A DNA stretch of 45,921 nt from Bacteroidia bacterium. GTDB lineage: Bacteria > Bacteroidota > Bacteroidia > SpSt-205. Made by a program: the position numbers and the translations under genes. Every line of letters begins with the position of its first letter. The first letter of the stretch is position 1. This document shows, one piece after another, positions 1 to 45,921 of this stretch. Under the pieces are notes generated by a model. It was given only the letters and a program-made list of their open reading frames with translations. It did not search any database and was not told the DNA's origin. The stretch covers positions 1-45,921 of the forward strand of contig JAOAHZ010000012.1 of NCBI GenBank assembly GCA_026414975.1. Direction: 5' to 3'.

Positions 1-1088
1 GCTCTCAAGATACCATAGTTATACACCAGTATAGGCACGCTGGAGTTAGTAAGCACCGCATCGCCACCACGTCCGCCAGCGCCACCGTCCTGATCGCCAC
101 TGCATATCCCGTCGGATTCTTGCCCCCCTTGTCCTCCGTTCCCTCCTCCAGCTAAAATAGTCCCGTAGTTGAAGAGGATGACCTTAGAGCCATTGGGCAT
201 AGTAGAGGCATTGAAGCCCGGATTACCAGCCGCACCTGCCCCGCCTCCATTGGAAGCAGCTTGTAAGGTTACCCCGGCATACACATAAACGCAGTAGGTG
301 TAAGGTCCTAGCGGTATGCCAGCATTTACAATATGCGTCTGTAGGCTGAAACCAGTTTGATTGCTCGTTACAGATACCGTGTAATCACAATACTGACATA
401 GGCTGTTCCAAAAACCACCTGTTGGACCGCCCGGTGGGTCGGCACTGGTGTCAAAGAACTCTATACAGTTAGTATTCGTATTATATATCATAAGGCCCTG
501 GGGAATAGGGTCGGGAATGGCATCCCGCTGGGCCGTGGTAAGGCGCGGGATAAGAAGCCCCCGATTGGTAGCGCTAATCTCTAAAATAGCCCGGTCGTTA
601 GGGAGAGCTGTACCTATGCCTACATTACCAGCCGGTCGGATACCCATGACCTGCCAGCGCCATGTACCAGCTCCCGCATCAAAAACCCCGATTTCCAGTC
701 GGCTTCCATCAGAGGGATTATGAAAGATATATAGGTTGCTATTGATTGCGTCGCGCAGGCCGATCCAGTTGCCCCATGCTTCTCGGATGCCCAGGCGACC
801 ATCCGGCGTAGTAGTGTTTATGCCCACATTATTTCCCAAGGGATTGAGCGATAGAGGCTGATTATTATGAGTCTGGATAAAGCCGTAGTTAGCTGCGCGT
901 CCGATGAGGAGATAGTAGTTGTTAGTAGACTCGGAGATGCGCAGCTGGCCCTGATTAGCGTCAGTCGGGGGAGAGTCGTGGATGTGAAGGCGGTTCTGAG
1001 GGGTAGCGATACCGATACCTACATTCTGGGCCCAGCTGAAGCCAAGCCCCATAGCAAGCCCTATAAGCGTTAGGCAAAGCCTTCGCAT
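1..1088 (-). CDS. Secreted glycine-rich surface protein, partial (C-terminus beyond left edge)
   Basis: Reading the minus strand from ATG at 1088 gives an open frame of about 362 codons with no stop before the window edge, so the 3' end is missing. It starts with a clear signal peptide (MRRLCLTLIGLAMGLGFSWAQ) that ends in the Ala-Gln typical of Bacteroidota. Two NVGIG-type repeats (about residues 22 and 161) and the stretch around GLLIPRLTTAQRDAIP resemble the stalk segments of Bacteroidota tail-fibre-like or adhesin-like secreted proteins. From about residue 285 the chain becomes Gly-rich (GGGAGAAGNPG, GGGNGGQGGQ, GGAGGRGG), as in the two large proteins at 9019-16155. A T9SS sorting domain is expected in the missing part but is not visible. 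A -7 box at 1093-1100 places transcription start at or next to the ATG. The exact role is unknown; surface exposure is inferred. Confidence 0.8.
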   Translation of the reverse strand, partial: MRRLCLTLIGLAMGLGFSWAQNVGIGIATPQNRLHIHDSPPTDANQGQLRISESTNNYYLLIGRAANYGFIQTHNNQPLSLNPLGNNVGINTTTPDGRLGIREAWGNWIGLRDAINSNLYIFHNPSDGSRLEIGVFDAGAGTWRWQVMGIRPAGNVGIGTALPNDRAILEISATNRGLLIPRLTTAQRDAIPDPIPQGLMIYNTNTNCIEFFDTSADPPGGPTGGFWNSLCQYCDYTVSVTSNQTGFSLQTHIVNAGIPLGPYTYCVYVYAGVTLQAASNGGGAGAAGNPGFNASTMPNGSKVILFNYGTILAGGGNGGQGGQESDGICSGDQDGGAGGRGGDAVLTNSSVPILVYNYGILR

Positions 1089-1092
1089 AGTG

Positions 1093-1100
1093 TAAATATA
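1093..1100 (-). promoter_or_regulatory. -7 box TATATTTA, 4 nt before ATG at 1088
   Basis: On the minus strand the box reads TATATTTA, one mismatch from the Bacteroidota consensus TAnnTTTG, and is separated from the start codon by CACT. The predicted transcript has essentially no leader. Confidence 0.5.
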
Positions 1101-1427
1101 CAAAAAACTCATTCATCTATCCTACAGTTTAGCTGTGCAGAGAAAAAGCTGGGTAAGGTCAAGACCCATGAGTCAGTAGAGCTTCTTACGAGTGGAGGCA
1201 TGCAGAAGATGAGGCAAGTAGCACCTTAAGTCAAGTGGATGCTTTTTGGGGGCGCTTAATAAACCGAGTCAGTAGGGCGAAAGCATAGGTACTGTAATAA
1301 GTGAGTACTTGAAGTGGCATTGTTTATGCAGGTGTTACACACAGGAATTCTTTCAGCCGCTGAGGGGGGCTTTCTTGGTCTTTCGGTCCTGAGCCAACTC
1401 CAAGCATTTCGTTACCTTCAAAAGTGT

Positions 1428-1435
1428 TATATTTA
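1428..1435 (+). promoter_or_regulatory. -7 box TATATTTA, 4 nt before ATG at 1440
   Basis: TATATTTA is followed by TTCT and then ATG at 1440. It matches the box of the divergent gene at 1088 exactly. It supports 1440 as start rather than the upstream GTG at 1314. Confidence 0.5.
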
Positions 1436-1439
1436 TTCT

Positions 1440-2540
1440 ATGCAGCACCTCCTCTTCCACGGTCGGCTCCCGAAGAGCGACAAGTCAAAGAAGTTTGAGC
1501 AGCTCTTATCTCTGTTTTTAGAACTTCTCATGAAGACTGGTGGAAATGTATCGGAAGCTCTGCGGTGGCTTACCTATTTTGACAAAAGGCATGGTATAAC
1601 GGATGTAACTTATACCATGGGTGATTTTCTAAGGGATTTACGGGAGAAAGGGTATATCAGCGATAGTCCTGGACCTCAGCGAGTTCCTGTGCCTTCTGTC
1701 AAGGCCCAGGCGGAGATTCGTCAGCGTAGCTTAGAAGAAATCTTCACAGCGCTAAAGTCAGGTCCCATTGGCGACCATCCCTTACCTAAATCTGGACCAG
1801 GTGATGACCTAAGCTTTGAGACTCGTCCGTATGAGTTTGGAGATCGCTTGGAACATTTGCATCACACTGAGACGATTAATAACGCTTATTTGCGTCATGG
1901 CATAGAAGAGTTTCGTTTGACCCAAGATGATTTGACTGTTATTCAGACAGAGGAAAAGACTCAGACCGCCACATTCGTGCTGATTGACGCTTCTCACTCT
2001 ATGGTGTTGTATGGAGAGGACCGAATCACCCCCGCTAAAAAAGTAGCTATGGCCTTAGCGGAGCTGATCCGTCAGAAATATCCGAGGGACTACCTTTATG
2101 TTGGAGCTTTTGGGGATTATGCGTGGCAAGTGGATGTGGATAAAATCCCTTTTCTACAAGCTGGTCCTTACCATACCAACACCCGAGATGCCATAGAGAT
2201 GGCCACAAGCGTTCTGAGCCGAAGCCGAGCTGTGAATAAACAGATATTCCTCATCACAGATGGCAAGCCAACTTGTATTCGCGAGGGTACGCGCTTCTAC
2301 AGAAATAGCTTTGGATTAGATCCGAAGATTGTCAATAAAACTTTAGAAATGGCCGATCGAGCTCGTCGGGAGAAAATTGTCATTACCACCTTTATGATAG
2401 CTCGTGATAGCTATCTCCAGCAGTTCGTCCAGCGCTTTACAGAGATAAATCGGGGGCGAGCCTACTATGTCCACCCTCAACGAATGGGGACTTTCATCTT
2501 TCAAGACTTTATTCGGAATCGCCGGAAGGAACTTCGGTAG
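1440..2540 (+). CDS. vWA-domain protein, probable partner of MoxR-like AAA ATPase
   Basis: A 366-residue protein. The N-terminal part (FEQLLSLFLELL...GNVSEALRWLT...MGDFLRDLREKGYI) is the helical region that I know from Bacteroidota vWA proteins acting with MoxR/magnesium-chelatase-like ATPases. The C-terminal half is a von Willebrand A fold with a MIDAS metal site: DASHS at about residue 183 (DxSxS), a TNT threonine, and ITDGKP at about residue 272. There is no signal peptide, so a cytoplasmic chaperone-like or metal-insertion role is inferred. The likely ATPase partner is the gene at 20701-22191, about 18 kb away rather than adjacent. ATG 1440 is preferred over GTG 1314 because a -7 box lies just before it and homologues start here. 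The 3' end overlaps the convergent gene at 2509 by 32 bases. Confidence 0.85.
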   Translation: MQHLLFHGRLPKSDKSKKFEQLLSLFLELLMKTGGNVSEALRWLTYFDKRHGITDVTYTMGDFLRDLREKGYISDSPGPQRVPVPSVKAQAEIRQRSLEEIFTALKSGPIGDHPLPKSGPGDDLSFETRPYEFGDRLEHLHHTETINNAYLRHGIEEFRLTQDDLTVIQTEEKTQTATFVLIDASHSMVLYGEDRITPAKKVAMALAELIRQKYPRDYLYVGAFGDYAWQVDVDKIPFLQAGPYHTNTRDAIEMATSVLSRSRAVNKQIFLITDGKPTCIREGTRFYRNSFGLDPKIVNKTLEMADRARREKIVITTFMIARDSYLQQFVQRFTEINRGRAYYVHPQRMGTFIFQDFIRNRRKELR

Positions 2541-3858
2541 AGTCTAGCTGCTGAGGGGTGGGTGTGGATGAGGTGTCTTTACTCAGGGGAAGGCTTGTAT
2601 CAATATACATTAGCCTTTGAGGGGGGAGAGGGGTTATACGCTCGGCGGAGGTCTGAGTTGCTTCTTCAGGCAGAGGGGGTAAGACAGCTTGAGGGTCTCT
2701 GCGTACTGCCCATATGAGATTGCTCTGTCCCGGCATGATATGATACCCGATGGTGAAGGGCAATCGCTTCACGGGGTAGGTTCGGTAGGCTTTCCAGAGG
2801 TCGGGTTGAAATTTGCTTCGGAAGAGCGGGATAGGCTGGTGATAGACACCGTACAACTGAGTCTTCCAAGCTGTGCTGTCAAAAAATCGGAAGGGAATCC
2901 CGCTATCTTCCTCTAAAATGGCTACACTCTGCGTCAAGATAAGGCGTCGTATTTCGCTGAAATCCCTTCCAAAAAGGAGATAAGAGGCAGACTTGATGAG
3001 CGAAACGCAGGGGCGCAGTCGGCTTAGGAAGTCACGGCTTCCTACTTGGCGTTCTATGCCAGTGTTGGCGGCGTTTAGACTCAGGTAGATGACTTCTTGC
3101 AGAGGCCCTTCTGGGAGCCCTATCTGAAACCGCAGGCCTGTAATAGGATTATCCCAAGCCGATTGAGCAGGCTTAGGTTTAGAGCTGGGGAGCGTGTCTA
3201 TAATACCTCCTTCTTTGAGGTAAATGTGCTCTACGGTGTATATCTTATGTCCTGTGCGAGCAAAGAGGGCTAAGAATACGGGCAGCAGACCTCTTACTTT
3301 CCCATGAGCTAACTGGACTTGCATGTCCTTGGTTTTGAAGAAGCTCAATCGCAGAAGGTCCTGGAGCGTAAGAAAAGGCCCACGAAGGTTCTGTACAATG
3401 TCTGTGGGCGAGAGCATACGGAGGTAGTGTGGGTCGCCCTCCTGTTCCAAGCCAAAAAATATATAGGAGGAGCCCTTGGGATAAATGTAGAAAACAGTCG
3501 GCCAATCCGCTCCGCTGAAGGGGTAGAAGACGCGACCTTTCCAATCGTGATAAGGTGATAGCTCCTGGGCGGCCCAGACTTGTAGGGAATCATATAAGGC
3601 TTTCTTGCGGAAGGTCCATAGGCGCTCTACCTCTGCTGCATAACTTCTCCATGTGCTATCACGCAAAATGGAACCCCAGTACAAGGTGTCATTCGGGCGA
3701 ATACCCCCTAACAAACGCGCCAAATCGCTCCAATAGGGATTAGGCTGGGGAGGTTGAATGGCTGCATGAATCGTGTCTGGTTTGCTGAGTTTGGGAGTTT
3801 GAGGTGTGGTTTGACATGACCATACAAAAAGGGCTCCGATCGCTATGAGGTCCTTCAT
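2509..3858 (-). CDS. Uncharacterised lipoprotein
   Basis: A 449-residue protein beginning MKDLIAIGALFVWSC, a short hydrophobic signal with Cys in lipobox position, so a lipoprotein is likely. An FYPFSGAD motif near residue 116, followed by IYPKGSSYIFFGLEQEG, resembles from memory a widespread uncharacterised protein family; I cannot assign a function. The C-terminus is Pro/Thr/Ser-rich low complexity. ATG at 3858 overlaps the permease stop as ATGA, pointing to translational coupling; the ATG four codons upstream (3870) is less likely. A TACTTTTG box nine bases upstream, inside the permease's last codons, could add an internal promoter. It shares an operon with the amino-acid permease, but no functional link can be read from sequence. 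Confidence 0.75.
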   Translation of the reverse strand: MKDLIAIGALFVWSCQTTPQTPKLSKPDTIHAAIQPPQPNPYWSDLARLLGGIRPNDTLYWGSILRDSTWRSYAAEVERLWTFRKKALYDSLQVWAAQELSPYHDWKGRVFYPFSGADWPTVFYIYPKGSSYIFFGLEQEGDPHYLRMLSPTDIVQNLRGPFLTLQDLLRLSFFKTKDMQVQLAHGKVRGLLPVFLALFARTGHKIYTVEHIYLKEGGIIDTLPSSKPKPAQSAWDNPITGLRFQIGLPEGPLQEVIYLSLNAANTGIERQVGSRDFLSRLRPCVSLIKSASYLLFGRDFSEIRRLILTQSVAILEEDSGIPFRFFDSTAWKTQLYGVYHQPIPLFRSKFQPDLWKAYRTYPVKRLPFTIGYHIMPGQSNLIWAVRRDPQAVLPPLPEEATQTSAERITPLPPQRLMYIDTSLPLSKDTSSTPTPQQLDSTEVPSGDSE

Positions 3859-5108
3859 CGCCGTAGCCAAAAGTACGAACTGCCCAATACACCGAGGGTG
3901 AGTAATCCGGCCAAGCTCTCCTTAGGGCGCGTCCAGAAGTTATTCGCAACCATCCATCCGGTTAGGAGGAGAAAAAACAGCCCTACTTCCCACGGCAAAC
4001 CTCGGTCTTTGCGATGGCGTAAAAATAGCCCTAAGACGGTCAAGCCGGCGAAAAGCGATAGAGTGAATCCTATGTAGTTGAGCACGGCGTCAAATGCGGC
4101 GGAAAAGATGAATACCGCAGCCAATACCCCAATTCCCAGAAGAGCTCTCAGGGGTACACCCCAGTTCGTGCGCTGTGAGAGCACGCGCAAGGGCGTAAAG
4201 TCCTCCCCCATGACGCTGGCCACTCGGGGAGCTATCATGAGCATGGCGCTGACAGAAGATACCATAGCTATACTCACACCCCATCCAAAGATTAGGTCCG
4301 CTTTATCACCCCATAACCGTTTCGCCAGTAAACGCCCAACCGCCGTTTCGCCAGCGAGCTCCTCTATCGGAACATAGCGTAAAAGAGCCCAGTTGAAGGC
4401 GACATAGAGGGCCATTACCGTCAGCGTACCTAAAATGATGGCTCGCGGAACGACCCGAGTCGCCTCCGGAATCTCACTCATGATGTAAGCTGCTGCATTC
4501 CATCCTGAATAGGCAAAGCTGATGAAGATGAGAGATACAGCCGAGACTTGCAGGGTATCCCAAGACCAAGCAGGGCAAGCTAAGGGTTGGGGTTGATGGC
4601 CTATCCATAGGGCGCCTGTAATGAGGCTTATCAAAAGCGCTATCTTAAGTAGGACAAAAAGGTTTTGGATGCGAGCGCTACGGACAAGCCCTAAGGTATG
4701 GAGACCCACCAGCGCCCATACAAGCCCCGCTGCAACCCACTTTCGCTCTAAATCAGATAAAGAGATAGGCAAATATGCGGCGAATGTATAAGCTGATGCG
4801 GCTATAGGAGCAGCAAACCCCGCCACTAAAGACACCAGACCCGCTAAGTACCCGAGAAAAGGATGGTAAAGGATGCGGAGAAAGTGGTATTCTCCTCCCG
4901 AACGAGGATACCGTTTGGCTAACTCAGCGTAAGACAGGGCTCCCCCCAAAGCAGCTATGCCTCCGATTACCCAGAGCATCAGAACCCCTATTCCAGAAGG
5001 TAGCTCGGATACAATGAACCCTGTAGTGGTGTAAATGCCCGTTCCAACCATATTTGCTATGACAAGGAAAGTGGCAGAGAGCATCCATCCGAAACGCGAT
5101 AAACCCAT
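3855..5108 (-). CDS. APC-family amino acid permease
   Basis: A 417-residue polytopic membrane protein with about 11-12 hydrophobic segments. The N-terminus (TFLVIANMVGTGIYTTTGFI) carries the GxG(I/T) substrate-binding signature of the amino acid-polyamine-organocation family in TM1. The stretch SYAELAKRYPRSGGEYHFL in TM2/TM3 and the FISFAYSGWNAAAY segment in TM6 are also typical. It probably imports or exchanges amino acids across the inner membrane; the substrate is not predictable. It is the first gene of a two-gene operon with the lipoprotein at 2509-3858 (ATGA overlap). A perfect -7 box TACTTTTG lies 5 bases before the ATG, predicting a leaderless transcript. Confidence 0.88.
   Translation of the reverse strand: MGLSRFGWMLSATFLVIANMVGTGIYTTTGFIVSELPSGIGVLMLWVIGGIAALGGALSYAELAKRYPRSGGEYHFLRILYHPFLGYLAGLVSLVAGFAAPIAASAYTFAAYLPISLSDLERKWVAAGLVWALVGLHTLGLVRSARIQNLFVLLKIALLISLITGALWIGHQPQPLACPAWSWDTLQVSAVSLIFISFAYSGWNAAAYIMSEIPEATRVVPRAIILGTLTVMALYVAFNWALLRYVPIEELAGETAVGRLLAKRLWGDKADLIFGWGVSIAMVSSVSAMLMIAPRVASVMGEDFTPLRVLSQRTNWGVPLRALLGIGVLAAVFIFSAAFDAVLNYIGFTLSLFAGLTVLGLFLRHRKDRGLPWEVGLFFLLLTGWMVANNFWTRPKESLAGLLTLGVLGSSYFWLRR
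3868..3875 (-). promoter_or_regulatory. Possible internal -7 box TACTTTTG, 9 nt before ATG at 3858
   Basis: The exact consensus TACTTTTG lies on the minus strand within the last codons of the permease. Because it is inside coding sequence (Tyr-Phe-Trp), chance occurrence is possible. Confidence 0.3.
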
Positions 5109-5113
5109 CGTCG

Positions 5114-5121
5114 CAAAAGTA
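5114..5121 (-). promoter_or_regulatory. -7 box TACTTTTG, 5 nt before ATG at 5108
   Basis: The box is an exact match to TAnnTTTG on the minus strand, followed by CGACG and the permease ATG. Confidence 0.6.
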
Positions 5122-5367
5122 CGAGCTGCCTTTAGCTGCTCCAGCGAAGCACGAGCTTCGGAGGGAATAGTACAGCCTTAGGCATGCGGATTAAGAGGTA
5201 AGTATTAGGGTAGGGGTGGGAGTTCCATTCCTTCTGGGTTTAGCTTCGATCAGCCGCTCAAGTCTCATGATAAAGGTTCTTACCTTCGCTATTGAGGATT
5301 AGGCAAAATCGGCTTGTCTATGGGTGCTCAGGCAGGGGCAGGTCCTGGATGTACTCCCTACTTTCTT

Positions 5368-8300
5368 ATGAGGTTGTATTGTGGGATAGGATTGTGGCAT
5401 TTATTCTTGGTGGGGTGCGCTACCCAACCTCCTGATGCACCTCCCTCAGTCCTTCAAGTTACGCCTGATACAGTCGTTATATCCGCTCCGGACACATTTC
5501 ATTTGCCTGATACTGTTTTAGCGGCCCTCCGTTCGGTCAGGCAGCGGGGAAGGATTTCAGAGTTGCCCCGGGTTCCGCTCCAAAGGAGGTCTCTTTCTCA
5601 TTCTCTACTGCCTCTCATACAGACTATCAAACTGATGAGAGAGCCTGAACCGATGCCCCGCCTCCCCTCTCTATCAGAACTCAGGTCTTATCTTAGCTTT
5701 CTAAGTATTTTGCGCCGAGAATCGCATCCAGCACAGCCCCAACGAATATCTGTGAAGCCTCGGCGTTTTTTCATAGGCCATCCCACTGCTACTGAGCAAA
5801 CCTTGTTTCCTGCTACATTTTATGGACCCGAGTCCGGCTTGCCTCTCACTACGCCCGTTGAGTGTGCGGTAGATGATGCATTTGAGCGAGTATGGATTTT
5901 CTCTCAGAATGCCATGCTTTGCTGGGGTGGCACGCAAGTAGAGGTTTATTCATCGGAGGAAGGTTTTCCTTTAGCGAGTCTATCAGCCGGGGCATGGGAT
6001 ACTGAAGGACGCCTTTGGGTTTGTGGAGGCCAACACTTAGGCTTTTGGGACGGCAAGTCGTTTCATCAAGTACCTCTCCCTGGAGCGGTACAACGAGTCT
6101 TAGGTGTTATGCCTGGTCAGGTAACTTATTTTCGGGTGCTGGCTTCGGCGCCTGATCAGACACCTCTCATGGGATGGATCGCTGAAACCCTTCATGTATG
6201 GAGACCTGACAGGCGCATGGGGCTTTATCCCCTAGCGGTAGACTCGCTTGGGGTATGGTGCAGTTTATATGAGGGCAACTCTTTTTCCTTGGGTTTAGTT
6301 CGGGGGGACTCTCTTTGGCGATTGGAAGGGTGGAGAGGAGCAATCTCCGCTCGCCATATGCACTGGGACGGTCAAGGAGATCTGTGGATAGCTGGACGAC
6401 AAGGTTTGTGGCGCTGGCATGCGGGCGAGGTTCGGCAGGTGGCTCAGGGAGCAATCTCAGCTCTAACTGAGGTGGGGCCCGGGACTCTCCTTGTTCTACA
6501 TGAAGGTCGCCTGCGCTACACTCAGGGCGACTCTCTAAGTGATTTAGCGCTGGGTCTGCCGGTGGCGAGTTTAGACTATATGTATAGGCGCCCAAATGGT
6601 GAATGGTTATTTTTCGGACGAGAGGGGAGTGTCATCGTGATGTCGACTTCCGAAGCAGTCGTACTGCCTGTCGCTTCTTTAGCGGGGCAGAAAGACTGGG
6701 TCTTCGCTCTACATGCGACACCTCAAGGAGAGATTTGGGTCGGCCTTGAAGAACAAGGTCTCATGAGGCTCTCTCCATCGGGGCGTGTGGAGGTCATGAC
6801 TTTGCCCAAGTCAAGTGAGTATCTTCCTTTAGGAGAGGTGGTAACGCTTCGGAAGCGAGACACGGCTCTGTGGCTGGGTTGGTACGCTCAAGGACGCCGG
6901 CAAGGAACATGGCTATGGACCGACAGAGGGGAAGTACTTGCTCAACCTCCCTATAAAGAGGGATGGTTAGATGTAGTCCCTATATCAGACGGATGGATAT
7001 GGCAGTCTCATCCCGCTGGGATTAGCATATCACCCATAAATGCCCTGCACCCCTTCTATCTACTTGGTTTGCATCCCACTACGCCGTTTCATCGTGATGG
7101 GCAAGGGTGGTTATGGTTTGGCACTCAGGAGGGCCTATGTGCATGGACAGGGTCTCATGTACTTCGCTGGAGGTTACCCGAGTCAAGCGGCTTAATCTTG
7201 GCTATTGCTTCAGATGAAAGGCAGCGAGTATGGGTGGGCACGCAAGGACATGGGCTTTACTGCTATCAGAAGGGGCTATGGAAACGCTGGACGCCACGAC
7301 AAGGCCTACTTAGCCCTCTCGTAGCTCAAATTTCTGTCTCTGACTCTGGATTGTGGCTAGGTCTGAGCGAAGGGATCGCCTTTCTCTCTGAGTCGGGCTA
7401 TCTCATCTCATACCGAAATAAATTGGGGCTGCCCGAAGTGGGCGGCGTAAACGGAGGGCTATTTCGCTCAGCTCACACCAAGCTGGAGCAGCCTGCCCTA
7501 CAGGGTGCCCTACCCCCTGAGAGCTGGATCACAGGTGCAGGAAGTTATATTCTGTGCTTTCCTGAGGAGCCTCGGAGGCTTGCATCACCTCCTCGCCCCT
7601 ATATCGCTTCTGTGGAAGTGGAACAAGATAAGACTCATCCTTCAGGGAAGTCAGAAAACGGAGACAGCCTCATAGTTGTGCCATATAAGCTGCCTGTGGG
7701 TTTGGAGATTCCTTATGAGCAGGATCGGTTGCGTATTACCTTTGCGCACGGCGGTCGTTTCGCCAAAGAGGCGGGAGTAGAGTACCGGGTTTACTTAGAA
7801 GGGTTAGATAGGGCTTGGATGGTGCCACTGGCAGGCAGCCGCACCGAGTATCGTCGCCTTTTGCCGGGTCGCTACACACTGTACCTTATCGCTCGGTATC
7901 CAGACAGCGAATGGAGTCGGCCAGTGCAATTTTCCTTCACAGTGAGGGCGCCCTGGTGGCTAAGCGTATGGGCCTTTTTTCTATACGGAGGGCTTTTGGC
8001 CTTAGCGATTTGGGGTATCATAAGCTGGCGTACCGCTGTCCTCCGAAAACGAGCTCGTGAACTGGCTCTTAAAGTAGAGGAAGCTACCGCTACCATACGA
8101 GAGCAGAATACTCTGCTTCATGTCCAAAACGAAAAGTTAGCCGAACAGAATCTTCTTATCCTTCGGCAGAAGGAGGAGATTGAACAAGCTAACCGCTCGT
8201 TATTAGAGAGCATAAACTACGCCAGACGCATTCAATCAGCGCTCATACCGCCAGAGGCGTTTCTCCAGCAGTATTTTGCAGAGAGCTTTGCATTCTGGAA

Positions 8301-8982
8301 GCCTCGGGATATCGTCAGTGGAGATGTGTATGGGGTATATTCTGATCCCTCGGACCCAGATGCTTTGTATCTATTTGTAGCGGACTGTACGGGGCACGGG
8401 GTTCCAGGCGCCTTTGTAAGCTTGATGACACTGACCCTTCTCCATCGTACGCTTACTGAGTACCGGCTCACGGATCCGGCGGAGATATTCTTTTCGCTGT
8501 CCCAGCAGCTTACGACTCTGCTCCATCCAGACACAGCCGATTACCTAAAGGATGGGTTTGAAGGGGTGCTGGCGCGATTTGAAAAGAAGGGCCCGACATG
8601 GAGTAGTCTTCGATACGCTGCAGCTCGGAGTCCTTTCTGGCTTATCCGGGATGGGACCCTTGCAGAACAGCCCTACGATCCTTATCCAGTTGGACCTCTG
8701 GAGATAGCTAAGGTATCTCATGAACCTTTTCGTTCCTATGTCTTGGACTTAAGAGCAGGCGACTGGTTGTATTTTGCCTCTGATGGATTTATGGATCAGC
8801 TCGGCGGTCCTCGCGGACGCAAGTATGGTTATCCAGCCTTTCGTCGTCTTCTTGTAGAGCTGAGCCATCTTTCGGTACCGGAACAGAAAGCTTCCTTAGA
8901 GCGCGCCTCAGAGGCTTGGAGAGGTGCTTATCCGCAGGTGGATGATGTTCTGGTTTTAGGAGTGGGTATATCCTCGTATTAG
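5368..8982 (+). CDS. Beta-propeller/Y_Y_Y sensor with SpoIIE-type PP2C phosphatase output, lipoprotein signal
   Basis: A 1204-residue receptor. ATG 5368 begins MRLYCGIGLWHLFLVGC, a good lipoprotein signal with an LVGC lipobox; earlier in-frame starts (TTG 5314, ATG 5320) would bury it. A Pro/Ser-rich linker leads to a long two-component-regulator-type propeller (about residues 140-690, repeated WxGTxxGL-like blades such as LWFGTQEGL, VWVGTQGHGLY), a Y_Y_Y domain (about 780-860), one membrane segment (WWLSVWAFFLYGGLLALAIW), a coiled coil (about 900-965) and the INYARRIQSALIPP linker. The SpoIIE phosphatase domain follows, with ADCTGHGVPGAF, ASDGF and DDVLVLG metal-site motifs. The propeller should be periplasmic and the phosphatase cytoplasmic, probably acting on an anti-sigma-antagonist or similar phosphoprotein, none of which is nearby. 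No clear -7 box precedes it. Confidence 0.88.
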   Translation: MRLYCGIGLWHLFLVGCATQPPDAPPSVLQVTPDTVVISAPDTFHLPDTVLAALRSVRQRGRISELPRVPLQRRSLSHSLLPLIQTIKLMREPEPMPRLPSLSELRSYLSFLSILRRESHPAQPQRISVKPRRFFIGHPTATEQTLFPATFYGPESGLPLTTPVECAVDDAFERVWIFSQNAMLCWGGTQVEVYSSEEGFPLASLSAGAWDTEGRLWVCGGQHLGFWDGKSFHQVPLPGAVQRVLGVMPGQVTYFRVLASAPDQTPLMGWIAETLHVWRPDRRMGLYPLAVDSLGVWCSLYEGNSFSLGLVRGDSLWRLEGWRGAISARHMHWDGQGDLWIAGRQGLWRWHAGEVRQVAQGAISALTEVGPGTLLVLHEGRLRYTQGDSLSDLALGLPVASLDYMYRRPNGEWLFFGREGSVIVMSTSEAVVLPVASLAGQKDWVFALHATPQGEIWVGLEEQGLMRLSPSGRVEVMTLPKSSEYLPLGEVVTLRKRDTALWLGWYAQGRRQGTWLWTDRGEVLAQPPYKEGWLDVVPISDGWIWQSHPAGISISPINALHPFYLLGLHPTTPFHRDGQGWLWFGTQEGLCAWTGSHVLRWRLPESSGLILAIASDERQRVWVGTQGHGLYCYQKGLWKRWTPRQGLLSPLVAQISVSDSGLWLGLSEGIAFLSESGYLISYRNKLGLPEVGGVNGGLFRSAHTKLEQPALQGALPPESWITGAGSYILCFPEEPRRLASPPRPYIASVEVEQDKTHPSGKSENGDSLIVVPYKLPVGLEIPYEQDRLRITFAHGGRFAKEAGVEYRVYLEGLDRAWMVPLAGSRTEYRRLLPGRYTLYLIARYPDSEWSRPVQFSFTVRAPWWLSVWAFFLYGGLLALAIWGIISWRTAVLRKRARELALKVEEATATIREQNTLLHVQNEKLAEQNLLILRQKEEIEQANRSLLESINYARRIQSALIPPEAFLQQYFAESFAFWKPRDIVSGDVYGVYSDPSDPDALYLFVADCTGHGVPGAFVSLMTLTLLHRTLTEYRLTDPAEIFFSLSQQLTTLLHPDTADYLKDGFEGVLARFEKKGPTWSSLRYAAARSPFWLIRDGTLAEQPYDPYPVGPLEIAKVSHEPFRSYVLDLRAGDWLYFASDGFMDQLGGPRGRKYGYPAFRRLLVELSHLSVPEQKASLERASEAWRGAYPQVDDVLVLGVGISSY

Positions 8983-9006
8983 AGGTGTGTTTTCCACAGG
9001 TAGCGG

Positions 9007-9014
9007 TATATTTG
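9007..9014 (+). promoter_or_regulatory. -7 box TATATTTG, 4 nt before ATG at 9019
   Basis: The exact consensus TATATTTG is followed by CCCT and ATG. It lies in the 36-base gap behind the phosphatase gene, so the two giant surface genes have their own start, predicted to be leaderless. Confidence 0.65.
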
Positions 9015-9018
9015 CCCT

Positions 9019-12000
9019 ATGCGGCTTCCCTTACACTGGCTTGCGGGGGCACTAATACTTTGGGCGCAGGAGTGTGATGTGATTTTCGTCGCACCTAACG
9101 GGAATACTGGGCCAGGTTCTGGCACCCGGGACAACCCTGCTGAACTTAACTACGCTATCACTAACCTTCTCACGCCGACGATTCGGCGCATATACATGGC
9201 TGCTGGTGTTTATGTACTCAATCAACCGCTTCCCCTTCATAATGGACTCCAAATAGAGGGGGGCTTCTTGCCAGCGCAGGGTTGGTTGAAGACGAATCTG
9301 TTTCCCACGATACTCTTTCGGGCTGCTGTCAATCCGCAGCCTAATCCCAATCGTCTTGTAGCGATAGAAGGAATAAGTGTGAGCGGCTTTCGGATTCAGG
9401 ATTTAGAGGTGTATGTGGAGGATGCAACGGCGCTGGGGGCGGGAACGACGACCTATGCCCTGTATTTGAATGGATGTAGTGATTATGTCGTGAATCGGTG
9501 CCGGTTTTCAGCGGGAGCCGGAGCCAATGGTAATCCCGGCGCAAATGGAGCCGCAGGTAGAAACGGCGCGCCTGGGCAGATCGGGGAACGCGGAGACGAG
9601 GATGGAGGCTGCTGCCGACTCGGTGGAGCAGGGGGAAATAGCTGGTCGGGAGGACTTGTAGCCGGCGGAAATGGAGGTACTGGCGGAGCCAGAGGTAGTT
9701 GTGGTCCTGGCGGAAATGCTCCTCCCGGTTCTCCGGGACAGCAAGGCAGTCCAAATACGGCCCAACCATTCGCCCCGGCAGGCGGTAGTGGTGGAGGGGG
9801 AGGTGTGGGAAATTCTACTGTTGTTTCCCTTGGTTGTGATAACTTCCCAGCTCAGAATGGCGGTGACGGACAGCCAGGACAAAACGGTGCAAATGGGGTA
9901 GCTGGCGGACCAGGCACGCCGACACACGCAGCGGGCTTTTTCCAGCCCGGTGATGGACAACCCGGTCAAGATGGTCAGCACGGTTCTGGGGGAGGTGGCG
10001 GCGGCGGAGGGGGGAGTCAGGGTAATCTAATATGTTTCCCCTCTAACCTAAATGGCGCCGGCGCCGGAGGAGGTGGGGGGGGCGAAGGAGGAGAGGGGGG
10101 TAAAGGTGGTAGAGGAGGCGGTGGAGGGGGCGGTTCTTTTGGGATATACTTATGGAATAATGGTACTGGCGCGCTCTTCGTAGATGTTATAGCTGAATCT
10201 AGTATTCCAGGCGCTGGTGCTGCTGGGGGATTTGGTGGAGTTGGTGGAGTCGGGGGGGCCGGTGGGTGCGGTGGAGCGCGCGGTTGTGCAGGTCAGCCTA
10301 ACGCTTGCGATATTGGATATGGGGGCAATGGTGGCGCCGGTGGGAATGGCGGTAATGGCGGTAACGGTGGTCCGGGCGCATCTGGATTAGCTCAAAACTT
10401 CTATGTCTCTCCTTCCAGTATAGCGCCTACTACGGCTACTTTTCGGGCGCCTGACGAACCCAAAGTCTTCATTCAATACTCAGGATGCACTGACCGCGAA
10501 GTCAAAGTCTGGACAGATGCTGCGGGATTTCTAGTCTGGTTTTTCGGACCAGGTAGCAATCCGCCGACAGCTACGGGTGACACGGTTTTTACTCGGTATT
10601 CTACCCTTGGACGCAAAAACCTTTCTCTCATCGCCAATGGACAGACCTATGTCTATTATGACTTCTTAGACATCCGGGATAATGGAAGCGGTACCAATCC
10701 AACCTTCACTCAAAGCGCCGATACTGTATGCTTGGGCGCTTCTGTTACATTCACGAGCAGCTTGCCAGGGGCGGCTAACTACGCATGGGATTTTGGGGGG
10801 GGGGCCTCTCCTGTTACCGCACCCACCGCTCAGACTACCCAGATTACCGCTAATACGCCTGGGAATTTCACTATAACCCATCGTACCTATTCTCCCTGCT
10901 GTGGGTGGTCGGATCCATTTCGTAGGACGCTTGTTATTTTACCTACACCTCCTCCCACCATAACCATACAGACCGCTAATGGCTCCACGACTACATGCAC
11001 TGCCGAACCAGTGACATTTATCGCACAACTTCAAAATTTTGCGCCTAATCCGACTATTTCCTGGCTCGTGAATGGCGTAGCTCAGGGGAGTGGCTCTACC
11101 TTCGTACTCAACAATCCTCAGTCCGCTGTGCAGGTGCAAGCCGTCGCCACGGGGAATACCCCCTGTTCTCACGGTCAGCCCATTTCCTCTAATGCGATAA
11201 CCCTTACAGTTCATCCTTTGCCTCAGGTGCAGTATTCTGGTACGAGCTGTATTTCAATTAGCGGTTCTCCCGTACCGGGTGAGCTTCTTACGCTTTCTGC
11301 GGCTGCCTCTGGTGGCAGTGCGCCGTATATCTTTTATTGGGATTTAGGAGATGGGCGCGGGGCTGTGGGTAATCCTGCCACGGTGATGTATCCCGCGTCA
11401 GGCACTTACCAAATTAAGCTGACTGTGGTAGATGCGAATGGTTGTCGTAGTACAGCCACACCTTGCGAGACTACTTTGGTGGTGGCTCAGCGTCCGCTGG
11501 CGGATTTTGGAGCTACGCCTATGCAGGGCTGCCCGCCACTTACGGTAAGCTTCACTAACCTGAGTGCTTATGCTAATGCCTATCGGTGGGATTTCGGGGA
11601 TGGTACGCCTATTTCCACTCAGACGAACCCCATCCACGTTTATCGCACCTCGGGCGAATACACGGTTACTTTATATGCAATCTCTGCCAATGCGAATGAT
11701 ACAGCTATTCGTCAGACCCAAGTAGTCGTTTATCCTGTGCCTGTCGCAGATTTTTCAGTTTTCCCTCCTATCCTGTATGAGGGAGATACAGCCTTCTTTG
11801 TCTCTCAATCACAGGGGGCTAATTCTTGGCTCTGGCTCTTTGGTGATCCTGCTAATCCAACGGCCTCTTCTACGGAGTCCGACCCCAGCTACTACTACAG
11901 TCAGCCTGGGCGTTATACAGTTACTCTCATTGTTGAGAACTTGTATGGCTGTCGGGATACTATCACGAAGTCTGAAGCTGTCATCAAACTTCCGAATCCT

Positions 12001-12246
12001 GCACCTGCCTCTCTGGCGGCTTTTCCCCGAGAAGGTATCAGGGTTTTCCCCAATCCTTTTACGGAGAGCGTTCAGGTGCTCCTGCCGGGAGAAGCGAGTA
12101 TTGTCCTCTACGACAGCCAAGGTGCACTGCTCAGGCGAGGTACCTTCGCCAAGGGATTGCACACTCTGTCTCTGAGAGAGCTCGCTGCGGGCATATACTT
12201 TCTACGAGTCGGACCTTACGCTATCAAGCTTCAAAAAATCGGCTGA
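9019..12246 (+). CDS. Giant secreted Gly-rich/collagen-like PKD protein with T9SS type A sorting domain
   Basis: A 1075-residue secreted protein. After a signal peptide (MRLPLHWLAGALILWAQ) comes a beta-helix-like region with VAPNGNTGPGSGTRDNPAEL, VYVLNQPLPL and LQIEGGF (about residues 24-160), as in DUF1565/pectate-lyase-like proteins. A Gly-rich insert covers about 165-455: it begins with Gly-X-Y triplets (GANGNPGANGAAGRNGAPG) and continues with GGxGG runs. A beta-helix-like rung (FGIYLWNNG) interrupts it. About four to five PKD/Ig-like domains follow (YAWDFGGG, FYWDLGDG, YRWDFGDG, WLWLFGD; about 560-990). The end is a T9SS type A domain (VFPNPFTESVQV ... LAAGIYFLRV ... KLQKIG), for surface anchoring or release. 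It is the upstream member of a paralogous pair; the next gene begins 3 bases after the stop. An adhesive or matrix role is inferred. G8 and G10 tracts occur at 10075 and 10795. Confidence 0.88.
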   Translation: MRLPLHWLAGALILWAQECDVIFVAPNGNTGPGSGTRDNPAELNYAITNLLTPTIRRIYMAAGVYVLNQPLPLHNGLQIEGGFLPAQGWLKTNLFPTILFRAAVNPQPNPNRLVAIEGISVSGFRIQDLEVYVEDATALGAGTTTYALYLNGCSDYVVNRCRFSAGAGANGNPGANGAAGRNGAPGQIGERGDEDGGCCRLGGAGGNSWSGGLVAGGNGGTGGARGSCGPGGNAPPGSPGQQGSPNTAQPFAPAGGSGGGGGVGNSTVVSLGCDNFPAQNGGDGQPGQNGANGVAGGPGTPTHAAGFFQPGDGQPGQDGQHGSGGGGGGGGGSQGNLICFPSNLNGAGAGGGGGGEGGEGGKGGRGGGGGGGSFGIYLWNNGTGALFVDVIAESSIPGAGAAGGFGGVGGVGGAGGCGGARGCAGQPNACDIGYGGNGGAGGNGGNGGNGGPGASGLAQNFYVSPSSIAPTTATFRAPDEPKVFIQYSGCTDREVKVWTDAAGFLVWFFGPGSNPPTATGDTVFTRYSTLGRKNLSLIANGQTYVYYDFLDIRDNGSGTNPTFTQSADTVCLGASVTFTSSLPGAANYAWDFGGGASPVTAPTAQTTQITANTPGNFTITHRTYSPCCGWSDPFRRTLVILPTPPPTITIQTANGSTTTCTAEPVTFIAQLQNFAPNPTISWLVNGVAQGSGSTFVLNNPQSAVQVQAVATGNTPCSHGQPISSNAITLTVHPLPQVQYSGTSCISISGSPVPGELLTLSAAASGGSAPYIFYWDLGDGRGAVGNPATVMYPASGTYQIKLTVVDANGCRSTATPCETTLVVAQRPLADFGATPMQGCPPLTVSFTNLSAYANAYRWDFGDGTPISTQTNPIHVYRTSGEYTVTLYAISANANDTAIRQTQVVVYPVPVADFSVFPPILYEGDTAFFVSQSQGANSWLWLFGDPANPTASSTESDPSYYYSQPGRYTVTLIVENLYGCRDTITKSEAVIKLPNPAPASLAAFPREGIRVFPNPFTESVQVLLPGEASIVLYDSQGALLRRGTFAKGLHTLSLRELAAGIYFLRVGPYAIKLQKIG
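10795..10804 (+). repeat. Homopolymeric G10 tract inside coding sequence
   Basis: Ten consecutive G bases lie in the first PKD-like domain of the type A surface protein (residues DFGGGA). The site is a weaker slippage candidate than the G20 tract of the neighbour. Confidence 0.8.
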
Positions 12247-12249
12247 AAC

Positions 12250-15200
12250 ATGAAACTACTCAAATACCTTCTCGGCTTTATACTATTGGGGTGGGCACAG
12301 ACGCAGAGTTGTGGATATATCTATGTGCCAGGTGGAAATGTACCAGCTCTGCAAGCGGCTATTACTCAGGCTTCCACTGGGCCTATCAAGCACATTCGGC
12401 TAGGGATTGGAGACTTTCTGCTGACCTCGCCCCTAACGCTGGAAGACGGGGTTATTTTAGAAGGGGGATTTGACCTATCTAATCCCTCTGCACCAGTCAA
12501 ACGTAGCGGAGGGATCACGCGCCTGCGCCGTTTGAGTGGTACCCCCGAAGCTAATCCTTGCCGTCTCGTGGCTGTTCAAGCAGTGAATAAGTCGGGTTTT
12601 GAGCTACATGATTTATACATAGAGGTCGAGAATGCAAGCTATACAGCGGACGGACCCAGCTGCTCCACGTACGGTTTATATCTGAGCGGATGTTCAAACT
12701 ATCAGATAGTGCGTTGTCGTATCCATGCGGGTAATGCGACGGATGGCAAGCCTGGCGACCCTGTACCTAATGGGCGAAATGGTGCTCCTGGGGCAAAAGG
12801 GGAGGATGGCTGTCGGCAGTGCCAGCCAGGCGTTCAAGACCCTAATAATGATGGAGGTGCAGGGGGGAGCAGTTGGTCGGGTGGGGCCCAGGCGGGAGGA
12901 AATGGCGGCAGTGGCGCTCCTATAGGATTGGGAAGAGGTCCAACGGGAGGATTTCCTGGATGTCTTGACCTAAATCTATGTAATGGTGCGTCGGCTCCCG
13001 GAGGACAAGCTGGTCAAAATGGCAATACCAGCGTATTAGGACAGCTTGTGGGAATCGGGGGGGCGCCTGGACAGGGGCAGAACATATGTTCGAATTTTAC
13101 AGATGCGGCTGGTTTTATAGGTGCTCTGGGGGGGTGTCCTTCGGACGATCCTCTCAGAGGAGGCCAGAACGGCACCAATGGAGCAAATGGACGAGACGGT
13201 ACGGATGGGCAGCCTGGAAGCCCGAGCTTTGCGGGGGGATGGTTCATTCCAGGTAATGGTCAGGATGGGCAGGCAGGTGAGCATGGCTCAGGTGGCGGTG
13301 GAGGTGGGGGAGGAGGAGCCTTAGGCGGTATCCCTCATGATATAGCCTGCTTCATCATAGATGACGGTTACACAAATAGCTCTGGTGGAGGTGGCGGCGG
13401 TGGTGGTGAGGGAGGTGAAGGCGGACCAGGCGGTAAAGGGGGGGGGGGGGGGGGGGGAGCTTTTGCCCTCTTCCTCTGGAATAACGGGGCAAATGGGGTA
13501 ATACGCGATTGTCCTCTGACAGTTGGTCAGCCGGGACAGGGTGCGGTTGGTTCGGCAGGAGGGGTAGGGGGACAAGGAGGAGCCGGAGGTTGTGGCGGCG
13601 GATGGACTGGCTCGCCTTGTCAGCGATTCTGTGGTCAGCCTCCTGCCCCTAATCAGTCTTGCGGAGCGGGCTGCCAAGGCGGCTGGGGAGGGAATGGTGG
13701 CCGAGGTGGCAATGGTGGTAATGGCGGACGCGGCGGCGATGGAGCTGACGGCATTGCTCAACCTTTCTACCAAAATCTCTCAGGACAGTCTCCAACTCTC
13801 ACTAATAGCTTCGTTCCTACCGAACCGCCCATCGCTGTCAGTGGTATGATTTGCTCCCATTCAGAATGTACTTTCTCTGTGGAAAATGCTGATCCCCTCA
13901 CTCAGTATGAATGGGGATTTGGAGCGAATGCGCAGCCTATTTTCGGTTATGGAGCGACCGCTTCTACCTCCTTTACTACGGCGGGCTTTCATACCGTTCT
14001 GCTTCGGGTAAATGGTGTGCCGTTCCGATACACGCTTTTTGCTTCGCCTATGCAGCCGGGCGTTATTCCAGCCATCCAATCCTTAGGCAGCCTTCCTGTG
14101 TGTCTGGGGGCTACCGCTTCCTTTCAAGCAAATCTCACGAATCCCGCTGGACGCGTCATTCAGAACTACCGCTGGCAGCTCACAGGTCCGATCTCTGATA
14201 TCGTTACCTCAGCAACGGCAAATACTTATACCACACCAGCTCTGACCCAAACAGGAACCTATAAGCTCTATTTGCGCGTATTTTCAGAATGCTGCGGCTG
14301 GTCTATTCAGGACTCCTTATCATTTCAGGTTGTCCCTACCCAAACAATGACTGCCCAGCTCATCGCTGCGCCTCCAGCAGTGTGTGCTGGCGAACCGATT
14401 ACGCTAACTGTAGTTGGGGGGAACTTGGGTCCTTCGCCTACCTATGTCTGGCGTAAAAATAATCAGCCTATTGCTGGGGCTAACGGTAGCTCATACACTG
14501 ATCCCGCCCCTCAAAATGGCGACTCCTATCAAGTGGAGGTGACTTCTAGTTTGTCCTGTATTAGTAATAGCCCACTCACGACAAACTCTGTCTCAGTAGT
14601 AGTGCATCCTACTCCTCAGCTTACCTGCACTTCGCCCCTTACTGGATATCTCGGTGTGCCTATCACTTTTGCCGTAAATGCTGCAAATGCCGCACAGCTT
14701 CAAGCCCCATATACTTATACCATAGACCTCGGAAATGGCTTCTCCTTGTCAGGACAGAGCAATACCCTACCAATTTCTGCTACAGCCAACTATGGTGGCT
14801 CTGGCAACTACACCGCTACAATAACTTTCACAGACGGTCGCGGCTGCAGGGCCACCTGTCAAGTCCAGGTGGCCATCTCAGCTTCTCCCCCCCCGACAGT
14901 TACTTTCTCATCTAATGTGCGGGAAGGCTGCGACCAGCTCACTGTTACCTTTACTGCACAACCTGCGGCTGATGAGTATCGGTGGAACTTTGGAGATGGT
15001 TCTCCCCCTCTGACCACCACTCAAAATCCCGTTCAGCATACCTATACCCAGCCTGGGTACTATACTGTGCGATTGGAGGCTCGTTTCGGCGGTACATGGA
15101 TACCTGTGGAACAGACGCATTATATCCGAGTGTATCGAACCCCTTCACCAGAGATAGGTATATTGAGTGCTGTATGTGCAAATCAGGCGGTGCAGTTTGC

Positions 15201-16155
15201 GGATATTGGCCAAGACGGATATAGCTGGCAGTGGGACTTTGGGGATGGAACGACCAGCACTGCGGCTGGACCTCAGCATGTATATGCAAGCTCGGGCACT
15301 TACACGGTCACATTGACTGCATGGAGCCATAACCGCGTGTGTTCCACGCGTGTCCAGCGTCAGATTACAGTCAATCGTCGTCCTGAGGCTGGCTTGGTTC
15401 TTAACCCTGCTGAAGGCTGCGTCCCTTTCACCGTTTCACCTCAGAATACGACGAATCCCGCCGGATCAACTGGGGTTTACTACATTTGGGTGTGGGGAGA
15501 TGGTGGGCGGGATACAGTACAGACGCCAGATGCTCCATCTCATACCTATACTCGTCCGGGCACTTACAATCTGGAACTGGTAGCTCTAAGCGCAGATGGC
15601 TGCAGAGATACGGCGCGACAGTCGGTGAATGTTTTATCTCGTCCTCAAGCCGCTTTTTCGCCACAGCAAGTTACTCAGCGACAACCAGAAACCCAAGTAA
15701 CTTTCACCAATCAATCTCAGGGTGCCGTATCGTATTTCTGGGACTTCGGTAACGGACAGACTTCTACAGCCGCTGAGCCCGGCAGCATAGATTTTCCTCA
15801 GCCTGGTACCTATACAGTTCTACTCGTTGCCACCAACGACCGCAACTGCACCGACACGGCTCGCGGAACGGTGATTATAGAACCAGGCATAGACCTTTTC
15901 ATTCCAAATGTCTTTACTCCAAATGGCGATGGAGTGAATGATCAGTGGCAAATCCGCGCTTCTATGCCTTACGAAGTCTGGGTATATGACCGATGGGGTA
16001 GATTGGTGTTTCAGGGCAATAATGCCCGGCTCTGGGATGGACGCAAGTCAGATGGCTCCGAGTGTCCAGAAGGGAGCTACACTTATAAATTGAGGGCTCG
16101 CCTTCCTTCGGGCACTGAACATGTCCGAACAGGTACTGTCACCATCCTCCGCTGA
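12250..16155 (+). CDS. Giant secreted Gly-rich/collagen-like PKD protein with T9SS type B (CHU_C) sorting domain
   Basis: A 1301-residue paralogue of the preceding gene. It has a signal peptide (MKLLKYLLGFILLGWAQ), a beta-helix-like start with LEDGVILEGGFDL (about 20-160), a Gly-rich insert (about 163-505; GRNGAPGAKGEDG, GANGRDGTDGQPG, GGNGGNGGRGGDG) broken by an ALFLWNNG rung, a conserved CCGW segment, and PKD domains including YRWNFGDG, WQWDFGDG, YIWVWGDG and YFWDFGNG (about 890-1205). The last about 85 residues are the gliding-motility-associated type B domain (IPNVFTPNGDGVNDQW ... VYDRWGRLVF ... WDG ... PEGSYTYKL). Known type B cargo uses the T9SS translocon but can rely on a PorP/SprF-like partner instead of type A handling. 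A run of 20 G at 13438-13457 encodes seven Gly and could switch the gene by slippage. Confidence 0.88.
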   Translation: MKLLKYLLGFILLGWAQTQSCGYIYVPGGNVPALQAAITQASTGPIKHIRLGIGDFLLTSPLTLEDGVILEGGFDLSNPSAPVKRSGGITRLRRLSGTPEANPCRLVAVQAVNKSGFELHDLYIEVENASYTADGPSCSTYGLYLSGCSNYQIVRCRIHAGNATDGKPGDPVPNGRNGAPGAKGEDGCRQCQPGVQDPNNDGGAGGSSWSGGAQAGGNGGSGAPIGLGRGPTGGFPGCLDLNLCNGASAPGGQAGQNGNTSVLGQLVGIGGAPGQGQNICSNFTDAAGFIGALGGCPSDDPLRGGQNGTNGANGRDGTDGQPGSPSFAGGWFIPGNGQDGQAGEHGSGGGGGGGGGALGGIPHDIACFIIDDGYTNSSGGGGGGGGEGGEGGPGGKGGGGGGGAFALFLWNNGANGVIRDCPLTVGQPGQGAVGSAGGVGGQGGAGGCGGGWTGSPCQRFCGQPPAPNQSCGAGCQGGWGGNGGRGGNGGNGGRGGDGADGIAQPFYQNLSGQSPTLTNSFVPTEPPIAVSGMICSHSECTFSVENADPLTQYEWGFGANAQPIFGYGATASTSFTTAGFHTVLLRVNGVPFRYTLFASPMQPGVIPAIQSLGSLPVCLGATASFQANLTNPAGRVIQNYRWQLTGPISDIVTSATANTYTTPALTQTGTYKLYLRVFSECCGWSIQDSLSFQVVPTQTMTAQLIAAPPAVCAGEPITLTVVGGNLGPSPTYVWRKNNQPIAGANGSSYTDPAPQNGDSYQVEVTSSLSCISNSPLTTNSVSVVVHPTPQLTCTSPLTGYLGVPITFAVNAANAAQLQAPYTYTIDLGNGFSLSGQSNTLPISATANYGGSGNYTATITFTDGRGCRATCQVQVAISASPPPTVTFSSNVREGCDQLTVTFTAQPAADEYRWNFGDGSPPLTTTQNPVQHTYTQPGYYTVRLEARFGGTWIPVEQTHYIRVYRTPSPEIGILSAVCANQAVQFADIGQDGYSWQWDFGDGTTSTAAGPQHVYASSGTYTVTLTAWSHNRVCSTRVQRQITVNRRPEAGLVLNPAEGCVPFTVSPQNTTNPAGSTGVYYIWVWGDGGRDTVQTPDAPSHTYTRPGTYNLELVALSADGCRDTARQSVNVLSRPQAAFSPQQVTQRQPETQVTFTNQSQGAVSYFWDFGNGQTSTAAEPGSIDFPQPGTYTVLLVATNDRNCTDTARGTVIIEPGIDLFIPNVFTPNGDGVNDQWQIRASMPYEVWVYDRWGRLVFQGNNARLWDGRKSDGSECPEGSYTYKLRARLPSGTEHVRTGTVTILR
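13438..13457 (+). repeat. Homopolymeric G20 tract inside coding sequence
   Basis: Twenty consecutive G bases encode part of a (Gly)7 run near residue 397 of the type B surface protein. Gain or loss of one base would shift the frame and remove all PKD domains and the sorting domain. Such tracts are classic slipped-strand phase-variation sites, and are also prone to sequencing error. Confidence 0.9.
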
Positions 16156-16460
16156 GATAATAGGCTATCTCGGTAGTCCCCACGAGCAGGGGTGACAGGA
16201 TAGGCGAAAGGAGCTCTAACCTTGGGGGAGGCAGCTTGGGTCCAAGTCTCCGCTTTACTGTGTGGCAATCTTGCACTTCATGCGCCTTGCCCTCCCATGA
16301 GCACTGATATATCAAATTTCGCCCTTACCAAGCGGCAACCTCCGTCCGGTAGGCTGCAGCTAATGGTTCGGCTTCTATTGTCGGGGGCGATCTACCTTGC
16401 CAGCTTGAGTCATTTGACTGAGCTTGGAAGGATTTATCTCAGCGGGCGCTTATCTAAGTT
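16156..16460. other. Intergenic region between convergent transcription units
   Basis: The gap lies between the end of the type B surface gene (plus) and the end of the DUF4296 gene (minus). A small CCCC-ACGAGCA-GGGG hairpin near 16178-16192 is too weak to call a terminator. A 94-codon plus-strand frame at 16222-16506 has no recognisable features. I see nothing else. Confidence 0.4.
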
Positions 16461-16766
16461 TCAAGGCACTGTCAGCGTACTTTCTATCAGAGCGTGTAAG
16501 CGCTGAGGGTACCTGGCGTAATAGCGTCGTGTGGACGACCAGCGGATCGTATCTATGTTATAGCGCTTGAGAAGGTAAAATGTGTGAATAGAGAGAAGGC
16601 TTTCTGCCTGGGGGGGAGGAATGCCTTTTACCTGTAAGGAGGCTCGGAAGTCATAGACGCTTCGGAGGATGGAGGTCGTTGTATCTATAGAAATAGGAGG
16701 GGGCGGTACAGGGGGCTGACAATCAGTCAGCAGCAGCACCCACCATAGCCAAAATTTCTTCCACAT
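16461..16766 (-). CDS. DUF4296-like lipoprotein
   Basis: A 101-residue protein. MWKKFWLWWVLLLTDC is a short signal with lipobox Cys, followed by a Pro-rich linker. The remainder (ILRSVYDFRASL ... IHTFYLLKRYNIDTIRWSSTRRYYARYPQRLHALI) fits the pattern of DUF4296, a small Bacteroidota lipoprotein family with the 'Y..KY.I....F..S..YY...P..L' signature. The function of the family is unknown. The start overlaps the end of the GH3-type gene by 44 bases, so it is the last gene of the panB operon. Length is near the usual 110-130 residues. Confidence 0.7.
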   Translation of the reverse strand: MWKKFWLWWVLLLTDCQPPVPPPPISIDTTTSILRSVYDFRASLQVKGIPPPQAESLLSIHTFYLLKRYNIDTIRWSSTRRYYARYPQRLHALIESTLTVP

Positions 16767-18252
16767 AGGTGCGTTCTGTGGAGAGCCGAGGAACCTTATT
16801 TTGACCTCCTAGGCGACCCTTGCTTTTGAGCCAGCGATAAAAGGTTTCAGGGGGTAAGCAGACTATCTTAGGGGGCCCTAATGCCAGGTCCCCCTCTCGC
16901 TTGGCATCGTAGTCGGAGTTGAGTTGTCGTAAGGTCTCGTCTAGTAGGCGAGTGAACTCCTCCAAGTTTTGGGGTGGCTGGATGAATTCTATGAGCCACT
17001 CGTGGGCTCCGCGCTGACCTGCTCCTAAGTAAATGGGGGCTACTGTATAGTCTCTCACTTGGGCAGCTGTGGCTCTACAGGCAGCCTCCAGAGCAGCTTC
17101 CGCTTGTTCTATCATGACCTCCTCCCCGAAGGCGTTGATGTAATGGCGAGTACGGCCGACAATCCGCAGACGAGGTGGCTGAAGACTGACAAATCGCACC
17201 GTATCCCCCACTAAATATCGCCACAGCCCTCCTACGCTTGTTACGACTAAGGCATAGGTCTCTCCTACCTGTACACCTTCCAGCGGTACGGCATCCCATC
17301 GTCCCGCTTCCCACGCAGAAAAAGGGATGAATTCGTAAAACACCCCGTGATCTGCCATGAGAAGAAGGTCTCTGGAGTTCGGGGTGTCTTGAAAGGCAAA
17401 AAAACCTTCGGAGGCATTGTATATCTCCATATAGCGAACCTGCTCAGAGGGAAAGTACTGAGCGAATAGCATCTCATACGGAGTGAAACTTACCGCTCCA
17501 TGGAAGACCGCCTCAAACCGCGGGAAAACCTCCAACATAGTCTTAGCCCCCATGCGCCGAAGTAGTTCGTCAAAAAGTAGCACACTCCATGTAGGAACGC
17601 CCGCTAAGCCTACAATGGCTCGTCGTTGTCTTAGCAGAGCCTCCGCCATCCGAGGTAGTTTTTCCTCCCAGCTTGGGATGAGGGCGATTTCTAAAGCAGG
17701 CGCCCGAAATAGGCGATAAAAAGCGGGCATGTTGGATAGAAGCACAGCGCTCAAGTCCCCGTATCGAGCATGCGAACCCAAGTGGCTCACCTGATGAGAC
17801 CCTCCTATACTGATAATTCGGCCTTCCAGCAAATGCGTTTTATCTGCATATAGCGTCAAATAAGTGGCAAATAGGTCCCGAGAAGCGCGAAAATGATTGT
17901 ATCGTAAGCTCTCGGTCGTGATAGGAATGTACTTGCTGCGATCATTGGTGGTGCCAGAGGAACGCGCAAACCATTTCACCCGTCCTGTCCACAGAATGTC
18001 CCTCTCTCCTCGTAAGGTACGCTCTATCCAGGGATAGAGGGCCTCGTAAGGTTGGACAGGGACTTTCTGCCGAAAGATTTCGTAGGGGAGCTCAGCACGC
18101 AGGCCAATGGCTTTTCCGTAAATAGTTGTAGCACCTTTTTCCAAGAGATAGGCATACCATCGGCGCTGCGGCGTCCAAGCATCTTTCTGGAGACCCAGAA
18201 TGCGACGATAAGGGTAGCGCAAGAGGGCATACAGCGGTGCGAGCCATCTCAT
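16723..18252 (-). CDS. GH3-family acyl-adenylate-forming enzyme
   Basis: A 509-residue cytoplasmic protein of the GH3 family (named after plant auxin-conjugating enzymes; the Bacteroidota members are uncharacterised). Recognisable elements are the ATP-binding motif FARSSGTTNDRSKYIPIT (about residues 110-127), MEIYNASEGFFAFQD (about 272-286), LYALVVT-like and WRYLVGDTVRF segments, and NAFGEEVMIEQAE near 390. It likely adenylates a carboxylic acid and transfers it to an amino or thiol acceptor; the substrates are not predictable. Its ATG overlaps the stop of a 50-codon ORF as ATGA, which in turn overlaps panB, so the three appear to be translationally coupled. Confidence 0.85.
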   Translation of the reverse strand: MRWLAPLYALLRYPYRRILGLQKDAWTPQRRWYAYLLEKGATTIYGKAIGLRAELPYEIFRQKVPVQPYEALYPWIERTLRGERDILWTGRVKWFARSSGTTNDRSKYIPITTESLRYNHFRASRDLFATYLTLYADKTHLLEGRIISIGGSHQVSHLGSHARYGDLSAVLLSNMPAFYRLFRAPALEIALIPSWEEKLPRMAEALLRQRRAIVGLAGVPTWSVLLFDELLRRMGAKTMLEVFPRFEAVFHGAVSFTPYEMLFAQYFPSEQVRYMEIYNASEGFFAFQDTPNSRDLLLMADHGVFYEFIPFSAWEAGRWDAVPLEGVQVGETYALVVTSVGGLWRYLVGDTVRFVSLQPPRLRIVGRTRHYINAFGEEVMIEQAEAALEAACRATAAQVRDYTVAPIYLGAGQRGAHEWLIEFIQPPQNLEEFTRLLDETLRQLNSDYDAKREGDLALGPPKIVCLPPETFYRWLKSKGRLGGQNKVPRLSTERTYVEEILAMVGAAAD

Positions 18253-18401
18253 AGCCTTTTAGCAATCGTAAGGGTATTGGTTCTCTTCGCTGGTCTTATG
18301 AAGCTTTTCTGGACATAGTTAGAAATAGCTTCACTTAACTGAGGGTTCAGATGGAAAGCGTAAGGGCGAACAGCTGTATTGATCAGGATGAAATCAGTCA
18401 T
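18249..18401 (-). CDS. Possible 50-aa protein between panB and GH3 gene
   Basis: An open frame starting [18 protein letters not shown] and ending TLTIAKRL fills the 140-base space between panB and the GH3-type gene. Its ATG lies within the last codons of panB (8-base overlap) and its TGA overlaps the next ATG (ATGA). Overlap at both ends is the usual layout of coupled real genes, and it would otherwise be an unusual gap in a compact operon. No domain is recognised, and at this length a chance ORF is possible. Confidence 0.45.
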
Positions 18402-19206
18402 AACTTTCCCCAGGAGAGGGGAAACTGCGATCCTTGACATCGTTTATATACCTTTTGCATGCCTCGGAGACGATAGTAGCTAAGTCGGCGTAGCGCCGAA
18501 GGAAGCGAGGCGAAAACGCCTTGTTCAATCCGAGCATATCGTGGAGGACGAGTACCTGTCCATCGCAGTGCGGACCGGCTCCAATACCGATCGTGGGAAT
18601 AGAAAGGCTTTCGGATACCTCTTTGGCCAAGGAGGCGGGAATCTTTTCTAATACTAAAGCAAATACACCCGCTTCGGCAAGCTGCTGGGCATCCTCCCGC
18701 AGTTTTTGGGCTTCGGAGGGGTCTTTGGCGCGAACCCGATAGCCGCCGAACTGATAAATCGCTTGGGGTGTGAGTCCTAAATGACCCATTACCGGTATTC
18801 CGGCCGAGACAATCCGTTGCACAGACTCTAATACAGCGCTTCCGCCTTCTAACTTAACCGCATGGGCTCCCGTTTCTTTCATGATGCGGATGGCTGCATG
18901 AAGGGCAGCTTTAGAGTCTCCCTGATAGGAGCCAAATGGCATATCTACCACTACCATAGCCCTTTGAGCCCCTCGTACTACAGCTTTCCCGTGATAGATC
19001 ATTTCTTCTAAAGTAATGGGTAGGGTTGTTTCGTGGCCAGCTATTACATTAGAAGCTGAGTCTCCTACCAAGAGCACTTCGATGCCGGCTTCATCCAATA
19101 GCCGAGCAAAAGTGTAATCGTAAGCCGTGAGCATGACTATTGGTTCTTGGCGAGCCTTCATCTCCGCCAATGTGCGGGTGGTGATTCGCTTAACTTTGCC
19201 CTCCAC
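18394..19206 (-). CDS. panB: 3-methyl-2-oxobutanoate hydroxymethyltransferase
   Basis: A 270-residue enzyme of pantothenate (coenzyme A) biosynthesis: it transfers a hydroxymethyl group from methylenetetrahydrofolate to alpha-ketoisovalerate, giving ketopantoate. Family landmarks are all present: [26 protein letters not shown] near the N-terminus, [32 protein letters not shown] and [22 protein letters not shown]. Length fits the family (260-275). The start is GTG at 19206; a TACATTTG box lies 4 bases upstream, predicting a leaderless message. It heads the operon panB / 50-aa ORF / GH3 / DUF4296. Its promoter overlaps the start codon of divergent menG. Confidence 0.95.
19191..19198 (+). promoter_or_regulatory. 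-7 box TAACTTTG for menG, inside panB codons
   Basis: TAACTTTG on the plus strand lies within the first codons of panB, 19 bases before menG ATG. It faces the panB box at 19211-19218, so the two promoters interleave. Confidence 0.45.
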
Positions 19207-19210
19207 CCTT

Positions 19211-19218
19211 CAAATGTA
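19211..19218 (-). promoter_or_regulatory. -7 box TACATTTG, 4 nt before GTG of panB; overlaps menG ATG
   Basis: On the minus strand TACATTTG is followed by AAGG and the GTG at 19206. Its outer base, 19218, is the A of the menG start codon. Confidence 0.6.
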
Positions 19219-19913
19219 TGCAGAACCCCCCAGTTTCAATGATCTTTCGGCGGATAGCTCAGCGGTATGACCGAATGAACCGACTGATGACCTTCGGTCT
19301 AGACCTGCGGTGGAGGCGCCGGGCCGTTGATCGGCTTAAGCCTATTGCTCCGAAACGGCTCTTAGATTTAGCAGCAGGAACAGGGGATTTTGCCCGAGTG
19401 GCTTCTCAGGAGCTTTCTTCTCTTGAGGAGGTGTATCTCGTAGATATCACGCCTGAAATGTTAGCTTTAGCGCCTCCAAAAAAGCCAAACCGTCCCGGCC
19501 TCAACTGGCATATTCTCGTAGCGGATGCGCACAATCTCCCTTTTGAATCAGAAAGTTTTGATGCGATTACCGTGGGATATGGTATTAGAAATTTTTCAGA
19601 TAGAATGGCAGCCCTTCAAGAAATGTACCGGGTGCTCCGTCCAGGGGGAAGGGTCGTTATTTTAGAGACAGGTCTGCCTAAAGCAGCTCTGTGGAAAGCT
19701 CTCTTTTGGGTTTATTTCAGATTTTATGTGCCTCTTCTCGGTGCTGTCTTCGGCCGGGATAAAGCCGCCTACACCTACCTTCCTGAATCCACTGCTACTT
19801 TTCCTCACCGTGAGAAGTTTTTGTACCTTTGCCAAGAAGCGGGGTTTACTGAGATGGATTATATAGACCTCTTGGGCGGTGTCTCTATCCTTTACAATCT
19901 CAAGAAACCATGA
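19218..19913 (+). CDS. menG: Demethylmenaquinone methyltransferase (UbiE/MenG family)
   Basis: A 231-residue class I SAM methyltransferase. The N-terminal FRRIAQRYDRMNRLMTFGLDLRWRR block is diagnostic for UbiE/MenG. The SAM-binding loop is LLDLAAGTGDFA (about 49-60), followed by DITPEMLALA, ADAHNLPFESESFDAITVGYGIRNF and MYRVLRPGGRVVILE. The C-terminal AGFTEMDYIDLLGGVSILY also fits. It carries out the C-methylation that completes menaquinone, the respiratory quinone expected in Bacteroidota. Its stop overlaps the porT-like ATG as ATGA. Confidence 0.93.
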   Translation: MQNPPVSMIFRRIAQRYDRMNRLMTFGLDLRWRRRAVDRLKPIAPKRLLDLAAGTGDFARVASQELSSLEEVYLVDITPEMLALAPPKKPNRPGLNWHILVADAHNLPFESESFDAITVGYGIRNFSDRMAALQEMYRVLRPGGRVVILETGLPKAALWKALFWVYFRFYVPLLGAVFGRDKAAYTYLPESTATFPHREKFLYLCQEAGFTEMDYIDLLGGVSILYNLKKP

Positions 19914-20599
19914 TTGAGACTAAGCCTTTGAGCAGGCTGTTGACTATGCTGCTTTTTCCCCTAAGCACTGTCTATGCCCAATACAACCTGTACTATGACC
20001 TGCGCCAGTTCAATCTTGGCTTCAATGTAGGGGCAAACTACAGCCAGGTGAAGATAAAATACCACCAGCTTCAGTATAACGACACGAATGCGCAAGGCCC
20101 TTCTATGATACGAGTGGAGGGCGTACCTGGCATAAACTTGGGCCTCATCATGAATAAGAAGCTTCACAAGTACTTTGACCTGAGGATGATACCATCGGTC
20201 TCTCTCCAGCAGCGCAATATTTTTTTGGACTTGAGAGATACGACTCTCAAGCGCCGATTAGAAGCGTCCTACCTATACATTCCCCTCCTCCTCAAGTATA
20301 AGTCGCAGTTTTACAAGGGCTATCGGGTCTATGTGATGGGGGGAGGACAGGTGGGGGTCAATCTCGCCAGCGATAAGCGGGTGCGTGATAACCCCGAAAT
20401 CATCCGAACAGAACGAGTAGATTTTCAATGGATCGCAGGAGTGGGAATGGACTTGTATTTAGACAAGGTTAAGTTGTCTCCAGAACTGACTTATTCGCTT
20501 GGGGTGCGCAATATTTATGATCCTACAGGCACCCGCTTTGGATACGTTATTCGCTCCCTCCATATGCAAACCATTACATTCAATCTATATTTTGAGTGA
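19910..20599 (+). CDS. porT: PorT-like outer-membrane protein of the type IX secretion system
   Basis: A 229-residue protein with an N-terminal signal (LLTMLLFPLSTVYAQ) and a beta-strand-rich body (FNLGFNVGANYSQ, GVPGINLGLIMNKKL, LYIPLLLKYKS, YVMGGGQVGVNLAS, FQWIAGVGMDLYL, KLSPELTYSLGVRNIY) that ends in aromatic NLYFE, consistent with an 8-stranded outer-membrane barrel. Location directly behind menG/ubiE with a 4-base overlap is the arrangement I know for porT in many Bacteroidota, and length fits. PorT is required for T9SS function, although its exact role is unsettled. In this window it belongs with the T9SS cargo genes. A generic porin-family barrel remains a less likely alternative. Confidence 0.78.
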   Translation: MIETKPLSRLLTMLLFPLSTVYAQYNLYYDLRQFNLGFNVGANYSQVKIKYHQLQYNDTNAQGPSMIRVEGVPGINLGLIMNKKLHKYFDLRMIPSVSLQQRNIFLDLRDTTLKRRLEASYLYIPLLLKYKSQFYKGYRVYVMGGGQVGVNLASDKRVRDNPEIIRTERVDFQWIAGVGMDLYLDKVKLSPELTYSLGVRNIYDPTGTRFGYVIRSLHMQTITFNLYFE

Positions 20600-20700
20600 C
20601 AGTAGAGCCGGATGCTTGGATGGGGTGAAGGGATTCTACCAGGGAGTATGAGTTTCATCTCAGGAGGATGCAGGCCACTGCTGGGAACTTCTTGAGAGTA

Positions 20701-22191
20701 TTAGTCTTCCTCTTCATCCTCGTCCTCGCGTCTCTGGCTCAATAGGTCTCCTAGGAGATCGCGGAAAGAAATTTCCTTATCAGACAGGGTTCGTCCTATC
20801 AAAGACATTTCTGCCAATCCATGGAGTACCAACTCCATCCATGGATAGGGGTTGCCAGATACGCCGATGCTCTCCACGACTCGGGCTAAATGAGGCACAC
20901 GCGATAACTCCCGTCTATAGGCAGCATCGGACATTGTCCTTGAGAGAGCGAGGTCATTTCCCGCCGCGAACCAGTCCACGATAGGTTGGTAGGGATTAGA
21001 CTGGCTGCCTCCTCGCTTGAACTTGTCCGGAGAGGGAAAATGAGCTAAAAACTCCTCCTTAAGAGCTCGATGGCATAAGTAGAGGGCCACATTTTGAATG
21101 CCTTCTTTTTCTCCCTCGTAGACCAGCTCTACTTTTCCTACGATAGCGGGTAAAGCTGCATAAATATCCATGGGACGCACGGTAGTCTGGCTTTCTTGAT
21201 TGAGGTACAAGCGATATTCAGCCCAACTTACGATACACTCGTAAGCGGATATAGTGAGTCGAGCCGAGATACCACTTTTGGGGTCTATGTGTTCGCTGCT
21301 TTGCCGAGCGATAAAGCCGATTCGTTCTACGGTGCGACTGATGATTGGAGGTACTTCTATGCGTTCGCGTTGAGCTGGGGTAAGCGAGACTTCCTGCTGA
21401 GTTATGCGTTGGCTAGACTCAATCGTGCGGGGGTAGTGGGTTAGGATTTGACTGCCAATCCGATCCTTCAGAGGCGTAACAATGGTCCCACGTTGGGTGT
21501 AGTCTTCAGGGTTAGCAGTGAAAACGAACTGAATATCTAAGGGCAACCTGATCTTATATCCCCGGATCTGCACATCACGCTCTTGGAGTATGTTAAATAG
21601 GGCAACTTGGATACGAGGTTGTAAGTCGGGTAGTTCGTTTATAACGAAAATGCCTCGATGGGCTCGGGGTATCAGTCCATAATGGATAACGCGTGAGTCA
21701 GCGTAAGGCAGCTTGAGAGTGGCGGCTTTGATAGGGTCTATGTCGCCTAAGAGGTCGGCTACCGACACATCAGGCGTAGCTAACTTCTCTGTGTATCGCT
21801 CTTCTCGGGAGAGCCAACGGATCGGAAGATCATCTCCAGCCTCTTGTACTAATCGTTTAGCCTCAGGGGTAATAGGATTGAAAGGGTCTTCGGGTAGCTC
21901 CACCCCCTCTATGCAGGGGATATACGGGTCCAGAAGCTGGACGAGTTGGCGAGCCAATCGGGTTTTGGCCTGCCCTCGAAGCCCCAAGAGAAGGATGTTA
22001 TGCCGGGCTAAGAGGGCTGTGCAGAGTTGAGGTAGGACCGTATCTTCGTAATCATAAATACCCTCAAATACCGGCCGTTGGTTTCGTATAGATTCTATGA
22101 GGTTTGCTCGAAGTTCATCTTTGACCGAGCGGGAGCGATAGCCTAGCCTCTTGAGCTGGCCCAGAGTGCGGGCTTGAGTGATATCAGGCAT
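20701..22191 (-). CDS. MoxR/magnesium-chelatase-like AAA+ ATPase
   Basis: A 496-residue ATPase. Walker A is the variant GLRGQAKT at residues 70-77, and a Walker B-like RGIFVINELPDL lies near 195. Downstream segments QVALFNILQERDVQIRGY, FVFTANPEDYTQRGTIVTPLKDRI and ARLTISAYECIVSWAE resemble the magnesium-chelatase subunit I/MoxR branch that in Bacteroidota is normally paired with a vWA protein. The C-terminus is acidic (DEDEEED). The likely vWA partner is at 1440-2540. The gene stands alone between convergent porT and the fatty acid hydroxylase. The promoter candidate TGTATTTG (one mismatch) is at 22205-22212, 13 bases before ATG. Confidence 0.85.
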   Translation of the reverse strand: MPDITQARTLGQLKRLGYRSRSVKDELRANLIESIRNQRPVFEGIYDYEDTVLPQLCTALLARHNILLLGLRGQAKTRLARQLVQLLDPYIPCIEGVELPEDPFNPITPEAKRLVQEAGDDLPIRWLSREERYTEKLATPDVSVADLLGDIDPIKAATLKLPYADSRVIHYGLIPRAHRGIFVINELPDLQPRIQVALFNILQERDVQIRGYKIRLPLDIQFVFTANPEDYTQRGTIVTPLKDRIGSQILTHYPRTIESSQRITQQEVSLTPAQRERIEVPPIISRTVERIGFIARQSSEHIDPKSGISARLTISAYECIVSWAEYRLYLNQESQTTVRPMDIYAALPAIVGKVELVYEGEKEGIQNVALYLCHRALKEEFLAHFPSPDKFKRGGSQSNPYQPIVDWFAAGNDLALSRTMSDAAYRRELSRVPHLARVVESIGVSGNPYPWMELVLHGLAEMSLIGRTLSDKEISFRDLLGDLLSQRREDEDEEED

Positions 22192-22204
22192 ACTCTACCT
22201 GAAA

Positions 22205-22212
22205 CAAATACA
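22205..22212 (-). promoter_or_regulatory. Weak -7 box TGTATTTG before ATG at 22191
   Basis: One mismatch to TAnnTTTG on the minus strand, 13 bases upstream of the AAA+ gene start. Confidence 0.3.
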
Positions 22213-22229
22213 TTGCTTGGCTTGTAAAG

Positions 22230-22856
22230 TCAGGAGGATTGCTTGGGGTCAGGCATAGTTCCGAATACCCAATCCCATAGAGGTGAAGAGACCCCGAATG
22301 CTCGCTCGGGGCTTTTGAAGTGGTGGAGGTGATGATGCCTCCAGAGTCGCTTTAGGAGCCGAGTAGGTGGGTTTTTCACCCGATGCATGAGATAATGCGT
22401 CGTGGAGTATATGAGGTAGCCGACGATGAAGCCTGCGAGAAAAGGAAAGCCATATCGCCCTAGAATCAGGTAAAATAATCCTCCAAATGCACCAGCCAAG
22501 ATCAGGCTTGGAATCGGAGGCATGAAGAGGTGATGAGGGTCTGATGGATATTCGTGATGGACACCATGGATAAGGTAGTGAAATCGCTGTACCCATGGGC
22601 GCTCATCCACCCAGTGAAATACGAAGCGATGCAGGAGGTATTCAGCGAGAGTCCAGGTGAATAAAGCGATGGCAAAAGTCAGAGCTACTGCGCCGGGACT
22701 CAGCTTGAGAGCGGCTACACTGTAATACAAGAGCCCTGACACAATCGGGATGTACATGCCCCATATCACATACGGAGAGGAAAGGGTAAGTAGCTCCAAG
22801 AGAGGATTCTGAAAAAGACGAGCGCGACCGTGAATCTTGGGCCGGATGGGTTGCAT
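22230..22856 (-). CDS. Fatty acid hydroxylase / sterol desaturase family membrane protein
   Basis: A 208-residue membrane protein with the histidine clusters of di-iron hydroxylases: LLHRFVFHW (about residues 73-81), HYLIHGVHHEYPSDPHH (about 92-108), HYLMHR (about 153-158) and HHHLHH (about 174-179). Four hydrophobic segments surround them. The order and spacing resemble fatty acid 2-hydroxylases (ceramide hydroxylase type), so hydroxylation of membrane lipid acyl chains is inferred, possibly sphingolipid-related; a sterol substrate is unlikely in this phylum. It is a single-gene unit with a perfect -7 box 4 bases before ATG. Confidence 0.85.
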   Translation of the reverse strand: MQPIRPKIHGRARLFQNPLLELLTLSSPYVIWGMYIPIVSGLLYYSVAALKLSPGAVALTFAIALFTWTLAEYLLHRFVFHWVDERPWVQRFHYLIHGVHHEYPSDPHHLFMPPIPSLILAGAFGGLFYLILGRYGFPFLAGFIVGYLIYSTTHYLMHRVKNPPTRLLKRLWRHHHLHHFKSPERAFGVSSPLWDWVFGTMPDPKQSS

Positions 22857-22860
22857 GCCC

Positions 22861-22868
22861 CAAAAATA
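22861..22868 (-). promoter_or_regulatory. -7 box TATTTTTG, 4 nt before ATG at 22856
   Basis: The exact consensus on the minus strand is followed by GGGC and ATG of the fatty acid hydroxylase. Confidence 0.6.
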
Positions 22869-22980
22869 CGCTTTTTCTGGGGGATGTCTGCTTCAGCGGC
22901 GGTGGCAATGGACAGGTGCAGGCTTAGTCGAGCCCATCTAAACTCCGCTTTCCAACGGAAGTTCTACGAGCAAAGTAGAT

Positions 22981-24102
22981 TTATTCTGGGCCGACCTGCC
23001 ACAGCTGAGCCGATAGAAAAGCCGCCCCGCGCTGTACGATTGGCAAGCCCTCCTGAAGACCTGGGCCTTCTATAAGAGCCAAGGTATCAACCAAGGTTAC
23101 TTTCACAGGGAGGGGCACATAGGTTTCCTCCCTTTGCACAAATACATAAGCTTGACCGCCGCGATAGCCTAAAGCTTCGCGCGGTACGGCGAAATGTTCG
23201 CCTCGGTCTTTTAGAACCATGCCCTCTATGGGCGTACCCGCAAACAGTGGATAAGGTACATGAGGCACCCGAACATGCACAATAAGATACCGACCTGAGG
23301 TGTCTTCTACCTGAGCGATGTACTCAATAGACGATCGCAAAAGTCCAGCCTGGGGTAACCCCGGTATATGGAGGAGAACAGGCATGCCTTTTCGCAACCA
23401 GGAGAGCTCTCTTTCCGAGATATGAAGGTCTGCATGAATATCCTGCAGATTTACGATATAAGCCATGGGTTGTTCTGGACGGACATATTCTCCAATAGAT
23501 ACCGCTATACGAGTGATATACCCTGCGATCGGCGCCCGAATCGAAAGCAAGTGGATGCGCCCCGTAGTGTCAGGTTCTATGCCTAACAAACGGAGCAAGT
23601 TCTCTGTAGCTCTCAACTGAGTCTCTACCTGTCGGAGCTCACTACGACCCTGATTTATCTCTGGGTAGGAAAGAAGATTCTGGTGGAAGAGAGTCTCTTG
23701 AACGGCAAGGCGGCGCTGACTGCTTCGCCACCGAGTATAGAGCTCTACATACTGTCTCTGCAGGTCTATTACAGAGGAGCTATACAGACGAAATAGCTCC
23801 TGTTTGGCTTGGACATATTGGCCTTCGCGCACAAGAATAGCTTCTACTGTCCCCTCTACTCGGCTGTGAGCGCGCCCTTGAGAGTGAGCTAAAACCATCG
23901 TGCGTCCTACGAGTCGTACCGTCTCTTGAACTCGTCGGCGACGCAGAGGACCCACAGATATAGAAGCTCCTCTCTTTTGTTGAAGGGTTAGTTGAAGAGA
24001 ATCTCCACCTTTTCTGGCCGTAGATGGCGAATGAGGGCGCATTTCACAGCTTACAAGCCAAAAACTAGCACTAAAACTGAAAATAAATAAACGGCTGAAC
24101 AT
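22981..24102 (-). CDS. RND/HlyD-type periplasmic adaptor (membrane fusion) lipoprotein
   Basis: A 373-residue protein. MFSRLFIFSFSASFWLVSC is a lipoprotein signal with an LVSC lipobox. The lipoyl-like halves are SRVEGTVEAILVREGQYVQAKQELFRLYS (about 80-110) and IRAPIAGYITRIAVSIGEYVRPEQPMAYIV (about 188-217), flanking a helical hairpin (VIDLQRQYVELYTRWRSSQRRLAV). The beta-barrel region with ISERELSWLRKGMPVLLHIPG follows. This is a CusB/AcrA-like adaptor linking an inner-membrane pump to an outer-membrane exit. No pump or TolC-like gene is adjacent; instead its start overlaps the MBOAT acyltransferase by 32 bases, making it the last gene of that operon. Confidence 0.85.
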   Translation of the reverse strand: MFSRLFIFSFSASFWLVSCEMRPHSPSTARKGGDSLQLTLQQKRGASISVGPLRRRRVQETVRLVGRTMVLAHSQGRAHSRVEGTVEAILVREGQYVQAKQELFRLYSSSVIDLQRQYVELYTRWRSSQRRLAVQETLFHQNLLSYPEINQGRSELRQVETQLRATENLLRLLGIEPDTTGRIHLLSIRAPIAGYITRIAVSIGEYVRPEQPMAYIVNLQDIHADLHISERELSWLRKGMPVLLHIPGLPQAGLLRSSIEYIAQVEDTSGRYLIVHVRVPHVPYPLFAGTPIEGMVLKDRGEHFAVPREALGYRGGQAYVFVQREETYVPLPVKVTLVDTLALIEGPGLQEGLPIVQRGAAFLSAQLWQVGPE

Positions 24103-25531
24103 GAGTCTGTCTCATCTCCAAAATGAGCTGTATAACCGATATGAATACAATCGCTTTCACTATGAGAGGGCTCTTTGCAAAAGCTACTTCTAACTGAGAT
24201 ACCCGTTGCATCGGCACCGCATGAAGTAAGTATCCTCCGATGAGAAATCCGACAAGTAAGGCTCGCCGTTCTATAAAAGGTATCACATGGTTGAAGTTAG
24301 TATTGAATATAACGCGCTGAAATACATCGACGGCTACCTGAAAATCGCTCGCTCGGAAAAAGACCCATAAGGCGATTACCACGTGAAAAGTCAAAAACCA
24401 GCCTATCAACCGCCTCCCCATAGAGCTCGGAGGAGGGCTTCCACGGAAGAGGGCTCTATGGATCGCCAGCGAAACGCCATGTAACCCTCCCCAGGCTACA
24501 AATTTCCATGAGGCTCCATGCCATAGTCCTCCCAACAACATCGTCAGAAACAAATTCAGATAGGTCCGAAAGGTACCCCGACGATTTCCCCCCAAGGGTA
24601 TATACAAATAGTCTCTCAACCATCCTGATAGGCTGATGTGCCACCTTCGCCAAAACTCGGTTATAGTAGTAGCTAAATAGGGCTTGGCAAAATTGACACC
24701 TAAATCAAAGCCCATCATGCGCCCTAATCCAATAGCTACATCGCTGTATCCAGAGAAGTCATAGAAGATTTGTAGAGCGTACGAATAGATAGCTATGAGA
24801 TTTTCGAATCCGGAGTAAGCGTTAGGATTCGTGAATATGAGATCGTTATATTGGGCAAGGTAATCGGCTAAAATAACTTTTTTCACTAGACCTTGAAGGA
24901 TCAACCAGAGTCCGCTTCCCATCCATTCAGGGTCTATGCGGGGAGCTTCCAACTGAAGGAGAAAGTGTCCTGCTCGCACGATGGGTCCAGCTACAAGCTG
25001 CGGGAAATAAGCGATATATAGAGCGTAGTCCCAGAATGAGCCTGGCTCTATTTGACCTCGGCGTACATCCACGGCATAGCTAATCATCTGAAAGGTATAG
25101 AAGGAAATACCAGCAGGTAGGAAAATATCGGAAAAATCTATTGAGATTCCCGTCAGTAGCTTCCAGTTTTCAAGTAAGAAGGCGGTGTATTTGAAATAGG
25201 CTAAGAACCCTAGCGGGATTAGAATAGAAAGAATGAAGGCAACGCGACGCGTCTGAGGGTAGCCCACCATCCATCGAACTAAGAGATATTCCAAGCCGAG
25301 CGTTCCCAAGAAGAGCCCTACAAACGAACCGACGGACTTATAGTAAAAGAAGATTGAGAAAGCTAATAGCCATAGAAGTCCCCATTGGCGTCGGTTTGTT
25401 TGGAGCATCAATCCATACAGACCCAATACAATGATAGCCCACACCCAAAAGGTGAGGGTAGGAAAGATCATGGGAGCTTGGGGCTGGTACAGGAATAGAG
25501 CTTGTCCAATAGCTTTCCAATCAAGGGGCAT
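24071..25531 (-). CDS. MBOAT-family O-acyltransferase
   Basis: A 486-residue polytopic protein of the membrane-bound O-acyltransferase family, close in pattern to AlgI. Recognisable segments are YFPQLVAGPIVRAGHFLLQL (about 172-191), IFYDFSGYSDVAIGLGRMMGFDL, NFAKPYLATTITEFWRRWHISLSGWLRDYLYIPLGGNRRG and MLLGGLWHGASWKFVAWGGLHG, whose His is the expected catalytic residue. It likely moves acyl groups across the inner membrane onto an exported polysaccharide. The start overlaps the SGNH hydrolase gene by 11 bases; MBOAT/SGNH pairs are the standard two-part O-acylation machinery. Confidence 0.92.
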   Translation of the reverse strand: MPLDWKAIGQALFLYQPQAPMIFPTLTFWVWAIIVLGLYGLMLQTNRRQWGLLWLLAFSIFFYYKSVGSFVGLFLGTLGLEYLLVRWMVGYPQTRRVAFILSILIPLGFLAYFKYTAFLLENWKLLTGISIDFSDIFLPAGISFYTFQMISYAVDVRRGQIEPGSFWDYALYIAYFPQLVAGPIVRAGHFLLQLEAPRIDPEWMGSGLWLILQGLVKKVILADYLAQYNDLIFTNPNAYSGFENLIAIYSYALQIFYDFSGYSDVAIGLGRMMGFDLGVNFAKPYLATTITEFWRRWHISLSGWLRDYLYIPLGGNRRGTFRTYLNLFLTMLLGGLWHGASWKFVAWGGLHGVSLAIHRALFRGSPPPSSMGRRLIGWFLTFHVVIALWVFFRASDFQVAVDVFQRVIFNTNFNHVIPFIERRALLVGFLIGGYLLHAVPMQRVSQLEVAFAKSPLIVKAIVFISVIQLILEMRQTHVQPFIYFQF

Positions 25532-26324
25532 GAGGTTGAAGCAGTATAGTTCGATGAGGGAGAGCAGTTCGGGTCTGAGGCGGATGATGAGGGAAAGGGA
25601 GGGGATGAAGAGCCGAATCTCTCAAAAAAGCCACCAACGAATCAGCCCACTCGTAAGCCGATAAGGGGGTAGGATGGGCTCCATCCTCCAGGCGATCCAT
25701 TTTCAGTCGTTCGGAAGAGAAGTAACGTCCAGGACCCAACTGCTTCTGAAGGAACGAGATAATTCCCTTATCGGGCTTCCAAGCTGGAGGGCCCACCCAA
25801 ACTAGCGGAATCTCTCCAATCTGGGATAGAATACGCTCTAAGTAGGGCTTCCGCTTCTCAATACCTGGAACGAAAAGCTCATTTGAGCCTAAAACCACCA
25901 GCACATATGTGGGCTTGTAAGCCTCTATAAAAGCACGCAGCGTGTCGCTCTTACCCCACCAGATAAGGTTGGAGCTCGGCCATATGACAGAATATAGCGC
26001 ATAACCCGCTGATCTACACCAGCTCGCCAGCCGTAGGCGGAGCCATTCCATCATGGAGTCTCCAAAGAGTAGAATGCGTTCTGGGATGGAGTCGGAGCTT
26101 GAGGGAACCGATGCAGCTATTTTTCTCTCCAACAAGCGCAGGGGAGGCGGGACATAAATGGTTATTACTTGCGTGTGAGTCGGTAGCGTATCTACCTCCT
26201 GTACGACAGGCAGTTCTATTCTATTCCAATCGGATGGCAGGAACTGGCTTGCGCTCAAAAACAAAATGAGGGTCCCCACCAAAAGACCCCAGTTCGCCCA
26301 GTAAAGGTGCCATCCTGACTTCAC
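25521..26324 (-). CDS. SGNH-hydrolase-like protein, partner of MBOAT acyltransferase
   Basis: A 267-residue protein starting with GTG at 26324. One N-terminal membrane segment (WANWGLLVGTLILFLSA) anchors a periplasmic SGNH domain: block I RILLFGDSMMEWL (Ser nucleophile, about residue 93), block III VLVVLGSNELF (Asn, about 147), and block V RLEDGAHPTPLSAYEWAD with the Asp-x-x-His dyad (about 212). The arrangement suggests AlgJ/DltD-like transfer of acyl groups after MBOAT export. The C-terminal tail is His/Pro-rich. It overlaps the MBOAT gene and follows the 80-aa gene by 29 bases. Confidence 0.85.
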   Translation of the reverse strand: MKSGWHLYWANWGLLVGTLILFLSASQFLPSDWNRIELPVVQEVDTLPTHTQVITIYVPPPLRLLERKIAASVPSSSDSIPERILLFGDSMMEWLRLRLASWCRSAGYALYSVIWPSSNLIWWGKSDTLRAFIEAYKPTYVLVVLGSNELFVPGIEKRKPYLERILSQIGEIPLVWVGPPAWKPDKGIISFLQKQLGPGRYFSSERLKMDRLEDGAHPTPLSAYEWADSLVAFLRDSALHPLPFPHHPPQTRTALPHRTILLQPHAP

Positions 26325-26353
26325 ATGCCGAGGACGAAGTCAGGGAAAATGGC

Positions 26354-26596
26354 TCAGTTTTGTGAGGCGGGTAAGCGCAAAAGGATGCGCTGAAATCTTG
26401 CGAGGTCGTAATAGTCCAAGTTTCGTATGCCCTTACGCTCAAAATATCGCAGGGTATCCAAACTGCGTTGAATCTCCTCTTCCGATAAAGCAGATTCACC
26501 CGTTACTTTGTAATGATTGAGGTGCAGGGTGAGAATACGACGGACGTGGCGGATTTGGGCTTCCAGTTCTATGGGCTCAATCTTCGGCATTGGCAT
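26354..26596 (-). CDS. Uncharacterised 80-aa protein heading acyltransferase operon
   Basis: A charged, probably helical protein starting MPMPKIEPIELEAQIRHVRR and ending RFQRILLRLPASQN. There is no signal peptide or membrane segment. The reading frame stays open far upstream (to 26863), but that part is low-complexity Pro/Thr sequence running through a palindrome, and a -7 box TACCTTCG lies 8 bases before ATG 26596, so the short form is preferred. It lies 29 bases ahead of the SGNH gene. The family is not recognised. Confidence 0.6.
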   Translation of the reverse strand: MPMPKIEPIELEAQIRHVRRILTLHLNHYKVTGESALSEEEIQRSLDTLRYFERKGIRNLDYYDLARFQRILLRLPASQN

Positions 26597-26604
26597 ACAG
26601 GGGG

Positions 26605-26612
26605 CGAAGGTA
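26605..26612 (-). promoter_or_regulatory. -7 box TACCTTCG, 8 nt before ATG at 26596
   Basis: One mismatch (C for T) from TAnnTTTG; the same TACCTTCG precedes the HMA gene at 29103. It likely drives the four-gene acyltransferase operon. Confidence 0.4.
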
Positions 26613-26766
26613 AAACTTTTTTCGCATTTACAAGAGGGTCGGACCTGCAAGTTGAGCTTGTCTTTTTCTCCTGTGGGGTTCAAGGGGTGTATGATGAAGG
26701 GTTGGGTTAGGGTTGGATGAATAGGAAAGGTGGGTCGGTTCTGAGCTGGGGTGAGTGATGGTGAAA

Positions 26767-26797
26767 GGGGGTATGTGGGGGATTGGGTTTGATGGGG
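26767..26797 (+). other. G-quadruplex motif
   Basis: Four G tracts of 5, 5, 3 and 4 bases are separated by loops of 5, 3 and 6 bases on the plus strand, satisfying the usual G3+N1-7 rule. The last tract is also the first four bases of the neighbouring palindrome. Confidence 0.6.
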
Positions 26798-26828
26798 CGC
26801 GCCAGCGCCACAGGCGCTGGCGCGCCCC
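26794..26828. repeat. Perfect hairpin, 16-bp arms, loop ACA (copy 1 of 2)
   Basis: GGGGCGCGCCAGCGCC at 26794-26809 is the exact reverse complement of 26813-26828. The core GCCAGCGCC/GGCGCTGGC is shared with the hairpin at 30955. It lies about 200 bases downstream of the murI stop. It has no adjacent T tract on either strand. Confidence 0.85.
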
Positions 26829-27030
26829 CCAACCCTCATAGCGCGTGAAAGACCCCTAACCATCGGCTATGACGGCATAATCAGATTCGGCAATTCCCCT
26901 CTAAACATACGGAAACACCGCTCTTCCGAAAGAAGTCGTATTCACCTGAAGGACAACTATCGCCTATATGACCGAAAAGCTGATCTGCCCTCTTTATGAG
27001 CCAGCCAAAGGCGAGTTCTGGCTATCGCTT

Positions 27031-27819
27031 TTAGCGGACTGCTCCTGCGCCTGAAGGTGTCTCTGATAAGATAGGAGCGCCCCAGAATCGCTGGGCTAAT
27101 TGCAGAAACCGAGGATTAGCGTCCGAAACCCAAAAACGCCAATCGCCCTTTCCTTCACCGGTAGATGGAACTTTTTCAGCTATCTCTTTAGCTAAAAGCT
27201 CTGCCGTACTGATAATCCTTACACTTAAACGGCGGCTCTGATAGTATTCCGCAATAACTGGCTCTATGAGGGGATAATGCGTGCAGGCTAAGAGAAGGGT
27301 TTGTACGGTCCCTAACTCGCTTAGGTAAGTATCTAAAGCTGCTTTCGTAGCGGGGTGGAGAATCCAGCCCTCCTCAATGAGGGGAACCAGCACAGGTGTA
27401 GCCAGCTCACGCACGGTATAGTTGGCGGCTCTTAAGGCAGAGCCATAAATACCAGATTCAATGGTCGTGTGAGTGCCTATAACTCCTATCGGCTCTGGGA
27501 ATCTTTCTCGTTCAAAGGCCGATAAAGCTGGAAAAATGGCGCTAAATACAGGTGCGCCTTTAGCAGCTTCGCAAGCCGTCTCATAAGCCACAGAAGAGGC
27601 TGTATTACAGGCGATAGCGATGTACTCGGCGCCTTGATCCTTGAGAAAATGAACAATATCGCGCACATATCCACGAATCTGGAGGGGCGACTTATCGCCA
27701 TAAGGTAGATGAGCTGTATCCCCGTAATACAAGATGGTCAAATCTGGCCTCTTCTCGCGTAAAAGGCGAGCGGTTAGAAGTCCTCCCAATCCAGAATCAA
27801 ACAAGCCTACAATGCTCAT
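27031..27819 (-). CDS. murI: Glutamate racemase
   Basis: A 262-residue cytoplasmic enzyme producing D-glutamate for peptidoglycan. It starts with MSIVGLFDSGLGGLLTARLL (the Asp-Ser-Gly motif, about residues 8-10). The two catalytic cysteines are in IAIACNTASSVAYE (about residue 72) and LLLACTHYPLIEPV (about 180). Its ATG overlaps the stop of the alkyltransferase-like gene by 4 bases. It ends the operon HMA/tdk/ATL/murI. Length is normal for the family. Confidence 0.95.
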   Translation of the reverse strand: MSIVGLFDSGLGGLLTARLLREKRPDLTILYYGDTAHLPYGDKSPLQIRGYVRDIVHFLKDQGAEYIAIACNTASSVAYETACEAAKGAPVFSAIFPALSAFERERFPEPIGVIGTHTTIESGIYGSALRAANYTVRELATPVLVPLIEEGWILHPATKAALDTYLSELGTVQTLLLACTHYPLIEPVIAEYYQSRRLSVRIISTAELLAKEIAEKVPSTGEGKGDWRFWVSDANPRFLQLAQRFWGAPILSETPSGAGAVR

Positions 27820-28193
27820 CGGCGCTGGTCTGACAGAAGTTCAGCGAAAAATAGGTCTGGTAGAGGTAGATGCTCAATCGGATCCCAGAAGTAGAGAGAG
27901 AAATGCTGAACCTGATCATTTATGATGGGTATGCCTTCTGCCTCTAAGCGCTCTTGCATGGTAGTAGGGGTAGGAAAGTGGAACTTACCAGTGAGCCTGC
28001 CAGCGTGATTAACGACCCGGTGAGCTGGTACTGGAGGTGAAGCAGTATGGCTGGCATTCATAGCGTATCCGACAAGCCGAGCTCCTCTCCTCAATCCGAG
28101 ATAATAAGCTATGGCTCCATACGTGGTTACTCGACCTGAGGGCACCGCCCGAACAACCTGCCAAACTCGCTCAAAGAAGTCTATCTGACGCAT
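27816..28193 (-). CDS. Alkyltransferase-like (ATL/MGMT-fold) protein, catalytic Cys replaced by Ala
   Basis: A 125-residue protein with the DNA-binding domain of O6-alkylguanine alkyltransferases: FFERVWQVVRAVPSGRVTTYGAIAYYLG and ARLVGYAMNAS (Arg finger region). The active-site motif PCHRV is PAHRVVN here, so it cannot accept an alkyl group. Known ATL proteins bind O6-alkylguanine and hand the lesion to nucleotide excision repair. The same Ala form is, to my knowledge, common in Bacteroidota. It overlaps tdk by 23 bases and murI by 4. Confidence 0.85.
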   Translation of the reverse strand: MRQIDFFERVWQVVRAVPSGRVTTYGAIAYYLGLRRGARLVGYAMNASHTASPPVPAHRVVNHAGRLTGKFHFPTPTTMQERLEAEGIPIINDQVQHFSLYFWDPIEHLPLPDLFFAELLSDQRR

Positions 28194-28758
28194 GTTTCTT
28201 CACCAGCTCACAGAAGGCTCGTCGAGAAAGGGGCTCGTACATCTCCGTACCTCCGGGCAGGATGGTTTCACTCCCTTCAATCTTACGATAGGAGTAATGA
28301 GCTATAAGGCCTGTACGCGTGCATATCGCATGGAGTTTAGTCACGAACTCAGCGATGGCCATGAGGTAGGGCATAGGACCAAAGGGTTGTCCTCGGTAAT
28401 CCATATCCAGTCCTGCAACAATCACGCGCTTACCTTCGTCTGCTAAACGGTCTGCTATTCTCACAATACCTTCATCAAAAAACTGTCCTTCATCTATGGC
28501 GACGACATCGGCTTCGCTGCTCAAAAGATAAATGGCATCTGCATTTGGAACGGGCTGAGCATGAAGACGAGTCTGATCATGAGACACAATATCAGTAGGA
28601 TGATACCGCGTGTCTAAGTCTGGCTTGAAGAGAGCGACCTTCTGTCCAGCTATCTGGGCTCGTCTCACTCGTCGTAAAAGCTCCTCCGTTTTTCCAGAAA
28701 ACATCCCTCCACATATTACCTCTATCCAGCCTGTACCTACCAGGGGAAGGGGCTCCAT
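28171..28758 (-). CDS. tdk: Thymidine kinase
   Basis: A 195-residue type II thymidine kinase (thymidine salvage, dTMP formation). Walker A is GGMFSGKTEELLRR; DEGQFF near residue 89 carries the catalytic Glu; LDMDYRGQPFG and TKLHAICTRTG follow. The lasso zinc cysteines of the classical enzyme are mostly absent (CTRTG and YEPLSRRAF instead of CxxC pairs), as in other Bacteroidota TKs I recall. ATG 28758 is preferred to a TTG at 28767. It follows the HMA gene by 9 bases. Confidence 0.92.
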   Translation of the reverse strand: MEPLPLVGTGWIEVICGGMFSGKTEELLRRVRRAQIAGQKVALFKPDLDTRYHPTDIVSHDQTRLHAQPVPNADAIYLLSSEADVVAIDEGQFFDEGIVRIADRLADEGKRVIVAGLDMDYRGQPFGPMPYLMAIAEFVTKLHAICTRTGLIAHYSYRKIEGSETILPGGTEMYEPLSRRAFCELVKKHASDRLL

Positions 28759-28767
28759 GTTTATCAA

Positions 28768-29103
28768 CTAATCAGCATGACCTACTTTACAGCAGGCTGG
28801 CAATCGCTCAAATGCCCCTAAATCTCGGCTTATATCGTCGGCATCGTAACCTAACTGCGCAAGAGACTCACGGATTTTCTTCGCATCGGTCTTATCTCGG
28901 CGGTAAACGACCAGCACCTTTTTTCGGGGCACGTCTACCTCCACATAGCGTATGCCTCGCTGGGTGGAGAGGCCCCGTATAATGGTCCGCCGACAGGTTT
29001 GACAAACAATGTTAGAGCTGTGGATAAAGATTGTATCCAGTTGAGCCCAGCTTATACCTGTCATAAATCCCATCCACATCAGCTGCATAAGACTTAGTCG
29101 CAT
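28768..29103 (-). CDS. Secreted heavy-metal-associated (HMA) domain protein
   Basis: A 111-residue protein with an N-terminal signal (MRLSLMQLMWMGFMTGISWAQ) and a ferredoxin-like HMA fold: metal-binding CQTC at residues 34-37, VEVDVPRKKVLVVY and LAQLGYDADD. The C-terminal LPACCKVGH adds two Cys and one His. It is probably a periplasmic soft-metal (copper- or mercury-like) binding protein; the metal is not predictable. It heads the operon HMA/tdk/ATL/murI, an association with no obvious logic. A TACCTTCG box lies 4 bases before ATG. Confidence 0.82.
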   Translation of the reverse strand: MRLSLMQLMWMGFMTGISWAQLDTIFIHSSNIVCQTCRRTIIRGLSTQRGIRYVEVDVPRKKVLVVYRRDKTDAKKIRESLAQLGYDADDISRDLGAFERLPACCKVGHAD

Positions 29104-29107
29104 GAAG

Positions 29108-29115
29108 CGAAGGTA
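29108..29115 (-). promoter_or_regulatory. -7 box TACCTTCG, 4 nt before ATG at 29103
   Basis: The TTCG variant of the -7 box lies on the minus strand. It is 13 bases away from the plus-strand purK box, forming a compact divergent promoter pair. Confidence 0.45.
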
Positions 29116-29128
29116 GTAACTTCAAAGC

Positions 29129-29136
29129 TACATTTG
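29129..29136 (+). promoter_or_regulatory. -7 box TACATTTG, 7 nt before ATG at 29144
   Basis: The exact consensus precedes purK, in the 40-base space shared with the divergent HMA gene. Confidence 0.6.
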
Positions 29137-29143
29137 TGCTCCT

Positions 29144-30256
29144 ATGCAGAAAGTCGGAATCGTTGGAGGGGGGCAATTGGGTCGTATGCTCATACAGGCG
29201 GGCTTAGATTTAGACCTGCGTCTGCGTGTGCTGGATAGTGCGCCTGATTCACCTTGCTCCGGCATAGCTCATGAGTTTGTCTTAGGTTCTGTGCGTGAGG
29301 CTGATACCATAGAGCGTTTTACGGAGGGTTTAGACCTACTTACCATAGAGTTAGAAGCAGTATCAGTAGAAGGGTTGCGACGAGCCCAGGCGAAGGGTAT
29401 TACCGTTCATCCGGAACCTGCTATTGTGGAACTCATTCAAGATAAGGGGAAGCAGCGGGCATGGTACGCAGCCAAGGGGTTTCCTGGACCCAAGTTTCAA
29501 ATATGGTCTCCCGGCGATCCTATCACCTTGAGTTTTCCCTTGATTCAGAAATCTTTGAAAGGAGGGTATGATGGAAAGGGTGTGCAGGTTGCATCGTCTT
29601 TTGGCGATCTATGGCAGATCCCCAGCCTTTTAGAGGAAAAAGTATCCATCCAAAAGGAGATTAGCATCATCGCTGCTCGATCTCGGAGTGGGGCTATTTG
29701 TACCTTTCCACCTGTGGAATCGGTCTTTCATCCGCATGCTCATATTGTGGAGTACTTACGCATCCCTGCCGATTTACCTCCTGAGGCTGCGATAGAAGGA
29801 CGTCAGATTGTTACCGAACTGGCCGAAAGCTTAGGTATCGTAGGTCTATTAGCTGTGGAACTTTTCTACACGGTAGAGGGGCACTGGTTAGTGAATGAAG
29901 CTGCTCCAAGGCCGCATAACACAGGTCATGTAACAGTGAAGGCATGCTGGACTAGTCAGTTTGAGCAGCACTGGCGGGCCATATTAGGACTTCCTTTGGG
30001 CGATACTCGTCTCCACACCTATGGAGGTTTAGTCAATATTCTCGGACCAGCTGGACTGCATGGGACGCCCCTGTTTCCGTTTTTACCGACTATCCTCAGC
30101 ATCCCTGGCGTCTCTGTTCATCTTTATGGCAAGAAGCGAAGCAGCCCCTTCCGTAAGTTGGGACATATTCTTGTTTTAGCAGAGACGCCAGAGCTACTCT
30201 CGGAGAAAATCCATCGCATACAGTCCTGCCTCCGAGTAGAGATTGGCACAGAGTGA
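29144..30256 (+). CDS. purK: 5-(carboxyamino)imidazole ribonucleotide synthase
   Basis: A 370-residue ATP-grasp enzyme of purine synthesis: AIR plus ATP plus bicarbonate gives N5-CAIR. The N-terminal QKVGIVGGGQLGRMLIQAG is diagnostic, followed by TIELEAVSVEGL, QDKGKQRAWYAAKGFPGP, KSLKGGYDGKGVQV (ATP-grasp), VGLLAVELFYT and NEAAPRPHNTGHVT. Length matches PurK. No purE is seen in the window. The 3' end overlaps the long form of the next ORF, but the next gene probably starts at 30294. Confidence 0.94.
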   Translation: MQKVGIVGGGQLGRMLIQAGLDLDLRLRVLDSAPDSPCSGIAHEFVLGSVREADTIERFTEGLDLLTIELEAVSVEGLRRAQAKGITVHPEPAIVELIQDKGKQRAWYAAKGFPGPKFQIWSPGDPITLSFPLIQKSLKGGYDGKGVQVASSFGDLWQIPSLLEEKVSIQKEISIIAARSRSGAICTFPPVESVFHPHAHIVEYLRIPADLPPEAAIEGRQIVTELAESLGIVGLLAVELFYTVEGHWLVNEAAPRPHNTGHVTVKACWTSQFEQHWRAILGLPLGDTRLHTYGGLVNILGPAGLHGTPLFPFLPTILSIPGVSVHLYGKKRSSPFRKLGHILVLAETPELLSEKIHRIQSCLRVEIGTE

Positions 30257-30293
30257 AACCTCAGAGTGTCATTTTTTGTTTTGGGGGGTGGGT

Positions 30294-30923
30294 ATGAGTA
30301 GAAAGCTGCTTTTCCTGGCTGCCATCCTTTTCGTATGGAGCGCTTGTACTCAAGCGCCCCAAGCACCTCAAGCAGAAGTCAGAGAAGCCCAAAATCCCAC
30401 CTCAGCTGTAAATGAAGGTACCCCCTTCAAACTCTCTACCCAAAGCGGTAAAATCATAGCTATAGGCACGAAAGTATCTGGGCGTCATGAGATAGAGTTT
30501 CCTCTCAAGGAAGGCGAAGTTTATGTTGACCAAAATGGCTGTGTATCGAGTGGCCGATTTATCGTCAGTTTAGCTGATCTGAAAGTTTTAGACCTTCAAG
30601 GTATGCTCAAGGAAAAGCTGGAATCTCATTTGCGGAGCGGGGACTTTTTCTTAGTTGATCAATATCCCGAAGGTGTTTTTGAAGTAACGGGCTGTAAAAA
30701 AGCTGCTGGGGACACTCTTCTTATCTCTGGCAATCTCACGCTGCGGGGCAAGACGAAGAATATAGAGTTTCCTGCGGTAGTGCGGGTCAATCGCGACACG
30801 CTGCGGGCTGTGGCGAACTTCAACATCAACCGTCAGGAGTGGGGCATCGCTTATAAGGGAAAGGCCGATGATCTCATCCGAGATGAGGTAAATATATCCT
30901 TAGACCTCATGGCTCAGCGGTAA
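30294..30923 (+). CDS. YceI-like lipoprotein
   Basis: A 209-residue protein. ATG 30294 gives MSRKLLFLAAILFVWSAC with a lipobox Cys; an upstream in-frame start at 30243 would bury this signal. The mature part has a lipocalin-like YceI pattern: IEFPLKEGEVYVD, GRFIVSLADLKVLDL, LESHLRSGDFFLVDQYPEGVFEVTG, LTLRGKTKNIEFPAVVRV and FNINRQEWGIAYKGKA. YceI proteins bind isoprenoid-like or other amphiphilic ligands in the periplasm; the ligand is unknown here. It is probably co-transcribed with purK (37-base gap). A perfect hairpin follows 32 bases after the stop. Confidence 0.85.
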   Translation: MSRKLLFLAAILFVWSACTQAPQAPQAEVREAQNPTSAVNEGTPFKLSTQSGKIIAIGTKVSGRHEIEFPLKEGEVYVDQNGCVSSGRFIVSLADLKVLDLQGMLKEKLESHLRSGDFFLVDQYPEGVFEVTGCKKAAGDTLLISGNLTLRGKTKNIEFPAVVRVNRDTLRAVANFNINRQEWGIAYKGKADDLIRDEVNISLDLMAQR

Positions 30924-30954
30924 GGTAGGGCCTCTGGATATAATATACTTGAGC

Positions 30955-30988
30955 GGGGGCGCCAGCGCCTTTTGGCGCTGGCGCCCCC
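30955..30988. repeat. Perfect hairpin, 15-bp arms, loop TTTT (copy 2 of 2)
   Basis: GGGGGCGCCAGCGCC at 30955-30969 is the exact reverse complement of 30974-30988. The inner 12 bases of each arm nearly equal those of the hairpin at 26794. It lies just behind yceI and may end its transcript, although no U tract follows. Confidence 0.85.
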
Positions 30989-31184
30989 AGCCTACACAAA
31001 CCGCACTGCACTGGCTTCTACAATCCCCTGAAGCGCTACCTTATCCCTCCCCAATCTATCTAAAAGACAGCTGAGCCCTCCCCTTGCGCTGGACTCAAGA
31101 TAGCCCCCTTCTTACCCAATCTTTTCCATACCAATAGACAGTGAGGCTGTACTGGGAACATCGTCGGCGAGTATAAGCGCGCCT

Positions 31185-31192
31185 TACTTTTG
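31185..31192 (+). promoter_or_regulatory. -7 box TACTTTTG, 4 nt before ATG at 31197
   Basis: The exact consensus is followed by GCGT and the ATG of the DUF5686 gene; a leaderless mRNA is predicted. Confidence 0.65.
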
Positions 31193-31196
31193 GCGT

Positions 31197-33752
31197 ATGC
31201 TACTCGGGCTTTTGTGGGGGGGTGTGTGGGCTCAAGTCTTTTTCCTTAAGGGGGAGGTGCGCACAGCCTCGGGGGAACCTCTGAGTCATGTGATAGTGCG
31301 CCTACCTCAGACGGGGTTTCAGACGGTAAGCGGGGTAGATGGACGCTTTGTCATAAGTGTAGCGATGGATACCCTTGTGATAGAACTGCGCCATTTGGGC
31401 TACCGCCTTCATCGCGACACGATCTATCGTGCGGAGGGAAAAGATTCATACGTCTTTACCCTCTATCCTCAGGAGGTGCGACTTGGTGGTGTGGTCATCA
31501 CCGAGGGGGGGAAAGACCCTGGCGAACTTATAGTTCGGCGGGCTATAGCAGCTAAGTCGAGCAATCGGGTTTGTCTGTCTTCCTTTCGGGTAGAGACTTA
31601 CACCATGTTTTCTGCTCGGTTGTCGGAGCCGCCGGGCACCCTTCTTCAGAAGTTAGCTGAGAATTCTCTAGCTCCGGGGCAAGTATTCTTCATGAGCGAA
31701 ACTTTCTCATACATCTACTTTTCACCTCCAGATCAGTATAGAGAAGAGATTGTTCGGTCGCGTATCGTGGGCACGCAACGATATAGCTTCTTAGGAGGCT
31801 GGCTGTTTCAGGGATTTGATCCATACGCTGAGCGTTTATCTCTACCGGAGCTGACAGAGACGCCTTTTATTCTGCCGTTAGCTCAGGATGCTCCCCTATT
31901 TTATCGCTATCGGCTCTTAGGTAGCTACTGGGAAGAGGAGAGGTTTTTCTACAAGATCGCCGTTGAACCCCGAGCTGGGACTTCTCCTTGTGTGGCTGGG
32001 TATGTGATTATTGCTGATGAGAGCTATGCTTTAGTAGGACTGGAATGGCATGTTACAACTCCTCGTCCTGTTCGGTATGTAGATAGCTTGGGGGTTCGGG
32101 TTACCTATGTGCCGATAAGAGGCTGTTATCAGATAGGAGAACTGAGCTTCAAGGGTCAATTTAGGGTCTCTCTCCCTGTGGTGGGGTCTATCGCTATATT
32201 AGGCGAGGGTTACGCATCGTACCGAAAGTATCAGTTCCTCCAGATCAATCAAGCTCCTCTAAAAAGCCGCAGACTAGCTTCTCCTTCTCTTCGCTCCAAG
32301 AGTCCTACACCGACTCCCAACCTCTACGGGTCTATACCAGATTCCTTGAGCGAGGGGGGGCAAGTTTCCTCATTCGTTTCACAACCTAAGTCCTCTGACC
32401 TCGTGGATACCTTTCAAGTGCGGAAGATAGACTTTGGAGAGTTTGTACGAATACTGCCCGAAGCTACTCAAGCCTCAACGGCTTTCTGGGATAGTCTTAG
32501 GCAAGCGCCGCTAGACTCGGCTCAACTGAGGTACCTGCAACGACACGATACTATGGTAGCTGAGCGTGAGCGAAGTCCCACTCAGCGAAGAAGGGGTAGT
32601 TGGGGTCTCATACGAGATGGAGTCGGTTGGTCTTATTCCATGGCGTCCGAGTCAAGGCGAATCTCCACGGAGATAAAGGTGATGTGGCCGAGCTACACTC
32701 CCTTGGAGGGGTGGGTTGTTCCGTTGAGAGTTATCCTCACGCATTCGGAGAGACCTTACTCTACGGAAGTAACTTTATTGGGTCGCTATGGTTTTGGGTG
32801 GCGGCGGTTTCTGCCAGTCCTTCGGATTCAGCGGGAAAGTAGGCAATACCCTCTCTGGCGTTGGTCTATCTCCAGTGGAATCGGAATAAGAGAACCAACC
32901 GATTTTGTCCAGATACCCCTACTCTGGAATGCAATCTATAAGATAGCTGGGCGAGAAGTTCTTTGGCAGGGATACCCGCGTCCCTTCGTGGAAGTAGGAG
33001 CTCGGCGGTACATTCATCGTACTCTTGAGACGGAGGGGCGGCTAAGTTGGGATAGACGAGCGTATAAACCCGACTCTTCCTCGTTTTATGAAGGCTGGCG
33101 GGCTGCTCTCTGGATAGAGTGGTCCCCGGGAACGCGTCTGTTCAATACGCCAAGGAGCACCCTACTCATTCCGCCTGAGCGTGTGCTTACTTGGCGAGTT
33201 CGATTCGGGGGTGAAGCGGCATGGCTTCCAGATGGATGGCTTTTCTCATTTTCTACGGCCCTTTTGCCTACTCTTTCTATCAGTCCACTGGGACGCTTGC
33301 AGGCTCAGGTTGGTGGGAGCTGGCAAAATCGTACGGCACCGTGGGCGGACGCTCTCTACATTTCTACCTCGCCTCTCATCTTTCACCGCAGCTATTCGGA
33401 CTTTATGGTTTGGGCTCCTTATCGGACCATAGGGCGGTGGGGCGGTTACTTCTTTCTTGCGTGGCTACCCGAAGGTGGCCTCCTCCGGCTCATGCCCCTT
33501 TTGCGCCGTACCAGTTGGCAAGAGGCTCTCGCTCTACGAGCGCTTTATGCAGAAAGGTCCTCAGGCTGGCATATAGAAGGAAGTTTTGTCCTCCATCAGC
33601 TCAACCTAAGGTTACGGAAAACGGGTTTGGCTCGTCCCTTTAGCGTGGGCATTCATGCCGATTTGCTGGGAGTTGTGCGAGGGGTTCGATTGACCGTAGG
33701 AGTAGGGGACATCCTTTCGCCTCTTGGTCTATCTAAGCCTGCTCGCTCGTGA
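31197..33752 (+). CDS. DUF5686 outer-membrane protein with carboxypeptidase-regulatory-like domain
   Basis: An 851-residue protein. Signal peptide MLLGLLWGGVWAQ; then a CarboxypepD_reg-like Ig fold (LKGEVRTASGEPLSHVIVRLPQ ... DGRFVISV ... LRHLGYR, about 15-95) and the DUF5686 pattern (VVITEGGKDPGELIVRRAIAAK, FRVETYTMFSARL). The C-terminal half is rich in aromatic alternating strands (GWRRFLPVLRIQR, FVEVGARRYIHRTL, WSISSGIGIREP), consistent with an outer-membrane barrel. The family resembles TonB-dependent-receptor accessories but lacks a plug; function is unknown. The stop overlaps the next start as GTGA. Confidence 0.82.
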   Translation: MLLGLLWGGVWAQVFFLKGEVRTASGEPLSHVIVRLPQTGFQTVSGVDGRFVISVAMDTLVIELRHLGYRLHRDTIYRAEGKDSYVFTLYPQEVRLGGVVITEGGKDPGELIVRRAIAAKSSNRVCLSSFRVETYTMFSARLSEPPGTLLQKLAENSLAPGQVFFMSETFSYIYFSPPDQYREEIVRSRIVGTQRYSFLGGWLFQGFDPYAERLSLPELTETPFILPLAQDAPLFYRYRLLGSYWEEERFFYKIAVEPRAGTSPCVAGYVIIADESYALVGLEWHVTTPRPVRYVDSLGVRVTYVPIRGCYQIGELSFKGQFRVSLPVVGSIAILGEGYASYRKYQFLQINQAPLKSRRLASPSLRSKSPTPTPNLYGSIPDSLSEGGQVSSFVSQPKSSDLVDTFQVRKIDFGEFVRILPEATQASTAFWDSLRQAPLDSAQLRYLQRHDTMVAERERSPTQRRRGSWGLIRDGVGWSYSMASESRRISTEIKVMWPSYTPLEGWVVPLRVILTHSERPYSTEVTLLGRYGFGWRRFLPVLRIQRESRQYPLWRWSISSGIGIREPTDFVQIPLLWNAIYKIAGREVLWQGYPRPFVEVGARRYIHRTLETEGRLSWDRRAYKPDSSSFYEGWRAALWIEWSPGTRLFNTPRSTLLIPPERVLTWRVRFGGEAAWLPDGWLFSFSTALLPTLSISPLGRLQAQVGGSWQNRTAPWADALYISTSPLIFHRSYSDFMVWAPYRTIGRWGGYFFLAWLPEGGLLRLMPLLRRTSWQEALALRALYAERSSGWHIEGSFVLHQLNLRLRKTGLARPFSVGIHADLLGVVRGVRLTVGVGDILSPLGLSKPARS

Positions 33753-34615
33753 GGGCTTATTGGCTCAGTGGGGAGTCTCTATATCCTATTTGGAATCAGC
33801 TTTCTTATGCAGAAGCTCCCTTTTTGGAATGGGACTGGTGGTCTACACAGGCTTTGCCTTGGGGGGCGCTCCTTATAGAAGAGAAAGGTTCGCCCGTAGC
33901 CGCGTTACCCCTTCCTGTGCGAGACGTGGGGTTTTTTCGCCTCTATCGTCAGCCCCTCAGCGTGCCTTACTTATCCTTTCGCCTCAAGCAAGACCTACCT
34001 GACTCTTGCGCAGAACGATACCGAATGGTAGGCCATATTCTCTCCGCTGTGGCGGGATGGATTAAGCAGCAGAAGTGGTCCTACATAGCTGGGAGCTTGC
34101 CTTCATGGTGGAGTTACCTCCCCCCGCTTCGAGGCCTTTCTGTGCGGGGATGGGGTAGCTTTGTCATACGCGCAGGAAGTTTCGCTCCCTCTAAAGAGCT
34201 TTTGCGGAAGGTGCGGCAGAGTCAGAGTCATCCCTTGCATGTTCTTACGCCTCAGGTTGGGTTTGAGTGGTGGAAAGCTCATCGTCCATTGGGTATATCC
34301 CCCAAGTTCGTCCTCCAGCTTGAGCCTCTTATGCGGTTATCGGAAGCCTGGTGGGTATTAGGAGTGGGTGATCCTCTTCAGGCTGTGGGCATTTTTCTCG
34401 TTGGAGCGAAGCGTGTCTGGTACGTAGCTGGAGCCCATGTCGGGGGATCGCAAATCGGTACCCGGCTTATTTATGAAGCTATTCAGTGGAGTCAAGCGCA
34501 AGGAAAGGATTTTGATTTCCAGGGTTCAACCCTCCCTGGGGTAGAACGGTTCTTTCGGCAGTTTGGGGGAGAGTGGGAGCTGCGCTATTACCTCTCAGCC
34601 TGTCGCGTTTGGTAA
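33749..34615 (+). CDS. FemAB/GNAT-like acyltransferase-fold protein
   Basis: A 288-residue protein starting with GTG that overlaps the previous stop. The N-terminus (YPIWNQLSYAEAPFLEWDWWSTQALPW) and the C-terminal GAHVGGSQIGTRLIYEAIQWSQAQGKDFDFQGSTLPGVERFFRQFGGEW match the FemAB-like GNAT proteins found in many Bacteroidota. Substrates are not known. It is predicted cytoplasmic. It is the second gene of the 31197 operon. Confidence 0.65.
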   Translation: MRAYWLSGESLYPIWNQLSYAEAPFLEWDWWSTQALPWGALLIEEKGSPVAALPLPVRDVGFFRLYRQPLSVPYLSFRLKQDLPDSCAERYRMVGHILSAVAGWIKQQKWSYIAGSLPSWWSYLPPLRGLSVRGWGSFVIRAGSFAPSKELLRKVRQSQSHPLHVLTPQVGFEWWKAHRPLGISPKFVLQLEPLMRLSEAWWVLGVGDPLQAVGIFLVGAKRVWYVAGAHVGGSQIGTRLIYEAIQWSQAQGKDFDFQGSTLPGVERFFRQFGGEWELRYYLSACRVW

Positions 34616-34620
34616 CTTCG
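34613..34620 (+). promoter_or_regulatory. -7 box TAACTTCG, 4 nt before GTG of upp, starting with upstream stop codon
   Basis: TAA at 34613-34615 is both the stop codon of the GNAT-like gene and the first bases of the TAnnTTCG box, which is followed by CTGC and the GTG at 34625. Confidence 0.45.
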
Positions 34621-34624
34621 CTGC

Positions 34625-35272
34625 GTGCCACTTCGGGTTCTAAGTGAGGAGACCTCACTGCTCTCCCAAATCCTTGCTGAGCTGCGAAATCAAAAGCTAC
34701 AAAAAGACCGGCAGCGCTTTCGATGGAATCTCAAGCGAGCGGCTTTCATATTAGCCTACGAAATCAGTCGTCAGCTTCCGTATGTACCTGCAGAGGTGGC
34801 TACCCCTCTCGCACAAGCTCAGGTCCATGTGCTGGCTGAACCGCCCGTGCTTATTAGCATTCTGCGGGCGGGAAACGCCTTTCTGGAGGGGGCGATGGAA
34901 GCCTTTGACTTCGCTGATGTAGGCTTTGTTGCGGCTTACCGCACCGAGCTTACAAATCGGGAGGTCCAAGTTCAGGTAGATTACTTAGCCGTCCCTCCCT
35001 TAGAGGGGCGACGGGTCATCTTGATGGATCCTATGTTAGCTACCGGTAGAAGTATTCTCTTGTCGTATGAAGCTCTTCTATTGCGCGGGCGTCCCAAAGA
35101 ACTTTTTATCATGGCGCTTATAGCTTCTGAATTTGGGCTTAAGGCGGTGCAAAAACAGCTTCCTCATGCTCACCTCTTTGTAGGGGCTGTAGACAAGGAA
35201 CTCACCGCTAAGGCTTATATCGTCCCAGGCCTGGGGGATGCAGGGGACTTAGCTTATGGCGCTCTTCATTGA
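34625..35272 (+). CDS. upp: Uracil phosphoribosyltransferase
   Basis: A 215-residue enzyme of pyrimidine salvage, converting uracil and PRPP to UMP. Landmarks: LISILRAGNAFLEGA, VILMDPMLATGRSILLSYEAL (PRPP-binding loop, about 135-155), LIASEFGLKAVQ and the C-terminal uracil-binding YIVPGLGDAGDLAYG. The start is GTG (MPLRVLSEETSLLS), supported by the box 4 bases upstream. The next gene overlaps by 17 bases if its ATG start is used. Confidence 0.94.
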   Translation: MPLRVLSEETSLLSQILAELRNQKLQKDRQRFRWNLKRAAFILAYEISRQLPYVPAEVATPLAQAQVHVLAEPPVLISILRAGNAFLEGAMEAFDFADVGFVAAYRTELTNREVQVQVDYLAVPPLEGRRVILMDPMLATGRSILLSYEALLLRGRPKELFIMALIASEFGLKAVQKQLPHAHLFVGAVDKELTAKAYIVPGLGDAGDLAYGALH

Positions 35273-35705
35273 AGGAGGCAGCGTCTTGCTGAAATACATT
35301 CCTATCTTTCTTATGAGTGGGTTCAAGTTTATGGTAGGGGTTGGGATGAGTATGGCGATGGGATTGAGCTTTTGGGAGCAGTTTCTGGTTACAACCACTG
35401 GGGGTATAGGGGGGGTGATTTTCTTCACTTATTTAGGAGCGCAGGTACGGGCTTGGATAGCTCGTCGGAGAGGGCGTCCGGTAAGCGGATTTACCTCACA
35501 AAGGTGGGCTGTCCTATGGGAACGATATGGCCTCTGGGGAGTAGCTTTATTAACCCCTCCCATTCTTAGCCCCCCGGTCGGCACAGCCATAGCTTTAGCT
35601 TTTGGCTCCTCCCGCCGGCAGGTCGCCCTTCGCATGAGCCTCGCAATGGTCTTGTGGGGGCTGGTTTTTGCCGGGGTCTGGGACTGGCTGCAAAACCTAT
35701 GGTAA
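35256..35705 (+). CDS. Small multi-spanning membrane protein
   Basis: A 149-residue protein with about three to four hydrophobic segments (IPIFLMSGFKFMVGVGMSMAM, QFLVTTTGGIGGVIFFTYLG, GVALLTPPILSPPVGTAIALAFG, MSLAMVLWGLVFAGVW). The basic loop RAWIARRRGRP and the LTPPILSPPVGT segment are features I recall from uncharacterised small-export-protein-like Bacteroidota proteins. The function is unknown. Besides ATG 35256, a TTG at 35286 is preceded by AAGGAGG with a 7-base gap, a rare good Shine-Dalgarno here; the protein would lose only 10 residues. Confidence 0.7.
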   Translation: MALFIEGGSVLLKYIPIFLMSGFKFMVGVGMSMAMGLSFWEQFLVTTTGGIGGVIFFTYLGAQVRAWIARRRGRPVSGFTSQRWAVLWERYGLWGVALLTPPILSPPVGTAIALAFGSSRRQVALRMSLAMVLWGLVFAGVWDWLQNLW

Positions 35706-35746
35706 CCTTTCCGATAAGGCAAAGGGAAAACCTAAGCCCAAAGCTC

Positions 35747-35777
35747 AGCCCCGATTTCCGTTGTAGAGGGCTTTTTT
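35747..35777 (+). terminator. Possible intrinsic terminator
   Basis: AGCCC (35747-35751) pairs with GGGCT (35768-35772), followed by a T tract; stem is only 5 bp with a 16-base loop. An exact 11-base repeat GGGCTTTTTTG occurs at both 35768 and 35834. Confidence 0.3.
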
Positions 35778-35927
35778 GTTTCCCGAGCTAAGTTCATCTC
35801 CGAGGTAGACTCCATACGAACATCTAAGAAATGGGGCTTTTTTGACTGTCTGGCGATGCTCACTGTGGAAGTCATCCCATGCCCAAATCCGATATTAGCC
35901 TCCAAGCTAAGGGCAAGTTTTTCATTT

Positions 35928-35935
35928 TACATTTG
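35928..35935 (+). promoter_or_regulatory. -7 box TACATTTG, 4 nt before ATG at 35940
   Basis: The exact consensus is followed by CGGT and ATG. It lies inside the longer open frame that begins at 35856 and so favours the downstream start. Confidence 0.65.
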
Positions 35936-35939
35936 CGGT

Positions 35940-36854
35940 ATGCTCTCGAAAGTGGCAGGCCTTTTGTCTCTTCTCTTGGCTCAGGGAGGGGGTGTTCGGT
36001 TTTTTGAGGGATCATGGACTGCCTTGCTACAAGAAGCTCAGAAGCGAGGTAAGCCCATCTTTGTGGATTTTTACACTGTATGGTGTGGTCCCTGTAAGAT
36101 GTTAGAGCGTTATACCTTTTCGAACCCAGAGGTGGGCTCCTATGCGGATAAAAACTATATGGCCTTTCGGGTTGATGCAGAAAAAGGAGACGGCGTGCGT
36201 CTGGCGAATCAATATAGGATACGTGCCTACCCGACAATCGTGTTTTTAGACCCTCAGGGCAATGAATTAGGGCGGCATGTGGGCTATGTAGATGCACCAG
36301 GTTTTCTCCGCCTCCTCCAGCGCTACCAAGAGCGGTACAACAAAGAGAAAGTCTCCTCAAAACCGACATGGGAGAGCTTTCAGGAGCAGTATAGGGTGTT
36401 TTTCTCCGACTTGACTCGTCAGAGCTGGGACGAAGGTTTTTCAGAGAAGCTGTCCCGCATAGAAAATGAGTCTTTTGATGCAGGATCAGCTAATACCGTA
36501 TCCGAGGAAATCCTAAAAGCCCTGCAAATGTGGCGGAAGGGGCAAAAAGACGCAGCTTTACATACTATCCACCATCGGCTGTATCAGCAGCAGAAGCTTA
36601 ACCCGCATCAAGCGCTGTGGATGGCGGCTTATGCCCTTCTACACTGGGAACCTTTACCGCCGGAGAGCGTGCAGTGGGTTACTTTTACTACTAAAAAAGA
36701 CCCATCGGGGTTAGCTTATCTCACGCAAGCTGCGCTTTACTATCGGCTGGGACGAACGACAGAAGCACAGCAATCCCTCAAGGAGGCTCGGCGTGATCTT
36801 CCCGCCGACACGCCAGCTTTGACGACACTTTCTGCTCTCTTAGAGCAGAAGTAG
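35940..36854 (+). CDS. Secreted thioredoxin-fold protein
   Basis: A 304-residue protein. ATG 35940 gives a signal peptide (MLSKVAGLLSLLLAQ); starting at 35856 would add 28 residues in front of it. The thioredoxin domain has WCGPCK (Cys at about 49 and 52), preceded by GKPIFVDFYTV, and a cis-Pro in RAYPTIVF. It resembles the DUF255/thioredoxin_7-like group. The C-terminal half (about 150-300) is helical and TPR-like (DAALHTIHHRLYQQQKLNPHQALWMAAYALL, YYRLGRTTEAQQSLKEA). It is probably a periplasmic disulfide reductase or chaperone. GT2 follows after 8 bases. Confidence 0.86.
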   Translation: MLSKVAGLLSLLLAQGGGVRFFEGSWTALLQEAQKRGKPIFVDFYTVWCGPCKMLERYTFSNPEVGSYADKNYMAFRVDAEKGDGVRLANQYRIRAYPTIVFLDPQGNELGRHVGYVDAPGFLRLLQRYQERYNKEKVSSKPTWESFQEQYRVFFSDLTRQSWDEGFSEKLSRIENESFDAGSANTVSEEILKALQMWRKGQKDAALHTIHHRLYQQQKLNPHQALWMAAYALLHWEPLPPESVQWVTFTTKKDPSGLAYLTQAALYYRLGRTTEAQQSLKEARRDLPADTPALTTLSALLEQK

Positions 36855-36862
36855 GACCTACC

Positions 36863-37888
36863 TTGTCGCCATCAGTCTACATCGTCGTCCTAGCTTACGG
36901 AGGTCAAGACTGGCTGGAAGTCTGCCTGCCGAGCCTCTTGAGAACCGATTATCCTGCTTGTACTATCTGGGTAGTAGATAATGCCAGTGAGCCACCTCTA
37001 CTTCCTTGGATAAAGTATCGCTTCCCCTCTGTACGGTCTCTTCGCTATGAGCGCAATGAAGGGTATGCAGGGGGGTATCAGCGGTTTTTTTCAGAGTATG
37101 GTCACGAGGTTCCTTACATCGCTTTTCTGAATGGGGACGTAGAAGTAACGCCGAATTGGCTCACTCCGCTTGTGGAGTTATTGGAGCGGTGCCCTCGCGT
37201 TGGTGCCGTGCAGCCTAAGATTTTATCGTGGCGAGACCGTGAAGCGTTTGAGTACGCAGGGGCAGCGGGGGGTCTTATGGATGCTTGGGGCTATCCAACT
37301 TGTCGCGGCCGTGGGGAAAAAGACTTTGGCCAATACAATAAGCCTGCCCGTATCTTTTGGGCAGGGGGAGCCGCCTTTCTCCTCCGTACGAAGGCTGTTC
37401 TACGAGACCTAAACGGCCTTCTCTTCAAACCCTACTATTTCATGCACATGGAGGAGATAGACCTCTGCTGGCGACTCCATCGTGCGGGATGGGAGATTGC
37501 CTACGAACCACAAAGCGTAGTGTATCACGTAGGGGGAGCAGCTCTGGCTCAAGAACACCCCCGTAAAACTTACTACAACTTCCGCAATAGCTTGTATATG
37601 CTGTGGGAAAACCTTCCTTCATCTGAGAGAATTTGGAGGGTTTTATGGCGTTTGATTTTAGATGCTCCTGCTGCCCTGTACTTTCTCTTCCGGGGCAAGC
37701 TCCCTCACGTCTTAGCTGTACTCAAGGCCCATTGGGATTTTTACCGCTATTTACTTAGAGGTGGAACGTCGTTCTCTGATTCGCTTCCCAAGCCGCCTTA
37801 TCGCTCTTTATCTGGCGTCTTGGATAAGTCTCAGTTCTTCTACAGAACCCCCTATCCCACCTATCCTCTTAGCTGCTTTTCCCCCTAA
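36863..37888 (+). CDS. Family 2 glycosyltransferase
   Basis: A 341-residue cytoplasmic or membrane-associated GT-A enzyme starting with TTG. Features: VYIVVLAYGGQDWLEVCLPSLL, WVVDNASEPP, RNEGYAGGYQRF, FLNGDVEVTPNWL (DxD-like), and MEEIDLCWRLHRAGWEIAY with the acceptor-side Glu-Asp pair. Its pattern fits rhamnosyl-/galactosyl-type GT2 enzymes of surface polysaccharides. The last about 40 residues (from LLRGGTSFSDS) are Ser/Pro-rich and unlike the basic tail usual for the family; the +1 frame from 37761 looks more protein-like, so a late frameshift is conceivable. Confidence 0.88.
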   Translation: MSPSVYIVVLAYGGQDWLEVCLPSLLRTDYPACTIWVVDNASEPPLLPWIKYRFPSVRSLRYERNEGYAGGYQRFFSEYGHEVPYIAFLNGDVEVTPNWLTPLVELLERCPRVGAVQPKILSWRDREAFEYAGAAGGLMDAWGYPTCRGRGEKDFGQYNKPARIFWAGGAAFLLRTKAVLRDLNGLLFKPYYFMHMEEIDLCWRLHRAGWEIAYEPQSVVYHVGGAALAQEHPRKTYYNFRNSLYMLWENLPSSERIWRVLWRLILDAPAALYFLFRGKLPHVLAVLKAHWDFYRYLLRGGTSFSDSLPKPPYRSLSGVLDKSQFFYRTPYPTYPLSCFSP

Positions 37889-38066
37889 CTTGGGTTGGTA
37901 TAATCCAGTTTTACAGGCAGCCTTGGTGCAATGTGGGTGCCGAGGGGGGGCATTCTCCTTCGGCAGAGGGATATACCCCGGGTTTTCCTCATGGCTGTTT
38001 CCAGAGCCGTATAGGTGGAATGCCTTCTCCGCTCAGTATGTAAATGCCCGCAGGCAGCTCAGCTAA
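37761..38066 (+). CDS. Doubtful 101-codon ORF overlapping GT2 end
   Basis: A GTG-initiated frame with a signal-peptide-like start (RFPSRLIALYLASWISLSSS) followed by PPILLAAFPPNLGWYNPVLQAAL. It overlaps the GT2 gene by 128 bases and the convergent T9SS cargo gene by 78 bases, which argues against it. It could be a remnant of a truncated exported-protein gene or a continuation of GT2 after a frameshift. No family is recognised. Confidence 0.2.
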   Translation: MERRSLIRFPSRLIALYLASWISLSSSTEPPIPPILLAAFPPNLGWYNPVLQAALVQCGCRGGAFSFGRGIYPGFSSWLFPEPYRWNAFSAQYVNARRQLS

Positions 38067-39293
38067 ATCAAAGCCTTCTTCGTCTAATCGCCATAATCCT
38101 GAGCCAGCCTGGGCTCGCAGTCGGGCTACCCGTTGACCTGTGATGCTAATGAGGTATAACTCATGAGTGCCTTCGCTCTCATATCTCAATTCTCGTGAGA
38201 AGGTGGTCGGATACACTAAGAATCGGCGTTTTGTTTCTCTGGCCACTCGAGCCTGTCCCACAGCAAGTAAAGTGCCATCAGATCCATAGCCCTCTACCTG
38301 GATTATCCATTCGATGCTGCGGGGTAAAGACTCTATAGGTATCCAAAATGAAGAAGTGGCAGTGCGACCTATCTCCGTCCAATCTGCTCCATCAAACACT
38401 GAAACAGCATACGAGGCAATAGGATTCAACGTATGGCCTTCCATCCCCCATTCCACATGCACAGAAGTACCTGCCATAGAAGTACGAACTGTAAGGATTT
38501 TATAGGACAACACACCACAGCCTGATGCGCAGTTGGAGACGACTTGAGCTGCTCCCCAAGAACCTGAACCGTTTTGCTGAGCTCCGGGGCCTTGGCAGAC
38601 GTAGAGATTCGTGGAGCTGGTTACGCTACCCCCATTGATAGTACTGGTGTGAGTAAAATGAAGAGCCACTGGATTGTTGCCTACAACATTGATGGTGTTG
38701 TTCCCATTGGAGGTGAAATTGGCTGTAGAGAAGCATGCTCCATTGGCGGCGCACACGGAACCGTTGCCATTGAGGGTCAGGTTGGGTGTCGTAACCATCC
38801 CGCCGTAGTTCAGCAGTCCATTAGAGGAATTTACATGTATAGCCCCCCCTACATTGAGCTGGGCTCCCGAGCCGATGTTGTAAAAACGCGAGTTGTTTCC
38901 ATTGAGGTTGAGGCTATTGGACAAATTGACCATGCCGTAGTTGTAAAAAATAGTATGGGAATTGATATTAGCGCCTTGGGCGTTGAGAGTCCCAGATGGA
39001 GTTACCCATACTTGGGTATGGTTATTGAGATTGACCCAACCATTTAGGTGGAGCTGACCGCAGATTAGGAGATTGGCGTTATTACCGATGTTGAGATTAG
39101 TGATAGTTAGGGACATGTCAGATGGCACGCATCGGGTCTCTCCGTTTGGTACGGTAGCGTTTCCGTTTTGTACAATCAGGGGGGTACAGTTGCTGCACGA
39201 AGGGGGCAAAGGCATAATGTTGGGGTTCGGGCAGCTTTGTCCTGCAAGAAAACTAAGGCCTAGCGAGAGATGTGTAAGCGGGCGCATAAACAT
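37989..39293 (-). CDS. Secreted protein with N/G-rich repeats and T9SS type A sorting domain
   Basis: A 434-residue protein. Signal peptide RPLTHLSLGLSFLAGQ. Residues about 60-240 are Asn/Gly/Leu-rich with repeated short motifs (NLNIGNNANL, LHLNGWVNLNN, NLSNSLNLNGNN, LTLNGNGSV), suggesting a right-handed beta-helix or similar solenoid. A beta-sandwich region follows, and the end is a type A T9SS domain (FLVYPTTFSRELRY ... LYLISITGQRVARL ... LAELPAGIYILSG). It is secreted to the cell surface. It lies 21 bases behind a TonB-dependent receptor gene, in the hppA operon. ATG 39287 is an equally possible start. Confidence 0.82.
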   Translation of the reverse strand: MFMRPLTHLSLGLSFLAGQSCPNPNIMPLPPSCSNCTPLIVQNGNATVPNGETRCVPSDMSLTITNLNIGNNANLLICGQLHLNGWVNLNNHTQVWVTPSGTLNAQGANINSHTIFYNYGMVNLSNSLNLNGNNSRFYNIGSGAQLNVGGAIHVNSSNGLLNYGGMVTTPNLTLNGNGSVCAANGACFSTANFTSNGNNTINVVGNNPVALHFTHTSTINGGSVTSSTNLYVCQGPGAQQNGSGSWGAAQVVSNCASGCGVLSYKILTVRTSMAGTSVHVEWGMEGHTLNPIASYAVSVFDGADWTEIGRTATSSFWIPIESLPRSIEWIIQVEGYGSDGTLLAVGQARVARETKRRFLVYPTTFSRELRYESEGTHELYLISITGQRVARLRAQAGSGLWRLDEEGFDLAELPAGIYILSGEGIPPIRLWKQP

Positions 39294-39314
39294 CAACGTC
39301 TATACGGGGGGAAC

Positions 39315-41078
39315 TCAACGAGGGTTGCTCAGCCCTTCCCACCGAAGGTAAACCAACTTAGGGGGCATAGGGTAGCCTTGAATGACCTGATACGAGGCAC
39401 TTAGGACATTTTCAGCTCCAAGTTCTATCTTCCAATTTCCCCTAATATAAACAAAGTTCATGGCATGCAAATGATAGGGGTTCAGCAGAGTATATCGGCT
39501 CGGAGCTAAGCTACTGGTACGCCAGCTTATGTATTGACTTTGATAGAGGATGCGCCAGTGCTTGAGGGTCCATATAAGGCCCATGCCTCCCATAAAAGGC
39601 GGCGTGTAGGGTAGTACAGCGCCCTGCGTAAAAGAATATTCTTTTGCCGATAGGGTTGTAGCTGAGATCCAAACCTTAAGGCGGCCAAGGTAACCTTCTA
39701 AGCGGCCCTCGCTGCCTACACTTTCCACATAGCCTAAACTGTAGGCTTGCCAGCGCACGGGAGAAAGGGGTATCGTAACGATACGGTTACGGGTTTGAGC
39801 GACAAATACACTGGCATAAATCCGCCAGACTTGCCCTGATTTTTCTACAAACGCTTGAGCTTGAATGGAGCGTTCGGGGGGGAGGGTGGGATTGCCATAG
39901 CCAACCCAGTATCGCTCCCATAGGCTCGGAAAGCGCACACCCTGCATGATTTCCATTCCTATCCCATGCCATCCTGCTCGCAGGAGAAAAGACCCTAAAG
40001 GACGAAAGCGACTCAAGGCGGTTAGCCGAGCCTCCCCTCGCAAGTAGGCGGATCGTTTCTGCCAGTGCGAGAAGCCGATGAGAGCACCTTCATACTGAGC
40101 TATCTGGGGTATGGGGCTAAATCCCACGGCAGTTCGGTTACTGCGCACCCAATCTCCCGCTAAGTATAGCATATAACCGCTGAAAATAGCCTTATACCTT
40201 ACCTCCTGCTGAAGCTGAGCTTGAAGGGTGTGAAGCCGACTTGTGCTCAGCTGCTGGAAAGCATCCCTGTGATCCACGGCTTCGGTGAAATGTTGAAAGC
40301 GGAGGGTTCCCCTTGGGAAGGGGACTTCTAAGGTGTGAATGAGGGTACGCTGACTGAGGTGTTCAGTGGGACCTCCGACGGCCCCCCCTAAGACGGGAGG
40401 AGGAATAGATTGGTCGCTGCTGTAGCCCCAGCCTGTAACCTGGCAAGCTCGGTATCGGTAAGCCCAGGTCGCTTGGAGGTAGCGATACTCAGCTCCTTCC
40501 CGCAGGCCGCGTTCGGGCTGCGAAAATGGATACCGATTAAGCGCGGAGAGTGCCGAGGCTTGAAGCAGGAGGGAAGGTCTCTCATAAAGGGTATATGCGC
40601 TTATTTCCCCGTAGCTGCCTACTCGCCAACCTCCCACCGATCGATGACGTTCAGGCTGCCACCGCAGATGAAGCAGTCCAATCGCCCCTGGGGATAATCC
40701 CAAGTTGCCACCTGGGGCGTATTCTACTGTATGAAGGCCGGGAAGAAAGAAGGGTGCCAGATTCACTAAACCCAAAGTCGGTGCTCGCAAAGGCATACCT
40801 TGAACGCTTACCGCTGTCAGGGGTGCGCCCATACCCCGAATGGACAGAGTCTTCAAGCTGCCCTGCCCTCCGTAGTCTCGCAGATAAACCCCCTCGGTTT
40901 GGGCTAAGAGAGCCGCTATATGGTCGCCTACCGCTGACCAGCCTGCCGAGTCTCTTATCCATCGCTTGAGCCGGAGGGGACGCTCTGCCTCTATGACGAG
41001 GGGGGATAAAGTATAATCCGCTACCTGACTGAGGGTCAGCTCAGGCAGCCAGATAAGGCGCAAGCACCAGCGCCACAA
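39315..41078 (-). CDS. TonB-dependent outer-membrane receptor
   Basis: A 587-residue receptor. A short signal ([18 protein letters not shown]) precedes a plug domain: [41 protein letters not shown] (about 58-98) and [24 protein letters not shown]. The rest has aromatic barrel strands ending in [39 protein letters not shown]. No CarboxypepD domain or SusD partner is present, so it is more BtuB/siderophore-receptor-like than SusC-like; the ligand is unknown. It overlaps the pyrophosphatase gene by 38 bases. Confidence 0.88.
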
Positions 41079-43149
41079 TGCCCGTTAGCTTGACGAGGAT
41101 ATTCATGGAAGGCCCTGAAGTATCCTTAAGGGGATCGCCCACAGTGTCGCCCGTAACGGCTGCTTTGTGAGGCTCAGACTTTTTGTAGTAGGTCTGTCCG
41201 TCTATCTCTACCCCCTTCTCAAAAGACTTTTTTGCGTTGTCCCACGCGCCGCCAGCATTGCTTTGAAAGAGACCTAAAAGGACACCAGTCATGGTAACAC
41301 CTGCCATGTACCCTCCTAAAACTTCGGCCCCCAGTGTCAGTCCTACGATAGCTGGGATGATTAGAGCTAAAGCCCCAGGTAAAATCATTTCCCTAAGAGC
41401 TGCTTGGGTAGAAATCTCCACGCAGCGTTCGTACTGCGGTTCGGCTTTTCCCTCCATAAGCCCAGCAATCTCCCGAAACTGTCGTCGCACCTCTTTGACC
41501 ATGTCCATCGCTGCGCGCCCCACGGCGGAAATGGCTAAAGACGAGAAAAGAAAGGGCACCATAGACCCTAAAAGCAAACCGCCCAAAACGGGAGCTTTGT
41601 AGATGTCTATGCTCTGGATATGAGCTACACCGACATAGGCGGCAAATAGAGCCAAGGCGGTAAGCGCCGCTGAGGCAATAGCAAAGCCTTTCCCCATTGC
41701 TGCTGTGGTATTACCTACAGCGTCCAGTACATCTGTACGACCTCGTACTTCCTCGGGGAGGCCGCTCATTTCCGCTATTCCCCCAGCGTTATCAGCGATA
41801 GGACCGAAAGCATCTATGGTAAGCTGCATCGCCGTAGTACTCATCATGCCCGTAGCGGCGATAGCGACTCCATAGAGCCCTGCTAAGGTATAGGCCCCCA
41901 AGATGCCGCCTACCATGATAAGCGCAGGTAGAGCCGTAGATTCCATGCCCACAGCCAATCCTCCCAAAATATTCGTTGCATGTCCAGTGAGGGAGCGCTG
42001 AACTATGGAGCGAACGGGTCGCTTCCCCATGCCTGTGTAATACTCTGTAACCCAGCTCATCAGAGCTCCAACCAAAAGCCCTATGGCTATCGCTCCGAAA
42101 ACAGAGGTTGGAAGCACGGTCTGACCTCGCAGACTGGCACCTTTGGGTAAAAGCCCTTCCACCAGCCCATACGAAGCTATCACAGTGAGGATTACAGCCC
42201 CCCAGTTGCCTATGTTTAAGGCGTTTTGGACCTGTTGAGGACCGGCTCCCTCTCTCACTCGTACGAAAAAGGTCGCTACGATGGAGAAAAAGAGACCTGT
42301 TCCTGCCAAAGAGAGGGGTAGCAGCACCGGTCCTAAGCCGCCTGCGCTTTGAGTCATTTCTCCTCCTAACACCATCGTAGCCAAGATAGTCGCCACGTAA
42401 GAGCCGAAGAGGTCCGCTCCCATTCCCGCGATATCCCCCACATTGTCGCCAACATTATCGGCGATGACCGCCGGATTGCGTGGGTCGTCCTCGGGGATAC
42501 CGGCTTCTATCTTGCCGACTAAGTCGGCCCCCACATCAGCAGCTTTAGTGTAGATGCCCCCTCCCACGCGGGCGAATAGCGCAATGCTTTCAGCTCCCAG
42601 CGAAAAGCCTGTAATCACCTCTATCACGCGCTGAACCTCAGGGCTAAGGGGATTACCTCCCGCAAAAAGCCAGTAGAATAGAACGAACAAGCCTCCCATA
42701 CCTAACACAGCCAAGGACCCCACGCCAATCCCCATGACCGATCCACCGTGAAAGGCTATAGCGAATGCTCTCGCTAAGGAGCTACGAGCGGCCTCGGTAG
42801 TGCGCACATTAGAGCGCGTCGCAATCCGCATCCCGATATAGCCTGCCAGGGCAGACGTAAAGGCGCCCACTAAGAAAGCGGCTCCGATGAGAGGATGAGA
42901 CCTCAGCTCGCCCGAGCGCCCCGAAAGGGTACCACTGTATGTAAGGAGACCCGCTACAATCACCGCAAAGACAGCCAGCACGCGCCATTCAGCTTTCAGG
43001 AAAGCTAAAGCTCCGCGTGCAATGTAACTAGATATAGCTTGCATCCGATCATCTCCTGTCGGTTGAGCCAGTATCCACCGAGTACGCCATAGGAGAAACA
43101 GGAGTCCTATCCCCGCTAATCCAATAGGGAGGTACAAGAGAAAATCCAT
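41041..43149 (-). CDS. hppA: Membrane-bound cation-translocating pyrophosphatase, K+-dependent type
   Basis: A 702-residue, about 16-segment membrane pump coupling pyrophosphate hydrolysis to ion export. The catalytic motif [35 protein letters not shown] is complete (about 186-220), as are the second Asp clusters [13 protein letters not shown] and the C-terminal [23 protein letters not shown] has Ala where K+-independent enzymes have Lys, so K+-dependent activity is predicted. ADLFGSY has Gly where many members have Glu, a position tied to ion choice; I cannot say whether H+ or Na+ is moved. A TAACTTTG box 8 bases before ATG begins with the stop codon of the upstream permease. Confidence 0.95.
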
Positions 43150-43157
43150 ACGGGGCG

Positions 43158-43165
43158 CAAAGTTA
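43158..43165 (-). promoter_or_regulatory. -7 box TAACTTTG, 8 nt before ATG of hppA, starting with permease stop codon
   Basis: On the minus strand the TAA of this exact consensus box is the stop codon of the gene at 43163-44647. Confidence 0.55.
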
Positions 43166-44647
43166 GGGTTCAGTGTGGCTGTGTAGCTTGCTGTGGCGAC
43201 GGCTGTACAGGAAATAGAGCAAGAGCCCTATTGCCCCCCAAATCGCAAAGGCCCGTAAATTTTCTTTCCGGGCTTGGCTCATGAGGAAGATATTGACCAA
43301 GACCCCGCCCAACGATACCAGCGGCCACAAAGGCACCTTGTAGGGACGCTCTAAGTCCGGCCGTTTCAAGCGAAGGATGAAAACCGACAGCGAGACTAAA
43401 GTAAAGGCCAAAAGGGTACCGAGGCTGGTTAGCTCAGAGACATTTACAATGGGAACAAAGCTGGCCGTGAGGGACATAATCGCCCCCACAAGCAGGGTAC
43501 TGCGAAAGGGGGTCTTGTATCGCGGATGCACGAACCCAAATATGCCATGGGGGAGGAGACCATCTTTAGCCATGGCTAAAAAGATTCGTGTCTGCCCTAA
43601 GAGCATGACCAGCATGACCGATATGAGACCTGCCACCGCTGCAAAAGTGATGAGGTAGGTCGCCCAACCTACCCCGGCCCCAGCGAAGGCTGAAGCCACG
43701 GGCGCTCGCTCATCCAGCTCTTTGTAAGGTACCATCCCCGTGAGTACCACCGAAACCCCAATGTAGAGAAGCGTGGTAATCAGAAGAGAAGCCACAATAG
43801 CAAAGGGCACATCGCGACGCGGATGAATGGCTTCGCCCGCTTGCGTAGAAACCGCATCAAAACCGATGTACGCAAAAAATACAATCGTTGCCGCCGTAAA
43901 TATGCCTGGCCAGCCATAGTGAATGTTACCCGCCGCATCCGTTTCAGGCGCCGGAATGAAAGGCTTCCAGTTTTCTGGCTTGACGAAAAATGACCCAGCT
44001 AAAATGACAAATAACACGGCTCCCACTTTGATAAAAACGATGAGGTTGTTGGTGGAGGCGGTCTCCTTGATACCTCGCAGGAGGATGCTGGTTACGACCC
44101 AAGAGATGAAAAAGCCAGGTAAGTTGAAAGCGAACGATGGAGGCCACTCTCCCAGCTCTCTGGCTTTTCTCGCAGCGGTGAAAGGGTCATTCATGAGCCA
44201 ATAGGGCATTTCCAACCCCATCAGATGAAGGAGCTTGTCAAAATACCCACTCCAAGCTACTGCCACGGTGGTGGCGCCCATCATATATTCTAAAATGAGA
44301 TTCCAGCCAATAAACCAAGCAACGACCTCCCCGACTGTGGCATAGGAATAAGCGTAAGCAGAGCCCTCCACAGGGACGATACTGGCAAACTCAGCGTAGG
44401 CCATGGCTGCCAAGAGACACGCAAATCCCGCTATGACGAAGGATAGAGCTAAAGCAGGACCAGCATACAACTTCGCCGCTACGCCCGTAAGGGTGAAAAT
44501 GCCCCCTCCTATGATAGCCCCGATTCCTAAGGAGACCAGCGACCACCTCCCCAACGCCCGGCGCAGGGTGGGCTGCTGAGCTTCGTTTTGGTAAGCCTCT
44601 ACAGGCTTAGTACGAAATAAACTTCGCCAGAAGGTAGATTGCAGCAT
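43163..44647 (-). CDS. APC-family (CAT-type) amino acid permease
   Basis: A 494-residue transporter with about 12 membrane segments. TM1 holds GIGAIIGGGIFTLTG; AYAEFASIVPVEGSAYAYSYATVGE and FFAYIGFDAVSTQAGEAIHP are typical of the cationic amino acid transporter group. Substrate is likely a basic or branched amino acid but is not certain. The longer frame (to 44674, MDISCIFGR) is rejected because an exact -7 box TATTTTTG lies inside it, 5 bases before ATG 44647. It ends where the hppA promoter begins, so both may also be co-transcribed. Confidence 0.88.
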   Translation of the reverse strand: MLQSTFWRSLFRTKPVEAYQNEAQQPTLRRALGRWSLVSLGIGAIIGGGIFTLTGVAAKLYAGPALALSFVIAGFACLLAAMAYAEFASIVPVEGSAYAYSYATVGEVVAWFIGWNLILEYMMGATTVAVAWSGYFDKLLHLMGLEMPYWLMNDPFTAARKARELGEWPPSFAFNLPGFFISWVVTSILLRGIKETASTNNLIVFIKVGAVLFVILAGSFFVKPENWKPFIPAPETDAAGNIHYGWPGIFTAATIVFFAYIGFDAVSTQAGEAIHPRRDVPFAIVASLLITTLLYIGVSVVLTGMVPYKELDERAPVASAFAGAGVGWATYLITFAAVAGLISVMLVMLLGQTRIFLAMAKDGLLPHGIFGFVHPRYKTPFRSTLLVGAIMSLTASFVPIVNVSELTSLGTLLAFTLVSLSVFILRLKRPDLERPYKVPLWPLVSLGGVLVNIFLMSQARKENLRAFAIWGAIGLLLYFLYSRRHSKLHSHTEP

Positions 44648-44652
44648 GCGGC

Positions 44653-44660
44653 CAAAAATA
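44653..44660 (-). promoter_or_regulatory. -7 box TATTTTTG, 5 nt before ATG at 44647
   Basis: The exact consensus on the minus strand is followed by GCCGC and ATG. Confidence 0.6.
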
Positions 44661-44881
44661 CAGCTAATATCCATAAAGGTATGCTGCCGTGTGAGAGAAT
44701 ATGGGTCAAATATTTGGGCTCTTAGCTTAGAGGCAAATATTCACAGCTGAAACCTCTGGATACAAAGAAGGCGCCCCTGCCTACGGGTTTTTCGGCTATG
44801 AATCCTACTATACCAGCAAGCAAGGGCGCTCCTTATGATAGGCTATGACTCTTCTATTCGGGCTTGGAGGAGAGAGGGCTA

Positions 44882-45921
44882 TCAGCGGACTACGGGTACG
44901 ACCACATTATGGCCACGGTAGCTGACGATGTAGGAGCCGGGCATGGGTATAGGAAAGCCCATGGCTGTCAGGAAAGGAGAGGGGTCTATGGGTACGACCT
45001 TAAGTAGGCGCCCGTCTATGGTGTAAAGGCGGATTTCACCCCCTGCTCCCTCATCGAATAGCTGGATGTGAATGCTCTCCTGAGCTTTATCGTACCACGC
45101 ATCAAACCAGCGTCCCTCCCCCGGGCTCCACTCCACCCGCTGAGAAGTGATATAGGTCTCCGTGCGGCCATCACTGTAGCCATAGCGCAGGCGATAGAGG
45201 TTTTCACCGAGGAAGGGCTGACGGTCTGTATAAGTGGTAATCTCTGTGGGGAGCTGAGCCAGCGTCTGCCAAGTAAGCCCCCCATCGCCTGAGCGGTCTA
45301 TCGCCCAGCCAGTAAGCTGCTCAGATTCCGCTAAGCGGGCAGCGTCCCAGTTCCATCTCAGCAGGACTCCCGTGCCTCGGAGGGCTTCCGCTCGGAAGGA
45401 CACCACCGGCTGCGAAAGCGGTGTACAGTTGAAGGTCATCCCGGAGGGAAGATTCCATGTGAGATTGTAGCCTTGAGCGCCCGCCGTCCAGCCGTTAATC
45501 ATAAGAATGTAGTACTGACCAGCAGTTACATTCAGTTGACTGACCCAGCCATCTCCGTAAACATCCTCACTAGCGTCCGATGCGGTTGAGGAAAGACCCG
45601 TACAACCTGTAGTTGCGGCATATGTGCATCGTACAGGGGAGCCCAGAGAGCCGCAGATTGTAGATAGATTATTTGTAGTAAATGGCCCCCAGATGGCTAC
45701 ATCATAATCTTGCCCTGCGGGTACAGGACACACCGAGAGAGTAATATTTCCAGAAGCTCCCTGCGGTTGGAAGATGTAAAAGTTGGTGTAGTTTTCATTT
45801 GTGATGCAGCCGCCGCACTGGGCGGAATTGCCAGGCCCATAGCTAAAATCAGTTATGCCTCCACTATTGCATATTGGAGTCGCTTGCTGGCAGTCGGAGT
45901 TGCCTGCCGGCTGGCGGGTGC
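44882..45921 (-). CDS. Secreted PKD/cleaved-adhesin-like protein with T9SS-type C-terminus, partial (N-terminus beyond right edge)
   Basis: The minus-strand frame is open from the right edge (codons reading TRQPAGNSDCQQATPICNSG) to a stop at 44882, about 346 residues, so the start is missing. The first part (CITNENYTNFYIFQPQGASGNITLSV ... GQDYDVAIWGP ... GWVSQLNVTAGQYYILMINGW) is the common Bacteroidota extracellular domain with a C..G..N.WY.F pattern. A fibronectin-like module (VSFRAEALRGTGVLLRWNW ... YTDRQPFLGENLYRLRY) and a type A-like sorting end (GGEIRLYTIDGRLLKVV ... MPGSYIVSYRGHNVVVPVVR) follow. An internal GTG at 45733 is not the real start. It is probably a surface protein. Confidence 0.82.
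   Translation of the reverse strand, partial: TRQPAGNSDCQQATPICNSGGITDFSYGPGNSAQCGGCITNENYTNFYIFQPQGASGNITLSVCPVPAGQDYDVAIWGPFTTNNLSTICGSLGSPVRCTYAATTGCTGLSSTASDASEDVYGDGWVSQLNVTAGQYYILMINGWTAGAQGYNLTWNLPSGMTFNCTPLSQPVVSFRAEALRGTGVLLRWNWDAARLAESEQLTGWAIDRSGDGGLTWQTLAQLPTEITTYTDRQPFLGENLYRLRYGYSDGRTETYITSQRVEWSPGEGRWFDAWYDKAQESIHIQLFDEGAGGEIRLYTIDGRLLKVVPIDPSPFLTAMGFPIPMPGSYIVSYRGHNVVVPVVR

Follow-up and report, generated by a model that had tools for sequence, protein, structure and literature searches.

T9SS cargos such as SprB, RemA and AmyB of Flavobacterium johnsoniae and PG1035 of Porphyromonas gingivalis carry a Sec signal and, at the C-terminus, a type A or type B sorting domain that the T9SS recognises. 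In F. johnsoniae the fate of a cargo is set by its C-terminal domain alone: type A domains lead to static anchoring or release, type B domains to the gliding machinery or a static site, and experiments in which the two were swapped between cargos indicated that the tag decides the final place; type B cargos, known or predicted, are adhesins (PMC12618676). Cargo of type B stays bound to PorP-like proteins (PMC9143113). The gene pair described here follows the same plan and differs from those cargos in two respects. Two tandem genes code for a related head, one with each tag, and the type B gene adjoins its type A twin, not a PorP/SprF shuttle gene. Note that a PorP/SprF-like gene directly downstream is common but not universal among type B cargo genes, and is not required for membership of the class.

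The pair lies on the forward strand of the window, which is the whole stretch of 45,921 nucleotides that was analysed. ORF A (9019..12246, 1075 aa) is the type A member and has orthologues in 12 or more families; ORF B (12250..16155, 1301 aa) is the type B member. Just 3 bases separate them (tga aac atg), and each begins with a putative signal peptide, read by eye (MRLPLHWLAGALILWAQ, 9019..9069, in A; MKLLKYLLGFILLGWAQ, 12250..12300, in B). Residues 1-580 of the two proteins are 48-49% identical, and a BLASTP comparison of the whole proteins gave an E value of 3e-35. Thus, the two closely spaced paralogues seen in the sequence-only reading were recovered in coordinates, spacing and paralogy, with the amendment that proteins of this length are large and not giant, as they had been called. 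Between the heads alone identity is about 42-46%, a divergence that may reflect different binding targets.

The proposal that the two proteins carry opposite T9SS sorting signals was supported by the profile searches, in which each tag exceeded the cut-off of its own class. The C-terminus of ORF A (residues 1009-1064, 12043..12210) is that of a type A cargo, with 32.8 bits against TIGR04183 (cut-off 23); its score against Pfam Por_Secre_tail was 26.8, slightly below the cut-off of 27. The C-terminus of ORF B (residues 1217-1298, 15898..16143) is that of a type B cargo, with 45.7 bits against TIGR04131 (cut-off 35) and 62.1 bits against CHU_C (cut-off 27). The source genome encodes T9SS machinery, including the SprA translocon (2219 bits), the PorU sortase (956 bits) and PorP-family proteins, and contains 40 type A and 12 type B cargo matches. 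When its PorP-family genes were checked against the pair, no PorP/SprF shuttle gene adjoined ORF B, and no PorP/SprF-like gene adjoined the pair among the matches listed for 18 pair-bearing genomes.

The sequence-only reading had also raised the question of whether the paired arrangement occurs in other genomes. We found 28 adjacent A-then-B pairs, distributed over 12 families of the class Bacteroidia, with gaps from -4 to 324 nt and frequently a 4-nt overlap or a spacing of a few bases. In a 13th family both genes are present in the reversed order, 2.7-3.2 kb apart. A type A plus a type B domain was assigned by the NCBIfam models in 11 of the 11 pairs tested, including ten pairs from ten families, and by local profiles in the remaining pairs; no pair of like sorting class was seen in the final set. 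Homologues are many and the classes within a pair differ, contrary to both outcomes named as refuting the sequence-only reading. No other gene neighbour was common to the families, the constant neighbour of B being its type A twin. The A-B pair is an old conserved module, and its conservation is new here. A strict one-to-one composition does not hold, since a further type A paralogue (A'), frequently unlinked, occurs in some genomes; in two genomes A has no adjoining B. Matches to the protein were present in 67 of the 395 genomes of the class draw, and a head-profile scan of 395 genomes of the phylum (E <= 1e-10) matched the source genome alone; since the two draws differ, these frequencies can be read only loosely.

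Both proteins start with a predicted right-handed beta-helix head (residues 20-166 of A, 9076..9516; residues 20-161 of B, 12307..12732). AlphaFold (AF2) modelled the A head with a pLDDT of mostly 70-93 and the B head, homologous to it, with mostly 73-92, falling around residue 112 and again towards its end. The model of A (residues 1-460) aligned with the pectate lyase Pel9A (1ru4) in VIA-align with a Z of 15.0 over 170 residues at 15% identity, so that the beta-helix-like start noticed from the sequence now has a confident model and a structural match. This match places the A head within the polysaccharide lyase fold; the other top matches were rhamnogalacturonan lyase, pectin methylesterase and GH87. 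The A and B heads differ from Pel9A and the other right-handed beta-helix lyases in their Gly-rich interruptions, and lyase family models remained unmatched at E <= 1. The structural search with the B model was uninformative on its head, since PKD domain matches filled the list. That this fold is common to polysaccharide lyases, and so could indicate an enzymatic role, was counted against the explanation preferred below.

The Gly-rich part interrupts the helix and is followed by a stalk of PKD/Ig-like repeats (10378..12030 in A, with PKD_4 in 4 stretches; 13735..15897 in B, with PKD_4 in 6 stretches and Ig_7 in 3), as had been expected of both proteins. The stalk contains the cysteine segment previously written as CCGW, which is indeed conserved, but family-wide it reads CCGxS and the W is variable. 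Such repeats are shared with GhpA, the large grappling-hook surface protein of Aureispira known from cryo-EM entries, and the similarity to GhpA is confined to them.

The Gly-rich insert spans residues 167-453 in A (9517..10377; 41% Gly over the 285 aa of residues 167-451) and residues 162-495 in B (12733..13734; 36% Gly over the 332 aa of residues 162-493). Its position between beta-helix rungs, already suspected from the sequence, agrees with the Pel9A match, which covers both flanks, and with the modelled strands of the aligned rungs that lie inside the insert, FGIYLWNNG in A (10138..10164, pLDDT about 80) and FALFLWNNG in B (13462..13488, pLDDT about 61-65). In-phase Gly triplet runs of at least 4 triplets cover 182 residues in A and 132 in B, against 59 and 46 in shuffled sequences, and none of the 2000 shuffles reached the observed value. 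Over 46 sequences, the Gly positions were conserved at 87%, compared with 30% at the other positions of the insert and 55-60% in shuffled controls; conservation peaks at structural glycines and not at a polar cluster. Its length is nearly constant (279-295 aa among the A proteins, with few gaps). The Gly-rich part is thus not drifting low-complexity sequence. The GGX/GXX runs and position-specific glycines are those expected of polyglycine II, and an ordered Gly-packed fold, for example a polyglycine II bundle, is favoured because the glycines are conserved far above the rest of the insert and beyond the shuffles, at a nearly constant length. We regard this fold as inferred because the AlphaFold pLDDT, from an alignment of 10 sequences, is about 25-37 across most of the Gly-rich part, in contrast to the confident head. 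The alternative offered with it, a collagen triple helix, was tried and rejected: the Gly runs are short and interrupted, with Gly-X-Y stretches of at most 9 triplets and a longest in-phase run of 10, GGX dominates, Pro accounts for 6-7%, and Pfam Collagen gave no match at E <= 1.

The nearest parallels to the insert are found in other phyla and in phages. The PGRS domains of the mycobacterial PE_PGRS proteins, modelled as polyglycine II sandwiches, likewise combine GGX triplets with surface display and conserve the inward-facing glycine while leaving other positions free (PMC9436101, PMC10216338). Unlike the insert, which sits in a beta-helix and whose polyglycine II fold is putative, they have a highly polymorphic length, and common ancestry is unsupported. 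The polyglycine bundles (PPII) of phage S16 gp38 and the snow flea antifreeze protein, as cited in PMC13243192, share the Gly-triplet runs and probably the packing principle. The insert, however, had no sequence match among PDB chains (E <= 10), phage records or PHROGs, where Hoc/tail Ig-like matches were confined to the repeats; in plasmids, the matches listed were of PKD type only. A literature search for Gly-rich beta-helix T9SS proteins found none. Beyond mycobacteria and phages, the Gly-rich part is a candidate for a large family of domains with ordered Gly packing, and its strictly position-specific glycines and nearly constant length recommend it for a first structure determination.

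We slightly favour, as the explanation of the whole, a conserved two-gene surface module that presents related heads in two surface contexts. It builds on the observed homology, tags and conserved pairing, and on a predicted beta-helix. The two proteins would have heads of one kind, right-handed beta-helices in which a Gly-packed domain of about 285-330 residues, probably polyglycine II-like, breaks the succession of rungs, and a PKD/Ig stalk would carry each head. Protein A would exit by the PorV/PorU type A route to be LPS-anchored or released, and protein B by a PorP/SprF-type shuttle, to be mounted non-covalently on an outer-membrane barrel; with no shuttle gene next to B, this shuttle would have to work in trans. 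The fibres and two attachment routes of the sequence-only reading would likewise follow from the tags by analogy with published T9SS work. Adhesion, a surface layer or a matrix would be the most likely use, with the head most likely serving as an adhesin or as a structural element, shown by two T9SS routes. More tentatively, and on balance doubtfully, the LPS-anchored or released heads and the barrel-tethered heads, with a shared shuttle in trans, would cooperate in building a surface layer or in cross-linking cells, for instance if they bound one another or shared a ligand.

A T9SS adhesin that was simply duplicated in tandem, its copies kept together by descent and their sorting classes serving no joint function, would suit the abundance of T9SS cargos in Bacteroidota, well illustrated by the source genome, and the frequently unlinked A'. 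We consider it unlikely, given that adjacency and order were kept in 12 families with no other common neighbour, often at a 4-nt overlap or a few bases, and that like was never seen paired with like. The lyase-like head raises the possibility of a carbohydrate-active enzyme or glycan-binding pair, whose tags would leave one copy cell-bound and the other released or otherwise placed. This is quite improbable: Pfam carbohydrate-active families gave no match at E <= 1 in 10 members, conservation marks structural glycines, and adhesins as well as phage tailspikes also contain beta-helices. In place of an ordered bundle, a flexible, disordered linker or a collagen-like helix would accommodate the low AF2 confidence and the longest Gly-X-Y stretches, but it is improbable with glycines and length so constrained, and with runs so short and poor in Pro.

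The gene pair resembles an evolutionary version of the sorting-domain swap, kept across many families, and could explain why related heads require both routes in a single organism. Its persistence as adjacent genes in at least 12 Bacteroidia families suggests that related heads are displayed two ways. In the tail tree, A, B and A' form lineages, and A' and A unite distant families. For the N-terminal region a clade of A' was rejected (p-AU 1.6e-6), and for the tails a lineage clade was rejected (p-AU 2.9e-4); the head-only and Gly-only trees were weak, and the pairwise identities of the heads gave no clear homogenisation of the kind left by gene conversion. Finally, GldJ, part of the gliding machinery expected for a SprB-type gliding adhesin, was matched in the source genome only below the cut-off (best 122.8 against 458.2); each of these matches adjoins a PorP-family gene, and they are probably GldK.

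We confirmed that the interval 9019-16155, read from sequence alone as paired paralogues with opposite T9SS tags, holds ORF A (9019-12246, + strand, 1075 aa) and ORF B (12250-16155, + strand, 1301 aa), co-directional and three bases apart. The two proteins are 48-49% identical across their first 580 residues and share one layout: behind a short hydrophobic leader (ending, as judged by eye, in WAQ) come the head and the Gly-rich part, followed by PKD/Ig-like repeats, with a T9SS domain at the C-terminus. In the NCBIfam search, A carried the type A domain TIGR04183 (32.8 bits, cut-off 23) and B the type B domain TIGR04131 (45.7 bits, cut-off 35). In Pfam, B matched CHU_C (62.1 bits, cut-off 27) and A fell 0.2 bits short of the cut-off of the type A model.

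Homologues were present in 33 of the 100 relatives and 67 of the 395 class genomes searched; the named relatives of ORF A belong to MAGs labelled Bacteroidia (KatS3mg025, KatS3mg026, SKYB95 and SKYB116), which their names alone suggest to be of hot-spring origin. Gene order, read from 60 fetched regions, revealed 28 adjacent pairs, all A then B on one strand with a gap of -4 to 324 nt, spanning twelve families (groups f1, f5, f9, f11, f22, f25, f26, f30, f44, f49, f56 and f119). In these pairs A measures about 1061-1124 aa (shorter in L048, and truncated in L050, where the contig ends); the range for B is about 1225-1318 aa. A thirteenth group, f15 (three genomes), has both genes in reversed order, 2.7-3.2 kb apart, and in two exceptions (L081, L082) A lacks an adjoining B. 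When ten pairs from ten groups were scored with NCBIfam, every A scored as type A with 28.5-49.3 bits and every B as type B with 37.1-61.2 bits, above the cut-off in each case; profiles made from these ten gave the same assignment for the other pairs. Comparison of the pair neighbourhoods across the groups found no common neighbour besides A and B. We did not find this conserved tandem, with related heads on opposite T9SS tags, in the limited literature searched. Taken singly, its parts are of known kinds: the T9SS tags, the PKD repeats, the beta-helix and what is probably a Gly-packed domain.

Other arrangements were also seen. A third subtype, A' (about 1150-1190 aa, type A), lies upstream of the pair in some genomes and elsewhere in f1. 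Five regions (L054, L055, L075, L077, L087) have three or four members in tandem (A', A, B or A', A, A, B), each array terminating with a single type B gene. Further type B members with related heads, up to 2248 aa, occur outside pairs (L059, L067, L070, L071, L048:3830-8389); in some of these members the Gly-rich part seemingly sits further into the protein. In the single-contig genome KatS3mg025 (G005; L037/L034) both A and B look frameshift-broken, by assembly error or decay.

In a tree of the 300 residues following the Gly-rich part, the A' of f1 joined A' of other groups (support 100/100) and its A joined A from elsewhere (83/59), while B was not resolved between two clades. Since this tree unites A' and A across families, the three types A, A' and B are probably older than the families. 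In the N-terminal region, members of f1 and f49 clustered instead (98/97). AU tests rejected a single A' clade for the N-terminal region (p 1.6e-6) and lineage grouping for the tails (p 2.9e-4). This conflict, significant across all members, may reflect recombination or model misfit. Recombination between paralogues would explain it; identities among the members show no strong homogenisation, and separate trees of the head and the Gly-rich part were both weak.

The Gly-rich part is 285 residues long in A and 332 long in B; Gly makes up 36-41% of it. In-phase runs of at least 4 Gly triplets cover 182 residues in A and 132 in B, compared with 59 and 46 in shuffles, none of 2000 reaching the observed values. 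When 46 proteins from 23 pairs were aligned with A as reference, the 118 Gly positions of A had a mean conservation of 87%, and 85 of them were kept in 90% or more of the sequences; the mean was 30% for its 169 non-Gly positions, 45% for the head and 34% for the tail. Realigned alone, the region kept a Gly conservation of 0.87 over 397 columns, versus 0.55-0.60 over about 700-800 columns for shuffled regions. Its length is also nearly constant (A 279-295, B 276-337). Fixed Gly and steady length would not be expected of a flexible low-complexity linker, and suggest a probable Gly-packed domain. Of the two folds first proposed, the polyglycine II bundle agrees with this pattern: in the model of PGRS domains the first Gly of each triplet faces inward (PMC10216338), which needs Gly fixed and other positions free. 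However, AlphaFold, given an alignment of ten sequences, returned a pLDDT of only about 25-37 over most of this part, so the fold is inferred. A collagen-like helix is disfavoured: the runs are short, interrupted and dominated by GGX, Pro amounts to 6-7%, and Pfam gave no Collagen match.

AlphaFold was confident over most of the head of A (pLDDT about 70-93 per ten-residue block) and placed strands at the rung FGIYLWNNG/FALFLWNNG within the Gly-rich part of A and B. With VIA-align, residues 1-460 of the A model aligned over 170 residues with the pectate lyase Pel9A (Z 15.0, rmsd 2.9) and also matched other right-handed beta-helix lyases. This range takes in rungs that lie before and after the Gly-rich inserts. 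This fits a predicted single beta-helix bearing large Gly-rich loops. Note that this evidence is from the A model; the list for B was occupied by PKD domains. The ten family members searched matched no carbohydrate-active Pfam model at E <= 1; an enzyme or glycan-binding role of the heads is possible.

The host genome (2.2 Mb, 58 contigs), of which the window forms one entire contig, encodes five members of this protein family, the translocon SprA (2219 bits) and the sortase PorU (956 bits), and has 40 matches to the type A domain and 12 to the type B domain. GldJ matches were weak, each adjoining PorP-family genes, and are read as GldK, so they do not indicate gliding. In F. johnsoniae the C-terminal domain alone sets cargo fate: type A cargo is statically anchored or released via PorV, and type B cargo either joins the gliding machinery or takes up a static site, via PorP/SprF-like proteins; the type B cargos known or predicted there are adhesins (PMC12618676). 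PorP-like barrels hold type B cargo (PMC9143113). The A-B module would thus show related heads on two different mounts, most likely for adhesion, matrix or layer building; we hypothesize that the two heads cooperate.

Nine of the 12 type B genes of F. johnsoniae adjoin a gene for a PorP/SprF-like shuttle; the other three, termed 'orphans', use one shuttle in common (PMC12618676). None of the three PorP-family genes of the host (two above cut-off) is near the pair, the third adjoining a different type B gene, on contig C11. Because no PorP-family gene adjoins the pair among the stronger matches, those listed, for 18 pair-carrying genomes, B groups with the orphans; its constant neighbour is instead its type A twin.

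Two other genes of the window were also observed. The gene at 5314-8982 (+), ending 36 bases upstream of A, encodes a beta-propeller (Reg_prop), Y_Y_Y and a SpoIIE-type phosphatase; its closest NCBIfam model, the SiaA biofilm-regulation phosphatase, scores 127.6 bits against a cut-off of 700. The gene is not kept beside other pairs, though one of similar sequence is located downstream of the L044 pair. Finally, 41041-43149 (-) encodes a complete membrane H+-pyrophosphatase (866.9 bits), with an amino-acid permease on one side and a TonB-receptor-like gene on the other.
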